A stretch of DNA of 64,000 bases from an uncultured bacterium (GTDB lineage: Bacteria; Bacteroidota; Rhodothermia; Rhodothermales; UBA10348). The notes beneath the pieces are model-generated. The model was not told the DNA's origin. It worked only from the letters and a program-made list of their open reading frames with translations, and did not search any database. Shown one piece after another: positions 1 through 64,000 of this stretch. The first letter of the stretch is position 1. Each line of letters begins with the position of its first letter. A program made the position numbers and the translations under genes. The stretch is taken from assembly GCA_943788505.1 (NCBI GenBank), contig CALSQR010000001.1, positions 1 to 64,000 on the forward strand. Reading direction: 5' to 3'.

Positions 1-437
1 TTCCGTTGGCAAATATACCGGTCGGTTCGTACGTCCACGCCATTGAGATGAAGCCGGGCAAGGGGGCACAGATGGCACGTAGTGCTGGAACGTACGCCCA
101 GTTCACGGCAAAAGAAGGCAAATACGCCATCTTGCGTCTTCCGTCGGGTGAAACGCGCATGGTTCCAATCGGATGTGTTGCCACTATTGGCACGACATCC
201 AATCCGGATCACATGAACATTGAAATCGGAAAGGCTGGTCGTAAGCGCTGGATGGGAGTACGTCCCAAAACGCGTGGAGTGGCCATGAACCCTGTCGATC
301 ACCCTATGGGTGGTGGAGAAGGAAAGTCCTCCGGTGGTCACCCGCAGTCCCCAACCGGCGTGCCGGCTAAAGGATACAAGACTCGCAAGAAGAAAAATCA
401 GTCCGACAAGTACATCGTACGTCGTCGCAAGAAGTAA
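1..437 (+). CDS. rplB: 50S ribosomal protein L2, C-terminal part (cut by window edge)
   Basis: This is the C-terminal half of L2, a core 23S rRNA-binding protein needed for peptidyl transferase assembly. The reading frame is open from base 3 and begins within the conserved segment [20 protein letters not shown], so roughly the first 130 residues lie upstream of the window. The diagnostic [20 protein letters not shown] loop, which approaches the catalytic centre, is intact, and the tail is basic as usual. The internal TTG at base 6 is a sense codon, not the start. It is followed 6 nt later by rpsS, the normal S10-operon order. Identification is secure; only the 5' end is unknown. Confidence 0.97.
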
Positions 438-443
438 GGAAGT

Positions 444-725
444 ATGGCTCGGTCACTAAAAAAAGGTCCGTTCATCCACTATAAGCTCCAGAAAAAGGTG
501 GATGAGCTGAATTCGTCCGGCAAGAAAAAGGTCGTTAAGACGTGGAGCCGCGCGTCAATGATCACTCCGGACTTCGTTGGACATACGTTTGCTGTGCATA
601 ACGGTAAGCAGTTCGTACCGGTGTATATCACTGAAAACATGGTAGGTCATCGTCTTGGCGAATTTTCGCCAACTCGTTTCTACCGTGGACACGCTGGTAC
701 CACTAAGGACAGAAAAGGTCGGTAA
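444..725 (+). CDS. rpsS: 30S ribosomal protein S19
   Basis: S19 sits in the head of the small subunit, where it pairs with S13 and contacts the A-site finger. The protein has 93 residues, the usual length, and begins [15 protein letters not shown], the family signature; [24 protein letters not shown]-type core and the C-terminal [12 protein letters not shown] motif are both present. The ATG is preceded by AAGGA, a reasonable ribosome-binding site. It lies between rplB and rplV in the standard order and is very probably co-transcribed with them. Confidence 0.98.
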
Positions 726-780
726 ACCCTATTCGGTCGGCTACTGAGTCTGTCAGTTAGGCGCCAAAACGATTGAGAAC

Positions 781-1188
781 ATGGAAGCAAGAGCTGTTCG
801 CAAACACATTCGGAGTTCACCGCGCAAAATGCGGACCGTGGTAAACGTGGTCCGTGGGAAGAAGGTGCCAGAAGCACTCGACACCCTAAACTTTCTCCCG
901 CAGAAAGTAACGCGCGATGTGAAGCTGACGATTCTGTCGGCTGTGCATAACCTGATTGATCGCAATAAGGACGAGCGCATCGACGAGGAGGAGCTGGTAA
1001 TCAGCGAAATCCGCGTAGATGAAGGACCTGCCTTTAAGCGTTTCCGTCCAGTTTCGCGTGGTCGTGCCCATCCCATCCTGAAACGTACCTGCCACCTGAC
1101 GGTGGTCGTGTCTGACCCGGCTGCAAGCCAGGATTCAGAAACGGTCGAGGTTGACGTTGAGGTTGAGGTTGAGAGCGGAGAAGAGTAA
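781..1188 (+). CDS. rplV: 50S ribosomal protein L22
   Basis: L22 lines the polypeptide exit tunnel and binds all domains of 23S rRNA. The 135-residue protein starts MEARAVRKHIRSSPRKMR and contains the conserved RGRAHPILKRTCHLTVVV beta-hairpin segment that forms the tunnel loop. After that core the protein carries an acidic tail of about 20 residues (repeated Val-Glu and Val-Asp pairs ending in ESGEE) that most L22 proteins lack; an acidic tail also occurs on L17 in this window. A 55-nt spacer separates it from rpsS. Confidence 0.97.
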   Translation: MEARAVRKHIRSSPRKMRTVVNVVRGKKVPEALDTLNFLPQKVTRDVKLTILSAVHNLIDRNKDERIDEEELVISEIRVDEGPAFKRFRPVSRGRAHPILKRTCHLTVVVSDPAASQDSETVEVDVEVEVESGEE

Positions 1189-1228
1189 GCACCCCCCAAG
1201 ATTACCCTGATAGATCAGAGAAAACCCC

Positions 1229-2020
1229 ATGGGTCAGAAGACACATCCAATCGGCTTTCGTCTCGGTATTATCCGAGGCTGGGATTCAAACTGGTACGCC
1301 GGTAAGGATTTCGCAGAAAAACTGATGGAGGACGATGAAATCCGCAACTATCTCGCAGCTCGTTTGAAGCGAGCCGGGCTAGCCCGTGTTGTGATTGAGC
1401 GTACTCCTAAGCGCGTTATCCTTACGCTGCACACCTCCCGACCAGGAGTTGTGATCGGTCGTGGTGGTGCGGAAGTCGAAAAACTGCGTGAGGAGATCAA
1501 AAAACTCACCAGCAAGGACATCCAGATCAACATTAACGAGATCAAACGCCCAGAAATGGACGCTAGTCTCGTCGCTCAGAATATCGCCCAGCAGCTTGAA
1601 GGTCGTGTTTCCTTTCGTCGCGCCATGAAGCAGGCCATTACGGCTGCTATGCGCATGGGCGCTGAAGGAATCCGTATCAAAGTTGGCGGACGTTTGGGCG
1701 GAGCCGAGATGGGTCGTACAGAGCAGTACTTGGAAGGCCGTGTACCGCTTCATACGATTCGCGCCGACATTGACTACTCGACGGCGACGGCTTACACCAT
1801 TTACGGTACTACCGGTGTAAAGGTGTGGATCTACCGCGGAGAAATCCTCGGAAGGCCAGATCTGAGTCCAAACGTACAGGCACAGCGCCAGCAGCTCCAG
1901 CAGATGGAGCCAGAGCGTGGCCGCGGACGTCGTGGACGCAGGGATCAGGCTCGTGATCAGCAGCGGGATCAGCGTGGTGGTGGCGGTCGCGGCGGACGTC
2001 GTGGCGGACCCACTAGATAG
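1229..2020 (+). CDS. rpsC: 30S ribosomal protein S3
   Basis: S3 forms part of the mRNA entry tunnel and has RNA-helicase-assisting activity. The first ~215 residues are canonical: start [20 protein letters not shown], the KH-domain GxxG-type motif [14 protein letters not shown], and the C-terminal domain with [18 protein letters not shown]. From about residue 220 there is a 40-residue extension that is extremely rich in Arg, Gly and Gln ([19 protein letters not shown] then [12 protein letters not shown]), giving 263 residues in total. RG-rich tails suggest extra nonspecific RNA contact, which is inference. Normal operon position between L22 and L16. Confidence 0.97.
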
Positions 2021-2044
2021 TACTCAACCAGATTAGCTTGAATG

Positions 2045-2059
2045 CCGGCCCTAGGTCGG
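2045..2059 (+). promoter_or_regulatory. Hairpin in the rpsC-rplP spacer
   Basis: CCGGCC-CTA-GGTCGG: six base pairs with one G-U, loop CTA, in the 61-nt spacer. Confidence 0.35.
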
Positions 2060-2081
2060 AACCGAAAGAAGAGGAACAATC

Positions 2082-2504
2082 ATGTTAATGCCAAAGCGCG
2101 TCAAGCGCCGCCGCGTACAGAAGGGAAGGATCAAGGGCAACGCTCAGCGTGGCACCCGCGTTGATTTCGGAGATTTCGGAATCAAAGCCCTTGAGACGGG
2201 TAGACTGACGAGTCGTCAGATCGAAGCCGCTCGTATTTCCATGACTCGGCACTTGAAACGTGCCGGAAAGGTCTGGATTCGGGTATTTCCTGACAAACCT
2301 ATGACGAAGAAGCCTGCTGAAACCCGCATGGGTAAAGGTAAAGGTGCTCCGGAGTACTGGGTAGCTGTAGTGCGTCCTGGACGCATTTTGTTCGAAGTCG
2401 GTGGAGGTATCGAATTCGATATGGCCAAGGAAGCCATGCGTCGAGCCCAGCAGAAACTCCCCATTCTCACGAAGGTCGTTACACGACCTGACTATAAAGC
2501 CTGA
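2082..2504 (+). CDS. rplP: 50S ribosomal protein L16
   Basis: L16 lies at the base of the central protuberance and helps position A-site tRNA. The 140-residue protein begins [19 protein letters not shown] and has the conserved [26 protein letters not shown] region and the [16 protein letters not shown] loop. I prefer the ATG at 2082 to the one six bases later because the family begins M-L-x-P-K-R, and AGAGGAA sits just upstream as a ribosome-binding site. It is followed after 11 nt by rpmC. Confidence 0.97.
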
Positions 2505-2515
2505 GGTACCTGCGC

Positions 2516-2719
2516 ATGAAGGCCAAAGAAATCAGAGAACTCAGCACGGAAGAGATCCAATCGCGTATTGCAGACGAACTTGGGCAGCTTAGCCATCTCA
2601 AGTTTCAGCACGCGATTGCTGATCTTCAGAACCCGCTGATCCTCCGTCAGAAACGACGCTTAGTCGCACAGCTCGAGACTATCCTGAAGGAAAAAATCGA
2701 AAGCGTAGAAGCAGCATAA
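2516..2719 (+). CDS. rpmC: 50S ribosomal protein L29
   Basis: L29 is a small helical protein at the tunnel exit that, with L23, forms the docking site for SRP and trigger factor. The 67-residue sequence has the expected layout: an N-terminal helix with KEIRELSTEEIQSRIADEL, then LKFQHAIADLQNPLILRQ and a second basic helix. Its ribosome-binding site GAGG overlaps the rplP stop codon, indicating translational coupling. A stem-loop lies in the spacer that follows. Confidence 0.95.
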   Translation: MKAKEIRELSTEEIQSRIADELGQLSHLKFQHAIADLQNPLILRQKRRLVAQLETILKEKIESVEAA

Positions 2720-2734
2720 ACCAAATAAAGGTAG

Positions 2735-2764
2735 TTGGTGAGGAAACGGTAAACGGCTCACCAA
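2735..2764 (+). promoter_or_regulatory. Hairpin in the rpmC-rpsQ spacer
   Basis: Perfect 8-bp stem TTGGTGAG/CTCACCAA with a 14-nt loop that holds two AAACGG copies, ending 13 nt before the rpsQ start. Confidence 0.5.
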
Positions 2765-2777
2765 GCCCCAGACAACA

Positions 2778-3047
2778 ATGGAAGCAGAAAAAACCACTAG
2801 AAACGCACGTAAAGAACGAGTCGGTCTTGTTGTAAGCAACAAGATGGATAAGAGCATTACGGTCGCCATCGAACGTCGGATGAAGCACCCGATGTACGGC
2901 AAGTTTGTCAAGCAGACGACTAAGCTGATGGCTCACGATGAAAATAATGATGCCGGTGAGGGTGATACCGTCCGCATTATGGAAACCCGTCCTCTCAGCA
3001 AAAACAAACGCTGGAGACTGATTGAAATCGTTGAGCGCGCCAAATAA
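2778..3047 (+). CDS. rpsQ: 30S ribosomal protein S17
   Basis: S17 is an OB-fold protein that binds helices 7 and 11 of 16S rRNA early in assembly. The 89-residue protein has the family hallmarks [28 protein letters not shown] and the C-terminal [20 protein letters not shown]. It is preceded by an 8-bp perfect hairpin in the rpmC-rpsQ spacer and followed by a spacer containing a three-copy 7-bp repeat. Confidence 0.97.
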
Positions 3048-3053
3048 ACGGCC

Positions 3054-3074
3054 CTCAGTACTCAGTACTCAGTA
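3054..3074 (+). repeat. Three 7-bp direct repeats in the rpsQ-rplN spacer
   Basis: CTCAGTA is repeated three times without interruption between rpsQ and rplN. Non-coding; no stem is apparent. Confidence 0.8.
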
Positions 3075-3105
3075 ATCAGGCTGACAACGCCAATCGAGCA
3101 AAGCA

Positions 3106-3474
3106 ATGATCCAGCAAGAATCAAGACTAAAAGTTGCCGACAACAGCGGAGCAAAGGAAGTCCTTTGTATCCGGGTTCTAGGTGGCACTAAGCGCCGGTA
3201 TGCCCGTGTGGGTGATACCATCGTAGTTTCGGTGAAGAGCGCCATTCCAGGCGGCAACGTGAAAAAAGGAGAAGTCTCCAAAGCCGTTGTCGTCCGCACC
3301 CGAAAGGAATATCGTCGTCCGGATGGTTCTTACATCCGGTTTGATGAGAATGCAGCCGTGCTGCTGAATGCCCAGGGTGAACCCCGGGGAACGCGTATCT
3401 TCGGGCCCGTCGCTCGTGAACTGCGCGACAAGCAGTTCATGCGTATCGTCTCCTTGGCACCCGAGGTGCTGTAA
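3106..3474 (+). CDS. rplN: 50S ribosomal protein L14
   Basis: L14 is a highly conserved beta-barrel protein at the subunit interface that forms bridges B5 and B8 and is the docking site of the silencing factor RsfS. At 122 residues it is exactly family length and begins [20 protein letters not shown]. The segments [22 protein letters not shown] and [28 protein letters not shown] are near-consensus (quoted here only as landmarks). It is followed by rplX after 61 nt containing two adjacent small hairpins. Confidence 0.97.
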
Positions 3475-3479
3475 ACCAC

Positions 3480-3512
3480 GAATCAGACCAATGTTGATTC
3501 CGGTACTACCGG
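3480..3512 (+). promoter_or_regulatory. Two adjacent hairpins in the rplN-rplX spacer
   Basis: GAATCA/TGATTC (6 bp, 9-nt loop) is followed directly by CCGGT/ACCGG (5 bp, loop ACT); the two share one base at 3500, so they compete at the junction. Confidence 0.35.
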
Positions 3513-3535
3513 CCTCGACTTGAACAAAGAGAACA

Positions 3536-3892
3536 ATGCCACGGAAGCACAACAAGCAGAAGAAGCTGCACATCCGCAAGGGTGACATGGTTCGGGTAAT
3601 CGCCGGGAATGACCGGGGAAAGGAAGGCAAAGTCCTTCGTGTATATCCTGAAACCGAGCGCATCATCATTGAAGGGGTGAATGTTCGTATGCGTCATACG
3701 CGCCCGAACCAGCTCTACCCGCAGGGAGGCCGTATCCAACAGGAAATGGCTATCCACGCATCCAACGTCATGCCACTTGATAGCAATGGCGAACCGACTC
3801 GCATCGGTCGCAAGCGTATCGAGGATACCGAAACGGGTCGTTCCCGTTGGGTCCGTGTGGCTGCGACGACTGGGGAAGAGCTCGATAGCTGA
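3536..3892 (+). CDS. rplX: 50S ribosomal protein L24
   Basis: L24 is one of the two assembly-initiator proteins of the large subunit and binds the 5' end of 23S rRNA. The 118-residue protein has the KOW motif [21 protein letters not shown] near the start and the downstream [20 protein letters not shown] and VMPLD signatures. Length is slightly above the 104-residue E. coli protein because of a C-terminal extension with [18 protein letters not shown]. Normal spc-operon position. Confidence 0.96.
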
Positions 3893-3944
3893 TCCCTACC
3901 AACCTATTTGGCTCACTAGAGCAGAAACCATCAGTAAAGGAACA

Positions 3945-4508
3945 ATGGACGGTTACGTACCCCGCCTCAAGGGCAAGTATCAGGAGGAGATAGTACCTGA
4001 GCTCATGAAGCAGTTCGAGTATGCGAACATCATGCAGGTGCCCCGCCTTCTCAAGATCAGCGTCAACAAAGGCGTCGGCGAAGCTGCGATCAATAAAAAG
4101 ATCATGGATGATGCTGTCGAAGAAATTCGCGTCATCACTGGTCAGCAGCCGATGATCCGTAAAGCACGCAAAGCCGTATCGAACTTTAAGCTTCGCCAGG
4201 GCATGCCTGTGGGAGCTTCTGCTACGCTTCGCGGCGAGAAGATGTACGAATTCTTGGATCGCCTGATCACGTTGGCATTGCCTCGTGTTCGTGACTTCCG
4301 AGGTATTCCTGATCGCTCGTTTGACGGGCGTGGAAACTACTCCTTGGGTATCAAGGAGCAGATCGTATTTCCGGAAATCAATGTCGACTCCGTCGGTAAT
4401 ATTTCCGGTTTGGACGTCACGTTTGTGACTTCCGCAAACACAGATGAGGAAGCAATGGCGCTACTCAAGGCATTTGGAATGCCTTTTGTACGACGTGATG
4501 CAGCCTGA
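3945..4508 (+). CDS. rplE: 50S ribosomal protein L5
   Basis: L5 binds 5S rRNA and contacts P-site tRNA in the central protuberance. The frame is open well upstream, but the start is placed at the ATG at 3945: it is preceded by AAAGGAACA, gives 187 residues (family 175-190) and begins [18 protein letters not shown] as expected, whereas the upstream stretch is an out-of-frame reading of rplX. The conserved [33 protein letters not shown] and [20 protein letters not shown] segments are present. Confidence 0.97.
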
Positions 4509-4543
4509 TCAATCGACAGAACGTCAATAGACACAACTGAATA

Positions 4544-4813
4544 ATGGCTAAGAAAAGCTGGATTGCCCGAGAGCGTAAGCGCAAACGCATGGTGGAGAAA
4601 TACGCCACGCGTCGTGCAGCCCTCAAGGCAGCAGGAGACTGGGAAGGTCTGCAAAGGCTTCCACGTGATGCGAGCCCCGTTCGCATGCGTAACCGATGCG
4701 CTCTCACAGGTCGTTCGCGCGGTTATCTGCGCAAGTTCGGCCTCTGCCGTATCGCATTCCGCGACATGGCTCGTGCCGGTATTATTCCTGGTATCCGTAA
4801 ATCCTCTTGGTAG
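4544..4813 (+). CDS. rpsN: 30S ribosomal protein S14, zinc-independent (long) form
   Basis: S14 binds in the head of the 30S subunit near S3 and S10. This is the 89-residue long form: it lacks the paired CxxC motifs of the short zinc-binding S14 and has [20 protein letters not shown], then the typical [17 protein letters not shown] end. It therefore needs no zinc. Together with the cysteine-poor L36 in this window, this shows that the primary ribosome here uses zinc-free versions of two proteins that carry zinc in many bacteria. Confidence 0.97.
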
Positions 4814-4852
4814 ACAGAACCCTCAAGGGGACTATTTACCTCAATCGTTCAC

Positions 4853-4889
4853 GTTGCCAAGCACACACGAAGTGTGAACTGGTAGCAAC
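4853..4889 (+). promoter_or_regulatory. Stem-loop in the rpsH leader
   Basis: GTTGC pairs with GCAAC outside an inner stem CACAC/GTGTG closed by GAA. It ends 14 nt before the rpsH start. S8 represses the spc operon in E. coli by binding mRNA that mimics 16S helix 21; whether this stem does so is untested. Confidence 0.4.
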
Positions 4890-4903
4890 ACGAGAAAATA
4901 ATT

Positions 4904-5302
4904 ATGAACGTTAGCGATCCCGTAGCAGATTACCTGACTCGTATCAGGAATGCGCAGAAATCAGCTCATCGGCATGTGGACATTCCGGCGTCAAAGCTGA
5001 AACGCGCAATGACCCAGATCCTACTCGACAAGGGATATGTACGTAGGTACATCAACGTCGATGATGGCAAGCAGGGTCTTATCCGCATCTACCTTAAGTA
5101 CCAGAAAGATGGTACTCCCGTCATTCGCTCAATGAAGCGTGCCTCCAAGCCGGGTCTCCGTTATTACACGGGCGCGGAAGGACTTCCCAGGGTACGTGGC
5201 GGACTTGGTGTCGCCATCATTTCGACGTCCCGCGGCGTCATGACGGACAAAGAAGCACGCGTCAACCACATTGGTGGCGAAGTGCTAGCCTACGTCTACT
5301 AG
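4904..5302 (+). CDS. rpsH: 30S ribosomal protein S8
   Basis: S8 binds helix 21 of 16S rRNA and in E. coli is the translational repressor of the spc operon. The 132-residue protein begins MNVSDPVADYLTRIRNAQKS and ends with GGLGVAIISTSRGVMTDKEA then GGEVLAYVY, all consensus. The 90-nt spacer upstream is long for this operon and can fold into a stem-loop ending 14 nt before the start codon, which makes it a candidate for S8 autoregulation (inference). Confidence 0.97.
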   Translation: MNVSDPVADYLTRIRNAQKSAHRHVDIPASKLKRAMTQILLDKGYVRRYINVDDGKQGLIRIYLKYQKDGTPVIRSMKRASKPGLRYYTGAEGLPRVRGGLGVAIISTSRGVMTDKEARVNHIGGEVLAYVY

Positions 5303-5348
5303 GACAGGCTACTTTCCTATACTTTTTCGAAACGCATCGAGAGATAAA

Positions 5349-5903
5349 ATGTCACGAGTGGGTAAAGCACCGATTTCGGTTTCCGACCAGATTAAGGTTG
5401 ATATCGGATCGAACAACCTGGTGACGGTTTCCGGACCGAAAGGGGAGTTATCCCTTCAGGTCGATCCGGACATCAGCCTGAAGATCGAAGAAGGAGAGCT
5501 CACGGTCTCCCGTCCTACCGATCAAAAGCGTCATCGCGCATTGCATGGCCTGTACCGTTCCCTTTTGGATAACATGGTTCAGGGCGTAGCAGAGGGTTAC
5601 AAGAAGGAACTCGAAGTAATCGGTGTGGGCTTCCGCGCCGCCGTTACTAACGGGGTTCTTGAATTGGCTCTTGGCTATTCGCATCCTATTTACTTCGTAC
5701 CGCCGGAAGGCATAAACGTCGAAGTTGATACGAAGCGAAGCAAAAATACCTTCATCATCATAGAAGGTGTTGACAAGCAGATGGTTGGTCAGGTTGCTGC
5801 TAAGATCCGGTCCCTTCGTCCGCCAGAGCCCTACAAAGGCAAAGGTGTTCGGTACTCTGACGAGTACGTACGTCGCAAGGCAGGTAAGACCGCAGCCCGG
5901 TAG
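5349..5903 (+). CDS. rplF: 50S ribosomal protein L6
   Basis: L6 lies near the sarcin-ricin loop and factor-binding centre. The 184-residue protein has two copies of the L6 fold: MSRVGKAPISVSDQIKVDI at the start, GVAEGYKKELEVIGVGFRA in the middle, and the C-terminal signature RPPEPYKGKGVRYSDEYVRRKAGKT. Length and order are canonical, between rpsH and rplR. Confidence 0.97.
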   Translation: MSRVGKAPISVSDQIKVDIGSNNLVTVSGPKGELSLQVDPDISLKIEEGELTVSRPTDQKRHRALHGLYRSLLDNMVQGVAEGYKKELEVIGVGFRAAVTNGVLELALGYSHPIYFVPPEGINVEVDTKRSKNTFIIIEGVDKQMVGQVAAKIRSLRPPEPYKGKGVRYSDEYVRRKAGKTAAR

Positions 5904-5920
5904 TATTAAACAATTGCATG

Positions 5921-5945
5921 ACCGGAGGGTCGGAAATCTTCCGGT
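5921..5945 (+). promoter_or_regulatory. Hairpin in the rplF-rplR spacer
   Basis: ACCGGA/TCCGGT, 6 bp with a 13-nt loop, ending 14 nt before the rplR start. Confidence 0.3.
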
Positions 5946-5959
5946 AAAAGAGAGAAAAG

Positions 5960-6310
5960 ATGGCAACAACGAAATTGGCACAGCGCATCCGCGTAAAACG
6001 CGGTATTCGCAAGAAGATCAACGGAACGGCCGCTCGGCCGCGTCTGAGCGTCTTTCGTTCGAACAAGAACATTTACGCTCAGCTTGTCGACGATCTGAGT
6101 GGCCACACTCTGGCCGCAGCAAGCAGCCAGCAGGACGGCATCTCAGGAGCAAATCCTGTAGAAGTCGCCAAATCTGTTGGCAAGGCGCTTGCTGAATCCG
6201 CCAAAGCAGGAGGGATCGAAACGGTCGTTTTTGACCGTAACGGTTACCAGTATCACGGTCGCGTCAAGGCCCTCGCCGAAGGTGCCCGTGAAGGCGGACT
6301 CTCATTCTGA
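5960..6310 (+). CDS. rplR: 50S ribosomal protein L18
   Basis: L18 binds 5S rRNA together with L5. The 116-residue protein has a basic N-terminus ([20 protein letters not shown]), the [18 protein letters not shown] strand region and the C-terminal [26 protein letters not shown] motif. A purine-rich AAGAGAGAAAAG precedes the ATG. The spacer between rplF and this gene holds a 6-bp ACCGGA/TCCGGT hairpin. Confidence 0.97.
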
Positions 6311-6341
6311 CCCGGATACCCGGACAATAACAACACGAATC

Positions 6342-6872
6342 ATGGCCAAAGGAAGTAATCGTAACTCGCGCGACCGTACAAGTGACTCCCAGATTGAATG
6401 GGTAGAGCGCCTCGTATCGGTAAAGCGTGTAGCTAAGGTGGTCAAGGGTGGTCGCCGTTTCTCATTCAATGCTGTAGTCGTCGTTGGCGACGGTAAAGGA
6501 TCCGTCGGAACGGGTCTTGGCAAAGCGAATGAAGTATCCAGCGCTATCGCTAAAGGCACAGAAGACGCCAAGAAGAATCTTTCCCGCGTGCCGATGCGCC
6601 GTGGAACGGTTCCTCACCCAGTAATCGGTAAGCAGGATGCTGGCCGGGTACTTCTCAAACCGGCATCGCACGGTACGGGAGTTATCGCTGGTGGTGGTGT
6701 TCGCGCCGTACTAGAATGCGCCGGATACACCGACATTCTTTCGAAGTCCCTTGGATCAAGCAACCCTCATAACCAGGTGGCTGCTACTATGGATGCCCTG
6801 CGCAACCTAGAGGATTCGATGGAAGTCGCTAAACGCCGCAATCTTCCGCTGAAGCGGGTTTTTGAAGGCTGA
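6342..6872 (+). CDS. rpsE: 30S ribosomal protein S5
   Basis: S5 is a decoding-accuracy protein at the mRNA entry site. Although the frame is open from inside rplR, the ATG at 6342 gives the expected 176-residue product [20 protein letters not shown]. The RNA-binding signature [20 protein letters not shown] and the C-terminal domain with [16 protein letters not shown] and [19 protein letters not shown] are intact. Confidence 0.97.
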
Positions 6873-6884
6873 ACCGTCCTGAAG

Positions 6885-6900
6885 CGGAGACTTGTCTCCG
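6885..6900 (+). promoter_or_regulatory. Compact hairpin in the rpsE-rpmD spacer
   Basis: CGGAGA-CTTG-TCTCCG, a perfect 6-bp stem with a tetraloop, 25 nt before the preferred rpmD start. Confidence 0.5.
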
Positions 6901-6925
6901 TCCACGAATGAACCGAACCACATCG

Positions 6926-7105
6926 ATGGCAAAGCTCAAAATTACCCAGATTAAAAGCGCTATTAGGCGCCCTGGCACTCAGAAGAAGACCGTAGCAGCG
7001 CTCGGACTTCGTCGGCTTAACCAGACGGTTGAACATGAGGACAGCCCGCAGATTCGCGGTATGCTGGCCAAAGTTCATCACCTGATCAAGGTCGAGAGCG
7101 CCTAA
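6926..7105 (+). CDS. rpmD: 50S ribosomal protein L30
   Basis: L30 is a small ferredoxin-like-fold protein of the large subunit. The start is ambiguous: an in-frame ATG at 6908 would add MNRTTS, but the ATG at 6926 gives MAKLKITQIKSAIRRPGTQK, the usual family start, and 59 residues, the usual length. A 6-bp hairpin with a 4-nt loop (CGGAGA/TCTCCG) at 6885-6900 would lie only 7 nt upstream of the first ATG, which also favours the second. The motif LGLRRLNQTVEHEDSPQIRG is diagnostic. Confidence 0.93.
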   Translation: MAKLKITQIKSAIRRPGTQKKTVAALGLRRLNQTVEHEDSPQIRGMLAKVHHLIKVESA

Positions 7106-7154
7106 ACTGACTGACTAGGCATATTTCTGGAAACAGGAACGTCTAGTCTTCAGT
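7106..7154 (+). promoter_or_regulatory. Long composite stem-loop between rpmD and rplO
   Basis: Starting directly after the rpmD stop codon: ACTGA/TCAGT (5 bp), internal loop, GACTAG/CTAGTC (6 bp), and an apical 6-bp stem TTTCTG/CAGGAA (one U-G) with a GAAA tetraloop. The arms enclose nearly the whole element. No T-tract follows. It ends 59 nt before rplO. Confidence 0.6.
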
Positions 7155-7213
7155 CTTTATCACATTCTACAGAACAAGCGAGTCCCGTTCGACGGGGCGA
7201 TATAGCAAACATC

Positions 7214-7672
7214 ATGGATCTGAGCAATCTTAAGCCCGCTAAAGGGTCTACAAAGTCGCGCAAGCGCATTGGTCGAGGTGAAGGCTCCGGACGTGGAGGT
7301 CACTCGGCAACGAGAGGAAATAACGGACAGAAGTCTCGTGCAGGCGCCAGCATTCCAGTCTGGTTTGAGGGTGGGCAGATGCCACTCCAGCGTCGTGTGC
7401 CGAAATTTGGTTTCAAGAATCCTTTCCGAAAAGAATATCACGCGGTTAACGTATCCCGTCTGGTTGAATTGGTCACATCGGGCGCGGTTGATGCTTCCGA
7501 AGAGATCACACCGGCTACGCTGCATAATGCTGGCCTGGTTGGTAAGAAAGAGCTTGTCAAAGTGCTCGGTGGTGGCGATATCGATACAGCCATCAAGGTC
7601 TCAGCCCACGCTTTTAGCAAAACAGCCCAAGAGAAGATCGAAAAGGCAGGTGGTACGGCTACCGTACTCTGA
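7214..7672 (+). CDS. rplO: 50S ribosomal protein L15
   Basis: L15 is a late-binding large-subunit protein with an extended N-terminal arm. The 152-residue protein starts MDLSNLKPAKGSTKSRKRIG, has the glycine-rich GRGEGSGRGGHSATRGNNGQ arm, then FEGGQMPLQRRVPKFGFKNP and a C-terminal globular domain. The 108-nt spacer upstream is the most structured of the cluster: a long stem-loop begins immediately after the rpmD stop codon. Confidence 0.97.
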   Translation: MDLSNLKPAKGSTKSRKRIGRGEGSGRGGHSATRGNNGQKSRAGASIPVWFEGGQMPLQRRVPKFGFKNPFRKEYHAVNVSRLVELVTSGAVDASEEITPATLHNAGLVGKKELVKVLGGGDIDTAIKVSAHAFSKTAQEKIEKAGGTATVL

Positions 7673-7736
7673 CCTCAAATCGTCTCGTAATCAACCGTTT
7701 CATCCCGGCCCCGAAAGGGAGTAATCGAATATCATC

Positions 7737-9050
7737 ATGGCTGGACTAACCGAAAGCATCCGCAACATCTGGAAGGTAGAAGAGCTGCGCCGCCGTATCC
7801 TGTATACGCTCGGACTGCTAATTATCTATCGTCTAGGAGCGTTCGTCACTCTGCCCGGTGTGGATGCAAGCATCCTCGCAGAAGTCAATGCGAATGCAGA
7901 TCCCAACAACCTTTTAGGGCTTCTCGACCTTTTTGTCGGTGGCGCCTTTAGCGCGGCTGGAATATTTGCACTTGGAATCATGCCGTATATCACGGCTTCC
8001 ATTGTGATCCAGTTGATGGGCGCGGTAGTGCCTTACTTCCAGAAGCTGCAGAGAGAAGGGGAAGAAGGACGTCGTAAGATTACCCAGCTGACACGGTATG
8101 GAACCATTATGGTGACGTCCTTGCAGAGTATTGGGTTTGCCATCAACCTGCAATACGGTGCAACCGCTCAAGCGATCGTCATTGGAGATACATTCTTTAT
8201 GGTTTCGACGGTGATTGTGCTGACATCCGGTACCATGTTTGTCATGTGGCTCGGTGAGCGAATTACTGAAAATGGCATTGGTAATGGTATTTCGCTGATC
8301 ATTATGATCGGTATTGTTGCCTTCTTGCCTACATCGCTGATAAACGAGCTTGAGCTTTCGAATAACATGTTCATCTTCCTGCTGGAGATTGGCATATTTA
8401 CCCTCATCACGGCAGGTGTTGTTCTGGTTACCCAAGGTACTCGTAGGATTCCGGTTCAGTACGCTAAGCGCGTAGTCGGTCGGAAAGTATATGGTGGTTC
8501 AACCCAGTACCTACCTATCAAGATTAATGCTGCAGGCGTCATGCCGATCATCTTCGCTCAGTCGATTATGTTCGTGCCCGCTACGTTTGCCACGCTCTTC
8601 CCAGAGTCTGCATTTATGCAGCAAATGGGAGTCTTCTTTACCGATATATCTTCGTTTGGCTATTCAGCCGTCTTCTTTACGATTTGTGTGTTCTTCACCT
8701 ACTTCTACACGGCCATCGCTGTGAACCCGAAGGAAATGGCAGACACAATGAAACGTCAAGGTGGGTTTGTCCCTGGTATTCGCCCAGGTAAGCAGACGAG
8801 CGAGTTTATCGATAATATTCTGACACGTATCACGCTTCCTGGATCCTTATTCCTCGGACTTGTAGCGATCTTCCCAGCCTTCGCTATTCAGTTTGGAGTC
8901 ACGTACGGATTTGCCCAGTTCTTTGGTGGAACGTCGCTGCTGATTCTTGTTGGCGTCACACTCGACACCTTGCAGCAAGTTGAAAGCCACCTGTTGATGC
9001 GTCACTACGATGGCTTCATGAAGACTGGCCGCGTACGCGGGCGTCGTTAA
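7737..9050 (+). CDS. secY: Protein translocase subunit SecY
   Basis: SecY is the ten-helix channel of the Sec translocon in the cytoplasmic membrane. The 437-residue protein has the N-terminal RRRILYTLGLLIIYRLGAF segment (TM1), the plug and TM2 region with GIMPYITASIVIQLMGAVVP, cytoplasmic loop RREGxxGRRKITQLTRYG, and the C-terminal QVESHLLMRHYDGFMKTGR. At least ten hydrophobic segments are visible. It is placed after rplO, as in nearly all bacteria, so translocon synthesis is linked to ribosome synthesis. Confidence 0.98.
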   Translation: MAGLTESIRNIWKVEELRRRILYTLGLLIIYRLGAFVTLPGVDASILAEVNANADPNNLLGLLDLFVGGAFSAAGIFALGIMPYITASIVIQLMGAVVPYFQKLQREGEEGRRKITQLTRYGTIMVTSLQSIGFAINLQYGATAQAIVIGDTFFMVSTVIVLTSGTMFVMWLGERITENGIGNGISLIIMIGIVAFLPTSLINELELSNNMFIFLLEIGIFTLITAGVVLVTQGTRRIPVQYAKRVVGRKVYGGSTQYLPIKINAAGVMPIIFAQSIMFVPATFATLFPESAFMQQMGVFFTDISSFGYSAVFFTICVFFTYFYTAIAVNPKEMADTMKRQGGFVPGIRPGKQTSEFIDNILTRITLPGSLFLGLVAIFPAFAIQFGVTYGFAQFFGGTSLLILVGVTLDTLQQVESHLLMRHYDGFMKTGRVRGRR

Positions 9051-9064
9051 TCCGAACTCCAAGA

Positions 9065-9880
9065 ATGGTCCACCTCAAAAGCGATAAGGAAATCGAACGC
9101 CTTCGGGCCTCGGCCGATTTGGTCGGGCGCACGTTGGGTGAGGTCGCAGCCTTAGTGCGTCCTGGGGTGAGTACCGCTGAATTGGATAAGGTAGCTGAAG
9201 AATTCATCCGAGATCACGGAGCTGAGCCAGCATTCAAAGGGTATCGAGTTGGAAGTTTGGTATTCCCTGGGACCTTGTGTACATCGGTTAACGACCAGGT
9301 TGTTCATGGCATTCCAGATAATAGACCTCTTGAAGAGGGAGATGTCCTCAGTGCCGATTGTGGCGTGTTACTGGACGGATTCTATGGAGATAGTGCCTAC
9401 ACGTTTGCCGTAGGTGACATATCAGACGAAGTAAGCGCATTGCTGAGTACGACCTACGAATCTCTGATGCTAGGCATCGCGCAGGCGACGACAGGTAAAC
9501 GGCTTGGCGACATTGGGTCCGCTATTCAGACCCATTGCGAAGGACGTGGCTATGGTGTCGTCAAGGATTTAGTTGGTCACGGCATTGGCCGCCAACTACA
9601 CGAAGACCCTCAGGTGCCCAACTTTGGGCGTACTGGAAGCGGCAGAAAATTAAAAACCGGATTAACGGTATGCGTTGAACCGATGATTAATCGGGGAACG
9701 GCATCAGTTAGGACGGAAGGGGATGGGTGGACCGTTAAGACAGCGGACTCGTTGCCTTCGGCCCATTATGAGCACATGATTGCGGTCCGACCTGGAGAAG
9801 CAGATGTGCTTACAACATTCCGATACATCGAGGAAGCCCTCGATGTCCTACCATACGAACTGACTACGAGTGTAGCTTAA
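9065..9880 (+). CDS. map: Methionine aminopeptidase, type I
   Basis: Removes the initiator methionine from nascent proteins after deformylation, using a dinuclear metal centre. The 271-residue protein has the type I layout, with metal ligands in [20 protein letters not shown] (two Asp), [18 protein letters not shown] (His), CVEPMIN (Glu) and YEHMIAV (final Glu). It directly follows secY with 14 nt between them; its stop codon overlaps the infA start by one base (TAATG). Adenylate kinase, which separates secY and map in many other phyla, is absent. Confidence 0.97.
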
Positions 9881-10098
9881 TGGCCAAGCAGAAGCCTATT
9901 GAACAGGATGGCGAAGTGATTGATGCGCTTCCTAATGCCCAATTTCGCGTGCGTTTAGAAAACGGACATGAAATTTTGGGACTCCTTTCCGGTAAGATGC
10001 GGATGTATTTCATCAAGATCCTGCCCGGAGACCGCGTTAAGGTGGAACTTTCACCTTACGATTTATCAAAAGGACGGATTGTTTACCGCTATAAGTAA
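9880..10098 (+). CDS. infA: Translation initiation factor IF-1
   Basis: IF-1 is an OB-fold protein that occupies the A-site during initiation. The 72-residue sequence contains [20 protein letters not shown], the [20 protein letters not shown] core and ends [15 protein letters not shown], all consensus. TAATG overlap with map indicates translational coupling. It is followed by a 106-nt spacer with a strong hairpin before rpmJ. Confidence 0.97.
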
Positions 10099-10107
10099 GC
10101 TTCACAC

Positions 10108-10141
10108 TTACGTCACGAACCTACTAGGTTTACTGACGTAA
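10108..10141 (+). promoter_or_regulatory. Intercistronic stem-loop between infA and rpmJ
   Basis: The RNA can form an outer 8-bp stem TTACGTCA/TGACGTAA and an inner 5-bp stem AACCT/AGGTT closed by the loop ACT, separated by a small 2x3 internal loop. It starts 10 nt after the infA stop and ends 64 nt before rpmJ. No T-tract follows, so it is not a classical terminator. A role as mRNA stabiliser, processing site or r-protein binding site is inference. Confidence 0.55.
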
Positions 10142-10204
10142 TACACCGGCTAAAACCAAAAATGACCCCGCGCTTCGGCAAAGGGCACAAAGACTCTGAT
10201 TGAC

Positions 10205-10321
10205 ATGAAAGTGCGTGCCAGTGTCAAAAAACGCTCCTCCGACGACAAAATTGTTCGTCGTAAAGGTCGCGTTTATGTGATCAACAAGAAGAACCCTAAA
10301 CACAAACAGCGTCAAGGATAG
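10205..10321 (+). CDS. rpmJ: 50S ribosomal protein L36, cysteine-less (C-minus) form
   Basis: L36 is the smallest large-subunit protein, bound near helix 89 and 97 of 23S rRNA. This 38-residue frame reads [20 protein letters not shown], then [18 protein letters not shown]. The positions that hold the three zinc cysteines in ordinary L36 are Ser, Asp and Asn here; only the C-terminal His is kept. It is therefore the zinc-independent type, which is also the usual form in Bacteroidota. It sits between infA and rpsM, the normal place. Confidence 0.95.
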
Positions 10322-10357
10322 AGCCTAGCTCTGTTCTTACGCGATATTCCTGGACCC

Positions 10358-10738
10358 ATGCCAAGAATTGCAGGACAAGATCTTAACGTTAAGAAGCGCG
10401 GCGAAATCGCCCTTACAGCCATCTTCGGAATCGGCCGTAACCGCGCTATCGAGATTCTCACTCGTTGTGATATCGATCCGGATGAACGTCCGGAAAACTG
10501 GACTGAAGATCAGACCAAGGCGATTCGCAAGCTGATCGAGGATGAGTATCAGGTGGAAGGTCAATTGCGCACTGAAGTGCAATTGAACATCAAGCGTCTG
10601 ATGGATATTGGTTGCTATCGCGGCCTTCGCCATCGTCGTGGCCTTCCGGTGAGGGGTCAGCGTACCCAAACCAACGCACGTACTCGCAAGGGTAAGAAGA
10701 AAACGGTGGCAGGTAAAAAAGCCGCACCGCGTAAGTAA
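10358..10738 (+). CDS. rpsM: 30S ribosomal protein S13
   Basis: S13 makes inter-subunit bridges and contacts P-site tRNA. The 126-residue protein begins [20 protein letters not shown], has the helix-hairpin-helix [11 protein letters not shown] region and the conserved [20 protein letters not shown] then [16 protein letters not shown]. Its spacer begins with a 5-bp hairpin (AGAGC/GCTCT) that overlaps the rpmJ stop codon. Confidence 0.97.
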
Positions 10739-10754
10739 TCCGATTTCCGTTCAT

Positions 10755-10780
10755 CTCCTGCTTAGTTGCAGGGGCTTTTC
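10755..10780 (+). promoter_or_regulatory. Attenuator-like hairpin between rpsM and rpsK
   Basis: CTCCTGC pairs with GCAGGGG (7 bp, one U-G) around TTAGTT, followed by CTTTTC. Weak terminator shape inside an operon, so partial attenuation is possible. Confidence 0.35.
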
Positions 10781-10797
10781 AACCATCATGACTAACA

Positions 10798-11196
10798 ATG
10801 GCAAAAAGTAAACGGGGCGGAGGACGCGCACGTAAAAAGAACGTAGTAGTGGAGTCCAATGGACAGGCCCACATCAAAGCTACATTCAACAACGTGCAAG
10901 TTACGCTCACTGATCAGTACGGGAACACGATTTCCTGGGCTAGTTCGGGTAAAATGGGTTTCAAAGGCAGTCGTAAAAACACGCCTTATGCCGCACAGGT
11001 AGCCGCTTCGGCTGCCGGCAAAGAAGCTCACGATCTTGGACTTCGCCGTGTGGAAGTATTCGTGAAAGGTCCCGGTTCCGGTCGTGAGTCCGCGATTCGT
11101 GCCCTCTCGGCCGTAGGCCTAGAGATCGCTACGATTCGCGACGTCACTCCAGTTCCCCACAATGGCTGCCGGCCCCCCAAACGCAGACGCGTCTGA
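10798..11196 (+). CDS. rpsK: 30S ribosomal protein S11
   Basis: S11 forms part of the platform of the small subunit. The 132-residue protein contains [38 protein letters not shown] and the C-terminal [16 protein letters not shown], the family signature. Upstream, at 10755-10774, a 7-bp stem (one G-U) is followed by CTTTTC and could act as a weak attenuator. Confidence 0.97.
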
Positions 11197-11250
11197 CGCA
11201 TCTGTTGGATAGGCTCTTTACTGAGTGTATTCGCAGGGACTAAGCCCGGC

Positions 11251-11275
11251 TATGGGTAGCGGAAAAGCTCCCATA
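11251..11275 (+). promoter_or_regulatory. Stem-loop in the rpsD leader
   Basis: TATGGG-(bulged T)-AGC pairs with GCT-CCCATA around the loop GGAAAA, nine base pairs in all, ending 34 nt before the rpsD start. The 113-nt rpsK-rpsD spacer is the longest of the alpha-operon part. S4 represses its own synthesis in both E. coli and B. subtilis through leader RNA structures, so an S4 site is possible, but I see no sequence match to a known S4 leader. Confidence 0.45.
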
Positions 11276-11309
11276 CGTTTGTAATCCTTCAAACGAGAGG
11301 TAAATTAAT

Positions 11310-11912
11310 ATGGCCCGTTATAGAGGCCCCAAACAAAAAATCGCGCGTCGATTCAAGGAACCGATCTTCGGTCCCTCCAAGGCGCTCGAACGCAAGCCCC
11401 ACCCTCCGGGGCAACATGGACGCGGACGTCGCTCGAAAGAGAGTGAATACGCAGTCCAGCTCAAGGAAAAGCAGAAGGTTAAATATACCTACGGCATCCT
11501 TGAACGTCAGTTCAGAAACCTGTTCGAAAAGGCAGCTCGCAAGAAAGGTGTAACGGGAGAGAACCTCCTGAAATTCCTCGAGGCTCGCTTGGACAATTCG
11601 GTATTCCGTTTTGGTTTCGCCCGGACACGCCGTCAAGCCCGTCAGCTCGTTAATCACGGGCACGTTATGGTCAACGGTCGTGTGGTCGACATCCCTTCAG
11701 CACAGCTTCGTAGTGGTGATATCGTGGCATTGCGCCCGAAAAGCCGCAATTTGGAGCTCGTGTCTGATTCTATGGATCGTTCCCGTAAGGTATTTCCTTG
11801 GCTGGAAGTAGACCGCAAGCTGCTTCAGGGCAAATTTCTCGATTACCCCAACCGTGAAGACATTCCAGAGAACATCAAAGAGCAGCTCATCGTCGAGCTT
11901 TACTCGAAGTAG
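11310..11912 (+). CDS. rpsD: 30S ribosomal protein S4
   Basis: S4 is a primary 16S rRNA-binding protein that starts small-subunit assembly. The 200-residue protein begins [20 protein letters not shown] and has the S4 RNA-binding domain ([37 protein letters not shown]). It has no N-terminal zinc-cysteine cluster, so it is the zinc-free form. AGAGGTAAATTAAT precedes the start. Standard order rpsM-rpsK-rpsD-rpoA. Confidence 0.97.
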
Positions 11913-11938
11913 TTCATCCTGATTTGTTTTTCGCGCGT

Positions 11939-11971
11939 CGCCTGGAGCCGCATCATTGGCACGGGCTGGCG
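11939..11971 (+). promoter_or_regulatory. Hairpin in the rpsD-rpoA spacer
   Basis: CGCC-(TGG bulge)-AGCC pairs with GGCT-GGCG, eight base pairs in two blocks, ending 32 nt before the rpoA start. It overlaps the upstream in-frame TTG of rpoA, supporting the downstream ATG. Confidence 0.4.
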
Positions 11972-12003
11972 TATTCAGATCACTATTCAGAGATCAAGCT
12001 GAT

Positions 12004-12987
12004 ATGAGCACTTATTCGATCCAAATGCCGGATGTCGTTGAACTACAAGAAACGACAGACACGTACGGACGCTTTGTTATCCAGCCGCTGGAACGCGGTT
12101 TTGGGGTTACGATTGGTAACGCGCTACGCCGCGTCCTGCTATCGTCGCTACAGGGTATCGCTATCACCGCTGTCAAGATTGACGGTGTGCAGCACGAATT
12201 TTCGACTATAGAAGGGGTTACGGAAGATGTCGCAGACATTATTCTTAACCTCAAAGGAGTTCGATTCCGTTCAAATGAAGGAAATGATGGAAACATCAGT
12301 TTCATCGTCAAAGGCCCTGGGGCATGGACAGCAAAGAACATTGCTGCTGCTACCAGTGACTACGAAGTACTGAACCCAGATCATCACGTTGCGACTGTGT
12401 CCGAGGGCGTTAGCTTTTCGGTAGAGCTTCGCATGGAGCGTGGGCGTGGTTACGTGCCTGGTGACGAAAACAAGAAGGCTGACGATCCGATCGGCGTAGT
12501 GGCTATGGATGCCATTTTTACTCCGATCAAGAACGTCCGTTATACCATTAATCAGACACGTGTCGGTGAGAAAATCGACTTCGAAGCGCTGACGATGGAA
12601 GTAACGACAGACGGCAGCATTCTACCTGAGGACTCTTTGGCGTCAGCCGCACAGATTCTGCGCGACCATGTGAACCTGTTCATCAAGATGGACAGTGAGC
12701 CACAGCCGACCGAAGAAGAGAAAGAGGTGGATGCAGAAGTTCAGCGCGTTCGCGAACTGCTTTCGCAGTCCGTAGATGAACTGGACCTTTCCGTCCGTGC
12801 TCACAACTGCCTTAAAGCAGCCAATATCAAGACGATCGGTGATCTAGTTCGACGTGAAGAGTCCGAGATGCTGAAATTCCGCAACTTCGGCCGCAAATCG
12901 CTCCAGGAACTCATGCAGGTAATTGAAGAGCGCAATCTTCAGTTCGGCATGGAAGTGGACCGGTTCCTCGAAGACGTCAAGGGATAA
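12004..12987 (+). CDS. rpoA: DNA-directed RNA polymerase subunit alpha
   Basis: The alpha subunit dimerises to nucleate RNA polymerase assembly and contacts upstream promoter DNA and activators. I chose the ATG at 12004 (327 residues, MSTYSIQMPDVVELQETTDT) over an upstream in-frame TTG at 11956 because alpha subunits are about 330 residues and the extra residues are not conserved. The N-terminal domain has FGVTIGNALRRVLLSSLQG, and the C-terminal domain, after an acidic linker, has LDLSVRAHNCLKAANIKTIG and KFRNFGRKSLQEL. Confidence 0.97.
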   Translation: MSTYSIQMPDVVELQETTDTYGRFVIQPLERGFGVTIGNALRRVLLSSLQGIAITAVKIDGVQHEFSTIEGVTEDVADIILNLKGVRFRSNEGNDGNISFIVKGPGAWTAKNIAAATSDYEVLNPDHHVATVSEGVSFSVELRMERGRGYVPGDENKKADDPIGVVAMDAIFTPIKNVRYTINQTRVGEKIDFEALTMEVTTDGSILPEDSLASAAQILRDHVNLFIKMDSEPQPTEEEKEVDAEVQRVRELLSQSVDELDLSVRAHNCLKAANIKTIGDLVRREESEMLKFRNFGRKSLQELMQVIEERNLQFGMEVDRFLEDVKG

Positions 12988-13024
12988 TCCAAGCGTCCCG
13001 AGTGGACATACACCGATTCATACT

Positions 13025-13041
13025 TCGTCCTCCAGGGACGA
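13025..13041 (+). promoter_or_regulatory. Hairpin in the rpoA-rplQ spacer
   Basis: TCGTCC-TCCAG-GGACGA, a perfect 6-bp stem ending 15 nt before the rplQ start. Confidence 0.35.
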
Positions 13042-13056
13042 CATCAGACTGAGACG

Positions 13057-13893
13057 ATGAGACATCAGAAAAAAGGATTCAAACTCGGACGTACGACTTC
13101 GCATCGCAAGGCGACGTTGTCTGCCATGACGAATGCCTTGATCCGTCATAAGCGGATAACAACAACCATCACGAAAGCAAAAGCTCTGCGTATGTACGCT
13201 GAGCCGATTATCAATCGTGGCAAAGTTGATTCTACCCTGAATCGCCGGCAGGTTTTCCGCCACCTTCAGGATAAGGAGTCGGTAAAGGAGCTGTTTGGAG
13301 AGATATCAGGCAAAATCCAAGGACGCGAAGGCGGTTACCTTCGAATCGTGAAGCTTGGCCAGCGTGCCGGTGATGCCGCAGAAATGGCAATTATCGAGTT
13401 CGTCGATTACAACGACGTCAAGCCGTTCGGCTCAAGCACAGGATCGGGTAGCAAGACCCGTCGTGCAGGTCGCCGACGTGGCGGTGCTGGCAAAGCGGCA
13501 GCAGCTGCTCCTGCGGCAGTTTTCGCGGAGGAGGTTCTCGAAGAAGCCACTGCGGAAGTAGCAGAAGCACCGGCTGAAGAGCTAGTAGCGGAAGCAGAAG
13601 CCCCGGCCGAAGAGCCAGCAGCGGAAGCAGAAGCCCCGGCTGAAGAGCCAGCAGCGGAAGCAGAAGCCCCGGCTGAAGAGCCAGTAGCGGAAGCAGAAGC
13701 CCCGGCCGAAGAGCCAGCAGCGGAAGCAGAAGCCCCGGCTGAAGAGCCAGTAGCGGATGCAGAAGCCCCGGCTGAAGAGCCAGCAGCGGAAGCAGAAGCC
13801 CCGGCTGAAGAGCCAGCAGCGGAAGCAGAAGCCCCGGCTGAAGAGCCAAAAGCTGAAGCAGCCGACGACGAAGACAAGGCAAAAGACGCCTGA
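13057..13893 (+). CDS. rplQ: 50S ribosomal protein L17 with long acidic repeat tail
   Basis: L17 lies next to the tunnel exit. Residues 1-125 are canonical (MRHQKKGFKLGRTTSHRKAT, ALIRHKRITTTITKAKALR, then RLGQRAGDAAEMAIIEFVDY-like C-terminus). After a short basic linker (KTRRAGRRRGGAGKAAAAAP) comes a tail of about 120 residues built of nine near-identical ten-residue units of the type AEAPAEEPAA, ending in DDEDKAKDA. Total length is 278 residues, more than twice the usual 120. Low-complexity Pro/Ala/Glu tails are expected to be extended and flexible. Last gene of the cluster, before a strong terminator. Confidence 0.95.
   Translation: MRHQKKGFKLGRTTSHRKATLSAMTNALIRHKRITTTITKAKALRMYAEPIINRGKVDSTLNRRQVFRHLQDKESVKELFGEISGKIQGREGGYLRIVKLGQRAGDAAEMAIIEFVDYNDVKPFGSSTGSGSKTRRAGRRRGGAGKAAAAAPAAVFAEEVLEEATAEVAEAPAEELVAEAEAPAEEPAAEAEAPAEEPAAEAEAPAEEPVAEAEAPAEEPAAEAEAPAEEPVADAEAPAEEPAAEAEAPAEEPAAEAEAPAEEPKAEAADDEDKAKDA
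13562..13848 (+). repeat. rplQ: 30-bp coding tandem repeat in the rplQ tail
   Basis: About nine 30-bp units encode AEAPAEEP followed by two variable residues (mostly AAE or VAE). The DNA units are nearly identical, differing chiefly at third positions and at a GTA/GCA (Val/Ala) switch, which points to recent unit duplication. Copy number is likely to vary between strains. Confidence 0.9.
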
Positions 13894-13914
13894 CACTTCG
13901 TCCGCATAGTTTTG

Positions 13915-13948
13915 AAAGGGGCGGGTGCCGTAGGCACCCGCCCCTTTT
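13915..13948 (+). terminator. Rho-independent terminator of the ribosomal protein cluster
   Basis: A perfect 15-bp stem, AAAGGGGCGGGTGCC paired with its complement around the loop GTA, ending in TTTT. It lies 22 nt after the rplQ stop codon and closes the operon. Confidence 0.93.
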
Positions 13949-14025
13949 CTATTGTAGTTGGCTAGCACTTGCGGCCAACCTACCGGCAGGAAACCGGTCA
14001 GGAAAAGGCGACAGGTCCTCGTTCC

Positions 14026-14055
14026 TTGGAACAGGGAGTCATCTTGGGGTATAAT
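14026..14055 (+). promoter_or_regulatory. Candidate sigma-70-type promoter of relA/spoT
   Basis: TTGGAA at 14026-14031 and a perfect TATAAT at 14050-14055, 18 bp apart, lie 21 bp before the chosen start at 14077. The position between a terminator and a gene start supports it, but the -35 box matches only four of six bases. Confidence 0.45.
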
Positions 14056-14076
14056 CTGCCCCCCCCGAAGGAAAAG

Positions 14077-16326
14077 ATGATAGAAGCATCCACCATATTA
14101 AAAGGCAATGCCTTCCAGGTCGAACCGGAGTATGCCGAGCGACTGGAAGAGCTGCTAGCACTTTGCAGAAAAAATCTGCGATCGGTGGATGAGGAATTGA
14201 TCCGAAAAGCGTTCAGAGTCAGTTATTGGGCTCATCGTAATGACCGTAGAGCTTCAGGTGAACTCTACATAGCCCACCCGTTGGCAGTCGCCAGGATTTA
14301 CGTTGATCAGATCGGCTTCGATGATATAGGCGTTGCTGCGGCTCTTTTGCACGATGTAGTCGAAGACACAGAACTTTCTCTAGAGTTCATTCGAGAAACG
14401 TTCGACGAGAAGATTGCTCTGATCATTGATGGTCTGACTAAGATTTCTGGGGCCTTCGAGAGCAGGGATATTTCGAAGGCTGAAAATGTCAGAAAGTTGA
14501 TGCTATCGATGGCGTCAGACATTCGGGTCATTTTTGTCAAGTTTGCTGACCGTCTGCATAACATGCAGACATTGGACTCACTGGCTCCACACAAACGGTT
14601 TAGGATAGCAAGTGAAACGCTGAATTTGTTTGCGCCACTTGCGCACCGCTTTGGCTTTAATGCCTTAAAAAGCGAACTGGAAGATCTCTGTCTTTCAGCG
14701 ATTCATCCTGAAGAGTTTCAAGAGATTACGTCAGAGCTCAGGGACACTCAGCGTGAAAGGGATGCCTATGTCGCCCGGTTCATAGAGCCACTAAAAGCTC
14801 GACTTCTCGACGAGGGAATCTCATTCGAGATGTACGGTCGCTCCAAAAACCTGCACTCCATTTATCGCAAAATGAAGAGGCAGGACAAACCACTAAGCGA
14901 GATTTATGACATTTTTGCGATCCGCATCATTTTAGAAGGGGAGGGAACGAAAGGCAAGGAAGATTGCTGGAGAGTCTATTCGATCATCACGGATCTCTAT
15001 AAGCCTATGACAGAGAGGTTCAGAGATTTTCTTTCTGTACCTAAGTCAAACGGCTACCAGAGTTTACACACGACAGTATTTGGTCCCGAGGGTCGTCGGA
15101 TGGAAGTACAGATCCGTACTAGAGAAATGCACGAAATAGCCGAAAAGGGTGTCGCTGCGCACTGGAAATACAAAGAGGATATTAAGTCCGATGACCAGGA
15201 GATGGATCGACTCTTGACATGGGTTCGTGATCTGCTTGAAGATCCCGAGTCCGAAAGCGCTGCAGAATTTGTAACTGATTTCAGATTGAATCTTTACGAC
15301 GAGGAGATTTACATCTTCACGCCAAGAGGTGATTTATTTACCCTCCCTTCAGGGGCTACGCCGGTAGATTTTGCGTATCTGGTGCATACGCAGGTTGGCT
15401 TTCACTGTATTGGCGCAAAAGTGAACGGCAAGATGGTACCGCTGTCGTACAAATTGAAAAGCGGAGACCAGGTAGAGATAATTACATCCAAAAAGCAGAC
15501 GCCAAACCCAGACTGGATCAAGTTTGTTGTGACCCAGAAAGCCCGTAGCAGGATCCGCCACTGGATCAATGAGAAGCGCAGGCAGGCACAGGTATTAGGC
15601 AAGGAGTCATGGGATAAACGCTCTGCCCGGGCAGGACTGTCAGTCACTGAAAATGAACTCGCCCGATTAGCAAGTAAGCTGAAGTTTCCGAACCTGCAGC
15701 AAATGTACTTCGAGATTGGATCGGGACTGTATGATGTGAATGACCTCGTAAAGTACGTGCGGAGCTCCTTAAAAGAGGGGGAAACCACTAAAGAGAACGA
15801 GGAGACACTACGGCTTCAGTATGAGACCTTTCTAGACAGTGCCCAATCCACTGGTAAGCCTGCCCTCTTGATAGATGGGGAGTTACATTCGGATATCGTC
15901 ACTGATTATGCCACGTGTTGTAACCCTATCCCAGGCGACTCTGTGTTTGGTTTTCTGTCTAGGACGGGCGTTATAAAGGTTCACAGGGTCAGTTGCCGGA
16001 ATGCTCCAAATCTGATTCTAAATCGTGCTGATAGGATTATTCCTGTCGAGTGGAGTCGGCAGAAAGACGTTCAATTTGTGGCTGCGCTTAGAGTGATGGG
16101 CGAGGACCGTGTTGGCATTTTGAGTGATTTAACACAAGTTGTCTCCAAGAATCTCAAAACGAACATCCGCTCTATCACCATATCTACGGATGATGGAGTT
16201 TTTGAGGGTAATCTCGTCCTTTTTGTGAGTGACCTCGAGCATCTCCGTCGATTGATCGATCGAATCAAGAGAATTGGCGGGATACATGGTGTTTATCGGT
16301 TCGAAGAACAGTCTGATGAATCCTGA
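14077..16326 (+). CDS. Bifunctional (p)ppGpp synthetase/hydrolase RelA/SpoT
   Basis: Makes and degrades the stringent-response alarmone (p)ppGpp. The 749-residue protein has all Rel domains: HD hydrolase (ELYIAHPLAVARIY near residue 65; ALLHDVVEDT near 90), synthetase (YGRSKNLHSIYRKM near 252; RFRDFLSVPKSNGYQSLHT near 315; VQIRTREMHEIAEKGVAAHW), TGS (YIFTPRGDLFTLPSGATPVD, ~410-470), conserved-cysteine region (DYATCCNPIPGD) and ACT (last ~75). Both catalytic centres look intact, so it should be bifunctional. The start at 14077 follows GAAGGAAAAG and a TATAAT; an upstream start at 13969 would add 36 non-conserved residues and run through the promoter. Confidence 0.95.
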   Translation: MIEASTILKGNAFQVEPEYAERLEELLALCRKNLRSVDEELIRKAFRVSYWAHRNDRRASGELYIAHPLAVARIYVDQIGFDDIGVAAALLHDVVEDTELSLEFIRETFDEKIALIIDGLTKISGAFESRDISKAENVRKLMLSMASDIRVIFVKFADRLHNMQTLDSLAPHKRFRIASETLNLFAPLAHRFGFNALKSELEDLCLSAIHPEEFQEITSELRDTQRERDAYVARFIEPLKARLLDEGISFEMYGRSKNLHSIYRKMKRQDKPLSEIYDIFAIRIILEGEGTKGKEDCWRVYSIITDLYKPMTERFRDFLSVPKSNGYQSLHTTVFGPEGRRMEVQIRTREMHEIAEKGVAAHWKYKEDIKSDDQEMDRLLTWVRDLLEDPESESAAEFVTDFRLNLYDEEIYIFTPRGDLFTLPSGATPVDFAYLVHTQVGFHCIGAKVNGKMVPLSYKLKSGDQVEIITSKKQTPNPDWIKFVVTQKARSRIRHWINEKRRQAQVLGKESWDKRSARAGLSVTENELARLASKLKFPNLQQMYFEIGSGLYDVNDLVKYVRSSLKEGETTKENEETLRLQYETFLDSAQSTGKPALLIDGELHSDIVTDYATCCNPIPGDSVFGFLSRTGVIKVHRVSCRNAPNLILNRADRIIPVEWSRQKDVQFVAALRVMGEDRVGILSDLTQVVSKNLKTNIRSITISTDDGVFEGNLVLFVSDLEHLRRLIDRIKRIGGIHGVYRFEEQSDES

Positions 16327-16413
16327 TCCAATAAAGCTTTGGAAACCTTGACTTTGGGGTAGGCAAGCCGTTATTTGACGCGCTCGCTAGAATTGTAACC
16401 TGAGACCGCCCAG

Positions 16414-16800
16414 ATGAAGTCCGATAGACCAAAAACGCTAACCAAGAAAGATGTCGCTAGACGTGTTTCAGAAATTATGGGCGAACCCATCTATAAGTGC
16501 GAGCCCTGGGTTGGTACTGTCATTAGCGCCATTGGTGAACTGATGATGGAAGCAGACCCTGATATTCGTATTGAATTGCGAGATTTCGGGGTGTTTGAGG
16601 TCAAGAAAACCCGAGCTAAGCCCAAAGCAAGAAATCCAAAGACTAACGAAACGGTCTTCATTCCTAGTCGGCGAAAGACGCACTTCAAGCCTAGCAAGCG
16701 TATTAAATCTGTCCTTCAGCAGCCTCTGTCTGAATTAGACTATGAAGTACCGCAGGGAAGTGCAGATTATGTGTCAGAAGATCTGGCGGTCGCAGACTGA
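16414..16800 (+). CDS. HU/IHF family DNA-binding protein
   Basis: A small histone-like DNA-bending protein. The 128-residue sequence has the fold from N- to C-terminus: TLTKKDVARRVSEIMGE helices, IELRDFGVFEVKKTRAKPKA strand and the DNA-binding arm ARNPKTNETVFIPSRRK with the Asn-Pro that intercalates into DNA, followed by HFKPSKRIK. A 25-residue acidic tail (SELDYEVPQGSADYVSEDLA) extends beyond the usual ~95 residues. HU and IHF subunits cannot be separated confidently by eye. It lies between relA/spoT and ruvX. Confidence 0.9.
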   Translation: MKSDRPKTLTKKDVARRVSEIMGEPIYKCEPWVGTVISAIGELMMEADPDIRIELRDFGVFEVKKTRAKPKARNPKTNETVFIPSRRKTHFKPSKRIKSVLQQPLSELDYEVPQGSADYVSEDLAVAD

Positions 16801-16816
16801 TTGAAAAGGTATACCC

Positions 16817-17251
16817 ATGTCCTTCGGACGAACGGTAGGTATTGATTACGGAACGAAGCGGGTAGGCATAGCAATTGCCGATCCGCTTTTACTTTTTGCT
16901 CAGCCAGTCGGGACCTTTCCACCGGATGAAGCGCTTAGAACCTTGAGCCAAATTCAGGGAGATGAGGGTATCTCTTGCGTTGTTGTAGGCTGGCCTTTCG
17001 AAGAGGACGGCAAGGAAGGCCGTGCAGTACAACGAGTAAAGGAGTACGTGAATCGTATCCGGAAGCTTTTGCCCGGTGTTGAGTTCGTCAGGCAGGATGA
17101 GCGGCATTCCTCCGAGAGTGCAAAGGAAGTAATTAAAAAAAGCGGGCGTCCATCGCTGCGGTCCACTGGCCGAGAACGCGTAGATACGGCTGCAGCTGGA
17201 ATTATTCTACAAGATTATCTAGACGAAAAGAGCGGGAGTCCACTTTCATGA
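16817..17251 (+). CDS. ruvX: RuvX/YqgF Holliday-junction resolvase-like nuclease
   Basis: RNase H-like fold protein (YqgF) implicated in 16S rRNA 5'-end maturation and Holliday junction resolution. The 144-residue protein has the first catalytic Asp in VGIDYGTKRVGIAIAD, the VVVGWPFEEDGKEG segment, the DERHSSESA motif and the final DTAAAGIILQDYL. Its stop codon overlaps the def start (ATGA), so the two are coupled. Confidence 0.95.
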   Translation: MSFGRTVGIDYGTKRVGIAIADPLLLFAQPVGTFPPDEALRTLSQIQGDEGISCVVVGWPFEEDGKEGRAVQRVKEYVNRIRKLLPGVEFVRQDERHSSESAKEVIKKSGRPSLRSTGRERVDTAAAGIILQDYLDEKSGSPLS

Positions 17252-17865
17252 TTCTACCAATTCATCTGCTTGGCACAGATGTTCTGCGCGAACCGACTGA
17301 ACGCATCGATGCTGACTCACCCGAACTTCAGTCGCTAATCGACGACATGATCGAGACCATGCACGGCGCCTCAGGCATCGGCTTGGCAGCCCCCCAAATT
17401 GGGCGGAAAGAACGCCTTTTTGTCGTTGACGTCTCGCCAATGGAACGAGATTTCGAGGAGGCAGGCTTAGAGATGCCCGAGCAGCCCATGATATTCCTGA
17501 ATGCTGAGATCGTGGCAGAATCGGAAGATGATTCGGATTTCGAAGAAGGCTGTCTTTCGATTCCAGATATCCATGAAGTCGTGATTCGACCGGATGCTAT
17601 TCGTCTACGCTACCAAGATCGAAATCTGAAGGAGATGGAAGAAGAGTTTGACGGCATCCTGTCTCGCGTCATTCAGCATGAGTATGACCACGTAGATGGC
17701 GTTCTTTTCATTGATCATTTGAGTGCCTTCAAACGTCGTTTATTGCGCCGTAGGCTAGAAGACATCCGTCAAGGTCTTACTGAAGCAGAATATCCAGTGT
17801 ATGCCGACGGCAAAAGAGTTATCGAACCGAAAGAAATTGACGAACGTTCAGGAGAAGACATCTAA
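17248..17865 (+). CDS. def: Peptide deformylase
   Basis: Removes the formyl group from N-terminal formylmethionine, the step before Map acts. The 205-residue protein has the three metal-site motifs: GIGLAAPQIG, EGCLSIP (Cys ligand) and QHEYDHVDG (two His and catalytic Glu). Longer than E. coli Def (169) through an internal stretch after the first motif (MERDFEEAGLEMPEQP) and a C-terminal extension, as in other Bacteroidota. Overlaps ruvX by 4 bp. Confidence 0.96.
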   Translation: MILPIHLLGTDVLREPTERIDADSPELQSLIDDMIETMHGASGIGLAAPQIGRKERLFVVDVSPMERDFEEAGLEMPEQPMIFLNAEIVAESEDDSDFEEGCLSIPDIHEVVIRPDAIRLRYQDRNLKEMEEEFDGILSRVIQHEYDHVDGVLFIDHLSAFKRRLLRRRLEDIRQGLTEAEYPVYADGKRVIEPKEIDERSGEDI

Positions 17866-17946
17866 AGGCAGGCGCAGCCGAAAAACGTTGATTGCAGATG
17901 AGGTAGACAACTGCTCGAAGCTATGGATGCAAGCAGGATGCTAGCC

Positions 17947-18747
17947 TCAAGTTTTCCCTTGCAGAATCATGGCGACCACGAAGACCACCGCTTGAACGAG
18001 AACGATTATTGCTCCTGAAGGCAGGTCTAAGGCGTATGATAAAAAGAGCCCTACTACGGTCGAGGTCACGGCGAAAGCAACAGATAGGATTGTCATTCCT
18101 GCAAAGGTAGTCGCTAGTAGACGAGCAGAGGCTGCCGGCACGACAATCCACGCAGCAACGAGTAAGATGCCAACTACCTTCAATGAGACGACGATCGTGA
18201 GCGATAGCAGAACGATTAGAAGCAAGTCATCCCTTCTAGTTGATATTGCGCCGATTTTGGCTGCTTCCGTATCAAAGGTGGCATAGGCCCAATTACCCCA
18301 CAGGCGAGGTAAAGAGGAGAGGCCAATCAAGACAAGCCCAGAGCTGACCCAAAGATCGCTTGATGTCACTGAAAGAATAGATCCGAAGAGATACGAGAAG
18401 GCATCTGCATTACGTCCACCTGCGAGGGAGAGGAAGAGAATACCCAAGGCAACTGAAACGGAGAAAAAGATGCCGATGGCTGTATCTCCAGCCAGTCGAG
18501 TGTGGTCCTTAACCCAGGAAATGCTAATGGCCACAATCACTGTAAATGGAATTGCGACCCAAAGGGGTTGTGTATCAAGGAGCAGTCCAAGAGCGATTCC
18601 CCCAAAAGCGGCGTGTCCGAGACCCGCGCCCAGGAAGCTCATACGGCGTTGGACAACAAACACCCCGAAGTACCCGGCTAATGCACTCAGTAAGACCCCA
18701 GCAGCCAATGCGTACCGCATAAAGGACAGTTCGAGCATGTCAGTCAT
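17947..18747 (-). CDS. Zinc/manganese-type ABC transporter permease
   Basis: Membrane component of an ABC-3 family metal importer (ZnuB/MntB type). From the ATG at 18747 it has 266 residues with about eight hydrophobic segments and the signature RRMSFLGAGLGHAAFGGIAL followed by GILLVAAWIVVPAASARLL. The start overlaps the ATPase stop by 8 bp; a further upstream ATG at 18813 would overlap by 74 bp and adds residues before the first helix, so I reject it. Third gene of a binding protein-ATPase-permease operon. Zinc versus manganese cannot be decided from this subunit. Confidence 0.9.
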   Translation of the reverse strand: MTDMLELSFMRYALAAGVLLSALAGYFGVFVVQRRMSFLGAGLGHAAFGGIALGLLLDTQPLWVAIPFTVIVAISISWVKDHTRLAGDTAIGIFFSVSVALGILFLSLAGGRNADAFSYLFGSILSVTSSDLWVSSGLVLIGLSSLPRLWGNWAYATFDTEAAKIGAISTRRDDLLLIVLLSLTIVVSLKVVGILLVAAWIVVPAASARLLATTFAGMTILSVAFAVTSTVVGLFLSYALDLPSGAIIVLVQAVVFVVAMILQGKT

Positions 18748-19462
18748 GTTGGTGCCCTCCGCCCAGAACACCATGAGCGTGTCCAACATGTCCAAAAGCA
18801 AGGCGAACTGCATCCTCTGTAACGGCTTCCTGTGCTGTTCCGAAGCTTAAAACACGGGACTTTAGGACAAGGGCATGCGAGGCATGATGAGCTGCGACAT
18901 CCCAATCATGAGTGACCATTACCACCGTGGCCTGATGTTCTTGACGAAATCGCTCTACACATTCCAGCATGTCTGCTGCGCCGGCCAGGTCAACTCCTGC
19001 AGATGGTTCGTCCAGGATGAGAAAGTGAGGGTCCGAAATCATTGCTCGAGCTAAGTAAACACGCTGCAGTTCTCCACCAGAGAGATTCCGAATCTGCTCA
19101 TTCATCAGATGATCAACTCCAACTTTTTCGAGTGCACCAAGAACGGTGCTCCTGCTTCCATCGTCTAGAGACCAGGGCCAGCGGCCTTTCAATGCTGTCG
19201 CGACTAATTCCCCTGCGCGAGCTGGGAAGGAGCGATCAAGCGTTTTTATTTGCGGTACATACCCAATCGTTGCATTGTTTGGATTGAATTGGATGGAGCC
19301 TTCATATTTCTGAAGGCCAAGTAACGCTCGTATTAGTGTGGATTTCCCGCCACCATTTGGGCCGATTACGGCAAGAAACGATCCGTCGGGAATGCTAAAT
19401 GTGACATCCGTCAGTATGGTGCGATGTGCAATCCGTACCGTGAGATCTTGAACGTCAATCAT
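18740..19462 (-). CDS. Zinc/manganese-type ABC transporter ATP-binding protein
   Basis: ATPase of the metal importer. The 240-residue protein shows Walker A GPNGGGKSTLIRALLG, the signature LSGGELQRVYLARAM, Walker B FLILDEPSAGVD and the H-loop VVMVTHDW. The C-terminal tail HVGHAHGVLGGGHQHD is His-rich (five His in 16 residues), a possible cytosolic metal-sensing or metal-handling tail as seen in some zinc importers. It overlaps the binding-protein gene by 8 bp upstream and the permease by 8 bp downstream. Confidence 0.93.
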   Translation of the reverse strand: MIDVQDLTVRIAHRTILTDVTFSIPDGSFLAVIGPNGGGKSTLIRALLGLQKYEGSIQFNPNNATIGYVPQIKTLDRSFPARAGELVATALKGRWPWSLDDGSRSTVLGALEKVGVDHLMNEQIRNLSGGELQRVYLARAMISDPHFLILDEPSAGVDLAGAADMLECVERFRQEHQATVVMVTHDWDVAAHHASHALVLKSRVLSFGTAQEAVTEDAVRLAFGHVGHAHGVLGGGHQHD

Positions 19463-20423
19463 TGGTCGAGGCTAGAATGGCGGTTGCGAGCAGGTCAAGA
19501 TAGTCTTCGTAGGAAGAAGCTCTAGTTGCAAGGGCATCTACCTCAACAATTTCCCACTCGTTATCTCGGGCAAGTCGTTGCGTAAACCGGTTTTCTTGGA
19601 AAGACGGAACGACCAAGAGAGAACAGTTTCGGCGCTTTGCCTCACGCAGAAGAGAGGCCAGTCCGGCAGGGGAAGGCTCGAGTTCAGGAGAGCGTGAAAC
19701 GGGCCCGATGTGGCTAATTCCGAAGCGGTCCAAAAACCGGTCAAGAAAGGGCTCAGCCGTAATCACACATTCGAGATTGCTTGCTGAAAACCTACTTTCG
19801 ATGGCTTTTTGAGTTGAATCAATCCTTGCAGAGAAGGCCGTGGCCTGTCTACGAGTAGCCGCACATCGATCTGGATCCAGGGAACACAGCTGATCGCTCA
19901 ATGCTCGAACCGCTAGCGTAGCTGCAACCGGATCGGTCCAGAAATGTGGGTCATCACCATGAGAATGGTCTGTATTCCTACCTTGAGTCTCCATTTCAGA
20001 ATCCGATGGAGAGAACAAGGCAAACCGATTACCATCGGTCAGGGAAGAAGTCCATCCATCAACATCTTGGTGAGCATAGACCAAAAGGAGGGAGCGCCTA
20101 ACGTTGCGCACATCGGAAGGTTTTGGAGAATAGGCATGTGGCGAAACTCTGGGATCGAGGAGAACATCAACATGCCGTTCTCCTGCGAGTGGTTCAACCA
20201 ATAGTCTGATTGCCGCAAACGTTGCCATAAGCGGCGCTAGTTCACCTTCTTGGAACGATTTATTTCGAGTCAGCGAATCCTCGGCTCCTGAGGTCAAGTC
20301 CTCTGTTGCATTAGGTGAATCGACAGCACAACCGCTAATAATGGCACCAAAGGCCAAGATAGATAACCAGGAAAAGGCTGAATGTCTGATCGGCGGTATG
20401 AGTTGTTCGATAGACTGCGACAT
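19455..20423 (-). CDS. Metal ABC transporter substrate-binding lipoprotein (ZnuA-like)
   Basis: Periplasmic metal-capture protein of the cluster A-I (ZnuA/TroA) type. The start at 20423 gives 322 residues with a lipoprotein signal: hydrophobic FSWLSILAFGAIISGC and lipobox Cys. Metal-site elements are SPHAYSPKPSDV and a His/Asp-rich loop TDHSHGDDPHFWTDP, typical of zinc rather than manganese proteins. C-terminal ELEPSPAGLASLLREAKRR is the family's second lobe. The long upstream open frame to 20612 overlaps the neighbouring SDR gene and has no signal-like features. Zinc is therefore the likeliest substrate (inference). Confidence 0.88.
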   Translation of the reverse strand: MSQSIEQLIPPIRHSAFSWLSILAFGAIISGCAVDSPNATEDLTSGAEDSLTRNKSFQEGELAPLMATFAAIRLLVEPLAGERHVDVLLDPRVSPHAYSPKPSDVRNVRRSLLLVYAHQDVDGWTSSLTDGNRFALFSPSDSEMETQGRNTDHSHGDDPHFWTDPVAATLAVRALSDQLCSLDPDRCAATRRQATAFSARIDSTQKAIESRFSASNLECVITAEPFLDRFLDRFGISHIGPVSRSPELEPSPAGLASLLREAKRRNCSLLVVPSFQENRFTQRLARDNEWEIVEVDALATRASSYEDYLDLLATAILASTND

Positions 20424-20539
20424 AAAGAAAGCCACAAAACAACGGCAGAGCCCCGAAAAATAGATAAGATGCTTTCTCAGGTCTGCTGTGACTGATACCC
20501 CATCCGAGATAGGCGAATTCTGACTCTTGGACGGGTTCC

Positions 20540-21532
20540 TCATTTTCTTCGGTGCCCCAAGCATGCAACAGCAACCCGATTCGCAGTCTCTTGAAATGGC
20601 CGGAAAGTGCACTCCAGTTCTTCCCGGACTCGAGTATTGTCATAGCAGGAAACGGAAGTGGATAGACGCGCTGTTTCCCGCGTAAGCAAGGGTTTGGTTC
20701 GTGTCAGGTATGAACCTAGTTCAAAAAGTGCTCCAACAAGAACTAATAGACCATTGGGAAGGCTTCTGCTAGGGGCCTTTACGTCGAGGTTGTTTGCTAG
20801 TGTATTAAGGATGTCCCGCCACAAAAGGTTGTGGCCGGAGAGAATATATCGTCGCCCCGTTTGGCCGTAGCGAAACGCAGCTAGGCAACCTAGTGCAACG
20901 TCCTCAACATCAACAATATTGGTACCACCCTTAGGCCTGAAAGGTATTTTGCCATCCAATAGTTGGTCTGCAATCTGCATCGTGTTTTCGCCAGGCCTGC
21001 CCGGTCCCATAATAACAGAGGGGTTTACGATCACTGCATCTAGGCCCATCGCAACTCCTCGTTGGACATCCATCTCGGCTTGGTATTTGGAAATAGCGTA
21101 GGCAGTATTGAGCGAAGACTCCTTCCATTGCGCTGATTCGTCCACACAATCAGCCTGAACGGTGGACCTACCAAGTGCTGCAACGCTCGAAACGTGAACC
21201 ATTCTGGGCACGTTGGCTGCTATTGCGGCATCAACGACATTCGCCGTTCCCGTAACATTGATTTGAATCAGTTTTTCTTCTCCACGTCGGCCGTCAAAAC
21301 CAACGTATGCAGCAGCATGGATGACGCCATCTACGTTCGTCATCGCCGCCTCGAGTGACTCTGGATCAAGCACATCTCCGATCTGCCAGTCAATCTGGTC
21401 TTTAATATCGCCTAGCAGATCAAATGTTGAGGAGGCTCGGTGTATAGCACGAACGGCATATCCACTATTCAGTAGTACACGAGCAATGGTTGAGCCGAGG
21501 AACCCTGTAGCTCCGGTAATGAGAATCGTCAC
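20540..21532 (-). CDS. NAD(P)-dependent extended SDR (epimerase/dihydroflavonol reductase-like)
   Basis: Extended short-chain dehydrogenase/reductase. The 330-residue protein has the dinucleotide motif TGATGFLG at the N-terminus, the HAAAYVGF strand, and the catalytic pair in AYAISKYQAE (YxxxK) near residue 140, followed by NPSVIMGPGRPGENT. The family includes dihydroflavonol 4-reductase-like and sugar-nucleotide epimerases; the substrate cannot be read from the sequence. It overlaps the biotin carrier gene upstream by 4 bp, and znuA lies 116 nt downstream on the same strand. Confidence 0.85.
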   Translation of the reverse strand: MTILITGATGFLGSTIARVLLNSGYAVRAIHRASSTFDLLGDIKDQIDWQIGDVLDPESLEAAMTNVDGVIHAAAYVGFDGRRGEEKLIQINVTGTANVVDAAIAANVPRMVHVSSVAALGRSTVQADCVDESAQWKESSLNTAYAISKYQAEMDVQRGVAMGLDAVIVNPSVIMGPGRPGENTMQIADQLLDGKIPFRPKGGTNIVDVEDVALGCLAAFRYGQTGRRYILSGHNLLWRDILNTLANNLDVKAPSRSLPNGLLVLVGALFELGSYLTRTKPLLTRETARLSTSVSCYDNTRVREELECTFRPFQETANRVAVACLGHRRK

Positions 21533-22059
21533 GCAGTATCCGGTTCTAATTCAAGCAAGATTTGGTCCTTCTGCACTGCATCGCCTTGTTCAACGGCGAT
21601 AGCAGCAACAGTACCGTCTGACTTGGCCCTGATTTCATTTTCCATTTTCATGGCTTCAAGCACGACTAGCACCTGTCCTTTGGTCACGTGATCACCCACG
21701 GATACTGCAAGCTGCAAGACAAGACCGGGCATAGGGGAACGAACTTCCTTGTCTCCCAGCTCCTCTGCTCCGCCAATGCCCAATTGAGCGAGCAACTGGT
21801 CTCGGTGGTCTAGCACTGACGTCTCGACGGTGCGGTGAGCTGACGTTAAGCGAATGCGTTGCCGCCCTTCGTCCTCAACGACAATCGAGTAGGTTTTCCC
21901 GTGTCGATGAAGGACGTATCGATTTCCTCGAACGTGTTCCAATGACACGCCATCTTCGGCTAATACACCCGGATCTATAGGATACTCACGTGCATCGTCG
22001 CCTGAAGCACCGATACGTACCAAATAAGGAAGGGTCTGCTCCGAGGAGGAAGATTTCAT
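21529..22059 (-). CDS. Biotin carboxyl carrier protein domain
   Basis: A 176-residue acyl-CoA carboxylase-type biotin carrier. The C-terminal ~75 residues form a biotinyl domain (RSPMPGLVLQLAVSVGDHV, then the biotinylation motif EAMKMENEI with the target Lys, then GDAVQKDQILLELE). The N-terminal ~95 residues are beta-rich and resemble the linker region of propionyl/acetyl-CoA carboxylase subunits. The carboxylase partners are not in the window. Divergent from pfkA across a 159-bp region with two dyads. Confidence 0.85.
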   Translation of the reverse strand: MKSSSSEQTLPYLVRIGASGDDAREYPIDPGVLAEDGVSLEHVRGNRYVLHRHGKTYSIVVEDEGRQRIRLTSAHRTVETSVLDHRDQLLAQLGIGGAEELGDKEVRSPMPGLVLQLAVSVGDHVTKGQVLVVLEAMKMENEIRAKSDGTVAAIAVEQGDAVQKDQILLELEPDTA

Positions 22060-22119
22060 GGGCCAGTTCTGCGTGTCAAACAGCTAGTAAGACAATAAAC
22101 ACTAATAGAATGCGGCAAA

Positions 22120-22140
22120 GAATGCGAAGCGCTTCCATTC
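22120..22140. promoter_or_regulatory. Imperfect 21-bp dyad upstream of the biotin carrier gene
   Basis: GAATG-C-GAAGC meets GCTTC-CATTC: a perfect 10-bp palindrome (GAAGCGCTTC) with 5-bp extensions on each side offset by one bulged C. It lies 60 bp before the biotin carrier start on the minus strand and 79 bp before pfkA. A regulator-binding site is inference. Confidence 0.35.
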
Positions 22141-22160
22141 GTGGTAATTTCAATCGAATG

Positions 22161-22174
22161 CCTGAACGTTCAGG
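22161..22174. promoter_or_regulatory. Perfect 14-bp palindrome upstream of pfkA
   Basis: CCTGAACGTTCAGG is a perfect palindrome 44 bp before the pfkA GTG start. It falls outside the coding sequence if the start at 22219 is correct. Candidate operator for a dimeric regulator or, as RNA, a self-complementary element. Confidence 0.4.
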
Positions 22175-22218
22175 ACGTTTCTGCATTAACCCCTATCCCA
22201 GTACAATCAGGAGTCACA

Positions 22219-23202
22219 GTGGATTCTATCCAGAAAATAGGTGTATTTACCTCAGGCGGCGATGCTCCGGGCATGAATGCATGTCTGCGGGCTGTTGTTC
22301 GAAAAGCCCTCAGTTTGGGAAAAGAGGTACTTGGCATTCGTCGTGGATATCAGGGAATGATTGAGTCTGATTTTGTTGAGTTGACATCATCGTCTGTTTC
22401 CAACATAATTCAGAAGGGAGGCACCGTACTCAAAAGTGCTCGTTCGGAGGAATTTAGGACGCCGGAAGGCCGCGCCAAGGCAGCGAAGAACTTGATCGAG
22501 AATCAAGTTGATGGTCTAGTAGCCATAGGTGGTGACGGTACACTCGCTGGAGCAGCTCTATTCTACGAAGAGCATAAAATTCCACTGGTTGGATGCCCAG
22601 GCACGATCGACAATGACCTTTTCGGGACGGACGAAACCATCGGTTTCGACACGGCGCTCAATACAGCCATCCAGAATATCGATAAGATTCGAGACACGGC
22701 TGATGCGCACGATCGGCTCTTTCTCGTGGAAGTCATGGGACGCGATGCAGGATTCATTGCTCTAAATTCAGGAATCGGAGGAGGCGCAGAGATGGTGCTG
22801 ATCCCCGAGACGTTGAGTGACATCAACAAAATCAAATCCTATATCCATTCTCTCATGTCTGAGCAACATCGATCCTCAATCGTAGTGGTAGCTGAAGGGG
22901 ATGAACTTGGAGGAGCGACGCGCATTGCCGAAGAGCTGAAAAAGGATGCCAAGTTCAAGGCGATAGATTTGCGGGTATGTATTCTTGGGCACACACAGCG
23001 GGGTGGAAGCCCCTCAGCGCGCGACCGGGTCTTGGCCAGCCGACTCGGCGTTGCAGCCGTGCAAGCGCTCCTAGATGGGCATGCCAACGTCATGGTGGGC
23101 GTGATCGACAATCAGATCCGTTTGACTCCTTCACGCAACGTATACAGCCGTAAAAAAAGCATCAATTACGAACTGCTGGGTCTAACTCAGCTACTGAACT
23201 GA
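22219..23202 (+). CDS. pfkA: ATP-dependent 6-phosphofructokinase
   Basis: Phosphorylates fructose 6-phosphate in glycolysis. Starting at the GTG at 22219 the protein has 327 residues (family about 320), begins VDSIQKIGVFTSGGDAPGMN as expected, and has the ribosome-binding site AGGAG five bases upstream. An upstream in-frame ATG at 22141 would add 26 residues that run across the palindrome. Substrate and ATP motifs are GGDGTL, PGTIDNDLFGTDETIGFDTA (catalytic Asp) and VEVMGRDAGFIAL. The Gly in GGDGTL favours ATP over pyrophosphate. Confidence 0.95.
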   Translation: MDSIQKIGVFTSGGDAPGMNACLRAVVRKALSLGKEVLGIRRGYQGMIESDFVELTSSSVSNIIQKGGTVLKSARSEEFRTPEGRAKAAKNLIENQVDGLVAIGGDGTLAGAALFYEEHKIPLVGCPGTIDNDLFGTDETIGFDTALNTAIQNIDKIRDTADAHDRLFLVEVMGRDAGFIALNSGIGGGAEMVLIPETLSDINKIKSYIHSLMSEQHRSSIVVVAEGDELGGATRIAEELKKDAKFKAIDLRVCILGHTQRGGSPSARDRVLASRLGVAAVQALLDGHANVMVGVIDNQIRLTPSRNVYSRKKSINYELLGLTQLLN

Positions 23203-23218
23203 TCAACCGGTACGGATC

Positions 23219-23953
23219 ATGAGTTCAACTGGAATCCCACCTATCGGGATCGTGAAAGGCAAAAAGCCGCATATTCAGGAAATGTTTGACAGCATTGCTC
23301 CTCGCTATGACCTGTTGAATCGGGTTTTAAGTGGTGGCATCGATCAGAAGTGGCGCAGAAAGGTGATCAAGGAGATTCTTCTGGATCAGCCACGACGCAT
23401 TCTCGACATAGCCACTGGGACGGCCGATCTGGCTCTATTGGCAGCTGCAAAAGGTGACGCCCAAATCGTCGGTGTAGATATCTCAGAAGAGATGCTGGAG
23501 GTTGGACGGCAAAAAATAAAGCAGCGGAAATTGGATGAGCAGATAGTATTACAGTCTGGCGATGCAGAGAAGCTGCCGTTTTCTGATCGTCAATTTGATG
23601 CGGCTATGGTGTCATTTGGCGTCCGCAACTTCGAAGACCTCGACGCAGGTCTGTTTCAGATCCACAGAGTCTTAAAGCCGGGCGGAAAATTAGTTGTATT
23701 GGAATTTAGTCGGCCTTCTGCCTTTCCCATTAAACAGTTTTACGCCTTTTATAATCGGTTTATTCTGCCCTTTATCGGTCGGATGGTTTCGGGAGATTCC
23801 GGGGCCTACACGTACCTACCAGAATCTATATCGGTATTTCCGGAAGGGGCTGATTTCCTAGCCTACATGAAGAGGGCTGGCTTCTCAGAAACCAACTCAA
23901 CCCGGCTGACTTTTGGTATAGCGTCGATGTACGTCGGGCGTCGAGCCAGATAG
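23219..23953 (+). CDS. menG: Demethylmenaquinone methyltransferase
   Basis: UbiE/MenG family SAM-dependent C-methyltransferase; in this lineage most likely completes menaquinone synthesis. The 244-residue protein has the family N-terminus MFDSIAPRYDLLNRVLSGGI, SAM motif ILDIATGTADLALLA, VGVDISEEMLEVG, the GDAEKLPF region, and the C-terminal YTYLPESISVFPEGADFLAY. It follows pfkA after 16 nt, probably in the same transcript. An AT-rich 6-bp hairpin (TTTCTA/TAGAAA) lies in the convergent gap after it. Confidence 0.94.
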   Translation: MSSTGIPPIGIVKGKKPHIQEMFDSIAPRYDLLNRVLSGGIDQKWRRKVIKEILLDQPRRILDIATGTADLALLAAAKGDAQIVGVDISEEMLEVGRQKIKQRKLDEQIVLQSGDAEKLPFSDRQFDAAMVSFGVRNFEDLDAGLFQIHRVLKPGGKLVVLEFSRPSAFPIKQFYAFYNRFILPFIGRMVSGDSGAYTYLPESISVFPEGADFLAYMKRAGFSETNSTRLTFGIASMYVGRRAR

Positions 23954-23992
23954 GTCCAAGGGTTTAGGGCCGATTTCTACAGGATAGAAAGG

Positions 23993-24412
23993 TTATTGGC
24001 GGTGCTTAACCAAGCAGCATTCGTTGAATCCGCCGGAGGACTGGTAGATCACGTCGTCCATTAGCTTGCGCATGATGTGAACGCCAAACCCACCTGACTT
24101 TTTCGTTTTGGCGTACTGAATCAGATCTGGCTCCCGGTAGGATTGCTGATTGAACTGTCGTCCCTTATCACGAATGCGGACAGTGAAGTCGTCTTCTGTG
24201 ACAATGATCGCAATTTCTACGGGCTGTTCGTTTTGGCCTTCGTAGGCATGCTCAATTACATTAGTGCACGCTTCATCCACAGCCATCTTTACCTGCTCCA
24301 CGACGAGTTCGGTGAACCCAGCTTTCGAAGCATGCATCGTCACGAATTCTCGCACGTCTTCCAGGAAGCGTGTTGAGCTCGGGATCGTCAGCGTGTAAGT
24401 GGTTGCAGCCAA
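23993..24412 (-). CDS. Anti-sigma factor kinase, RsbW/SpoIIAB-like
   Basis: GHKL-fold serine kinase of a partner-switching module. The 139-residue protein has the N-box KMAVDEACTNVIEHAYEG and the G-box GGFGVHIMRKLMDDVIYQ, with DFTVRIRDKGRQFN between them. Such proteins hold a sigma factor or another target and release it when the dephosphorylated STAS partner binds. It is the last gene of a phosphatase-STAS-kinase operon, 41 nt after the STAS gene. No sigma factor is adjacent. Confidence 0.88.
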   Translation of the reverse strand: MAATTYTLTIPSSTRFLEDVREFVTMHASKAGFTELVVEQVKMAVDEACTNVIEHAYEGQNEQPVEIAIIVTEDDFTVRIRDKGRQFNQQSYREPDLIQYAKTKKSGGFGVHIMRKLMDDVIYQSSGGFNECCLVKHRQ

Positions 24413-24453
24413 TGGAGCGTAGTATCTATCGGTTGATCAGAGTCTTGAAAGCC

Positions 24454-24810
24454 TCATTCCGAGGAGGCAGTAAACTTGCCTACGGCTTCGTCTTCGCTTT
24501 CTATGATGTCGAACAACATGGGAAAACCCAGTAAGTCGAATACGTTATAAACTTTAGGCTGAAGGCCGGCGATTTTGATATCACCACCGCTTTCCCTCAC
24601 TTCTTCGATGTAGGCCATAAAAACGCCTAGGCCAGCACTGGATATGTATAGCAGGTTTGCGCCATTAATCAGGATATGCACCCGATTGTCTTTTTGGCAT
24701 TTCTGGATAGCGGCCTCCAGATCGGCCGCCGTGTGGGCATCCAACTCGCCGTGCAGATCCAAGATCTGGACGACGCCGGTGGTTCTGAATCCGACTGAAA
24801 AATTACTCAT
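24454..24810 (-). CDS. STAS-domain anti-sigma factor antagonist
   Basis: SpoIIAA/RsbV-like partner of the kinase. The 118-residue protein is a single STAS domain: VVQILDLHGELDAHTAADLE, HILINGANLLYISSAGLGVF (the conserved Ser after the Asn/Asp-x-hydrophobic strand is the expected phosphorylation site; the usual DLSxV sequence is here NLLYISS), and IKIAGLQPKVYNVFDLLGF. It lies between the phosphatase and kinase genes on the minus strand. Confidence 0.9.
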   Translation of the reverse strand: MSNFSVGFRTTGVVQILDLHGELDAHTAADLEAAIQKCQKDNRVHILINGANLLYISSAGLGVFMAYIEEVRESGGDIKIAGLQPKVYNVFDLLGFPMLFDIIESEDEAVGKFTASSE

Positions 24811-24866
24811 GGGATCAGGTCTCTATCGTTATTGAGGTGTCTTCCACGATATGCAAAGATACTACG

Positions 24867-27080
24867 TCAGGGGGTTTCTTTTAGTGATACTTCTGAGGTA
24901 GACATTACATCTAGTGGCAATCCATGCCATTTCAGGACTAGTAACGTCATGTCATCGTCATATTCTTCCGCTCCTAGGAACCGTCTCAGGTCCCTCAGAA
25001 TAGCTGCGTGTATACCATCTGCATCTTCATGACGGCAGTCATCGACGACCTCTAAAAGACGCTCATATCCATATTCTTCTCCCTCCTGATCTCGGCTTTC
25101 CACGACGCCATCCGTGTACAAGACGAAAACATCCCCTGGGTTGAGGTTAATATGCTCTTCTACTAGGCTTTTTTGAAACAAATCACCTCGATCTAGGCCT
25201 AAGCCTAATCCTGGTGTTCGGATTAGTCTGGATTTCTGATCAAGTCGCACGGTTACAGCTGGGCAGTGACCAGCCCTGGCGATGTCAAACGTTTCATTTT
25301 TGAGATCTAGAATGCCATAAATGGCGGAAATAAACACATTTCTATCCAATGTCTGGGCTAGCGCCATATTGGCGTGGTGCAAGAACTGGGAAGGAGAGGT
25401 AGCTAATCGGCTGACTGATTGGAATATTCCCTGCATTTCAGCCATATAGAACGCGGCCGAGGTGCCTTTTCCTGAGACATCTCCGATAATGATGCCATAC
25501 CGATGGTCATCAAGTTTGACGAAGTCGTAGTAATCGCCACCAACCTCCTGAGCCGGAACACTACTGGCGGCAATGGAAGTCCCCCGTAGGGAAGGAGCGG
25601 TCTGAGGTAGGAGTTTGCGTTGTACCTCCCGCGCGATTGCGAGCTCTCTAGACAAGCGTTCTTTCTCGACCTGCTGATCAAACAGGCGAGCATTGTCGAT
25701 GGCTACGGCAGCTTGGGCAGCAAAAATACTGATGGTTTCGACATCGTCTCGCTCAAATCCATTGACTACCGATTTCGAAGAGAACAAGGCACCGATCAAT
25801 TCATCACGGGCATAGAGTGGTAGCGCAAGAAGACTGCCAATACGATCGCCTGAACGAACATTGAGTCGGTGGTCGGCTGCTGCCTCCCGAATAAGCAGGG
25901 CATCGCCCGAGCTCGTCATGTCGCTTACAAGCTCGGTGCAGTTCATAAAGTCCTGGATACGATCCGGTGCAATGTTATGGGCGGCAATGATTTGCTGGTT
26001 TAAAGTTCCAGACTCTACATCAGGCATAACAAGCCATGACGCATCTGCCGAACCGGCTTCCACGGGCGAAGAGGCAATAGTGGCAAACAGTCTATCACCT
26101 TCAAATACCTGTCCAACCAGAGCGGCAAGGGAGTGCATGGTCGCTCTCTCTCCGGCCCGTTGTTCATAGTCACCTGAGGTAGGGAGATGAAATAGAAGAG
26201 AGAGAAACGCAGTAAGGCAGTAGAGGACACCAAATATGGCGATCTGACCTATAAAAGTGGCCAACGGCATGAAATAGTGCTCTAGGTAATCAACAGCACC
26301 GGGAATAAGTAGGTTATTGCCACTGGAGCCAATTCCAAGAGTTAATACGAGTATGGCAGCTAGCACGAGGAATAAACCCAAGGCTGCCAGTTTCTCCTTA
26401 AAAGGAAGGAAGACGATCCAAGAGAGCCGGAACGCATTAACCATCATGAACACAGCGGCAATGACCATGCTTACATTTTGCCAGTCATTCTGACTTTCTC
26501 CCGGCCCATTCATGATGGTCAACACTGATGTGACCACCATCATTATGATCATCAGGTTCCAATTGCGCTCACTGGATCGGGACCGCTTTACGAGTACAAA
26601 GCTCCGTATTTGATCTAGTATCAAGAAGGCAAAAATAGCTTGAGTCAGACTCACAACTACCATTTTAACAATGGTGGGAAGCGTCAAAGCGATGCCAGTT
26701 TCGAAGTCAAATCCAGGACCGAGATCCAAGACGGGGGCCGAAATAGTGCCAATTCGACTGGTAATGCCCGCGATAGTCGTTAGGATTGCACCACTAACTA
26801 GTAGCGTCCACAATTTTCTGACGGGAGAGACGTCAGCGTACTTTTTCCACCGTTTCAGAAAAAGCCAGAGTGCGCCGTATCCAACACCCGAAAGCGCTGA
26901 AAACATCAAAAACATCCCCATGGAGGCTGTCTCGCCTGAAGACCATTGCTGGACGTGAAAACCGATTCCTAAGCCCAGGCAGATGGCAAATATGGCACCA
27001 TACAAAATCATGGCACCTCGCCTAGAGCGACGGGAGCCTGATGCTTTGATAGGTTTGTTTGATGGCCTGTTGTCAGGCAT
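24867..27080 (-). CDS. Membrane-bound PP2C/SpoIIE-type serine phosphatase with GAF domain
   Basis: RsbU-like phosphatase expected to dephosphorylate the neighbouring STAS protein. The 737-residue protein has a basic N-terminus, about eight membrane segments (residues 20-300), a GAF-type sensor (about 320-480, ending VAIDNARLFDQQVEKERL), a short linker helix REVQRKLLP and a PP2C domain (about 510-715) with GDYYDFVKLDDHRYGIIIGD, DVSGKGTSAAFYMAEMQG, AGHCPAVTVRL and LYTDGVVESRDQEGEEYG; the metal-binding Asp residues are present. First gene of the operon; a 12-bp palindrome lies 69 bp upstream. Confidence 0.9.
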   Translation of the reverse strand: MPDNRPSNKPIKASGSRRSRRGAMILYGAIFAICLGLGIGFHVQQWSSGETASMGMFLMFSALSGVGYGALWLFLKRWKKYADVSPVRKLWTLLVSGAILTTIAGITSRIGTISAPVLDLGPGFDFETGIALTLPTIVKMVVVSLTQAIFAFLILDQIRSFVLVKRSRSSERNWNLMIIMMVVTSVLTIMNGPGESQNDWQNVSMVIAAVFMMVNAFRLSWIVFLPFKEKLAALGLFLVLAAILVLTLGIGSSGNNLLIPGAVDYLEHYFMPLATFIGQIAIFGVLYCLTAFLSLLFHLPTSGDYEQRAGERATMHSLAALVGQVFEGDRLFATIASSPVEAGSADASWLVMPDVESGTLNQQIIAAHNIAPDRIQDFMNCTELVSDMTSSGDALLIREAAADHRLNVRSGDRIGSLLALPLYARDELIGALFSSKSVVNGFERDDVETISIFAAQAAVAIDNARLFDQQVEKERLSRELAIAREVQRKLLPQTAPSLRGTSIAASSVPAQEVGGDYYDFVKLDDHRYGIIIGDVSGKGTSAAFYMAEMQGIFQSVSRLATSPSQFLHHANMALAQTLDRNVFISAIYGILDLKNETFDIARAGHCPAVTVRLDQKSRLIRTPGLGLGLDRGDLFQKSLVEEHINLNPGDVFVLYTDGVVESRDQEGEEYGYERLLEVVDDCRHEDADGIHAAILRDLRRFLGAEEYDDDMTLLVLKWHGLPLDVMSTSEVSLKETP

Positions 27081-27148
27081 TCCTTGAAGGAGGATGTCTT
27101 TGGGTCTTCGAGGCGTTCTACCGTTGCCTGATCCGGATTGTTACAGGC

Positions 27149-27160
27149 TGATAGCTATCA
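27149..27160. promoter_or_regulatory. Perfect 12-bp palindrome upstream of the phosphatase gene
   Basis: TGATAGCTATCA is a perfect palindrome in the 285-bp gap between the divergent phosphatase gene (minus) and the repeat protein gene (plus); TTATATG follows. No other feature is visible in this gap. Candidate operator for either gene. Confidence 0.35.
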
Positions 27161-27365
27161 TTATATGGTCGATCTGCAATAACTCGCATGTCGCAAGTTT
27201 GTCTGTCACAGGGGGCCAACAGTGATCGCTTCTGGAAGGTACGTGACCGGGAATGCTTCGCAAACCTTGGCGCTTCCTTACCTGAACCGCAATAAAGTAG
27301 CGGATGGAGTAACTTCGCTGGTGTAAGGACGTAGGTCAAGCAACAACTCAATACCCATTCCTCTT

Positions 27366-29138
27366 ATGCCTAGAAAGGGACTCAGACGGTTCCAGCTCGT
27401 TCTCCTCGTTATCGTTGCTGGACTGGTGATATGGCGAATGAATGCTGGTCCAGGAGGCATCGGCATCGTTTCGTTGTCTGACTTGGAGGATAGGAAACTG
27501 TATGAAAAGACTTTCGAAGTATTCACGCCGGTTACCGTTCACCTGGATGGGATCGTCGCATACGAAGATGAACGTCTAGGCTCAGTATTGGCGGTAATAC
27601 CCTGGATGGTTTCTCGGGATACAGATGAAGTGGTCTGGACCGCATCAGCAGACAACCTCGAAAGAGATGGCGTCAAAGCCATTCTTGCTGATTCGCTGGC
27701 ACTAGTTGAGGGGCAATACACGCTCTATCTCAGTACTCTCGGGCCAGATCGGACCTCGTGGAAAGAGCGTGCTACGCTCGGATTGAAGCCTCATTGGATG
27801 AACTATGAATCGTTTTGGAGGATGGACCTAATTGCTCCAGAGGGAAGCCTAGCGTTGACCCCTAGACTAGACAAGAGCTCTTCCTCGAACGGATCCTTGT
27901 TTCAGGCAGACCTTACGTCTAGGGCAAAGGAATCAACCATAATGCTCCACGTAGCAGAGCGAGGAGGTCTTCAACTTGAGGGCGGAGTCACCGTTTGTAA
28001 TGATAATTGCGACGATATCAGCCTAAAAAGCATCCCTTCCGGAGTGGTTGTCTGGTCTCTAGACGATGCCGAAACCACTGCTTCAGGAGGCAGTCGTGTA
28101 AACCGCTACCTGTCAACTACCATCGAACTGGAAAGAGGCGTTTACGAGTTTACGTTTGCTCCGGGCTTACACCACAACGGAGTATGGACAGAGACGCCTC
28201 CATCTCTTCCATATGACTGGGACTTTACGCTTTCATCGGCCGCTTCGGGTCGCATCCGGCCACTTGATCCGTGGAAACTTGCACAGCCTCTTATAGATCA
28301 GCTTGGTCTTGGCGACAGCGAAATGCGGCAGAGTCGACTTACGATAGAGGATTCTCTTGATGTGATCGTTTTTGCCCTTGGCGAAATGTCATCACCATCA
28401 GATAGATATGATTGGGGGTGGATTGAAAATGAGGAAACAGGCGAGACTGTCTGGCAGATGGAGTATGAAGAGACCTCGCAAGGAGGGGGTAACCGTCAAA
28501 ACAGATCAGCAAAGGCAATACTGACGCTTGCTCCAGGCACTTATCTAGTCGGATTTAAGACAGACGGATCGCACAGCTTTGCTGCCGGGTTCAATAAATC
28601 CAGTCCAGACAACGCCGAACGCTGGGGTATGGCCGTTTTTCCACTCGATCCCGCTGACGGGACCAAGGATGGGATAAGCGTGGAGCAATTGGACATGGAA
28701 CTCCCGACGGAATCGACAGATGATGAAGCAGTTGCTATGGGCAGTCGGCTAGATGATATCGAACGTGATCGATTCTTCGTGCAGCGCATCGAATTAGGCA
28801 ATGAGATGGATGTCCGGGAATCGTTCGAAGTATTGGACACTGTTAAGGTTATTGTTGCAGCTTTGGGAGAGCTTAGCGAAAGCTCGCAATATGATTATGG
28901 CTGGCTCGATGACTTAGGGTCGGGAGAACGTCTTTGGGAAATGACCTATGAGACAACCCAACCAGCTGGTGGAGACACTAATTTCCGCTCGGCGTGGATC
29001 GAACTAACCTTAGCACCCGGGATGTATCGGGCGGGTTTTACCACGGACGGAAGCATCTCTTTCGGTAATTTTTCCAGCGAGATCCCGGACAACCCACAGG
29101 ATTGGGGAATTGCAGTATTTAGAACCGAGTCTGAATGA
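27366..29138 (+). CDS. Exported or membrane-anchored repeat protein, function unknown
   Basis: I do not recognise this 590-residue protein. It has an N-terminal membrane segment (FQLVLLVIVAGLVIWRMNAG) with no clear cleavage site, then an extracytoplasmic region. Two clear modules of about 100 residues start near residues 325 and 485: each has YDWGWIE or YDYGWLD, TGETVWQMEYEET-like text, AKAILTLAPGTYLVGFKTDG-like text and WGMAVF at the end. Two weaker copies (DEVVWTAS...GQYTLYL; GVVVWSLDD...GVYEFTFA) precede them. The alternating pattern suggests beta-sandwich domains. Its stop overlaps the prmA start (ATGA), so the two are co-translated. Confidence 0.8.
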   Translation: MPRKGLRRFQLVLLVIVAGLVIWRMNAGPGGIGIVSLSDLEDRKLYEKTFEVFTPVTVHLDGIVAYEDERLGSVLAVIPWMVSRDTDEVVWTASADNLERDGVKAILADSLALVEGQYTLYLSTLGPDRTSWKERATLGLKPHWMNYESFWRMDLIAPEGSLALTPRLDKSSSSNGSLFQADLTSRAKESTIMLHVAERGGLQLEGGVTVCNDNCDDISLKSIPSGVVVWSLDDAETTASGGSRVNRYLSTTIELERGVYEFTFAPGLHHNGVWTETPPSLPYDWDFTLSSAASGRIRPLDPWKLAQPLIDQLGLGDSEMRQSRLTIEDSLDVIVFALGEMSSPSDRYDWGWIENEETGETVWQMEYEETSQGGGNRQNRSAKAILTLAPGTYLVGFKTDGSHSFAAGFNKSSPDNAERWGMAVFPLDPADGTKDGISVEQLDMELPTESTDDEAVAMGSRLDDIERDRFFVQRIELGNEMDVRESFEVLDTVKVIVAALGELSESSQYDYGWLDDLGSGERLWEMTYETTQPAGGDTNFRSAWIELTLAPGMYRAGFTTDGSISFGNFSSEIPDNPQDWGIAVFRTESE

Positions 29139-29989
29139 TGGTAGACACACCTACCCCGTCCACTATTTCATATACCTTTGCATGCAAGGAAGAGCTACAA
29201 GATGAACTCATCGCGCTGCTAGAAAATGACGGCGTCTCTGGCTTTCATCAGGAAGACAGTGAGATGACAGTCTTCTGCGAAGCATATGCTGCCGAGCGAG
29301 TTGCACAGTTACTGGATACGAGCCTTGCGAGATATCTTGATGGAATCCCTGTACGAAGGGAAATAGCGCAGCGGAATTGGAATGCTGAATGGGAAAAGAC
29401 CATTCAACCCATCCCTGCGGGTCAATTCCGTATTCGTCCAACATGGCATGAAAGCCCGGTACCAGAAGGGATGATCGACATCATTGTCGACCCAAAGATG
29501 TCATTTGGAACAGGATATCATGAGAGCACCCGACTCCTATTGTACCGGATTGGGGATATGGTTGAAAAGGGCGACAAGGTGCTAGATGCAGGGACAGGAA
29601 CGGGTGTCCTGGCTTTTGCTGCGCTATTAGCTGGAGCTGCAACCGCAGATGCATTTGATACCGATCCATTGTGTATCAAAAATGCGACCGAGAATGCAGT
29701 TCTCAACGGGATGCAGGATCGATTTCAGGTGTATGAAGGGAATGAGACGGTCGCTCCTGATAGTGACTATGACGTCGTTCTTGCCAACATCAACAGGGAA
29801 GCTCTTCGATCTATGTTACCAACCTTACGCAATCTTCTGCGCCCAGATGGACTTCTTGGAATGGCTGGACTCTTAAAGACTGACAGAGAGGTGATGCGGG
29901 CATCCATTGAGGCTGCATCCATGGTCATGGTTGACGAATCCGATGAGGGAGAATGGTGGAGCGTTTGGGTCAAGAAAACAGCGAAATGA
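29135..29989 (+). CDS. prmA: Ribosomal protein L11 methyltransferase
   Basis: Trimethylates L11 using SAM. The 284-residue protein has an N-terminal substrate-recognition domain with the conserved RNWNAEWEKTIQPI, then PKMSFGTGYHESTRLLL, SAM motif VLDAGTGTGVLAFAALLAGA, and the catalytic region VVLANINREAL. It overlaps both neighbours by 4 bp: the repeat-protein gene before it and ppx/gppA after it. Confidence 0.94.
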   Translation: MMVDTPTPSTISYTFACKEELQDELIALLENDGVSGFHQEDSEMTVFCEAYAAERVAQLLDTSLARYLDGIPVRREIAQRNWNAEWEKTIQPIPAGQFRIRPTWHESPVPEGMIDIIVDPKMSFGTGYHESTRLLLYRIGDMVEKGDKVLDAGTGTGVLAFAALLAGAATADAFDTDPLCIKNATENAVLNGMQDRFQVYEGNETVAPDSDYDVVLANINREALRSMLPTLRNLLRPDGLLGMAGLLKTDREVMRASIEAASMVMVDESDEGEWWSVWVKKTAK

Positions 29990-30963
29990 TGGTGTCCTCA
30001 TCTGCAGAGCGCATAGGCGTTATTGACATCGGTACGAATACCGCCTTGCTCCTTGTTGCTTCGTGGGATAATGGACGTCTGATTCCCATTCACAACGCCG
30101 CCGGTTTCGTTCGGCTCGGAGAAGGAGTCGACGCATCCGGTAGGGTCGGACCTCCAGCTCTCGAAAGACTGACAAGCGTCTTGGCATCTCATGTGAGAGA
30201 AGCAGCGCTTCATAATGTGCATTCCTTCACCGTCACGGGTACTAGTGCCTCAAGAGATGCTTCTAACGCCGATGAGATACGCTCTATTGTCCGTAATGAA
30301 ACGGGTGCTGAACTCAGGATTTTGAGCGGGGATGAGGAGGCGAGGGTAACGTTCACAGGAGCACTCGCAGGATTGGCCGGAGACCTCAACGAAGGATCAT
30401 TTACTTCGGAAGGAGCTCCGGTTACAGTTGTTGATGTCGGAGGAGGATCAACTGAATGTGTTCAAGGAGATGCTCTTGGTGGGTCCATCACATTTAAGCG
30501 CAGTCTAGATATGGGAAGCGTGCGAATGACAGAGCGATTTTTTCGCTCCCAACCCCCTAGTAAAGATGACATCGAAGCTGCATCAACTGCGTGTCGCGCA
30601 ATGATGACCAGGGAATTATGCGGTATCGAACAATCTGAGCTTTGTATCGGCGCCTCGGGGACAGCCATATTGCTATCTTTGCTTCACCAAGAGAAAAACA
30701 CTGCTGATCCCTTCAAGGGCGGATTACTAGACTATGTAGACGTCGTTAGGTGGAGCGAGCATCTACTGAAGCTATCGCGTGAGGAAGTATTGGCCTTGAT
30801 GCCATTACATGCAAAGGGCAGGGAAGATGTTTTTGCAGCAGGCGTTTTGATGCTCCGTCTTGTGATGGAGCACGTTGAGGCCAATCAATTGTCCGTTTCT
30901 CCGTTTGGAGTACGACATGGCGTAGCAATGGAAGTGTTCAAGGCAATCGATGGGCGTTCCTAA
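29986..30963 (+). CDS. Exopolyphosphatase/guanosine pentaphosphatase family protein
   Basis: Ppx/GppA family phosphatase of the ASKHA fold, hydrolysing polyphosphate and/or pppGpp. The 325-residue protein starts at the ATG overlapping the prmA stop and has RIGVIDIGTNTALLLVAS, VTGTSASRDASNADE, the ILSGDEEARVTFTGAL motif and the phosphate loop VVDVGGGSTECV. It is of the short type (no HD C-terminal domain). Polyphosphatase and pppGpp phosphatase activity cannot be separated from sequence; note that relA/spoT is 14 kb away. Confidence 0.9.
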   Translation: MMVSSSAERIGVIDIGTNTALLLVASWDNGRLIPIHNAAGFVRLGEGVDASGRVGPPALERLTSVLASHVREAALHNVHSFTVTGTSASRDASNADEIRSIVRNETGAELRILSGDEEARVTFTGALAGLAGDLNEGSFTSEGAPVTVVDVGGGSTECVQGDALGGSITFKRSLDMGSVRMTERFFRSQPPSKDDIEAASTACRAMMTRELCGIEQSELCIGASGTAILLSLLHQEKNTADPFKGGLLDYVDVVRWSEHLLKLSREEVLALMPLHAKGREDVFAAGVLMLRLVMEHVEANQLSVSPFGVRHGVAMEVFKAIDGRS

Positions 30964-31058
30964 TGTCTTTTCGGGAAATCCAGTTGAATTGATGGGATGA
31001 TCAGGAACACCAATGTCCATTGATTCTTTTACCTTCCTTCAACCAAACGACCAATTGC

Positions 31059-32165
31059 ATGCAGATCGATCAGGTTCTAGAGGCTTTACGTTCCGTCATT
31101 GAACCAGAAAGCGGCAAAAACATAGTTAGACTTGGCTGGGTCAGAGAATTGACCATAGAGGCTGGAAAGATCAGGTTTATCCTTCTTATTCCAGATCCAA
31201 CGCTATCCTTCTCTTCGGAGGTTGAGTCAGCCTGCCGTAGAACGCTTGGAAATCAATTCGGTACCGATGTTGTCCTAGACATATCCATTGATAGCGACAT
31301 GATCGATTTGGGTATGGATCTTCAGATTGATGGTCAAGAGGCCAAGCCAGAACCAGGGGAGGGCATCACTAATATTATTGCTGTGGCTTCCGGCAAAGGG
31401 GGCGTTGGCAAAAGTACAGTGGCGAGTAATTTGGCGGTAGCTTTGGCCGGGGCGGGCTTCGATGTGGGTTTGGTCGATGTGGATATATATGGCCCTTCTA
31501 TTCCTACCATGTTTGGTCTTGAAACGGCTAAGCCCCGGGTAAACGATCAGCGCCGCATTATTCCCCTTGAGAAGTACGGAGTCAAGCTCCTCTCTATGGG
31601 TTTTTTGGTCGATCCTGACAAGGCGGTTATCTGGCGTGGACCTATGGTCACCAGTGCTGTAAAGCAATTTCTGAGTGATACAGAGTGGGGTAAGCTCGAT
31701 TTTCTAATTATGGACCTTCCGCCTGGAACAGGAGATATCCAGCTGACAATTGTGCAGACTGTTCCGCTTAATGGGGCAGTCATTGTTTCTACTCCTCAGC
31801 GAGTGGCTCTCGCCGACGCGAGAAAGGGAGTAGGCATGTTTAATCAAGTACACGTGCCCGTATTGGGCATTGTCGAAAACATGGCATACTTCACGCCACC
31901 GGAATTACCGGAGAAGAAATACTATCTATTTGGGCAAGGGGGCGCTAGGGCGTTAGCCTCTGAGTTGGATGTACCGTTCCTCGGTGAGATTCCGTTAACG
32001 CAATCGGTGAGGGAAAATGCCGACCAGGGAACGCCTGTTGTTACGGATCCGACGCAGCCAGTAGCAGCTACCTTTACTGAAATAGCTTTGGATCTGGTCG
32101 ATCGTGTCGAAGCACGAAACGCGTTGCGACCAGCTACACAGAAGATTGATATCCTTCACGGCTAA
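31059..32165 (+). CDS. Mrp/ApbC-family Fe-S cluster carrier ATPase
   Basis: Nubp/ApbC-type P-loop ATPase that carries or inserts iron-sulfur clusters. The start at 31059 (MQIDQVLEALRSVIEPESGK, 368 residues) matches the family; the open frame continues 13 codons upstream without conservation. Residues 1-85 form an N-terminal MIP18/DUF59 domain, followed by the deviant Walker A ASGKGGVGKSTVASNLAVAL, VDVDIYGPSIPTMFG and MDLPPGTGDIQLTI. A CxxC pair is not obvious in the C-terminal part (VENMAYFTPPELPEKKYYLF), so cluster ligation may be atypical. A NifU-like scaffold follows. Confidence 0.92.
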   Translation: MQIDQVLEALRSVIEPESGKNIVRLGWVRELTIEAGKIRFILLIPDPTLSFSSEVESACRRTLGNQFGTDVVLDISIDSDMIDLGMDLQIDGQEAKPEPGEGITNIIAVASGKGGVGKSTVASNLAVALAGAGFDVGLVDVDIYGPSIPTMFGLETAKPRVNDQRRIIPLEKYGVKLLSMGFLVDPDKAVIWRGPMVTSAVKQFLSDTEWGKLDFLIMDLPPGTGDIQLTIVQTVPLNGAVIVSTPQRVALADARKGVGMFNQVHVPVLGIVENMAYFTPPELPEKKYYLFGQGGARALASELDVPFLGEIPLTQSVRENADQGTPVVTDPTQPVAATFTEIALDLVDRVEARNALRPATQKIDILHG

Positions 32166-32248
32166 TCACAGCGAACCTGGATACCTCGACTGAGTAACAC
32201 ACGCATCACACTTTCCTCACCCCGGAATTCATTCATCCGCTGTTCGCT

Positions 32249-32500
32249 ATGGCTGTTCTAGAAGGATCAGATCTACATCGTGAAGTCGAAGCTGCATTGG
32301 ACACGCTTCGTCCCTATCTGGAGGCTGACGGAGGATCTGTCAAACTTCTAGATGTCACGCCGGAAGGGGTAGTCGAACTGGCGTTGCTAGGAGCATGCGA
32401 AACATGCCCCATGAGTTCCATGACCCTGCGTGCTGGCATTGAGCAGGCTGTTAAAAGAAGTGTGCCACAAATTACGCGAGTTGAGGCGGTCAATATTTGA
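32249..32500 (+). CDS. NifU C-terminal domain Fe-S scaffold protein
   Basis: Small Nfu-type Fe-S cluster carrier. The 83-residue protein is a single NifU C-terminal domain: EAALDTLRPYLEADGGSVKL, the cluster-binding GACETCPMSSMTLRAGIEQA (CxxC) and a C-terminal helix-strand. It lies 83 nt after the Mrp gene; both are cluster delivery factors, so a functional pairing is likely (inference). Followed by a strong terminator. Confidence 0.94.
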   Translation: MAVLEGSDLHREVEAALDTLRPYLEADGGSVKLLDVTPEGVVELALLGACETCPMSSMTLRAGIEQAVKRSVPQITRVEAVNI

Positions 32501-32569
32501 CAGGTCGTGAGCAGGTAAAATGTACTGCCTGTGTCTTGTCTGTGGAATTGGTCCGTTGGCTATAGAATA

Positions 32570-32606
32570 AAGAAGGGGGAAAACGCTGCGCGCTTTCCCC
32601 CTTCTT
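32570..32606. terminator. Bidirectional Rho-independent terminator
   Basis: A perfect 13-bp stem (AAGAAGGGGGAAA and its complement, 32570-32582 and 32594-32606) with A/T-rich outer ends, lying between the convergent nfu gene and the M28 peptidase gene. It can serve both strands. Confidence 0.85.
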
Positions 32607-32629
32607 CGTTCAGCTATAATCAATCGAAA

Positions 32630-34381
32630 CTAGTTAAAGCCTTCGCCTGACACTTCTGGACGCGTATCCTGATTAGCAACCTGCCATGCGGTCGCAAAGA
32701 TTACGTGAGCAATCTTGGCCATGCGCTCGTATTCAATCTTGTCCGGCTCGTCGTCTACTCCGTGGTAGTCCTCATGGGTACCGGTAAAGTAGAAAATGAA
32801 CGGGATATTGTTCTTTCCGAAGTTCCAGTGATCGCTACGGCGATAGAACTGGTTAGGGTCATCTTTCGAGTTGAAACGCTCATGCAACTGAACCTTTGAG
32901 CCAAATGTCTCATTAGCCCTCAAATTGATATCATGCAACTCCTGAGAGACAAGGTTTGACCCGATGATGTAAACATAGTCTGTGTTTTCATCAGGATGAG
33001 TCGGGTCAATTCGTCCAATCATGTCGATGTTAAGATCGACTACTGTCTGTTCGAGTGGGACAACTGGTTCGCGATCCGTGTAAAAGGCGGATCCGAGTAG
33101 CCCTTTTTCTTCGCCCGTGACATTCAGGAACATGATGCTTCGACGAGGGCCGTATCCGTCAGCTTTCGCCCTGGCAAACGCTTCAGCGATTTCAAGAACG
33201 GTAACAGTACCCGATCCATCGTCATCCGCGCCATTGTTAATGGTGTCCCCTTCGCCCATACGCATTCCTATGTGGTCGTAATGCGACGAAATGACAACGA
33301 ACTCATCTTTTAGAATGGGATCAGATCCTTCAATGAAGGCAACAACATTTTCTGACGAGGTTTCATAGGTTTCGTTGTTAATCCATGATCTGAGTTGCGT
33401 GTCAACTTCGAAGACCAGCGGTGTCAACGAAGCATCAATCGCTTCTTTGACATCAGCCAGATTCCGGCCGGCCAGCTTACTTCCCAGTTCCGCGGAAATA
33501 GACAAGACGGTTGGGAAACGCGAACGAGAAGGACCACTTGGTGGGTCGAGAGATAGGCTCCCTACGCCTGCCGGGGTTGACGCTGTTTCCATGGCAGCAT
33601 CGTGCACGGATCCTTCTCGCGGAGAAAGGTCGCCTACCATGAGTATTCCAGCAGGCACCTGCTCCTCGCCGTTAAACATCGGTCGAAGTTTATTGAAACG
33701 GCCCGTACTCCAAGAGGAAAGAGCATGGTCTTCAGTGGGCAACAAGCTGGTTTCGGCATCCTGCATCGGCTCGTCAGCGAGAATCATGACCCACTTGCCG
33801 TTGTAGTCTATACCGGCGGCATCAAGGGCTGCAAAATCATTGTAGCCAAGTTCATCATCGCCAATGCCATAGCCCGCAAAAACGACGGAGGCTGCGACTT
33901 CGCCGCTACCGCCAAACATCGTCATGAAGGATCCATCAGACATGGAACCTCCAAATACATGATCAGGCTCAGAACTTCCTCCTAGGAAGAGTTCAGCCCT
34001 GTCGAATCGGGATCCGTAGAGGGGGAGAGGCTGGAAATAGGCCGATGGGCTTCTAGGATTTGCGTTCGTAGTCGTTCCCCTCGGAGAAACACCCATGCGG
34101 CGATATTGCGATGCCAAGTATTCTGCCGCCATCTTCTGTCCCCGCGTCGTTGTCTCACGACCTTCAAAGAAGTCAGAGGCAAAAAAGTACAGATGGGCAG
34201 CCAAGTCATCCGCGGTAATGGTTTCTAAATACCGTCCAACTAGTTCAGGGTTTTCGAATGCGGTCGGCGTATCACCTGGTGCTGCCATGACGGGCGCTGC
34301 ATCCCGATTCTGGGCCTCAGAAGGGGAGGCTGTCATGATCAGGACGATAGCCATGATCAGAAATGGAGCGGTCTTTTTCAT
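32630..34381 (-). CDS. Secreted M28-family zinc metallopeptidase
   Basis: Exported aminopeptidase-like enzyme. The 583-residue protein has a signal peptide (MKKTAPFLIMAIVLIMTASPSEA), an N-terminal region with an inserted PA-type subdomain (residues ~100-300, DELGYNDFAALDAAGIDYNG), then the M28 catalytic domain with the zinc ligands in SSHYDHIGM, NNGADDDGSGTVTVLE and VTGEEKGLLGS (catalytic Glu-Glu) and DLNIDMIGRI, and a last His in HEDYHGVDD. All co-catalytic zinc ligands appear present. The DUF58 gene lies 34 nt upstream on the same strand. Confidence 0.93.
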   Translation of the reverse strand: MKKTAPFLIMAIVLIMTASPSEAQNRDAAPVMAAPGDTPTAFENPELVGRYLETITADDLAAHLYFFASDFFEGRETTTRGQKMAAEYLASQYRRMGVSPRGTTTNANPRSPSAYFQPLPLYGSRFDRAELFLGGSSEPDHVFGGSMSDGSFMTMFGGSGEVAASVVFAGYGIGDDELGYNDFAALDAAGIDYNGKWVMILADEPMQDAETSLLPTEDHALSSWSTGRFNKLRPMFNGEEQVPAGILMVGDLSPREGSVHDAAMETASTPAGVGSLSLDPPSGPSRSRFPTVLSISAELGSKLAGRNLADVKEAIDASLTPLVFEVDTQLRSWINNETYETSSENVVAFIEGSDPILKDEFVVISSHYDHIGMRMGEGDTINNGADDDGSGTVTVLEIAEAFARAKADGYGPRRSIMFLNVTGEEKGLLGSAFYTDREPVVPLEQTVVDLNIDMIGRIDPTHPDENTDYVYIIGSNLVSQELHDINLRANETFGSKVQLHERFNSKDDPNQFYRRSDHWNFGKNNIPFIFYFTGTHEDYHGVDDEPDKIEYERMAKIAHVIFATAWQVANQDTRPEVSGEGFN

Positions 34382-34415
34382 ATGATTTGATCTACCTAAG
34401 TGTTAGTCAAAGCTC

Positions 34416-35348
34416 TCAGGAGAGGCGTCGTCGCTTGTTCAGGTAAGCAAGCAACGCTGTGCTGTATGGTTCTGAAGTATCCAGCTCAATGAAGTCAATA
34501 TTGCGTTCCCGGCATTTCTCCCGAAATCGGGTAGAAAATGCTTGCACGGTCTCTGTGTAGTTTTCGCGCAACTGGGAGGGTTGCAGCGTCATTTCCTCGC
34601 CCGTTTCCATATCTACAAATTGCATTGGAACGTCTGGGAAGCGGAATTTTCTCTCAGTCTCTGTTTCCAGAATGTGGAAGACTAGGACCTCGTGCCCACG
34701 ATAACGCAAATGGCGCATTGCGTTCAGGAGTTGATCGTGTTCGGCAATGTTTTCAAACAAATCTGTGATGATCACTACCAGAGATCTACGACCTATTCTT
34801 TCAGCAACTTCGTCGAGAACCGATGCCGCACTGGTTTTTTTCGGTATGTCTACGTCAGCTGAGATGCGTTCTAACGTGGCGAGTAGTTCGCGGACGTACC
34901 CTTGCGTACTCTTTGGCGGGCGCAGAGTGTGGATGGTCTCATCAAAGCCGATGAGACCCGTGGCATCACGCTGACGAGCCATCATATAATGCAAAGCACT
35001 TGCTAACCAGGCTCCGTACTCAAGTTTTGATATCGCGGCAGAATGCTTATACCGCATTGATGCCGACGTGTCGAGCACCACATAGTGCCGGAGGTTGGTC
35101 TCTTCTTCGTACTGTTTGACGTAGTGACGGTCGGTTTTTGCATAAACCTTCCAGTCTACATGCCGCAATTCGTCACCGGGGTTGTAAGGACGGTGTTCAG
35201 CGAATTCAACTGAAAAACCGTGATATGGGCTTTTGTGCAATCCGGTGATAAACCCCTCTACAATGAGTCGGGCCTTCAACTCCATGTTCGAAATCTGGCT
35301 GACGAACGAAGGATCGAGGTACTTTAGGGGCTTAGTATCTATGCTCAC
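34416..35348 (-). CDS. DUF58 (von Willebrand A-like) protein
   Basis: A 310-residue DUF58 protein, the family usually found with MoxR ATPases and vWA-domain proteins. Landmarks are GLHKSPYHGFSVEFAEHRPY, GDELRHVDWKVYAKTDRHYV and a MIDAS-like VVLDTSASMRYK (DxSxS). I place the start at the GTG at 35348 because the product then begins SIDTKPLKYLDPSFVSQISN, as in relatives; the open frame reaches 35459, and that version would add 37 non-conserved residues. The exact start is uncertain. No MoxR gene is in the window. Confidence 0.85.
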   Translation of the reverse strand: MSIDTKPLKYLDPSFVSQISNMELKARLIVEGFITGLHKSPYHGFSVEFAEHRPYNPGDELRHVDWKVYAKTDRHYVKQYEEETNLRHYVVLDTSASMRYKHSAAISKLEYGAWLASALHYMMARQRDATGLIGFDETIHTLRPPKSTQGYVRELLATLERISADVDIPKKTSAASVLDEVAERIGRRSLVVIITDLFENIAEHDQLLNAMRHLRYRGHEVLVFHILETETERKFRFPDVPMQFVDMETGEEMTLQPSQLRENYTETVQAFSTRFREKCRERNIDFIELDTSEPYSTALLAYLNKRRRLS

Positions 35349-35404
35349 AGTGCAGTTGGGAAATTCTTTTTTGGTATACGAATCTAAATCTCGGTGTTCC
35401 GGGC

Positions 35405-35449
35405 TTAAGGGGCACACTAAGATGAACGTCTTTACGAAAGATCCCCTAA
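35405..35449 (+). promoter_or_regulatory. Candidate leader stem-loop upstream of pyrR
   Basis: TTA-(A)-GGGG pairs with CCCC-TAA, enclosing a second 6-bp stem (GTCTTT/AAAGAT, one G-U, loop ACG). It ends 35 nt before the pyrR start. PyrR controls pyr operons by binding leader RNA in Gram-positives, but the canonical PyrR-binding loop sequence is not visible here, and the element would be coding if the upstream DUF58 start were used. Confidence 0.3.
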
Positions 35450-35484
35450 TGGGTGGCATTGAACTGGCATAAATACTTTAACTT

Positions 35485-36069
35485 ATGGTTATGGAGCCAA
35501 ATGACATCATCAAAGCACAGCTGATGGATGCCCGCGATCTCGAGCGAACGCTCAATCGTATGGCGCGTCAGATTGTAGAAATGTTTGAGCTGGATGAAGC
35601 CGATGAGGACAGCTTTGCTTTGGTTGGAATGCAAACCAGAGGAGTACATTTAGCCCGTAGACTTCAAGCTATTATTGCCGCCGTGGACGGTATCAAGGTT
35701 CCTGTGGGTATTCTTGATGCCACTATGTACCGGGATGACTTCCGTACGCGCTCTAAGCAGCCAGCTGTCAAGGAAACCAAAATTGATTTCAATGTAGAGG
35801 GCCGCCACCTGGTCCTCGTAGACGATGTGCTCTTTACGGGAAGAACAACCCGTGCCGGTCTTGATGCATTGACTGATTTAGGACGGCCCGCTTCGGTCCA
35901 CTTTCTCGTGATTGTTGATCGAGGACTTCGAGAATTGCCTATTAAGGCAGACTTCGTAGGTCGTAAAGTGCCCACACTGCCAGGTGAGGAGATTCGCGTT
36001 CGCGTGGAGGAGTTGGATCAAATGGAAGGCGTGTGGCTAGTCGAACACAGAGAGAATCTATACACCTGA
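35485..36069 (+). CDS. pyrR: Bifunctional pyr operon regulator/uracil phosphoribosyltransferase
   Basis: PyrR-type phosphoribosyltransferase. The 194-residue protein has the PRPP-binding motif LVLVDDVLFTGRTTRAGLDA, the family segment VGMQTRGVHLARRL and GILDATMYRDDFRTR, with the C-terminal VGRKVPTLPGEEIRVRVEEL. It is followed 27 nt later by pyrB. UPRT activity is likely; RNA-binding regulation outside Firmicutes is not established, so that role is inference. Confidence 0.93.
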   Translation: MVMEPNDIIKAQLMDARDLERTLNRMARQIVEMFELDEADEDSFALVGMQTRGVHLARRLQAIIAAVDGIKVPVGILDATMYRDDFRTRSKQPAVKETKIDFNVEGRHLVLVDDVLFTGRTTRAGLDALTDLGRPASVHFLVIVDRGLRELPIKADFVGRKVPTLPGEEIRVRVEELDQMEGVWLVEHRENLYT

Positions 36070-36096
36070 TCAACTCAGCGAGAACCCCGAAAACAC

Positions 36097-37074
36097 GTGG
36101 ATCCCAAACAGGACAATCAGAAGGAAACGCCAGAAAACGGTTTACGTCACCGTCACTTGTTGGGTCTTTCCGACTACGATTCGGATGAGATCGAGTTGAT
36201 ACTCGAGACCGCTCAGCAATTCAGAGACGTGCTCAATAGGCCCATCCGTCGTGTGCCGACTCTTCGGGGAATCACCGTGGTGAACCTTTTCTTTGAGCCA
36301 TCGACCCGGACCCGCATATCTTTTGAGTTGGCTGAGAAGCGGCTTTCTGCGGACACAGTAAACTTCACAGCCTCAGGTTCTTCGGTTTCAAAAGGCGAAT
36401 CACTCAAAGACACCGCTCAGAATATCGAGGCGATGAAGATTGACATGGTTGTTTTGCGCCACGTCTCTCCTGGAGCGCCCCACTTTCTGACACGGTGTGT
36501 CGACGCCGTCGTCATAAACGCTGGTGATGGGGCTCATGAGCACCCTACCCAGGCGCTGCTTGATCTACTCACGATGTCTGACCATTTCGAATCATTCAAA
36601 GGCTTGAATGTGTCCATCATAGGGGACATCCTTCATAGCAGAGTAGCACGCTCCAATATCCACGGGTTACTCGCCATGGGAGCTAACGTAACTATCTGCG
36701 GGCCCAATCCGTTATTGCCGATACATCTGGATAAGTTGACAGACAAAGGGTCCGTCCGAGTAACTCACAAACTAGACGAAGCCCTGGAAGGGGCCGACGT
36801 CGCCATGGCGTTGCGAATTCAGATGGAGCGGCAAGGGCGTAATCTCTTTCCGAGCACGAGAGAGTACCACGAGCAGTTCGGAATCCAGATGAAGCACATG
36901 AAGCATCACAAAGACCTTCTTGTGATGCATCCTGGTCCAGTCAACAGGGGGGTGGAACTGGCATCGGAAGTGGTAGATCATGAACGAGCCGTTATTCTAA
37001 ACCAGGTTACTAATGGAGTGGCCGTTCGTATGGCAGTTCTTTATCTACTCTCCGGATCCCGACTAGAGACATAG
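36097..37074 (+). CDS. pyrB: Aspartate carbamoyltransferase catalytic subunit
   Basis: Condenses aspartate with carbamoyl phosphate, the first committed step of pyrimidine synthesis. The 325-residue protein has the carbamoyl-phosphate motif [20 protein letters not shown], the [11 protein letters not shown] loop, [13 protein letters not shown] and the aspartate-side [14 protein letters not shown]. The start is a GTG at 36097. No pyrI is present, so it is an unregulated-class or PyrC-associated enzyme. Pairing with pyrR is the classical pyr operon head. Confidence 0.96.
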
Positions 37075-37205
37075 TAGAATCGGGGCCTAATCAGGTGGTG
37101 GGGTGAGTAGTAATAGGTCGACTGACGACAATCTGTTTTTGTAACGTGTTTTTTGGCTGTGGAGATCACTAGGTAACCTCGGCAAGTTATTACCCGCTCA
37201 AATCG

Positions 37206-37604
37206 ATGCAGGACCCCGTTCGTAATAAGAAGGTACCTGAAACACCCGAGGAGCGGGTGAGACAGGCTATGCTACATCACCTCATTCAAGTGATGAGGGT
37301 GCCGTCATCGTTGATTGCGGTAGAAAAAGGGATACGTATTGGACAGGCTGTTCTACGTCCTGATATAATTGTACATGACCGCTCAGGCTCGGCTTGGATG
37401 GTTGTGGAGTGTAAGGCGCCAGAGATCTCCATTGACCAAAGCACATTCGATCAGGCTGCCAATTACAACCGAGTTCTGAGCGCACCGTTTCTGCTTGTTA
37501 CCAATGGCACACATCACCGTTGTGCAAGGATCTCAGAGGAAGGCGTTACGTTTGTCGATACACTGCCAGAATGGCCGCACAATCCAACAACTGAGACAAC
37601 GTGA
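37206..37604 (+). CDS. Stand-alone HsdR N-terminal nuclease-like protein
   Basis: A 132-residue protein resembling the isolated N-terminal domain of type I restriction R subunits (HSDR_N family, PD-(D/E)XK fold). The putative catalytic residues are in LRPDIIVHDRSGSAWMVVEC followed by KAP (Asp and Glu-x-Lys), with SIDQSTFDQAANYNRVL and LLVTNGTHHRCARI downstream. No helicase, methylase or specificity subunit is nearby, so it is not a complete restriction system. Its stop overlaps the CysQ-like start (GTGA), implying co-translation. Similar stand-alone genes are common in Bacteroidota; the role is unknown. Confidence 0.8.
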   Translation: MQDPVRNKKVPETPEERVRQAMLHHLIQVMRVPSSLIAVEKGIRIGQAVLRPDIIVHDRSGSAWMVVECKAPEISIDQSTFDQAANYNRVLSAPFLLVTNGTHHRCARISEEGVTFVDTLPEWPHNPTTETT

Positions 37605-38587
37605 AATTCGAAGCTGAAAAGAGAATTGCCATTGCCGCCGTTCGGGAGGCTGCAGAGTTGTGTCAAAATGTTCAACAGCAGATGGATCCTGGGGCTCTCG
37701 AAAAGAAGGATCGATCACCTGTGACGGTAGCTGATTTTGGAAGTCAGGCATTGATTTGCTCTCGACTTAGGCGCGCTTGGCCGGAGGACCCGATTATCGC
37801 AGAAGAGAATGCCGCCGTATTGCGCGAGGCTGAGAGCCATGGAGCAAGCCGACAGGTGTTTTACCATGTCAGAACACTTAGGCCAGACGCATCTGAAGAA
37901 GAGGTTTTGGATTGGATCGACTTCGGAGGACATAAGGATCATGCTCCTCGATATTGGACGCTTGATCCCATTGATGGGACGAAGGGTTTCCTTCGCGGGG
38001 ACCAATATGCAGTAGCTCTCGCTTTGATTGTGGATGGAGATGTATCGGTGGCTGCACTCGCATGTCCAAACCTTACGATTTCATCGGACCCAGGCGAAAA
38101 GGGAGTCGTTGCAGTTGCGGTTAGAGGTGAGGGGGCGGAGCTTTATAGATTGCGGGACATGGAGTTAATAGGAGAGGCAAATGTGTCTTCCATTGAGGAT
38201 CCAGCCGAAGCAAAGTTTTCCGAGTCTGTTGAATCAGGCCACACCTCTCATTCGCGTTCAGCAAGAATTTCAGCTATGCTTGGCATTTCAGCGCCAGCTA
38301 CCCGCTTGGATTCCCAAGCAAAATACGTAGTCGTGGCTGCGGGAGATGCTGAGATCTATATGCGATTGCCTTCATCTCGGCGCTATGTTGAAAACATCTG
38401 GGACCACGCCGCAGGTATGCTTCTCGTTGAGGAGGCAGGAGGAAGGGTTACAGATGTAGACGGAAAGGATCTCGACTTCGGTTATGGATGGCAGCTGGCC
38501 AAAAACCGTGGTGTACTCGTATCCAATGGGGCCCTTCACGAGCGTCTTTTATCCTCAGTGGACCACGTGCTGTCTGAGGAGGGATAG
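37601..38587 (+). CDS. 3'(2'),5'-bisphosphate nucleotidase (CysQ/HAL2-like)
   Basis: Member of the lithium-sensitive inositol monophosphatase superfamily, closest by eye to HAL2-type PAP phosphatases. The 328-residue protein has DRSPVTVADFGSQALI, IIAEEN (metal Glu), the core motif LDPIDGTKGFLRGDQYAVAL and the C-terminal ENIWDHAAGMLLVEEAGGRV; the metal-binding Asp and Glu residues are conserved. Start is a GTG overlapping the preceding stop by 4 bp. The long insertion before the DPIDGT motif (ESHGASRQVFYHVRTLRPDA) is typical of the eukaryote-like HAL2 subgroup. Confidence 0.9.
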   Translation: MKFEAEKRIAIAAVREAAELCQNVQQQMDPGALEKKDRSPVTVADFGSQALICSRLRRAWPEDPIIAEENAAVLREAESHGASRQVFYHVRTLRPDASEEEVLDWIDFGGHKDHAPRYWTLDPIDGTKGFLRGDQYAVALALIVDGDVSVAALACPNLTISSDPGEKGVVAVAVRGEGAELYRLRDMELIGEANVSSIEDPAEAKFSESVESGHTSHSRSARISAMLGISAPATRLDSQAKYVVVAAGDAEIYMRLPSSRRYVENIWDHAAGMLLVEEAGGRVTDVDGKDLDFGYGWQLAKNRGVLVSNGALHERLLSSVDHVLSEEG

Positions 38588-38656
38588 GTCGACTTGGGTT
38601 GTGTCGCCAGATTGCCTGTTCGGCGGATGAAGGGTCTTAGAGGTCCTTGGTTTCAA

Positions 38657-39838
38657 TCAGGCAGAAGGAGGGAAGGCAGCTTTTAGACGCCTACACGCCT
38701 CTTCTAGCACGTCGTATTCCTTTGCGAAGCAGAAACGCAGACAAGAGTCTCCGTCTGCCTCCTCGGCAAAAAATGAGCGTCCAGCTACGGTCCCAATTCC
38801 CGCACGGTCTACCAGCGTTTGACTGGCCTGCATGTCATCGTCAAATCCTTCAAAGCGCTCCCTCAGGGGGGTGAAGTCTGCCAAGACATAGTATGACCCC
38901 TGCGGCCAAGGGACGTTAAAGCCGATTTCTTCCAATGTCGTGCACATTAACTGCCGCTTTCGCTCATACGACGTTAGCATGTCGGCGAAATAATTATCGC
39001 TCATCGAAAAAGCCTCAGCAACACCATGCTGAAGGGGGGTAGGGGCACAGATGTAGATGAGGTCTGCTAGTAGGCCCATCTTTGTGATGACAGATTCGGG
39101 ACCAACTGCATATCCAAGGCGCCATCCGGTCATATTGTAGGTCTTGGAGAAACCAGAAAGCGTTATGGTACGCTCGTACGCTCCAGGAATTGAGGCTAGT
39201 GAAATATGCTCACGCCCATCATAGAGCATGTATTCATAGATCTCATCGGTTATAGCCCAGAGATCGTGTTTCTTCAGAAGCGTCGCCATCTGATTCAATT
39301 CATCACGGGACCAAACTTTTCCGTTCGGGTTGCCCGGGGTATTCACAATAATGGCTTTGGTACGCGAGGATATAAGCGATTCTACATGCTCAAAATCGAT
39401 ATCCCAGTCTAGTGCTGTGGTCCTTACAAACTTCAGAGAGGCGCCCATTACAGTCAGCAAATTGCAATGATATCCGTAGTACGGTTCGAACACAATCACT
39501 TCATCGCCTGCGTCTAGTAGGGTCAGAATAGTTGCCACAAATGCGCCCGTGGATCCAACTGTGACCATAATGTCATCGACACTGTTGGCTGGAATGCGGT
39601 TATAGGCCCTGCTCTTCTTCAGCAAAGCCTCTCTGAGCTGCAGTATGCCACCGTAATAGGAATAGATCGACTTGTCATCGTCAATAGCTGCATGCGCTCC
39701 GCGCTTAATCGGCTCGGGTGTGGGCATGTCGCAAATACCCTGTCCGAGATTGATCCCATCCACTTCCTGCAACATGAGCGTGATCGCGCGAATATTGCTC
39801 TGTTTTAATTGCTCTGTGCGTTCGGCAAGTGGTTTCAT
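38657..39838 (-). CDS. PLP-dependent aminotransferase, class I/II
   Basis: Fold-type I aminotransferase of 393 residues, of the aspartate/methionine/kynurenine aminotransferase group. The Schiff-base lysine is in SGFSKTYNMTGWRLGYAVGP, and NTPGNPNGKVWSRDELNQM, ITDEIYEYMLYDG and the final arginine region DSCLRFCFAKE are present. The N-terminus includes VDGINLGQGICDMPTPEPIK. Amino acid preference cannot be assigned. It lies 60 nt downstream of tamB on the same strand. Confidence 0.9.
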   Translation of the reverse strand: MKPLAERTEQLKQSNIRAITLMLQEVDGINLGQGICDMPTPEPIKRGAHAAIDDDKSIYSYYGGILQLREALLKKSRAYNRIPANSVDDIMVTVGSTGAFVATILTLLDAGDEVIVFEPYYGYHCNLLTVMGASLKFVRTTALDWDIDFEHVESLISSRTKAIIVNTPGNPNGKVWSRDELNQMATLLKKHDLWAITDEIYEYMLYDGREHISLASIPGAYERTITLSGFSKTYNMTGWRLGYAVGPESVITKMGLLADLIYICAPTPLQHGVAEAFSMSDNYFADMLTSYERKRQLMCTTLEEIGFNVPWPQGSYYVLADFTPLRERFEGFDDDMQASQTLVDRAGIGTVAGRSFFAEEADGDSCLRFCFAKEYDVLEEACRRLKAAFPPSA

Positions 39839-39898
39839 AGTAAACGGATCCGATACAGATTAGGAGAGTGGGTGATGAGAAAAAGGAAAATGGGCCGC

Positions 39899-42800
39899 TT
39901 AAAGCTCGATATCTTCGGGTGGGGTTAGGTCGCGTCGAAGCAACGAGCGAAAAGACTCAAATTCTCGCTGATAAGATAGACCCAAACCTGCAGTGTTGGT
40001 CAGTTCTGTAGTCTCAAGAATATCACTCTCCCTTCGGAAGAATACTTCAACCGATACGCGGGGACCGATACGGATCTCGACAACAAACTCTCCTTGGAGA
40101 CCGTCATTCCTTCGCACGTTGTCTGAAGAACGGGTGCCTTGATAGATACCTTCGCCTCGGATGATGAGACGCTCGTTCAAAAAACGCAATGCTACCCCAT
40201 AGGTGACATCTAAATCCTGCGCTGATTCACCTTGTAAACCGAAGGAAAAATCAACATTTGGAAGCGCCGCGTCCAAAAAACGATTTAGCTGAGCCGATAC
40301 AAGCTGCGAGACACTATTAAAAGCCAATTGTCCGCCCGAGTCGGTCGTAATGTTTTCTGTTGTGAGCTGGAAAGAATTCAGGATCAACACACTGGTAGCA
40401 TATTCTGTGGATCGGTCAGGTTGGTTAAGCTGCGCCTCAAGCGCTTGGTAATCACCCAACACATTCTGGTTGGTCCGATCGATTGAAAGCGAAAGCTCTA
40501 CTTCCGGAGATTCAACCGTTCCATCGATTTGCAGGCCTACAATAAGCGGAATCACTCCAGAACGCTCTCCCTCAGCTCCAGGAAGACCTGTTCTTGATGC
40601 ACGAGTCCGATAAGAGGCAGGAATATCTAACTCAGCGTTGATAGGGTCACCATTCCAAACAATGGACCCACCCGGATTAATCAGGAACGTCCGAATAAAC
40701 AGTTCACCGGCTGTGAACTGATAGTCCCCACTTGTGACGTCCAGACGACCGAACACTTGGAACTCGTCATTTTCCAGAATTAGCTGCACGTTTCCTGTGC
40801 TGACAGCATTTATCACATCGCCAAGTAATGGGTCGATTACAAGGTGGACGGTAGAACCGGAGGGAGCATTTATGTTAAGGTCCAGACTCAGCCCATCAAG
40901 AAACTGTCTCTCCGAAGTGGGGCGACGCTGAAGGATGGAGCTTCTAGAAACAAGACGATCAAAATCAGGAATTACTCCGATGGAGTCTTCGAAGACGATA
41001 AACGCCTCATCTGTCTCTGACCTATCCTCTGAAATGGGGATGAACAGCTCAGAATCGGGATGTGTGCTGGCATTCGTGGATGTCAGGCGGGCATCGAATA
41101 GCGGACCTTGAAGTTGGAGGTCACCAGAAGCCCAGATGAAGCCGTAGAAGGGCAGGATCTCCGAATCTCCAATATTCATGATCTGGAGATCAGAAAGTGT
41201 ACCGTCAACATCTAGGGTGAACCTGGAGTAGTCATTAAAAAGCAGGCTACCAGTGATCACCCCAGACCCTCTACCTCCGTCAGAGACGTTTAGACGAGTA
41301 AATCGAATTGCCTCTCGATCCAAGCGGATGGATCCATCCACGAAGTAAGATGCCTGCGTTTTAGGGATGTAGAACTGGCCGTCGAGAACTCCCAGGTCTA
41401 GATCAAATTCTGGTCGGTAAAATGTCCCAGATATCCGGCCACTTCCACTTAAAAATCCGCTAACATCCTCGAGAACTTCTGAAAAGATGTACTGCAGGAA
41501 AAAGACATCTCCGCGATCGACATTCAGGTCCAAGTTCAATGATCCTGGATCATTTCCTCCTGAGCCGGGAAGTCGGATGTCACCGCTAAGGCGCAGCTCA
41601 TTTGGGACGATTACAGCTGGAATAGAGGTTCCAAATAAGACGGGGTTGTCAAAATTGGCCACGGGATCGATGTGTAGATCCACCGTTACTTCAGGTCGTG
41701 TTGCGACGTAATTACTAGTAAACGATACGTTTCCAAGGAGCCGTTCATCTAGGGATAATTGCTGGAGTTCTAACGATCCATTAAAACGAGGTTGAGCTAA
41801 CCCTCCGGATACGACAAAGTCTGCATTGAGAAATCCACCCACGGGCCGGGAAAAGTCCAAAAAACTCGACAATGGAAGCAGTAGTAGATCCTCCATGTGA
41901 AGGGCAAGGGAGTCGGCAGGACGGGAAGAGAGCGTTCCGCCTGCACGAATAGTTTGAACGGTCGGGCTACCTCCATCGAGGTATCTCATTTCAAGCTCGT
42001 CTAGCGTTGTGGCGTCACCGTAAAAACCAAAGGTAGCCGGTGATTGCAGCTCCCATGCTCCTTCGTCGGTTGAAATATTTGCCTCAGTGAAACGAAGTGA
42101 ATTGGCGATCTCGCTCCGCTGTAGTTCTGCCCGAACGATGATGCTGTCCAAACGAGCGGCTCCATCTCCATCAAAATCAATCCATCCACGATTATTCTCA
42201 ATGCCAACGGCCAATCGGTTGTTTACCCACTCAATATCTCCCAATACCAAGGTGTCAGCACCTGATTGGAGGTCAAGAGAGAGCCCATCAAGAATAGATG
42301 CCGTTCTTGATGTAGCGATCTGGGCACGGGTTATTCCATGGCTGATTCGTGTGCCACCTTTCGAGAAATAATTGCTGGAAAGATCCAGGTCTAGATGTAG
42401 CGAGTCCGTCGACCAATTCAAGTCAGCCCTAAGAACCCCATCTCCCGAGATTTCAGGAAAGGATGGGGAGAGTTGAGACAGCAGTTCTCCATCATGAAGG
42501 GTAACCCTAATCGTTGACGCAGAGCTTGTGGACGTCTGAGGCAAGCGGTCAGCTGCGCGGTCAAATGCAAGAAGTGCTCCTAATTGTAATTCGGCTGAAA
42601 TATCGTTGCTAGCAGTACTAGAGTAGAGAAGCTTATTCTGCTCCTCATCGAGACTTACTCGGATTCCATTTATCCAGGCTCTGGAAAGCGAGACAAAAGA
42701 GGGTAGAGAGAGGTCTCCATCCATAGAGACATCGAACATATCTGACGTGAAGGAAAGAACCGGCCCTACTGCAGAGGGAGTCTGAATCTCGGCGTGTAGT

Positions 42801-44620
42801 CGATGAGCAGGTACATTCGATTCCCCTTCGGCAATGCGTAAGTAAGAATCCTCCACGCCTACATCGATAGAGGCGGTGAATCGCTGGTCCCAGTAAAGAC
42901 TGGCTTCAGCAGTGATTTCTGCAGAAATACGGGACTGCATTTCTGAGCGGCCAAGAAGCGGGCCAACATCAACCAAATCTAGGCGAGTTGTTGACTGAAG
43001 GGATCGCGTTCCATCGAGACTCAGAGAGCCTTGAGATGCGATCAATCCATTGCCATTGCTCAGGGATACGTTGCCAGAGAGGGACTCTGGAGTTAGGTCC
43101 AGACTCACAGAGATACTATCAGCTGCTCTGTTTATCCAGGTCACATCGTTGAATCGTCCCTCTACGTGACTCAAGACATCGTTTTGGCCGACAGTCATAC
43201 CAGATGCAGTTACGAGTCCGGAAATAGAGCTTTGAAATCGAGCTCTATTTGTCCATTGTTGGACATCAAAAGCCTCAAGCCGTGTACTCAACTCATGATG
43301 CAGAGAATCCTGCCAGGCGCCCTGTAGCGAGAGCGTTCCAGAAATCAGGCCTCCTGTCGAGTTAATATCAAATGTCGATCGTGTGTCTAGCTGCGGATTC
43401 TCAGAAGTAAGCCCCGACAAGGAGCCGCTTGCATACAGCTGAACATCATCTGCATCAACGAGAAAGTCCTTTAGAATTCGCTCATCTGGTAGTAGGGTTC
43501 GTAGGTCTTCTGCTCGAAAGCGTGTGTTCGAAATTGATAAGTCAACTTCTAAGTCCTCTGGTAGACCTTTGAATGTACCAGATCCTTCAAATCGTGAGTT
43601 CCCACTCTCCAAGCTGGCCCAAGCCACCGTCATGTCACTCAAAGGGCCGTCAATGTGGGTCTCAACTCGTCCCTTTCCGCGCAGCAAAGACGTGGGAAAA
43701 AGAAGCGCGATCTCATCGAAATCTATGTCTGATGGCTCGATTTCAAGTTGAAATGGCACGTCTTTGATCATCAAGCCTTGAAGGTTTGTACCCAGAAACC
43801 CCTTGATGGACACTGTTGAAAAGGATGACTTGATGAAGCCGCCGTTCAGCAAAATCCTATCGGACTGTACCCGGAATTGCGCTAGGCCCTCTACTATATC
43901 TATTGAAGGCTGAGCCAGGGAAGCACTAAGTTTGACCACATCCACTTGTCGAGATGATGCTTCCCAATCAATGATTGTGGCAAGTTGGATGCCCGCAATG
44001 TCCAAGTTTCGTGCGTCGAAGCCATTGGAACGTACATGAGACAGCGAATCGGGTGCTTCAAGGTCAACGGTTTTTAGTGTGCCATCCACAAAGTTTAATG
44101 TGGCATTGCTCAATGCCCAATCTGTTGTAGTTAGGAGAACGGCCGGAGCCGTGTCCTCAAGACTGGACCTATTTGTCGAATCATCCGCCGAAGCGGTTGG
44201 TAATGGACGCTCTGTGCGCCGGAGCGCGCGCATCACAGAGGACTGATTGGTTGAATCCCAGGTAACACGCACATGTGGCTTGAAAAGGGTGACTTCATGT
44301 ACTGAAAACCGGCGACGAAGCAGGGAAGACCACTGAGGCCTGACGACCACCGAGTCGATTGTAAGTACAGAAGCTCCTTCTGGGTCGCTGATTTTCACGT
44401 CTACAGCGTACAGGTCTTGCCGAATGTTACCAGTCAATCGCCCAATTTGAAGCGATCCGGCAAAGTTTTCGTCGAAGCTAGATTCTATCTGTCTGGCTAG
44501 CTCATCTCTGCCCACTTGCGTTCTTGTGAGGGCGAAGAAAAGAACGATAAGTGCCGCGAACGCGATAAGCGTCGTGGTAACCGTACGTCGTGAGATATGA
44601 CCGAGGAATGATCGACTCAC
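39899..44620 (-). CDS. TamB-like translocation/assembly module protein
   Basis: A very large (1,573-residue) AsmA/TamB-type protein thought to bridge inner and outer membranes for lipid transport or outer-membrane protein assembly. It has one N-terminal membrane helix (TTTLIAFAALIVLFFALTRT), a long extracytoplasmic beta-rich body with recurring strands of the form LDLxLDLSS, and the C-terminal DUF490 domain (GGSIVWNGDPINAELDIPAS, IDGTVESPEVELSLS, VTYGVALRFLNERLIIRGEG). I use the GTG at 44620, which overlaps the aroB stop as GTGA; the ATG at 44644 is the alternative. No tamA-like gene is adjacent. Confidence 0.9.
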   Translation of the reverse strand: MSRSFLGHISRRTVTTTLIAFAALIVLFFALTRTQVGRDELARQIESSFDENFAGSLQIGRLTGNIRQDLYAVDVKISDPEGASVLTIDSVVVRPQWSSLLRRRFSVHEVTLFKPHVRVTWDSTNQSSVMRALRRTERPLPTASADDSTNRSSLEDTAPAVLLTTTDWALSNATLNFVDGTLKTVDLEAPDSLSHVRSNGFDARNLDIAGIQLATIIDWEASSRQVDVVKLSASLAQPSIDIVEGLAQFRVQSDRILLNGGFIKSSFSTVSIKGFLGTNLQGLMIKDVPFQLEIEPSDIDFDEIALLFPTSLLRGKGRVETHIDGPLSDMTVAWASLESGNSRFEGSGTFKGLPEDLEVDLSISNTRFRAEDLRTLLPDERILKDFLVDADDVQLYASGSLSGLTSENPQLDTRSTFDINSTGGLISGTLSLQGAWQDSLHHELSTRLEAFDVQQWTNRARFQSSISGLVTASGMTVGQNDVLSHVEGRFNDVTWINRAADSISVSLDLTPESLSGNVSLSNGNGLIASQGSLSLDGTRSLQSTTRLDLVDVGPLLGRSEMQSRISAEITAEASLYWDQRFTASIDVGVEDSYLRIAEGESNVPAHRLHAEIQTPSAVGPVLSFTSDMFDVSMDGDLSLPSFVSLSRAWINGIRVSLDEEQNKLLYSSTASNDISAELQLGALLAFDRAADRLPQTSTSSASTIRVTLHDGELLSQLSPSFPEISGDGVLRADLNWSTDSLHLDLDLSSNYFSKGGTRISHGITRAQIATSRTASILDGLSLDLQSGADTLVLGDIEWVNNRLAVGIENNRGWIDFDGDGAARLDSIIVRAELQRSEIANSLRFTEANISTDEGAWELQSPATFGFYGDATTLDELEMRYLDGGSPTVQTIRAGGTLSSRPADSLALHMEDLLLLPLSSFLDFSRPVGGFLNADFVVSGGLAQPRFNGSLELQQLSLDERLLGNVSFTSNYVATRPEVTVDLHIDPVANFDNPVLFGTSIPAVIVPNELRLSGDIRLPGSGGNDPGSLNLDLNVDRGDVFFLQYIFSEVLEDVSGFLSGSGRISGTFYRPEFDLDLGVLDGQFYIPKTQASYFVDGSIRLDREAIRFTRLNVSDGGRGSGVITGSLLFNDYSRFTLDVDGTLSDLQIMNIGDSEILPFYGFIWASGDLQLQGPLFDARLTSTNASTHPDSELFIPISEDRSETDEAFIVFEDSIGVIPDFDRLVSRSSILQRRPTSERQFLDGLSLDLNINAPSGSTVHLVIDPLLGDVINAVSTGNVQLILENDEFQVFGRLDVTSGDYQFTAGELFIRTFLINPGGSIVWNGDPINAELDIPASYRTRASRTGLPGAEGERSGVIPLIVGLQIDGTVESPEVELSLSIDRTNQNVLGDYQALEAQLNQPDRSTEYATSVLILNSFQLTTENITTDSGGQLAFNSVSQLVSAQLNRFLDAALPNVDFSFGLQGESAQDLDVTYGVALRFLNERLIIRGEGIYQGTRSSDNVRRNDGLQGEFVVEIRIGPRVSVEVFFRRESDILETTELTNTAGLGLSYQREFESFRSLLRRDLTPPEDIEL

Positions 44621-45720
44621 GGACGTCCTAAGGCATGTGCCCAAGCAGACTCAATATCAGATGGAGTCACATCATCCGTTACGTATGCACTTCCAATCTT
44701 GGTGAGCAAAACAAATCTGAGCTGGTCACCATCCCGCTTTTTGTCCGATTCCATGGCTTCTCGAACGGCCGGTATCCCTAGAGAAGCGGGAATGGGTGGC
44801 ATTGGAATGGCATTGAGTACATTTTCGGCACGGGTCTGATCAAGCTTTCTGTTAAATCGTCTTGACATATGAAGTGCGGCCTTCATGCCCAAAATGACTG
44901 CTTCACCGTGCGAGTACACGCCATATCCTAGGGTTTTCTCCAGCGCATGTCCGAAGGTGTGACCGAAGTTCAATATCATTCGGCGTCCTTGTTCTTTCTC
45001 GTCTTCAGAAACGATTTTGGCTTTGATCGAAACAGCTCTATAAATCAAATCCGGTACGATACCAGGATCTCTCGCTAGCACCCGCTGAAACTCAGCTTCC
45101 ATCCAATCGAAAAACGTGGCGTCCTGGATCAGAGCATGCTTAATGACCTCTGCAAGACCACCGAGCCACTCCCTTCGAGGAAGGGTGTACAGAAGTGCTG
45201 TGTCGATGAAGACCAACTCCGGTTGATGAAAAACACCAATCAGATTTTTGCCTTCGAAATGATTGATTCCAGTTTTCCCGCCAATGGCACTATCTACTTG
45301 GGCGATCAGAGACGTAGGGATTTGCACGAAGGGTAAGCCGCGAAGCAATGTTGCTGCGGCAAACCCAGCAAGATCACCTATGACCCCGCCACCTAGTGCG
45401 AGGACAGGGGTGCGTCGATCAATCCGCCAAGCCAACGCGGCATCGTAAATGGCCTGAAGGTGTTTAGGCGACTTGGTGGCTTCACCCGCAGGCAAGGTCA
45501 AGATTAAGGGCTCCCAACCATCATCCTTTAACAATGCGTCGAGTCGGGAACGGTAATGCGTTGCAACGTTTGAATCCGCGACTACCAGACACTTGCCCGG
45601 ACGGAGTTTTGCTTTACGCAATGCCTCGGGCAATTTTGCCAAGGCATCAAATACAATGGGATACGTACGGTCGTTATCCAGTTCAACCTGTAGTGGTTGG
45701 TTGCGGTGCTGAAGAAGCAT
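44617..45720 (-). CDS. aroB: 3-dehydroquinate synthase
   Basis: Second step of the shikimate pathway: NAD- and zinc-dependent cyclisation of DAHP. The 367-residue protein (start 45720; the frame is open to 45759) has LALGGGVIGDLAGFAAATLL, PTSLIAQVDSAIGGKTGINH, the zinc ligands around GGLAEVIKHALI, and LNFGHTFGHALEKTLGY followed by SHGEAVILGM. It overlaps tamB by 4 bp; the combination aroB-tamB-aminotransferase suggests an operon of convenience rather than one pathway. Confidence 0.95.
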   Translation of the reverse strand: MLLQHRNQPLQVELDNDRTYPIVFDALAKLPEALRKAKLRPGKCLVVADSNVATHYRSRLDALLKDDGWEPLILTLPAGEATKSPKHLQAIYDAALAWRIDRRTPVLALGGGVIGDLAGFAAATLLRGLPFVQIPTSLIAQVDSAIGGKTGINHFEGKNLIGVFHQPELVFIDTALLYTLPRREWLGGLAEVIKHALIQDATFFDWMEAEFQRVLARDPGIVPDLIYRAVSIKAKIVSEDEKEQGRRMILNFGHTFGHALEKTLGYGVYSHGEAVILGMKAALHMSRRFNRKLDQTRAENVLNAIPMPPIPASLGIPAVREAMESDKKRDGDQLRFVLLTKIGSAYVTDDVTPSDIESAWAHALGRP

Positions 45721-45759
45721 GCGTTTGGCGAAGGGTCGTTTATTCGGATAAGATAACAC

Positions 45760-45775
45760 TCAGGGCGTCCCCTGA
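45760..45775. promoter_or_regulatory. Inverted repeat between divergent aroB and mnmM
   Basis: TCAGGG and CCCTGA flank CGTC, a perfect 6-bp hairpin/dyad in the 68-bp region between the two divergent starts. Possible operator or 5' leader hairpin of either gene. Confidence 0.3.
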
Positions 45776-45788
45776 CGATGCTTACACT

Positions 45789-46355
45789 ATGTACAATAAA
45801 GCTACCTCGCTGGTTCATCATTTTCTCTCCGAACTGATCCTCGACGGAGATCATGTTGTTGATGCAACCTGCGGGAATGGATATGACACGATCGAACTAC
45901 TGAAATTGGTAGGAGCGCAGGGTAGAGTAGATGGTTTTGACATTCAAAAACAAGCTATTGAGACTACTAGGGAACGACTAAGTATTCAAGGCAAAGTCGA
46001 CAATGTCTTTCTCCACCATGCGTCCCATTCAACGATGAAGGACATACTTCCCGCTGGTAGCTCGTTGAAATCAGTTGTGTTTAATCTGGGCTATCTACCC
46101 GGCTCAGATAAATCAATAACAACTAATCCAGAGGATTCCTTATCTGCTCATAGTGCTGCCCTAGACTTGACTATGCCTGGAGGTGTGATATTCACTACCG
46201 TGTATACGGGCCACGAAGGTGGAAAGGCGGAGGCGGATCGACTTCTAGAATGGGCAAGAGCGCTCGATTCGAAACAATACTCGGCCGCGCGTCACCAATG
46301 GCTGAATCCTAGAAAGGATGCCCCATTTTTGCTCATTGTACAGCGTCGATCATAA
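45789..46355 (+). CDS. mnmM: tRNA 5-(aminomethyl)uridine methyltransferase MnmM (YtqB family)
   Basis: SAM-dependent methyltransferase of the YtqB/MnmM family, which completes mnm5U at the wobble position in organisms lacking the MnmC methylase. From the ATG at 45789 it has 188 residues. Landmarks are VVDATCGNGYDTIELLKLVG (SAM site), VDGFDIQKQAIETTRERL, the signature VVFNLGYLPGSDKSITTNPE, and VYTGHEGGKAEADRLLEWAR; the last part QWLNPRKDAPFLLIVQR is also typical. The upstream open frame overlaps aroB on the other strand and is not used. Confidence 0.88.
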   Translation: MYNKATSLVHHFLSELILDGDHVVDATCGNGYDTIELLKLVGAQGRVDGFDIQKQAIETTRERLSIQGKVDNVFLHHASHSTMKDILPAGSSLKSVVFNLGYLPGSDKSITTNPEDSLSAHSAALDLTMPGGVIFTTVYTGHEGGKAEADRLLEWARALDSKQYSAARHQWLNPRKDAPFLLIVQRRS

Positions 46356-47122
46356 TGTGTCTCATTCTTCTGTCCTGGCAACCCAAAGAGCCGCAACGAC
46401 TTGTGATCTTGGCCAATCGGGATGAGTTTTTTGATCGACCGACGCTGCAGGCAGATTTCTGGCATGATATGCCAGATATCCTCGCTGGTAGAGATAAAAA
46501 AGCGGGTGGAACGTGGCTTGGAGTAGACAAGAGAGGACGTTTTGCAGCCATTACCAATTACCGATCCCCATTGGATATGAACGCCGGGGGTACCTCACGA
46601 GGTAGCCTACCCGTAAAATTCCTTGGTTCCGAAGAAACAGCGATGAGCTATCTCGATCAGGTATCGAAGCAAAAGGCAGATTATGCAGGCTTCAATCTTC
46701 TGGTTTTCGATGGCAATGACTTGTGCTACTACTCCAATAGATCTGACAAGAACCCCGTCGCACTATCACCAGGTGTATATGGTCTGAGTAATTCTCTCTT
46801 GAATACCTCATGGCCGAAAGTTGATACTGGGCGAAGCGAACTACGCAACAGAATTGACACATCCGATGAGCCAAGCCCGGATTGGCTGGATATTATGGCT
46901 GATTCCTCTCAGGCAGCAGACAAAGAATTGCCAGATACCGGGGTGGGATATGACCTTGAAAAACGACTTTCTGCCCGATGCATTGTGATGGAGGGCTATG
47001 GGACCAGGAGTTCGACGTTCGTGTCAATAGGGCAAACTGAAAGCGCCCAGATTCAATTCGTAGAAAAAACCATCGTCCCGGCTGGCCTTAATCCTGACAC
47101 TGTTTCCTTCAGACTGGTGTAA
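46355..47122 (+). CDS. NRDE/TANGO2 family protein
   Basis: A 255-residue protein of the NRDE (Ser/Thr-rich, TANGO2) family, with an Ntn-like fold suggested for the family. It begins MCLILLSWQPKEP, keeping the conserved Cys2 that could be an N-terminal nucleophile after Met removal, then the family name motif LANRDEFFDRPT, AGRDKKAGGTWLGVDKRGRF and YGLSNSLLNTSWPKV. It overlaps mnmM by one base (TAATG) and overlaps the dipeptide epimerase 3' end by 14 bp tail to tail. Biochemical role unknown; heme trafficking has been proposed for homologues. Confidence 0.9.
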   Translation: MCLILLSWQPKEPQRLVILANRDEFFDRPTLQADFWHDMPDILAGRDKKAGGTWLGVDKRGRFAAITNYRSPLDMNAGGTSRGSLPVKFLGSEETAMSYLDQVSKQKADYAGFNLLVFDGNDLCYYSNRSDKNPVALSPGVYGLSNSLLNTSWPKVDTGRSELRNRIDTSDEPSPDWLDIMADSSQAADKELPDTGVGYDLEKRLSARCIVMEGYGTRSSTFVSIGQTESAQIQFVEKTIVPAGLNPDTVSFRLV

Positions 47123-48140
47123 CGCCGATCCCTGGCCGATCAGAAAGTGTAATAAGGCCTTTGTCAAAACTGAGTCCTGAAAACGGATCAGCTGCCAAGT
47201 GCATGGGCCCATCCAGATCCAGCCAGTCAGCGAGTGGACCCAAATGAGCTGCTGCGGTCATGGCAACGGAGCTCTCGATCATACATCCCAACATGACACC
47301 CATTTCCAGGTGTCGTGCTAGAGAGATCATCTCTCGGGCGGGCTGGATCCCTCCGCATTTGGCTAGCTTTATGTTTATGCCGTTTGCAGCTCCTGCCAAG
47401 GCCAAGATGTCGTCCGGTGTTTGAAGGCTTTCATCAGCTATGAGAGTAGCTGGGGCTCCTTTTAGTAGCCTGCGAAGCAAGTGCCATTCTTCCGGGTCCT
47501 CGGCAGGGATTGGTTGCTCTATAAATGCAAGGTCACAGTCAGCAAGGCGCTTGATCATGTCCACGGCTGTTTGAATAGGCCATTTTGCGTTAACGTCGAC
47601 GCAAAGCATTCCAGAATACTGGCAGCGGGTGTGACGCACTATCGCTTCGTCGAATGACACATCCCCGCATCCGATTTTGAGTTTGAGGAACGGAAATCCC
47701 TCCGCTTCACTAAGAAACCCATTCAGTTCTTCGAGAGATTCTGGAATGGGAAGAGCGTAGGAGGATACCGGCATTGACTGCGGATCGAGGCCAAACAAGA
47801 CATGCAGGGGGAATCCTAATCGCTTTCCCCACACATCGTGCAAAGCCATATCAACAGCAGCGCAAGCGGGAGGAGGTGTCTCGGGTAGTTTGGCTAAGAA
47901 AGCAGTAAGCGGAAAGGGACCGCTCGTCGGGATGTCTTCAAGGATAGGACGGATGCGTTCCATGTACTCCAGCACATCGTTGCGAGTGGTGGGGTAGTAT
48001 GGTGGCAAGGCTGCTTCACCGTATCCGTCATCGATGCGGACTATCACGTTGTCTCTGCGTGTACTCGCTCCATGCGCAATTCTAAACGTATGGCGCAGGA
48101 CAAGCGGTAAGTCCGAGGCAGAGAACCGTTCTTCTTTCAT
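47109..48140 (-). CDS. Dipeptide epimerase (L-Ala-D/L-Glu epimerase-like, enolase superfamily)
   Basis: Enolase-superfamily (MLE subgroup) enzyme. The 343-residue protein has the catalytic KxK in FLKLKIGCGD, metal ligands in LCVDVNAKW, FIEQPIPAED and LIADESL, the second catalytic Lys in INIKLAKCGGI, and the substrate-loop GCMIESS. The start at 48140 overlaps the upstream gene by 4 bp (ATGA). Its operon with Mpl makes L-Ala-D-Glu from murein tripeptide the most likely substrate, feeding L-Ala-L-Glu to peptidases (inference from context). Confidence 0.9.
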   Translation of the reverse strand: MKEERFSASDLPLVLRHTFRIAHGASTRRDNVIVRIDDGYGEAALPPYYPTTRNDVLEYMERIRPILEDIPTSGPFPLTAFLAKLPETPPPACAAVDMALHDVWGKRLGFPLHVLFGLDPQSMPVSSYALPIPESLEELNGFLSEAEGFPFLKLKIGCGDVSFDEAIVRHTRCQYSGMLCVDVNAKWPIQTAVDMIKRLADCDLAFIEQPIPAEDPEEWHLLRRLLKGAPATLIADESLQTPDDILALAGAANGINIKLAKCGGIQPAREMISLARHLEMGVMLGCMIESSVAMTAAAHLGPLADWLDLDGPMHLAADPFSGLSFDKGLITLSDRPGIGVTPV

Positions 48141-49177
48141 CGCACAGGAAATGTGATATCGGTCCAGCCCGTCATTCCTGAGTGATTCCACGCGCTAAGC
48201 TGACGAGTCAATTCATTCTCTAGAGCGCTGGAATCTGTTAGCGAATCGCAAGAAATGGGTGAGTGGTTGCAGAGTTGGTGGGGTTGGTCTAGGGAGACTA
48301 CAGGGCTTCCCGCATGGGCTGGTTGGCCATGCTCAGAGCGAGCAAATCTCCATCTTCGATCAGCAACTGCTCCAATCTGGACAACTTGAGCTGCTATTTC
48401 TGCTATTTCCGCTATTTCGGAAAAAACACCCATTTGCGCCGGATTCGAATCAGGCGAGCCCCCGTCCATTGAAAACAAGACCTCTTGAGGATGCACCCGA
48501 TGACCGAATGCCCGCTGATCGCACCCATTGACAATTATTGTTGCGCCCGCACTGCCGGCTTCTGCTGAAGGACGATTTTGACCACGAATGCTGAGGGCAA
48601 GGCATAAGGCACGAATTACGTCGGCATCCAAACCCTGTTCTCGCGTCCCTATTTGAATCACCGGATGAATGGCAGGGTGAAGAGAGAGCAGTTCTGGGAT
48701 GATTTCGACCTGGGAAAGGTTATCCGGATGAGAAAGATCTAAAAATGGCCCAGTTACTCGGTCTAAGCCCACATCCTGTGCAAGACGGGAAAGGGAGGTT
48801 GCCACCGACAGGATTTCAGTTGGAGCATGGCCTACAAAGAGGTTACCAGTCTGTCGGACATGAAGGTGTAAAGGGCAGGGCAGCGAGTTCCTTGCTGATA
48901 AGTTCAACGCTTCTGCCACATCCCATTGGAAAGAATCCAGAGCCAGACGCAGATTGTCGTACACTCGGGCAAACTGCGTCGCACTTCGACGGCTGGTCGA
49001 AGAGGCGAGGGAAACAGAAACACAAATCGAGCGAATCGGGACGGATGGACTGACCGGCGCTCGCCGCTCCATTATGCGCACCGCTTCCACTTCGACATCG
49101 GAAGCGGAGGCGCGCGTGCCGAGACGCTTGATTGCAGCCTCGACAATCAAATCCAAAGAATGAGTAGAGCTGGGCAT
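48137..49177 (-). CDS. Unrecognised protein between mpl and the dipeptide epimerase gene
   Basis: A 346-residue protein I cannot assign. It has no signal peptide or membrane segment and no P-loop, and Ser, Ala and His are abundant. By eye the middle (SRLAQDVGLDRVTGPFLDLS, IPELLSLHPAIHPVIQIGTR, then GATIIVNGCDQRAFG) weakly resembles the UPF0210/DUF711 family, but this is a tentative hand alignment. A short repeat SEIAEIAEIAAQ is present. It is a real gene because it overlaps the epimerase gene as ATGA and follows mpl after 110 nt on the same strand. A role in murein peptide recycling is inferred only from context. Confidence 0.65.
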   Translation of the reverse strand: MPSSTHSLDLIVEAAIKRLGTRASASDVEVEAVRIMERRAPVSPSVPIRSICVSVSLASSTSRRSATQFARVYDNLRLALDSFQWDVAEALNLSARNSLPCPLHLHVRQTGNLFVGHAPTEILSVATSLSRLAQDVGLDRVTGPFLDLSHPDNLSQVEIIPELLSLHPAIHPVIQIGTREQGLDADVIRALCLALSIRGQNRPSAEAGSAGATIIVNGCDQRAFGHRVHPQEVLFSMDGGSPDSNPAQMGVFSEIAEIAEIAAQVVQIGAVADRRWRFARSEHGQPAHAGSPVVSLDQPHQLCNHSPISCDSLTDSSALENELTRQLSAWNHSGMTGWTDITFPVR

Positions 49178-49287
49178 GATCTAGGTGATTTCCTTGATGG
49201 AACATACAGCGTTCCGTGGAAGGCATCCACCCCGAATAGTAGGATCTCTTTCGCTTCGAACAAACAAAGTGTTCGATGTGATATCGT

Positions 49288-50760
49288 CTATACGTGCAGA
49301 GAGGTAAGTAGCTTGTCGTGAAGTCCGCCAAAGCCGCCATTACTCATTACCAAGGCTACGTCACCTGGACGCAATTCGGTGAGAAGAAATGGTAATAGAT
49401 TATCTGCCCCTTCAGCCGCCACTGCTGGAATACCGGTCGAGATAATGTGCCTAATAACGGCATCAACATCAATGAAGTCCTCCTTTCGATCATTATGACG
49501 GAAGGGAGGACGACTCAGGAATACGGCACCAGCATGCTCGAAGGCAGCAGAATAGCCGTTCTCAAAAATTTTTCGACGACTCGAATTGGAACGGGGCTCG
49601 AATACTGCGACAACACGGCGGTCTGGCCACCGTTCTGCAGCCGCTTCAACGGTTGCCTTTACAGCCGTCGGGTGGTGCGCAAAGTCATCTACGACAATCA
49701 CTCCGGACACCTCACCTCTAATTTGCTGCCTCCTCTGAATTCCGGCGAAGGTGCCGAAACCAGTGATAATATCCGCTATGGTAAGACCTTCGTCCAGCGC
49801 GATGGTAGCCACTGCGAGGGCATTCAACAGGTTATGTCGTCCGCTGAGAGGCAACCATATCCGGCCTTTCATTTCGCCCTTTACAACCAGGTCGAAGCGC
49901 TGTCCATCCGATCCGGTATCAATGCGAACGGCCGTGACATCAACGTTTCGTCGCTCCAAGCCATATGTCATTACTCGACTTGATGCATCAACAGAAAGAC
50001 GATTGACCTCTGATAAGTCTCCACACAAGACGAGAAGGCCATCACTTGGAAGCAATTTTGCAAACTCACTGAATGCTTCTCGGTAGTCGTCCATTGATGC
50101 ATATATATCTGCATGGTCAAACTCAACCGATGTAATTATGGCACTAGTAGGGCGATAGTGGAGGAATTTAGGTCGTTTGTCAAAATAGGAGGTGTCGTAC
50201 TCGTCGCCTTCTATGATAAAATGCTGGCCTATTCCGACCGAATAACTGACATCTCCATTGTTCATGACTCCGCCAACGAGGAACCCCGGCTCTTTGCCTG
50301 CAGAGCGGAAAAGATGGGCCATCAAGGCGGAGGTAGTAGTTTTGCCATGGGTTCCAGCAACTACCAATGAGCGGCGATCACGAATAAAGAAATGTGATAC
50401 CGCCTCTGGAAGCGACTGCTGTGCCCAACCATGTTCGCGAACATGAGCAGCTTCTGGATGAGTAGGGGTGCAGGCGTTCCCTACAATCACTAAATCAGGT
50501 TGTGGCTGGAGGTTTGTCTGGCTGAAGCCCTCCGAGACTGGGATCTTCATGGCTTCGAGTCGAAGACTCATCGGGGGCCATGTGGCGGCGTCGGACCCGC
50601 GCACATTATATCCAGCTTCGTGAAATAAGCCGGCCAAAGACCCCATGCCGGTTCCACAGATTCCGATTAGGTAGACATCATTAATCTCGTTCGCCGCTGG
50701 AACCGGAGAGCGATCAAAAACTCGCAAATGAGCGTCCGGGAAGTCTTCCAGTTTGCGCAT
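49288..50760 (-). CDS. mpl: UDP-N-acetylmuramate:L-Ala-gamma-D-Glu-meso-DAP ligase
   Basis: Mur-ligase family enzyme that attaches recycled murein tripeptide to UDP-MurNAc. The 490-residue protein has YLIGICGTGMGSLAGLFHEA at the N-terminus (UDP site), the ATP loop VAGTHGKTTTSALMAHLF, the Mpl-specific VGGVMNNGDVSYSVGIGQHF and IEGDEYDTSYFDKRPKFLHY, and the third domain DDFAHHPTAVKATVEAAAER. The EGDEYD motif distinguishes Mpl from MurC. It heads the murein-recycling operon and lies 57 nt after the RND gene. Confidence 0.95.
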   Translation of the reverse strand: MRKLEDFPDAHLRVFDRSPVPAANEINDVYLIGICGTGMGSLAGLFHEAGYNVRGSDAATWPPMSLRLEAMKIPVSEGFSQTNLQPQPDLVIVGNACTPTHPEAAHVREHGWAQQSLPEAVSHFFIRDRRSLVVAGTHGKTTTSALMAHLFRSAGKEPGFLVGGVMNNGDVSYSVGIGQHFIIEGDEYDTSYFDKRPKFLHYRPTSAIITSVEFDHADIYASMDDYREAFSEFAKLLPSDGLLVLCGDLSEVNRLSVDASSRVMTYGLERRNVDVTAVRIDTGSDGQRFDLVVKGEMKGRIWLPLSGRHNLLNALAVATIALDEGLTIADIITGFGTFAGIQRRQQIRGEVSGVIVVDDFAHHPTAVKATVEAAAERWPDRRVVAVFEPRSNSSRRKIFENGYSAAFEHAGAVFLSRPPFRHNDRKEDFIDVDAVIRHIISTGIPAVAAEGADNLLPFLLTELRPGDVALVMSNGGFGGLHDKLLTSLHV

Positions 50761-50817
50761 GGATGGAGGAAGGCCGGGTGGGGGCGTCAGGTTAAGAGTG
50801 AACTGGATCGAAGAGGG

Positions 50818-53800
50818 TCAATCACTAGCAGCACGCCCGGGGGCAAGGTGGGATTTCACTTCGGAAGGGTCTCGGAAGGCATACTGCATCCGAATAGCAA
50901 GCGAATCAAACACAGAATACATAACTGGTACAATAACGAGCGTAAGGAACGTTGCGAAGGTAAGACCAGATATAATAGCGGTACCCATCGGACCCCAGAA
51001 CTGAGTATTCTCAGAGCCAAACTGGAAGTTCGGATCTAGATTGACCAAAAGCCCTACAAAATCAATGTTAATTCCAAAGGTTAGCGGGATCAGGCCAAGA
51101 ACTGTCGTCATGGCGGTAAGCAACACCGGTCGCATCCTAGTGGCACCCGCTTCAATAATAGCTTTCTGTTTTTCTACCCCTCGATCGCGCAACTGCATCG
51201 TGTAATCAATGAGCACGATGTTGTTGTTAACGACAATCCCTGCCAAAGATATCACACCGATAAAGGTCATGAGACCGAATGGCGTCCGGGTTAGAATCAG
51301 TCCTAGCAGAACACCAATTAGGCTGAAACCGACAGCAACCATGATGATGAATGGGGAAGAGATATGGTTGAATTGGGCAATCATGATCATAAAGATCAGC
51401 GATACCCCAACCAGAAGGACGATGGAAAGAAAACCGAATGATTCGGCTTGCTCTTCATTCTCACCTGTGTAAGAAACGGTATATCCCGCTGGGATTTCCG
51501 CTACGTAAGGCTCTAGCAGTTCTTGCACTTGCGCTAAGATAGCAGCGCTGTTGTATCCAGGTGCGCCCTGTCCGGTTACTACTGCTACTCGTTGTAGATC
51601 TAGCCGGGTTACGCTTCCAAGTCCACCAGATAACTCCAGATCTGCTACAGCGGTCAACGGTATCTGAGTTCCTTCTTCCAGAATGGTCAAATTGCGAAGG
51701 CTCTCAAGGGAGGCCCGATCATCCTCTCTAAGGCGTACGATGATGTCGTATTCATCCTCGCCGTCCCGAAATTTACCTGCCTCCACTCCATTAATAGCCG
51801 ACCGCACGGTTGATGCAATCTTGCGGGTGGAGATGTCAAAACGAGCCGCACGCTCCCTATCAATTCGAACTTGTAGTTCAGGGCGCCCTTGATTGAGATT
51901 GTCCTGAATATCAACAAGACCGGGTATTTCTCCTGTATCAGAGGCTCGCGTAAGAGAGGACTTGAGGTCGGACGCTATCCGGCTAATTACAGCGAACTCT
52001 TTCCCGCTTATTTCAATATTAACGGGCGCGCCAGTCGGTGGTCCGTTACTGTCCTGGTCAATCTTGATTTCCGTACCAGGAATACCGCGAAGCTCGGTTC
52101 GAATGCGTTCAAGCGTCTCAAAGCTGTCCTCGGCGCGATCTGCATAGTCTACCAGGTTCATGGTGATGCGTGAACGCTCTGGACTCGTAGCGCCTCCACC
52201 AAACTGACCATCGGCGCTGACACCAACATTCACGATCATGTTTTTTACATTTTCGCGCGCTTCATCACTGCCTTGTAATAGTGATGAGAGTCGGCGTCTT
52301 GCTTCGTCCGCAATCTCATTACTCGCGCCAAGGTTCATCCCGAGGGGACCCTTGACCATCACCATTATCTGACGAGGAGATGAGTTTGGAAAGAACTCAA
52401 CGCCTGTTGGTGCGGCAAGAAACATGAAAATAATCAGTATGAGCGAACCAACCGACACGTTGAGGAGCTGGGCCCTGTTATCGGTTAGGATCAGTTGATC
52501 ACGTTTCACAAACAGCTTACCGATAATACCCCCAGCGACAATCAAAAGAGGGAAGACAGCCAGTTCCGTGGCGGTTGCTATGTCGACATCTTTCTCAAGA
52601 AGTGCCATCAAACCAAGAAAGGAAAGCGATGTGACCGCGAAAACAATACCGATACGGATGCTCTTTCCCTTGCCCAGAAGCGTGGCTTCCAAGGTGTGAA
52701 AAAGAATACCTAGCGTACCTACGACCATCAACACACCCCCAGGTATCAAGAAGACCATTCCAGCAGTCTCTCCCATCCCACTGGAAACAAGAAGGCTTAG
52801 AATGCTCAGCACAAATCCAGTCGTAAAGCTTCCTAGTGCAGCGGCATTACGGAGCAAGGCTCGTTTAGCAGAGTAATCCCGATCAAGCATTCGACCAAGG
52901 AATGAGCGATACCGGTCAATCAGTCGTGGCAGCCCAGTACGTACAAAATTATCCCCAATCGGCTTAAATATTTTGCGATGCAGAAAACTGACGAGGGGGA
53001 TGGCAACAGCTAATACTACGAAGGTCTTCCAGTTGGCAATAGCTAACGTTAGGCCGACAAGCGCGATTACAACGTAGCCTACATTTTTCGCTGTGCGGGT
53101 CTTCTCAGGTACACGCTCACCTTCCAAGCGGACGAAAATCCCAGTGATTACAGGGTTGATGATGATAGCTACAAACAGGGAACAGGTAAGAGTGATAATC
53201 AACGTGAGTGGCATCCAGCTCATGAACTCACCGATGATCCCCGGCCAGAACAACATTGGGAAGAACACGGCGACCGTAGTGGCGGTCGAGGCAATCACGG
53301 CTCCGGCAACTTCAGACGTGCCCTGTTTGGCGGCTTCAAAACGAGAATACCCTTCCTCTCGGTACCGATAGATATTCTCCACAATCACGATCGCGTTGTC
53401 CACCAACATCCCAAGCGCGATAATCATCGAGAAGAGGATGATGAAGTTGAGCGTATATCCAGCTGCCTGAAAAACGATGAACGAAATGAACATCGAAAGT
53501 GGGATAGCGATGCCAACAAGCGTTGCGTTTCGTGCCCCGAGGAAAAAGAGCAATACAGCGATTACGAAGATCAGACCGGAGATGATATTGTTCTCGAGGT
53601 CTGTAATCAGGTCCTCTACGAAAACCGATTGATCACCAGTAATGATGACTTGCGTCCCAGATGGAAAGGCAAACTGATCCAGTCTTGCCCCAACTTCCCC
53701 GACTGTTTCTAGGATGTTGTCGCCCGAGCGCTTCTTGACATTTAGGCTGATTACCTGATTAAAACCCTGCCGATCGTCTGGAAGGTCAAACAATTCGTCA

Positions 53801-54642
53801 TTTGCATCGGTCTCCTGGAAAATCGCGAGCCGGGAATAGGACACTCGCTCAGCGAATCCGAAGTCTACATCGGCTACATCCCGTACATATACAGGGACGC
53901 CTCCGGGGCTTTTAATTACGAGATTGGAAAGCTCATCAGGGTCTTCGATTTCACCATCCACACGTACGAGGTAGTTCATCTCATCCACGTCGATAGACCC
54001 ACCCGGCACATTCGTGTTCTCATCAAATACTGCGTTGACGAGGTCCGTGAACGTAAGATTGTATCCTTTCAGCTTGACTAGGTCCACGTTGATCTGGATC
54101 TCACGGTCGAGCCCGCCAATGACATCTACTGCCAATACGCTGGGAATAGCCTCCAGCTCATCTTCCAATTCTTCGGCGACTTTTTTAAGTCTCGTAAGAG
54201 GGTAGGGGGCCGCCAAATTGATCGTTAAGACAGGGAATTCAGAGAAGTCTATCTCTGAGACCATGGGCTCTTCCACATCCGAAGGCAGGTCGGCTTTTGC
54301 TATATCAACCTTGTCTCGAACTTTGGCAAAGGCTTCGTCGATTGAAACGTCTGGTTCAAACTCTACGACGATACTCGAAACGCCTTCTGTAGAGGTCGAG
54401 CGGATGGCTTTGATACCATTTATTCCCTGGATCTCGCTCTCAATTTGCTGAGTAATCAACGACTCAACGTCGTCGGGTGCCGCGCCAGGGTAGATCGTTG
54501 TCACAACGATATTGGGCACCTCAATAGAAGGGTTAGCTTCTTTCGGGATCGTGATATAACTGTAAATGCCGCCAAGGGTCAGAACGACCGTCAGAACCAG
54601 AATAGAGGTTCTGTACTTGATGGCGGTATCCGTAATCTTCAT
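50818..54642 (-). CDS. RND family efflux permease with an enlarged central membrane region
   Basis: Proton-driven efflux pump of the AcrB type. The 1,274-residue protein has the N-terminal helix (YRTSILVLTVVLTLGGIYSY), porter domains, TM4 with the proton-relay GMLVDNAIVIVENIYRY, and the C-terminal TM block (FGLMTFIGVISLAGIVVNNN, MTTVLGLIPLTFG). RND pumps are normally ~1,040 residues; here about 210 extra residues with some five or six hydrophobic segments (approximately residues 515-725) separate TM6 from the TM7 segment that runs into GVEFFPNSSPRQ. Last gene of a tetR-tolC-mfp-RND operon. Substrate unknown. Confidence 0.92.
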   Translation of the reverse strand: MKITDTAIKYRTSILVLTVVLTLGGIYSYITIPKEANPSIEVPNIVVTTIYPGAAPDDVESLITQQIESEIQGINGIKAIRSTSTEGVSSIVVEFEPDVSIDEAFAKVRDKVDIAKADLPSDVEEPMVSEIDFSEFPVLTINLAAPYPLTRLKKVAEELEDELEAIPSVLAVDVIGGLDREIQINVDLVKLKGYNLTFTDLVNAVFDENTNVPGGSIDVDEMNYLVRVDGEIEDPDELSNLVIKSPGGVPVYVRDVADVDFGFAERVSYSRLAIFQETDANDELFDLPDDRQGFNQVISLNVKKRSGDNILETVGEVGARLDQFAFPSGTQVIITGDQSVFVEDLITDLENNIISGLIFVIAVLLFFLGARNATLVGIAIPLSMFISFIVFQAAGYTLNFIILFSMIIALGMLVDNAIVIVENIYRYREEGYSRFEAAKQGTSEVAGAVIASTATTVAVFFPMLFWPGIIGEFMSWMPLTLIITLTCSLFVAIIINPVITGIFVRLEGERVPEKTRTAKNVGYVVIALVGLTLAIANWKTFVVLAVAIPLVSFLHRKIFKPIGDNFVRTGLPRLIDRYRSFLGRMLDRDYSAKRALLRNAAALGSFTTGFVLSILSLLVSSGMGETAGMVFLIPGGVLMVVGTLGILFHTLEATLLGKGKSIRIGIVFAVTSLSFLGLMALLEKDVDIATATELAVFPLLIVAGGIIGKLFVKRDQLILTDNRAQLLNVSVGSLILIIFMFLAAPTGVEFFPNSSPRQIMVMVKGPLGMNLGASNEIADEARRRLSSLLQGSDEARENVKNMIVNVGVSADGQFGGGATSPERSRITMNLVDYADRAEDSFETLERIRTELRGIPGTEIKIDQDSNGPPTGAPVNIEISGKEFAVISRIASDLKSSLTRASDTGEIPGLVDIQDNLNQGRPELQVRIDRERAARFDISTRKIASTVRSAINGVEAGKFRDGEDEYDIIVRLREDDRASLESLRNLTILEEGTQIPLTAVADLELSGGLGSVTRLDLQRVAVVTGQGAPGYNSAAILAQVQELLEPYVAEIPAGYTVSYTGENEEQAESFGFLSIVLLVGVSLIFMIMIAQFNHISSPFIIMVAVGFSLIGVLLGLILTRTPFGLMTFIGVISLAGIVVNNNIVLIDYTMQLRDRGVEKQKAIIEAGATRMRPVLLTAMTTVLGLIPLTFGINIDFVGLLVNLDPNFQFGSENTQFWGPMGTAIISGLTFATFLTLVIVPVMYSVFDSLAIRMQYAFRDPSEVKSHLAPGRAASD

Positions 54643-54722
54643 ATCGGTAAAATGCTATAATGGGATCCAAAGACGGCGAGAGGGCGACGCTTCAGGGGCA
54701 TATGTTGGCAGAATGAGCTTCT

Positions 54723-55868
54723 TTAATTGGCTATCTCGACCAAGTCGCCTTCGGCCACCGTTGTTTGACCGGATGTGATTACTCGATCTCCTGCAGCTAG
54801 GCCACTTGCCACGACCGTTCTTCCTTCGTAGGACGGGCCGAGTACGATTTGGCGACGTTCAGCAATATTCTGGCCGTCTGTATCGACAATTACGTACACG
54901 CTCGACCCGTTTTCATCCCGTAGGATGGCCGTTTGCGATAGCACGATTTGCTCCTTCAAGAGACGGCGGGAGACCTGAACGTCAGCTATCATCGCTGGTT
55001 TGAGTAGACCATCATCATTTGAAATATCGATTTCAATCATGAAAGTCCTGTTCTGTGGGTTGATCACGCTCCCAACGAATGACACTGTCGCTTCGCGTGT
55101 CATTCCGCCATAGGCGCGGAAGGAAACGGATACGGAGGATCCTTTGCGGATGTCAGCAGCATAGGTTTCCGGGACGCCTGCCATGACCTTGAGACGACGG
55201 GTATTGACGATACGCGCAATAGGCATGCCCGGCATTACTTGCTCTCCCTGTTCAGCAAACCGTTCTTCGATGATTCCCGAGAAGGGCGCTTTGACGAACG
55301 TGTTTTCTAGTTGCTGTTCGGCTTGTGCCACAGCGGCCTCTGATTGCGCGAGCGCCGCTTTAGCTTGATTGAGCTGGGCTAATACGTTTTCGTATTCGAT
55401 GGCGGAGATGATTGAATCTTGGTACAGAGGCTCCTGCCGACGATACATGTCTTCCATCAAGTTTGCCTGGGACTGAACGGCGTCTAGGTTCGCACGAGCT
55501 TGGTTGAGCGCCGCTTGAATGATGCGGTCATCTAGCCGTGCAATCACGCTGCCTTCTTCGACACGTGTTCCTATTTCTACCAAGTCGACGATCGTTCCAG
55601 CGGTCTGAGACGAGAGGCTGGCATCTTGAGGAGCTGAAAGGGATCCTGTAATAGGAAGAATCTCCTCAAAACTGGATGGAACCATCTCGATGGCGCTGAC
55701 ACGAATTGTGCGAGCGGAGCCTGTAGGCCCGTTGGAGGCTGATTCCGCAGCGGACTCACCTGAATCATTCATCGTCAACTCTGCGGATTCAGATCCTCCG
55801 CAGGCCGTTAGAAATACAACCGCGATAAATGATAAAACACCAAAAAAGCAAGAGTAAGACCGGGACAT
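54723..55868 (-). CDS. RND efflux periplasmic adaptor lipoprotein
   Basis: Membrane-fusion protein linking the RND pump with the outer membrane channel. The 381-residue protein has a lipoprotein signal (FFGVLSFIAVVFLTACGGSE, lipobox Cys), the lipoyl-like half motif GTIVDLVEIGTRVEEGSVIA and, after a coiled-coil hairpin rich in Ala and Gln (AALAQSEAAVAQAEQQLENT), the matching strand FVKAPFSGIIEERFAEQGEQ. It lies 80 nt before the RND gene and 34 nt after tolC. Confidence 0.93.
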   Translation of the reverse strand: MSRSYSCFFGVLSFIAVVFLTACGGSESAELTMNDSGESAAESASNGPTGSARTIRVSAIEMVPSSFEEILPITGSLSAPQDASLSSQTAGTIVDLVEIGTRVEEGSVIARLDDRIIQAALNQARANLDAVQSQANLMEDMYRRQEPLYQDSIISAIEYENVLAQLNQAKAALAQSEAAVAQAEQQLENTFVKAPFSGIIEERFAEQGEQVMPGMPIARIVNTRRLKVMAGVPETYAADIRKGSSVSVSFRAYGGMTREATVSFVGSVINPQNRTFMIEIDISNDDGLLKPAMIADVQVSRRLLKEQIVLSQTAILRDENGSSVYVIVDTDGQNIAERRQIVLGPSYEGRTVVASGLAAGDRVITSGQTTVAEGDLVEIAN

Positions 55869-55902
55869 AGCGATAAATAGGTTAGGTCGGTCGGATACCG
55901 GA

Positions 55903-57594
55903 TCAGTTCGAGGTAGAAGGTGCTATCGGCTTGCCGATGGCTGTTTCGTAGGTGCTTTGAGCAACGAGCACGTCATGTACGGCCTGGAGGAAGTTGAAAC
56001 GCGTCTGATCGAGTTGATCAGACGCCTCGCGAACTTCCAATGGAGTAGCTACGCCTTCGCGCAGGCGCGCTTCGGCATAGGTGTAGTTAAGTTCTGCTCG
56101 ATCGAGATTTAGTCTCTGCGATTCCAAGCGGCGATGGGCAGCCCTTAAGGTGCGCAGCGAGCCATCTATTTCCACTTGGATTGCGCGAGCTAGAAATTCC
56201 ACATCATTTTCAGCCTTTTGCATCGCAATCTTGCGTTGCTGGATGCGTTGATGGGTAGCAAAACCATCGAAAACGTTCCAGGTCAAGCGAAGGCCGACGC
56301 TTACGCTTCTATCCCAATAGGCCGAATCCAGGTAGCCGCGATCTGTTTTCTGGAATGAAAATGGATCTCCGTTGATACTTGAGTAAGACACCCGGTTATC
56401 GGGGACATTACCGAGCCAATTGAAGTTGGCAAAGGCGTCAATATTGGGTAGATAAGCCGATCGGGCCACCTGTAATTGAATACTTTCTAATTCGACACCG
56501 ATCCTGGCCTGCGCTAAGTCTGGCCGCCGAGATAAGGCAACAGCAGTGACAGACTCAGCTTCAGAAGTGACATATTCGTTCCTGAGATCCGATTCTAGAT
56601 TGCCACGCAATGAGATGGTGTTCTCCGCAGGGAATCCGAGGAGGAGTTTCAAATTATCTAGGGCATTGGCTGCCGCAAGTTCAGTCTGCACGAGGACAGT
56701 CTCGAGGTTGGATACCTCTACTTCAGCCGACAAGCGTTGGAATTTGGGCGCCGTTCCTTGAGAGACTTGTTTTGATACCTCATTCAACGTGCGCCTGGAG
56801 CGCTCCACACTTTGAGATGTGACATCTACCTGCTCTTCAGCCAATAGAACAGCGTACCAGGCTGATTTGACATCCCGTAATAGAACTTGCTCTTGCCGAC
56901 GTAATCCTTCCTCGTTAAACGGGCGCAGCCATTTGGAAGCCCCATAGGCTCCGAATAACACTCGGCCATCAAAAAGCTTTTGGTTGATTGCTATGCCCGT
57001 GAAATACACACTAGGGACGGCAAACGGGTTGTCAGAGGACTCCAGTTGAATGCCAGCATCAGAAAGGCCCTGCGCTTGGCGAAGATAGAATTCGTTGATT
57101 GAGATCGGCTGCGTGCCAACATCGGAATCAGTTCGAGCTCCTTCATTGAAGGCCAACCAATCCAAGAATCCTAATGATTGGAAGAGACCGCCAGCTTGAG
57201 ACCCTGCGAACGGGTTAGCCGCTCTAACATTTCTGGTGTAGTTAGAAGAGAGATCCACTTGTGGGAAAAGTTCGGCCCACCCTTCACGCACCTGCGCTGT
57301 CCCATTCTTGACGTCCAAGCGGATGTTTTCCAAGGCGAGGTTCTGAGTCAGAGCTATCTGAAGTGCTTCTTCGAGTGTTAGCACCACGTCCATACCTGAC
57401 TGCACCGATTGCACCACTTGCACCGATTGCGCCGATTGCACCGATTGCACCGTGGCATCCTGGGAATCTTGCGCACTAACTGTACTTACTATTGGCAATA
57501 GCAGTACGAAAACGGCAATCGGCAACCCGGAGCTCTTCAAAAACGTCCTCATAGCGTCGCACATGTCAATCCTAGGAGTTGGGGCTTCGTTCAC
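55903..57594 (-). CDS. TolC-family outer membrane efflux protein
   Basis: Outer-membrane channel of the efflux system. The 563-residue protein has a signal peptide ending in STVSAQ and two structural repeats of long amphipathic helices (LEEALQIALTQNLALENIRL; RRLESQRLNLDRAELNYTYA then REASDQLDQTRFNFLQAVHD). The GTG at 57594 overlaps the tetR stop (GTGA), which I use as the start, although the ATG at 57552 (MRTFLKSSGLPIAVFVLLLP) gives a more typical signal peptide. Just after the signal is a Val-Gln-Ser repeat encoded by 9-bp units. Confidence 0.92.
   Translation of the reverse strand: MNEAPTPRIDMCDAMRTFLKSSGLPIAVFVLLLPIVSTVSAQDSQDATVQSVQSAQSVQVVQSVQSGMDVVLTLEEALQIALTQNLALENIRLDVKNGTAQVREGWAELFPQVDLSSNYTRNVRAANPFAGSQAGGLFQSLGFLDWLAFNEGARTDSDVGTQPISINEFYLRQAQGLSDAGIQLESSDNPFAVPSVYFTGIAINQKLFDGRVLFGAYGASKWLRPFNEEGLRRQEQVLLRDVKSAWYAVLLAEEQVDVTSQSVERSRRTLNEVSKQVSQGTAPKFQRLSAEVEVSNLETVLVQTELAAANALDNLKLLLGFPAENTISLRGNLESDLRNEYVTSEAESVTAVALSRRPDLAQARIGVELESIQLQVARSAYLPNIDAFANFNWLGNVPDNRVSYSSINGDPFSFQKTDRGYLDSAYWDRSVSVGLRLTWNVFDGFATHQRIQQRKIAMQKAENDVEFLARAIQVEIDGSLRTLRAAHRRLESQRLNLDRAELNYTYAEARLREGVATPLEVREASDQLDQTRFNFLQAVHDVLVAQSTYETAIGKPIAPSTSN
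57401..57454 (-). repeat. 9-bp tandem repeat at the mature N-terminus of TolC
   Basis: Six 9-bp units of the form TGCACCGAT on the plus strand encode VQSVQSAQSVQ-like text on the minus strand. In-frame and directly after the signal peptide, so copy-number change would alter a flexible linker without breaking the protein. Confidence 0.8.
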
Positions 57595-58268
57595 GTAATC
57601 ACCTCCTCAGTTACCGTCTCGGTTGCAATTCCATCCAGAATCCATCTTGTGAGCATCTCCGCCATCGCATCCGCAGTTTGAGGAAACTCCAAGGCATCCT
57701 CACCGACATCCATGCACGCACGCATTTGAATACCGTTAATGTTTACCAGAATCATGTGGGCAATCAAGCGAGGAGGCATGATTCGGAGTTCACCATTGTC
57801 CATGGCCCTCTGCAACGGGAAAGAAAGCGCATCGAGGGCTCGGGAACGTTGGGCTGCAAAAAACTTCCTCGGTTCGGGGTCGTCACTAAAACCGATCCTG
57901 TGTGCCTCGCGCAGAAGAGTCATAAACAGCTCAAGACGAGAGAGAAAGAAAGAGAACGTACTCGAGAGAAATTGTGAGAGCTGAGTGCGAAAGGTTTCAC
58001 TAGAGGAAACGGAAAACGTCTGTGAAATTAACTCACACAATTCATCGTGGAATTGTTCGATAATGGCGAGCAGGATTTCTTGTTTGCCATCAGGGAAGTA
58101 GTTGTAGAGCGTTCCCTTGCCAAACTCTGCCTTGTTAGCAATCTCTTCTAGGGTCGATTGCCCATATCCTTTTTCGGCAAAAACCTCCTGCGCAGCTACT
58201 AGAATATCACCTCGCCTGGCAAGGCGCTCGCGGTCCCTGCGAGGCAGGCGCTCGGTCGTCTGTTCCAT
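57591..58268 (-). CDS. TetR family transcriptional regulator
   Basis: Local repressor of the efflux operon. The 225-residue protein has an N-terminal TetR helix-turn-helix (RGDILVAAQEVFAEKGYGQS, EIANKAEFGKGTLYNYFPDG with the usual GTLYNYF) and a helical ligand-binding domain. I start at the ATG at 58268; four more codons are open upstream. It is the first gene of the operon and is followed by tolC with a 4-bp overlap. A perfect dyad 30 bp upstream of its start is the likely operator, implying autoregulation of the whole operon. Confidence 0.93.
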   Translation of the reverse strand: MEQTTERLPRRDRERLARRGDILVAAQEVFAEKGYGQSTLEEIANKAEFGKGTLYNYFPDGKQEILLAIIEQFHDELCELISQTFSVSSSETFRTQLSQFLSSTFSFFLSRLELFMTLLREAHRIGFSDDPEPRKFFAAQRSRALDALSFPLQRAMDNGELRIMPPRLIAHMILVNINGIQMRACMDVGEDALEFPQTADAMAEMLTRWILDGIATETVTEEVIT

Positions 58269-58298
58269 GCTAATCCACAATAACTTGGCGTTCGGAAA

Positions 58299-58314
58299 GT
58301 GACTAACCAGTCAC
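58299..58314. promoter_or_regulatory. Perfect inverted repeat, probable TetR operator
   Basis: GTGACT-AACC-AGTCAC: 6-bp arms with a 4-bp spacer, 30 bp upstream of the tetR start. Size and symmetry fit operators of TetR-type efflux repressors (TGACT...AGTCA core). Confidence 0.7.
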
Positions 58315-58381
58315 ATTTGGAACCCCTACGTCACAGGGTCCTCGATGATGCGTTGCTATTGTCAAGAATTGCGGAAGCCTG

Positions 58382-59458
58382 TCAGACGAAATCTTCCAAC
58401 TGGTGGGTGTAGAGATAGTCCACAATATTTTTGACACGCTGAGCTGCATCCCGATGACAGACAAGGAGGGCATCCGGAGTGTCAACTACGATGACATCAT
58501 CCAATCCTACTACGGCAATGAGTCGCTCATCCGCATGGACCAAGCAGCGTGAGGCATCATGTAGAATAGCATGCCCCTCAATAACATTTCCGGCTTTCCC
58601 ATGCTCAGACAGTTCATAGACAGCCTTCCAATCTCCGACATCACTCCAATCGAAAGATCCAGGAACGACATAGACCTTGTCGGCTCGTTCCATCACACCG
58701 TAGTCAATCGAAATAGATGGACATGATTGGAAGGCTTTAGTCACTGATTCAACATTTGACTCCGTCTGGCCGTCATCAAGTAGATGAGAAAAGGCATCGT
58801 GAACGTCGGGGAGATGAGTTTCTACAGCCTGAAGGATCGAGTCCGCACGCCAAATAAACATCCCGCTGTTCCACAGGAAATCGCCCGAATCCAGGAATCG
58901 TTCTGCCGTTTCAAGATTAGGCTTTTCCGCGAAGGTGCGCACATACATAGCGCTAAGCTCTTCATCGGGAGAGGCGTCCTCCGGGTCGAACTGAACGTAA
59001 CCATACCCGGTGGCCGGATAGGTCGGTTCGATGCCAATCGTTATCAGACTTCGTTCCTCTTTTGCCTTTTCTATTCCGACACGAAGAGTCTCTTGGAATT
59101 TGCGCACATTTCGGATGATATGATCAGCCGGCAACACGACCATGATGGCATCGGGATCCTTTTTCTGAATCTCGATAGCCGCCCAGGTAATACACGGTGC
59201 AGTATTACGACTAATCGGCTCGGCAAGAATGTTTTCAGCAGGGAGTGCAGGGAGCTGATCCCTCGTTTGTTCTACATACCTCGCGTTCGTCACTATATGG
59301 CAGTTTTCCAGGGGTATGATGCCTGCTAGACGAGCCACCGTTCCCTGGACCAATGTGTCTTCTCCAATTACAGACAAAAACTGTTTCGGATGGTCGCGGC
59401 GGCTTCGGGGCCAAAAACGGCTACCGATCCCTCCGGCCATTATGACGGCATGTATCAT
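58382..59458 (-). CDS. manC: Mannose-1-phosphate guanylyltransferase
   Basis: Makes GDP-mannose from mannose 1-phosphate for polysaccharide and glycan synthesis. The 358-residue protein (start 59458; frame open to 59509) has the pyrophosphorylase signature MAGGIGSRFWPRSRRDHPKQ, VLPADHIIRN, the metal/substrate motif FAEKPNLETAERFLDSGDFL and WNSGMFIWRADSIL, then SIDYGVMERADKVYVVPGSF. It lacks the C-terminal isomerase domain of bifunctional ManC/AlgA. Single gene on the minus strand between tetR and a 400-bp gap. Confidence 0.94.
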   Translation of the reverse strand: MIHAVIMAGGIGSRFWPRSRRDHPKQFLSVIGEDTLVQGTVARLAGIIPLENCHIVTNARYVEQTRDQLPALPAENILAEPISRNTAPCITWAAIEIQKKDPDAIMVVLPADHIIRNVRKFQETLRVGIEKAKEERSLITIGIEPTYPATGYGYVQFDPEDASPDEELSAMYVRTFAEKPNLETAERFLDSGDFLWNSGMFIWRADSILQAVETHLPDVHDAFSHLLDDGQTESNVESVTKAFQSCPSISIDYGVMERADKVYVVPGSFDWSDVGDWKAVYELSEHGKAGNVIEGHAILHDASRCLVHADERLIAVVGLDDVIVVDTPDALLVCHRDAAQRVKNIVDYLYTHQLEDFV

Positions 59459-59787
59459 ATCTGAATTGAATTGAAATCGTAATTGGAGCCTGCTAGTAGG
59501 ATTGTGCAAAAAGGCACGCGCCGAATCAGGTGCATCGTCAGTGAGACCAACCCAGTAATCCGGCAGGGGTTTCGGTTCACAGGTTCAGGTATGTCTTGGG
59601 AATGAGTGCGTTATGTAAAGACACTTTTTGCAGTTTGCTTTCAGAGAATGCCTTTGTTACCAGGTAGAAAACGTCCCTCATCAGGGCCAAGCCGCTCCGA
59701 TTGGTTGTAGTAAAAAGTATACACACTCTTCAAAATACATCGAGCTACATCCCTCTCAGTTGCTCAAAAAGCCATTTGTAGGTAGAA
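59459..59787. other. Intergenic region, no gene seen
   Basis: Between the divergent manC and collagen-motif lipoprotein genes there is a 400-bp gap. The first 329 bases contain no convincing ORF, tRNA or repeat on either strand. The rest of the gap holds a leader hairpin at 59787-59819 and a start-codon hairpin at 59843-59860, described separately. Confidence 0.6.
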
Positions 59788-59819
59788 AGCTCTTTCGGCC
59801 CAACGTTTGAAAGGAGCTT
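59787..59819 (+). promoter_or_regulatory. Leader hairpin upstream of a lipoprotein gene
   Basis: AAGCTC-TTTC pairs with GAAA-(G)-GAGCTT: ten base pairs with one bulged G around a 12-nt loop. It ends 39 nt before the lipoprotein start. No T-tract follows. Confidence 0.4.
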
Positions 59820-59842
59820 CTGTGACAATGAGCCACTAGATG

Positions 59843-59860
59843 ATGAGGGAGGTACCTCAT
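59843..59860 (+). promoter_or_regulatory. Hairpin enclosing ribosome-binding site and start codon
   Basis: ATGAGG pairs with CCTCAT around the loop GAGGTA. The Shine-Dalgarno GGGAGG spans the 5' arm and loop, and the 3' arm includes the first two bases of the ATG at 59859. Folding would limit initiation; thermometer-like or protein-regulated control is inference. Confidence 0.35.
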
Positions 59861-60377
59861 GAAACGACTTTCACAACAACTATTATTCGCAGGACTCATT
59901 CTGATTGCCTCGGGATGTGTCATAGAGGAAAGTGTTGGCCCAGAAGGAGCGCAAGGACCTCCCGGAAATGCCAATGTGTTTTCACTCAACTTCGACTTCC
60001 TACTTTCGGACGCCGCGTACAATGGAGCAGTGGCATCAGTGCAGTATGACGTCCCTGATTTAACAGCAAACGTTGTGGACGAAGGAGCCATCTTGATGTT
60101 TTTCCGGGATCAAGGTACCTGGACTGCCATGCCTTATACCTTTGGAGTGGAATCTCAGGATCTTCCTGCCGTTGATTATACCATTTCCGTTGGATTTGGA
60201 TATGAAGTTGGGTTTCTGGAGGTGTTTTACGAAGCATCAACAGATGTGGTAGACCTCTCGCTGTTACCCGATCGCGAAATGAAACTGGTCGTTATAGATG
60301 GGTTTTTCTACGGAAAAAGTGGATTCGACATGACAGATTGGGATGCGGTCAGTACTCGCTTCAATCTTGAAGACTAA
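59859..60377 (+). CDS. Lipoprotein with short collagen-like motif, function unknown
   Basis: A 172-residue predicted lipoprotein: signal SQQLLFAGLILIASGC with lipobox Cys, then a short collagen-like stretch GPEGAQGPPGNANV, then about 130 residues of beta-rich sequence with many Tyr, Phe and Asp (GAILMFFRDQGTWTAMPYTF; EVGFLEVFYEAST). Lipoproteins with G-P-x-G-x-x-G stretches after the lipobox are frequent in Bacteroidota, with no defined role. No second collagen segment is present, so a triple helix is unlikely. Confidence 0.85.
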   Translation: MKRLSQQLLFAGLILIASGCVIEESVGPEGAQGPPGNANVFSLNFDFLLSDAAYNGAVASVQYDVPDLTANVVDEGAILMFFRDQGTWTAMPYTFGVESQDLPAVDYTISVGFGYEVGFLEVFYEASTDVVDLSLLPDREMKLVVIDGFFYGKSGFDMTDWDAVSTRFNLED

Positions 60378-60475
60378 ATGTTGGTTGAGTTTTCAACACG
60401 GTTTTAGTCCTGGAGGTTTGAGACGATAAATGGAATACATCACTATGGCTAGCATCTTCCAGTCCGGAACTCCCC

Positions 60476-60664
60476 ATGAAGGATCTCAACTTCGATCGTA
60501 AAACGACTACCCGCCGCGCCAATACGGCATCCATGAGGAAAATTGTGGCAGGCTTCTGCCGCACCGCAATGGATGACTACAGGCGAGCAGGGTATCCGTT
60601 TGGCGAAACACTCGAAGGCCTCCTCATCTGGTTTGAGCAGGGGCAGTTTACAACGGACAACTAG
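60476..60664 (+). CDS. Small hypothetical protein
   Basis: A 62-residue frame, MKDLNFDRKTTTRRANTASM onwards, with a basic N-terminal half and an amphipathic C-terminal half (FGETLEGLLIWFEQGQFTTD). It is followed 42 nt later by a perfect terminator on the same strand, and the gap of about 100 nt to the lipoprotein gene leaves room for its own leader; these are the main reasons to accept it. No family recognised. Confidence 0.55.
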   Translation: MKDLNFDRKTTTRRANTASMRKIVAGFCRTAMDDYRRAGYPFGETLEGLLIWFEQGQFTTDN

Positions 60665-60706
60665 TCAGACATTATAGATCACGACATTTAATAGGATGGA
60701 ATGGGA

Positions 60707-60743
60707 GTAAAAGGGCGGGCCTGGCAGCGGCCCGCCCTTTTAC
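60707..60743. terminator. Strong Rho-independent terminator
   Basis: A perfect 15-bp stem, GTAAAAGGGCGGGCC and its complement, around the loop TGGCAGC. The A-rich and T-rich outer ends allow function on both strands; on the plus strand it ends the lipoprotein/small ORF transcript. Confidence 0.9.
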
Positions 60744-60853
60744 ATTTACTCCAAATAGTTCGCTGATCAACCCCAAAACCGGATGAGATTGTGTGCGTAC
60801 ATACGAACGAAGTCCTACAGCCTCACTCATCTGTACATTTCTCGGGTCCCGGT

Positions 60854-61567
60854 ATGTACTCGCGTTCACATCTAACAGCCATTGCGTTCCTGTTGTGCAT
60901 CCTAGGTTGTTCAAGCGAGGAAACCTACGTAACTCGTGCACCTCAGGCAGATGGAGGGACTGGTCGATTTTACATGGGCCGGGAGATCGCTGATGTGATG
61001 TCTTCGGAGCATGGCGCCCTCTGGCTCGACAGGCCCGAAAGAAATGAAGAGGAACTACCGACCAGGCTATTACGGGCGTTAGATCTGAATGCATCCGATC
61101 TTGTGGCAGACATTGGAGCAGGAACGGGGTTCTTCTCCTTTCGGCTCGCTCAACTAGTGCCCTCTGGCCGTGTCTATTCCGTTGAGGTTCAGCAGGCGCT
61201 GGTTGATACGCTGGCCGCAAGATCCTCGAGGATGGGAATCCGAAATGTAGTTCCAGTGCTGGGTGTTTCGGACAATCCGAACCTACCTGAAGGGAAGGTC
61301 GACTTGGCGCTGATCGTCTCTTCCTACCACGAATTTTCCTATCCCTTCGAAATGCTCGATCATATCAGAAGATCGCTCTCGCCCGGTGGTCGTCTGGCCA
61401 TTGTGGAGTACCGAACAGAAGATTCCACAATCCGGATTCCTGAGGCCCATAGGATGAGCCGTGAGCAAATCATCCAGGAGGGTGAGGCCGTGGGTTTGCG
61501 ATTTCGCGAGACGCTAGATGTCCTTCCACAGCAGCACATTGTGGTGTTTAATCTCCCGGCCGAATAG
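60854..61567 (+). CDS. Lipoprotein SAM-dependent methyltransferase
   Basis: A class I methyltransferase fused to a lipoprotein signal. From the ATG at 60854 it has 237 residues: signal HLTAIAFLLCILGC with lipobox Cys, then ADIGAGTGFFSFRLAQLVPS (SAM motif I), GRVYSVEVQQALVDTLAA (acidic residue of strand 2), VDLALIVSSYHEFSYPFEML (motif IV/V) and LSPGGRLAIVEYRTED. The SAM site looks intact. Export would place it where SAM is not normally available, so the function is puzzling; similar exported methyltransferases are annotated in other bacteria. A frame from 60791 adds 21 residues and buries the signal. Confidence 0.85.
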   Translation: MYSRSHLTAIAFLLCILGCSSEETYVTRAPQADGGTGRFYMGREIADVMSSEHGALWLDRPERNEEELPTRLLRALDLNASDLVADIGAGTGFFSFRLAQLVPSGRVYSVEVQQALVDTLAARSSRMGIRNVVPVLGVSDNPNLPEGKVDLALIVSSYHEFSYPFEMLDHIRRSLSPGGRLAIVEYRTEDSTIRIPEAHRMSREQIIQEGEAVGLRFRETLDVLPQQHIVVFNLPAE

Positions 61568-61921
61568 GACTGGTAGGTGTCGCCACACCATTGGACTTGC
61601 ACACCCCGATATTACGCGGGAGAGGGCGGAGGCCTCTGCGCAGCCAACAATGCCTCTCCCAACACATCGGCAACAACAGCTCCTACTTTCTTCTCAATTC
61701 GTCTCTCCCTGATGTCGAAGGGGCTAGAATGTTCTATGCGATCTCTAGACATGAAAATGAGCGATTCGTATCAGATGTCATAACACTCAATTATACTCGT
61801 GTCGGCAGTGTAGGCCATCTGAACGCATCAGAATTTATCCACATTCGGAGTAGCATTTATCGACGTAGTTTGACCTAGTCTGTAGATCCCTTAGTGTACT
61901 CTACCGGTCCACCAATCACCT
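61568..61921. other. Intergenic region with an 8-bp inverted repeat
   Basis: This 354-bp gap between convergent genes has no convincing ORF. It contains the perfect inverted repeat GGGAGAGG (61618-61625) / CCTCTCCC (61653-61660), with a smaller stem (GCGGA/TCTGC) nested inside. No T-tract follows, so it is not a standard terminator. Confidence 0.5.
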
Positions 61922-62179
61922 TCAGTTTTTGGTACTGGGCCATGCATCTTGGTTGCCGACTGCATTAGCCATAAGCGAGGCATACTTGCGCCGCATGAAC
62001 CTCAGGTGTTCGCTCTTCTGCCCAAGTGCGTCCATGACCTGACTGCGCTGCGCCTCTGAAAGGGCTGCTAGATCCTCGGCGTGTGGAATAAGCACCTCAT
62101 TGCGACTCGGGTGCTCCTCGAACCTGACTCGAGCCGATTCTATTTCTATGATTCCAGACATGAGCTTCAGTGAAGGCAT
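61922..62179 (-). CDS. Small hypothetical protein
   Basis: An 85-residue charged protein without signal or membrane segment. The sequence has a predicted beta-strand start (MPSLKLMSGIIEIESARVRF) and an alpha-helical half (EDLAALSEAQRSQVMDALGQ, KSEHLRFMRRKYASLMAN). GAGGA six bases before the ATG supports the start. No family recognised; neighbours are accessory genes. Confidence 0.6.
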   Translation of the reverse strand: MPSLKLMSGIIEIESARVRFEEHPSRNEVLIPHAEDLAALSEAQRSQVMDALGQKSEHLRFMRRKYASLMANAVGNQDAWPSTKN

Positions 62180-62424
62180 TTTTATTCCTCTATGAGTCGC
62201 TAGTTATGGCAAGGATGTGTAAACCGCGCCTGGTTAGCTCTAATCATTCAGCTTTCGTCGGTACCAGATATCAAGCTTGTGCTTAAAGAGCGACTCAAGC
62301 GCTTGGTAATGAGATGATCGCACACGAATGAATCATCGCATCAGGTCAAGGTCTGCTCCTCCCTGAGAAAGCCGACCGACACAGTACAATATTGAACCTT
62401 TCGAAAAGGCGGCCTGAGTATAGC

Positions 62425-63429
62425 TCACCTTGCAACGATGATCTTTTGGGTTCTCTTATGCAAGGAATCATGAATACCATCCCCCAAACGCACCAAATAC
62501 AGTCCAGTAGCCAGCGTACTGATGTCGATACTCGATATTCCTACCACTACGTCTTGTGACAAAACGACCCTTCCCGTTGTATCGTAGATGAGAACTCGGC
62601 CGGCCTCCATAGAGTCAAAGCGCAATACATCTTGAGCAGGATTGGGATAGATCGACAGAAGACTATCCTCCGGTAGTTGTTCGACAGCTGTCGACGTCGA
62701 ATTGACGAAGAGATCCATCAGGAGTGCATAACCTTTGGGGTCGTGCGACACGAGATCTGAGCGGGTAAACGGGTAGTAATCGTTACGGCCAAAGAATGCC
62801 TCCGAGATTTCTGCGAGGTATTCGACATGGTTCGTTAAGGCATAGGCTCGCACATTGAATAAAGGTGTGCCGTCACCCGTATTGAACGGAACCGACTGGT
62901 AGATACCAGTCTCTTCTGCATTGACAAAGGCCTCGATGGTAGGCCAGTGATCAAAGCCCATTACCTGATGGTGGTATCCATGAATCAGTTCATGGAGCAC
63001 TAACCATTGCTGACTAAAACGAGTACCATTGGTAAAACTGACGGCATTGGGGATCGAGACCGACTGGGCCAATGCAGGATTGTATCCATTCGCGAGCAGC
63101 CCTTGCTCGGCGGGGTGGTAAGAAGCTATAGAACCGGGTTGGCCGTTGTATTCCAGAAAGATCTTTACTCTCTGCATGGCCTCAAGAACATCTTCCGGAA
63201 GGTCGAGAATCGCGATCAAGCCAAGCTGGCGATCCACTTCCCAGAGGGCCAATTTCATGCTGAAAGAATCATTTGTGTTGTCGGCAACCAGCACATAAAA
63301 GCCATGGACTTCATTGGTGGTAAAGCCTGCGACTACCGGCTGTGCCTCCACGGTTCGTACACCACCGACAAAGAGGAGAGCACCGAGATAGATCGCCAAC
63401 AAACAGCGGGATACTCTTCGATAAAACAC
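62425..63429 (-). CDS. Secreted metallopeptidase-like protein with T9SS sorting domain
   Basis: A 334-residue exported protein. It has a signal peptide (LLAIYLGALLFVGGVRTVEA), a central domain with the zinc motif LHELIHGYHHQVMG (HExxH) and a second conserved block VEYLAEISEAFFGRNDYYPF in which a Glu could be the third ligand, followed by HDPKGYALLMDLF. The last ~75 residues are a type IX secretion C-terminal sorting domain (IYPNPAQDVLRFDS, VLIYDTTGRVVLSQ, LATGLYLVRLGDG, KIIVAR). Export by T9SS and peptidase activity are inferred from these motifs. Confidence 0.88.
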   Translation of the reverse strand: MFYRRVSRCLLAIYLGALLFVGGVRTVEAQPVVAGFTTNEVHGFYVLVADNTNDSFSMKLALWEVDRQLGLIAILDLPEDVLEAMQRVKIFLEYNGQPGSIASYHPAEQGLLANGYNPALAQSVSIPNAVSFTNGTRFSQQWLVLHELIHGYHHQVMGFDHWPTIEAFVNAEETGIYQSVPFNTGDGTPLFNVRAYALTNHVEYLAEISEAFFGRNDYYPFTRSDLVSHDPKGYALLMDLFVNSTSTAVEQLPEDSLLSIYPNPAQDVLRFDSMEAGRVLIYDTTGRVVLSQDVVVGISSIDISTLATGLYLVRLGDGIHDSLHKRTQKIIVAR

Positions 63430-63494
63430 AACAGAGATGGGGCCGAACGTGTCAGTTACAAAAATGGCTTCTTAACCTCGAGGCTAAAGTATTT

Positions 63495-64000
63495 TCAGCG
63501 GTTTCCTGGCACGCAAGAGCTTTCGAGCTTGTTAATCGCTTTGGTGAAGCCCGACAAGCGGATTTTGCTGTTCAGCGATTGGTTGTCAAGTGGGTCTGTT
63601 AGACGAAGAGAGATTACAGAACCTGCTTTCATTTCGGATATCACCTTGGGTACCACCTCCATAGGTGCAAAAGTCGCCTGATTGTTTGGGGCTAAAGACC
63701 AGTAAGTAGGCCCATAGGCGACATTTTTATCCACTCTGTACCTAACCAACACTTCATCATCTGAGTCACCTCCTTGATAGCCATGAAGCAACAATAGATT
63801 GATCCCATCACTGAAGCATTTGAAACCCAGTGAAAGGTTGCCATCTACCTCAGCAAAAGACTCTGGAGCCGAGACAACTGTGCTCCGATCGGTATCATCA
63901 AAATCATCAGTTTCGCTGTGATAAACCCATTGCTGTGCATTCGCAGACGAGGAGAAAACGAACATGACTAGACCAAACATGAACACATTTATAGAGCGAT
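63495..64000 (-). CDS. VasI/TagO-like secreted protein (5' end at window edge)
   Basis: A secreted protein of at least 163 residues. A hydrophobic segment MFGLVMFVFSSSANAQQW ends in a signal-peptidase site. The mature part resembles VasI/TagO-type proteins of type VI clusters: W then DDFDDTDRSTVVS, LSLGFKCFSDGINLLLLHGY, VRYRVDKNVAYGPTYW and the ending FTKAINKLESSCVPG, with the two Cys likely paired. The frame stays open to the window edge with an Arg codon upstream, so the true start, supplying the basic n-region, probably lies just outside; GTG 63986 and ATG 63980 are alternatives. No T6SS genes are present. Confidence 0.75.
   Translation of the reverse strand, partial: RSINVFMFGLVMFVFSSSANAQQWVYHSETDDFDDTDRSTVVSAPESFAEVDGNLSLGFKCFSDGINLLLLHGYQGGDSDDEVLVRYRVDKNVAYGPTYWSLAPNNQATFAPMEVVPKVISEMKAGSVISLRLTDPLDNQSLNSKIRLSGFTKAINKLESSCVPGNR

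Follow-up and report, generated by a model that had tools for sequence, protein, structure and literature searches.

The protein encoded directly upstream of the dipeptide-epimerase-like gene in the window, by which we mean the whole 64,000-nucleotide stretch of Rhodothermales DNA analyzed here, is a strongly diverged descendant of the UPF0210/DUF711 family; sequence, predicted fold, and gene order agree on this descent, and the branches of the trees are long. A first-pass annotation, made from the DNA letters alone, had found no clear family for it, a view that the profile and model comparisons below replace. We propose that the gene descended from a fumC-htrA-ACT-UPF0210 locus, gained a hairpin by fusion, re-made its ligand pocket, and took on a role in dipeptide metabolism, an explanation to which, taken whole, we give a probability of about one half.

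Results

A conserved gene between the mpl-like and epimerase-like genes

The ORF is a real gene. As in the first-pass annotation, it encodes 346 residues and overlaps the epimerase gene by 4 bp (Table 1): the in-frame ATG of the epimerase at 48140 and the TGA of the ORF share the letters ATGA. The mpl-like gene lies 110 bp upstream in the same direction. A frameshift or a wrong choice of frame was ruled out, as the C-terminal half is colinear with the orthologs and there are no internal stops. Across the 27 genomes (G000-G026) of f1, the family to which the window belongs, an ORF of 262-458 codons lies directly upstream of the epimerase in 25 of the 25 genomes with an epimerase at that place, a count that leaves out G018, which has no epimerase match, and G019, for which the place was not fetched. 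This recurrence exceeds chance. The 4-bp overlap is found in 10 of these 25 genomes and is missing from the other 15. An open frame of ~300 to 350 codons is retained in 14/14 short-clade genomes, and the short-form alignment used below comprises 14 orthologs, the window protein included. A scan of genome contigs returned nine relatives, all of them MAGs.

Table 1. Coordinates of the genes and protein segments discussed, in window positions
Feature	Position	Strand	Remarks
TANGO2 family gene	46355..47122	+	convergent; belongs to conserved block
Dipeptide-epimerase-like enolase-superfamily gene	47109..48140	-	overlaps stop of the 48137-49177 ORF by 4 bp
Derived UPF0210/DUF711 protein gene (hairpin plus reduced barrel)	48137..49177	-	346 codons, ATG start
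Second half of protein	48140..48460	-	partly low confidence (residues 265-302 pLDDT <50); far shorter than normal UPF0210
First half of barrel, strands 1-5, residues ~50-239	48461..49030	-	DUF711-matching part, holds most conserved residues
Loop after strand 5, residues 217-229	48491..48529	-	conserved NGCDRRAFGHRVH in short clade
N-terminal helical hairpin, residues ~4-40	49058..49168	-	homologous to N-terminal module of ACT-domain protein
mpl-like Mur ligase gene	49288..50760	-	best match TIGR01081
RND (AcrB-type) transporter gene	50818..54642	-	first gene of conserved block

The order mpl-ORF-epimerase, whose conservation the first-pass annotation had named as a check, holds within this one family, as part of a recurring block: RND transporter, mpl, in some loci htrA, the ORF, epimerase, TANGO2/rRNA methylase (opposite strand), aroB, and TamB. 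An htrA gene separates mpl from the ORF in 13 of 26 f1 loci; it is absent from 10, including the window, reduced to a remnant of 123 codons in G021, and unreadable in 2. The remnant (L034, 7479-7850, + strand), between mpl and the UPF0210-like gene, keeps the C-terminal part only and looks like an htrA that is being lost. At L087 (G018; 5169-6398, + strand) mpl, the UPF0210-like gene, and TANGO2 stand in this order; the epimerase is missing, and that genome, in which the ORF is present, has no epimerase match. The epimerase gene is broken up between two frames at L031 (G011; 9049-10037, + strand) and L043 (G007; 8952-9963, + strand), representing a pseudogene or an assembly error. At L083 (G022; 8831-10018, - strand), the gene between mpl and htrA encodes a membrane dipeptidase (M19) and is thus a further gene for peptide degradation within the block. 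An alpha/beta-hydrolase fused to an OsmC domain (L091 of G073; 6018-7253, + strand) recurs beside TANGO2 in several f1 and f2 genomes.

The "murein recycling" labels of the two neighbors are to be taken as best sequence matches below curated cut-offs. The first-pass naming of Mpl stood insofar as TIGR01081 (mpl) is the top match of the Mur ligase, with 370.0 bits (cut-off 388.7) against 306.1 for MurC (cut-off 335.1). The epimerase-like product exceeds the Pfam cut-off for the enolase C-terminal domain; its best NCBIfam match was DgcA (162.6 bits, cut-off 400), and the L-Ala-D/L-Glu epimerase model PRK15129 scored 104.1 bits (cut-off 343). As the N-acetyl-D-Glu racemase DgcA outscores the L-Ala-D/L-Glu epimerase to which the gene had been assigned, the substrate of this enzyme is unsettled.

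Relationship to UPF0210/DUF711

The sole match in a Pfam scan of the 346-aa protein was DUF711 (PF05167; E 1.5e-5, residues 47-196), and a weak hand alignment to this family in the first-pass annotation has proved right. The score was 24.5 bits against a cut-off of 25, and 25.2 bits with the in-frame neighbors added; with the NCBIfam UPF0210 model NF003700 it was 21.2 bits against a cut-off of 440. These scores, slightly under the Pfam cut-off and far under that of NCBIfam, count against the proposed explanation. A single-sequence PDB search with the protein returned nothing at E<=1, and the best match of a 14-ortholog profile in the PDB was 2HA9, at a weak E of 0.043. This entry, SP0239 of Streptococcus pneumoniae, is the only UPF0210 structure.

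Structure prediction, suggested earlier as a check, gave the fold of 2HA9. AlphaFold2 modeled the window protein with pLDDT 73.9 and pTM 0.71 and the L099 ortholog with pLDDT 83.2 and pTM 0.79; Foldseek matched the two models to 2HA9 with E values of 1.1e-9 and 1.3e-11, respectively. VIA placed 2HA9 above all other entries for both, with Z 19.1 over 269 aligned residues at 3.7 Å for the window model and Z 22.4 over 289 at 3.8 Å for the ortholog model, and the next-best matches were ribonucleotide reductases (RNRs; Z 10.7 and 12.9, respectively). Aldolases, Kemp eliminases, ornithine decarboxylase, and others were weighed as structural kin; they matched far more weakly than 2HA9, which was taken to reflect shared barrel features. 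No strong match to an unrelated enzyme family emerged, and within f1 the neighborhood is conserved.

With UPF0210 (PF05167; NF003700; 2HA9), the window protein shares the fold by model comparison, a sequence match that covers the barrel's first half, and descent from an htrA-ACT-UPF0210 cluster. Unlike normal members, which have ~460 residues, it has a shortened second half and an extra N-terminal hairpin, and it is without the ACT gene that adjoins UPF0210 at normal Rhodothermales loci. The likeness to the RNR large subunit and PFL-type glycyl-radical enzymes lies in the ten-stranded β/α-barrel; no sequence match to these enzymes is reported, and the window protein is about half their length. 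According to the literature, ECOD holds DUF711 in one barrel group with RNR and PFL, no candidate radical glycine was found in SP0239, and the function of SP0239 is unknown (PMC4390871). Our literature search turned up no study of what UPF0210 does or of the mpl-ORF-epimerase gene order. Two f1 genomes carry a second DUF711 paralog of ~412-425 residues (E ~1e-82) near S15 or M28 peptidase genes (L089 of G013, 6720-7958, + strand; L088 of G012, 6514-7791, - strand); that of G013 has, by eye, a twin-arginine-like N-terminal signal and is perhaps an exported DUF711.

The UPF0210 locus in the Rhodothermales

In other Rhodothermales families, a normal UPF0210 gene (460 residues, PF05167 at >500 bits) follows an ACT-domain gene at 7 of the 7 normal loci read. 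The full order fumC-htrA-ACT-UPF0210 occurs in families f6 and f15, and likewise in f9 with one extra gene before ACT; f12 has ACT-UPF0210 in both genomes read and htrA close by in one. The order in f11 is htrA-ACT-UPF0210-epimerase (2/2 genomes): here UPF0210 adjoins the epimerase without mpl, and the UPF0210-epimerase neighborhood is therefore independent of mpl. In f2, a shortened UPF0210 gene lies behind fumC-htrA in 4/4 genomes carrying it; no epimerase is nearby, and in 3 of these 4 no epimerase match was found genome-wide. None of the f1 loci read, the window's included, has an ACT-domain gene; of the ACT protein, only the hairpin remains there. The window gene is an older resident of the UPF0210 locus, and the word "inserted" in the first-pass annotation does not describe it.

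We searched 47 PF05167-bearing genomes for linkage (52 with PF05167 matches minus five f1 genomes covered separately). An epimerase match was found in 31, and the two genes lay close together only in the Rhodothermales genomes G036, where they are adjacent, and G031, where they are ~5 kb apart. The UPF0210-epimerase link is order-specific in this sample. Normal UPF0210 proteins were also found in archaea of the control set, namely Methanocaldococcus jannaschii, Sulfolobus acidocaldarius, and Methanosarcina acetivorans. These archaea are not known to have murein, which argues that the ancestral role of UPF0210 was not murein recycling.

Hairpin fusion

The first ~40 residues of the window protein have no counterpart in the aligned normal UPF0210 proteins. 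When the derived proteins were made into a profile, it gave, in addition to the barrel, a second match ~400-1000 bp upstream of normal UPF0210 genes, at the N terminus of the ACT protein. An HMM of the hairpin, made from f1 rows only, matched 9/9 ACT proteins (E 6e-10 to 3.7e-3) within a target set of 568 sequences that included 180 shuffles, the best shuffle reaching 0.22. Since the hairpin is in all nine ACT proteins and absent from the normal UPF0210 proteins aligned, we infer that it passed from ACT to UPF0210. Across 394 genomes of the phylum, the hairpin profile had 11 matches, 9 of them in Rhodothermales; only these were convincing, the two outside the order being borderline (E 0.002 and 0.009). 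A Pfam scan of the hairpin alone gave SpoVIF as a candidate family (best E 0.002, 4 of 18 rows), which was taken as chance.

The window protein thus consists of a hairpin from the ACT protein and a UPF0210 barrel, with the ACT domain deleted. The Rhodothermales ACT-domain protein upstream of UPF0210 (NF001220-type plus the N-terminal hairpin) has the hairpin in common with it and differs in having the ACT domain; in the window protein, the hairpin is joined to the barrel instead.

In f2, G051 and G041 are unfused and G073 and G027 fused; in genus g7 (G012, G018) the barrel is present and the hairpin missing. A fused group of 25 rows, which includes the two g7 rows without hairpin and one g3 row with an unsure start, was disfavored as one clade (p-AU 0.010; f1 plus f5, p 0.041) in a tree that left out six divergent rows (g4, g9, two g10, and two paralogs). 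With the hairpin columns removed, f1 did not form one clade; in an earlier tree, with the g4, g9, and two g10 rows out, it did (93/85). Fusion may have happened more than once, and the long branches limit what these trees can say.

Rapid but constrained evolution

Compared with its genus mates, the window had a dN of 0.84-0.93 in the ORF, whereas the epimerase reached 0.28-0.33 and mpl 0.18-0.20; dS was saturated. The ORF changes at three to five times the rate of its neighbors. For the pair G006/G001, the dN of the ORF was 0.23, again with dS saturated. The ORF is under purifying selection, its dN lying well below saturated dS in the pairs tested. Amino acid identity of the ORF is 29-33% within one genus, compared with 65-74% between the f11 UPF0210 and normal ones of different Rhodothermales families. 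The normal set comprised 15 rows representing 13 different proteins (12 from Rhodothermales plus SP0239; two entered twice with unequal lengths) and had 154 invariant columns. The short form retains 6 of these in 11 or more of its 14 rows, 5 of 55 in the first half and 1 of 99 in the second. With the UPF0210-invariant residues nearly all lost, no UPF0210 chemistry can be assumed for the short form.

The short clade has conserved residues of its own. In zones at the C-terminal ends of strands 1-5, defined from the model's strand list and not from coordinates, lie 16 of 28 conserved barrel residues versus 39 of 167 others (Fisher p=5e-4), and 2 of the 28 lie at strand N-terminal ends. The C-terminal zones are where an active site would be expected. 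Directly after strand 5 comes the near-invariant loop N-G-C-D-R-R-A-F-G-H-R-V-H; in NGCDRRAFGHRVH, the Cys and the His are present in 13/14 rows and the Asn in 11/14. At the position of the loop Cys, none of the aligned normal UPF0210 proteins has a cysteine. The loop of window residues 217-229 sits, after strand 5, at what we take to be the topological place of the RNR/PFL catalytic-cysteine loop. The window protein has a Ser where 12/14 short-form rows keep a Cys. Glycyl-radical enzymes carry a radical glycine motif near the C terminus, and the short form stops before the C-terminal region of normal UPF0210.

In the orthologs of g4 and g10, most of the barrel is gone, which looks like decay, and the g10 ORFs have shrunk to 262-277 codons. 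In G009, G014, G015, and G022 the barrel is barely or not recognizable, and the genes were identified by place, hairpin, and weak matches.

Discussion

Our explanation begins with the UPF0210/DUF711 gene of a Rhodothermales fumC-htrA-ACT-UPF0210 locus as the ancestor. The N-terminal helical hairpin of the ACT partner was joined to the barrel and the ACT domain removed; the gene came to lie next to the dipeptide epimerase and mpl genes, with fumC and ACT lost and, in the window's genus, htrA lost as well. The second half of the barrel shrank and the UPF0210-invariant residues were replaced. The product would be an RNR/PFL-type barrel of the cytosol in which a polar, arginine-rich pocket has been re-made where strands 1-5 have their C-terminal ends. 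Candidate pocket residues, in window numbering, are S54, S56, S62, R63, R64, R108, D147, T178, C219, D220, and R222, with H229 nearby, and the ligand may be a small, probably anionic amino acid or dipeptide. The product, presumably made with the epimerase by coupled translation, could change or sense an intermediate of dipeptide metabolism. The hairpin would be the docking element retained from the former ACT regulator; were it now built in, the ligand-sensing ACT domain would no longer be needed. The presence of the gene without epimerase in G018, together with the lack of UPF0210-epimerase adjacency outside the order in our sample, weakens the functional tie to the epimerase. The protein may be a catalyst still, or a pseudoenzyme that binds or regulates; on balance, we lean toward a ligand binder or a catalyst with new chemistry rather than a relic.

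A tentative alternative, in line with the regulator that the first-pass annotation also suggested, is that the protein is no enzyme but regulates or scaffolds the epimerase or Mpl, its barrel binding a ligand and its hairpin making a putative partner contact. It would suit the origin of the hairpin in a protein with a ligand-sensing ACT domain, the presumed co-translation with the epimerase, the contrast between a fast-evolving ORF and slow neighbors, and the retention of the hairpin despite barrel loss in G009, G015, and G022; yet g7 keeps the barrel with the hairpin missing, and the gene persists without an epimerase in G018 and, in f2, away from both epimerase and mpl. We regard as unlikely a decaying relic that lost its function with the ACT partner and the invariant residues, its ORF surviving mainly by feeding ribosomes into the epimerase gene. 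The near-complete loss of UPF0210-invariant residues, the speed of evolution, the overlapped epimerase start in many genomes, the visible decay of the companion htrA in G021, the short g10 frames, and the absence of a recognizable barrel in g4 and g10 all fit decay. A relic would, however, hardly be expected to keep its frame open in all 14 short-clade genomes, to hold dN far below saturated dS, to cluster its own conserved residues at strand ends, to retain a compact predicted fold (pLDDT 83 in the ortholog), or to persist in G018 with no epimerase downstream.

The first-pass annotation had raised a peptidase or amidase step, and its most specific form, the missing γ-D-Glu-meso-DAP peptidase/amidase step of tripeptide breakdown, is the least probable of the readings considered. 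The DAP-releasing step has no assigned gene in the window's genome, the ORF lies between mpl and the epimerase, and one Cys and one His are conserved in 13 of 14 short-form rows. A search of that genome for NlpC/P60 and M14 showed no NlpC/P60 domain, and its M14 matches occur only in open frames of 578-925 codons, none the size of MpaA, which has ~240 aa; large M14 proteins are present in 27/27 genomes, which makes the M14 search uninformative on MpaA. Against a peptidase stand the lack of any peptidase family match at E<=1 in the Pfam scan of the 346-aa protein, the RNR/PFL-type barrel fold of a non-peptidase family, the occurrence of the ancestral UPF0210 family in archaea as well, and the absence of an epimerase near the f2 and G018 members. 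The strand-5 loop Cys at the RNR/PFL catalytic-cysteine place, combined with the absence of NlpC/P60 and of MpaA-sized M14, leads to a further reading, in which the UPF0210 barrel has become a novel thiol enzyme that breaks down murein peptides and supplies the DAP-releasing step with the ACT hairpin as a lid; we consider this very improbable.

UPF0210/DUF711 is an uncharacterized family of bacteria and archaea, and the window gene is a fused, reduced form of it. The Rhodothermales offer a natural series of such forms, from normal ACT-linked UPF0210 through shortened forms to hairpin fusions without the ACT domain, some of them beside a dipeptide epimerase. With this series one can test whether the hairpin docks the ACT regulator to the barrel, whether UPF0210 binds an amino acid or a dipeptide as its ligand, and whether one barrel can be repurposed while losing much of itself; the series could also help to reveal the function of UPF0210.
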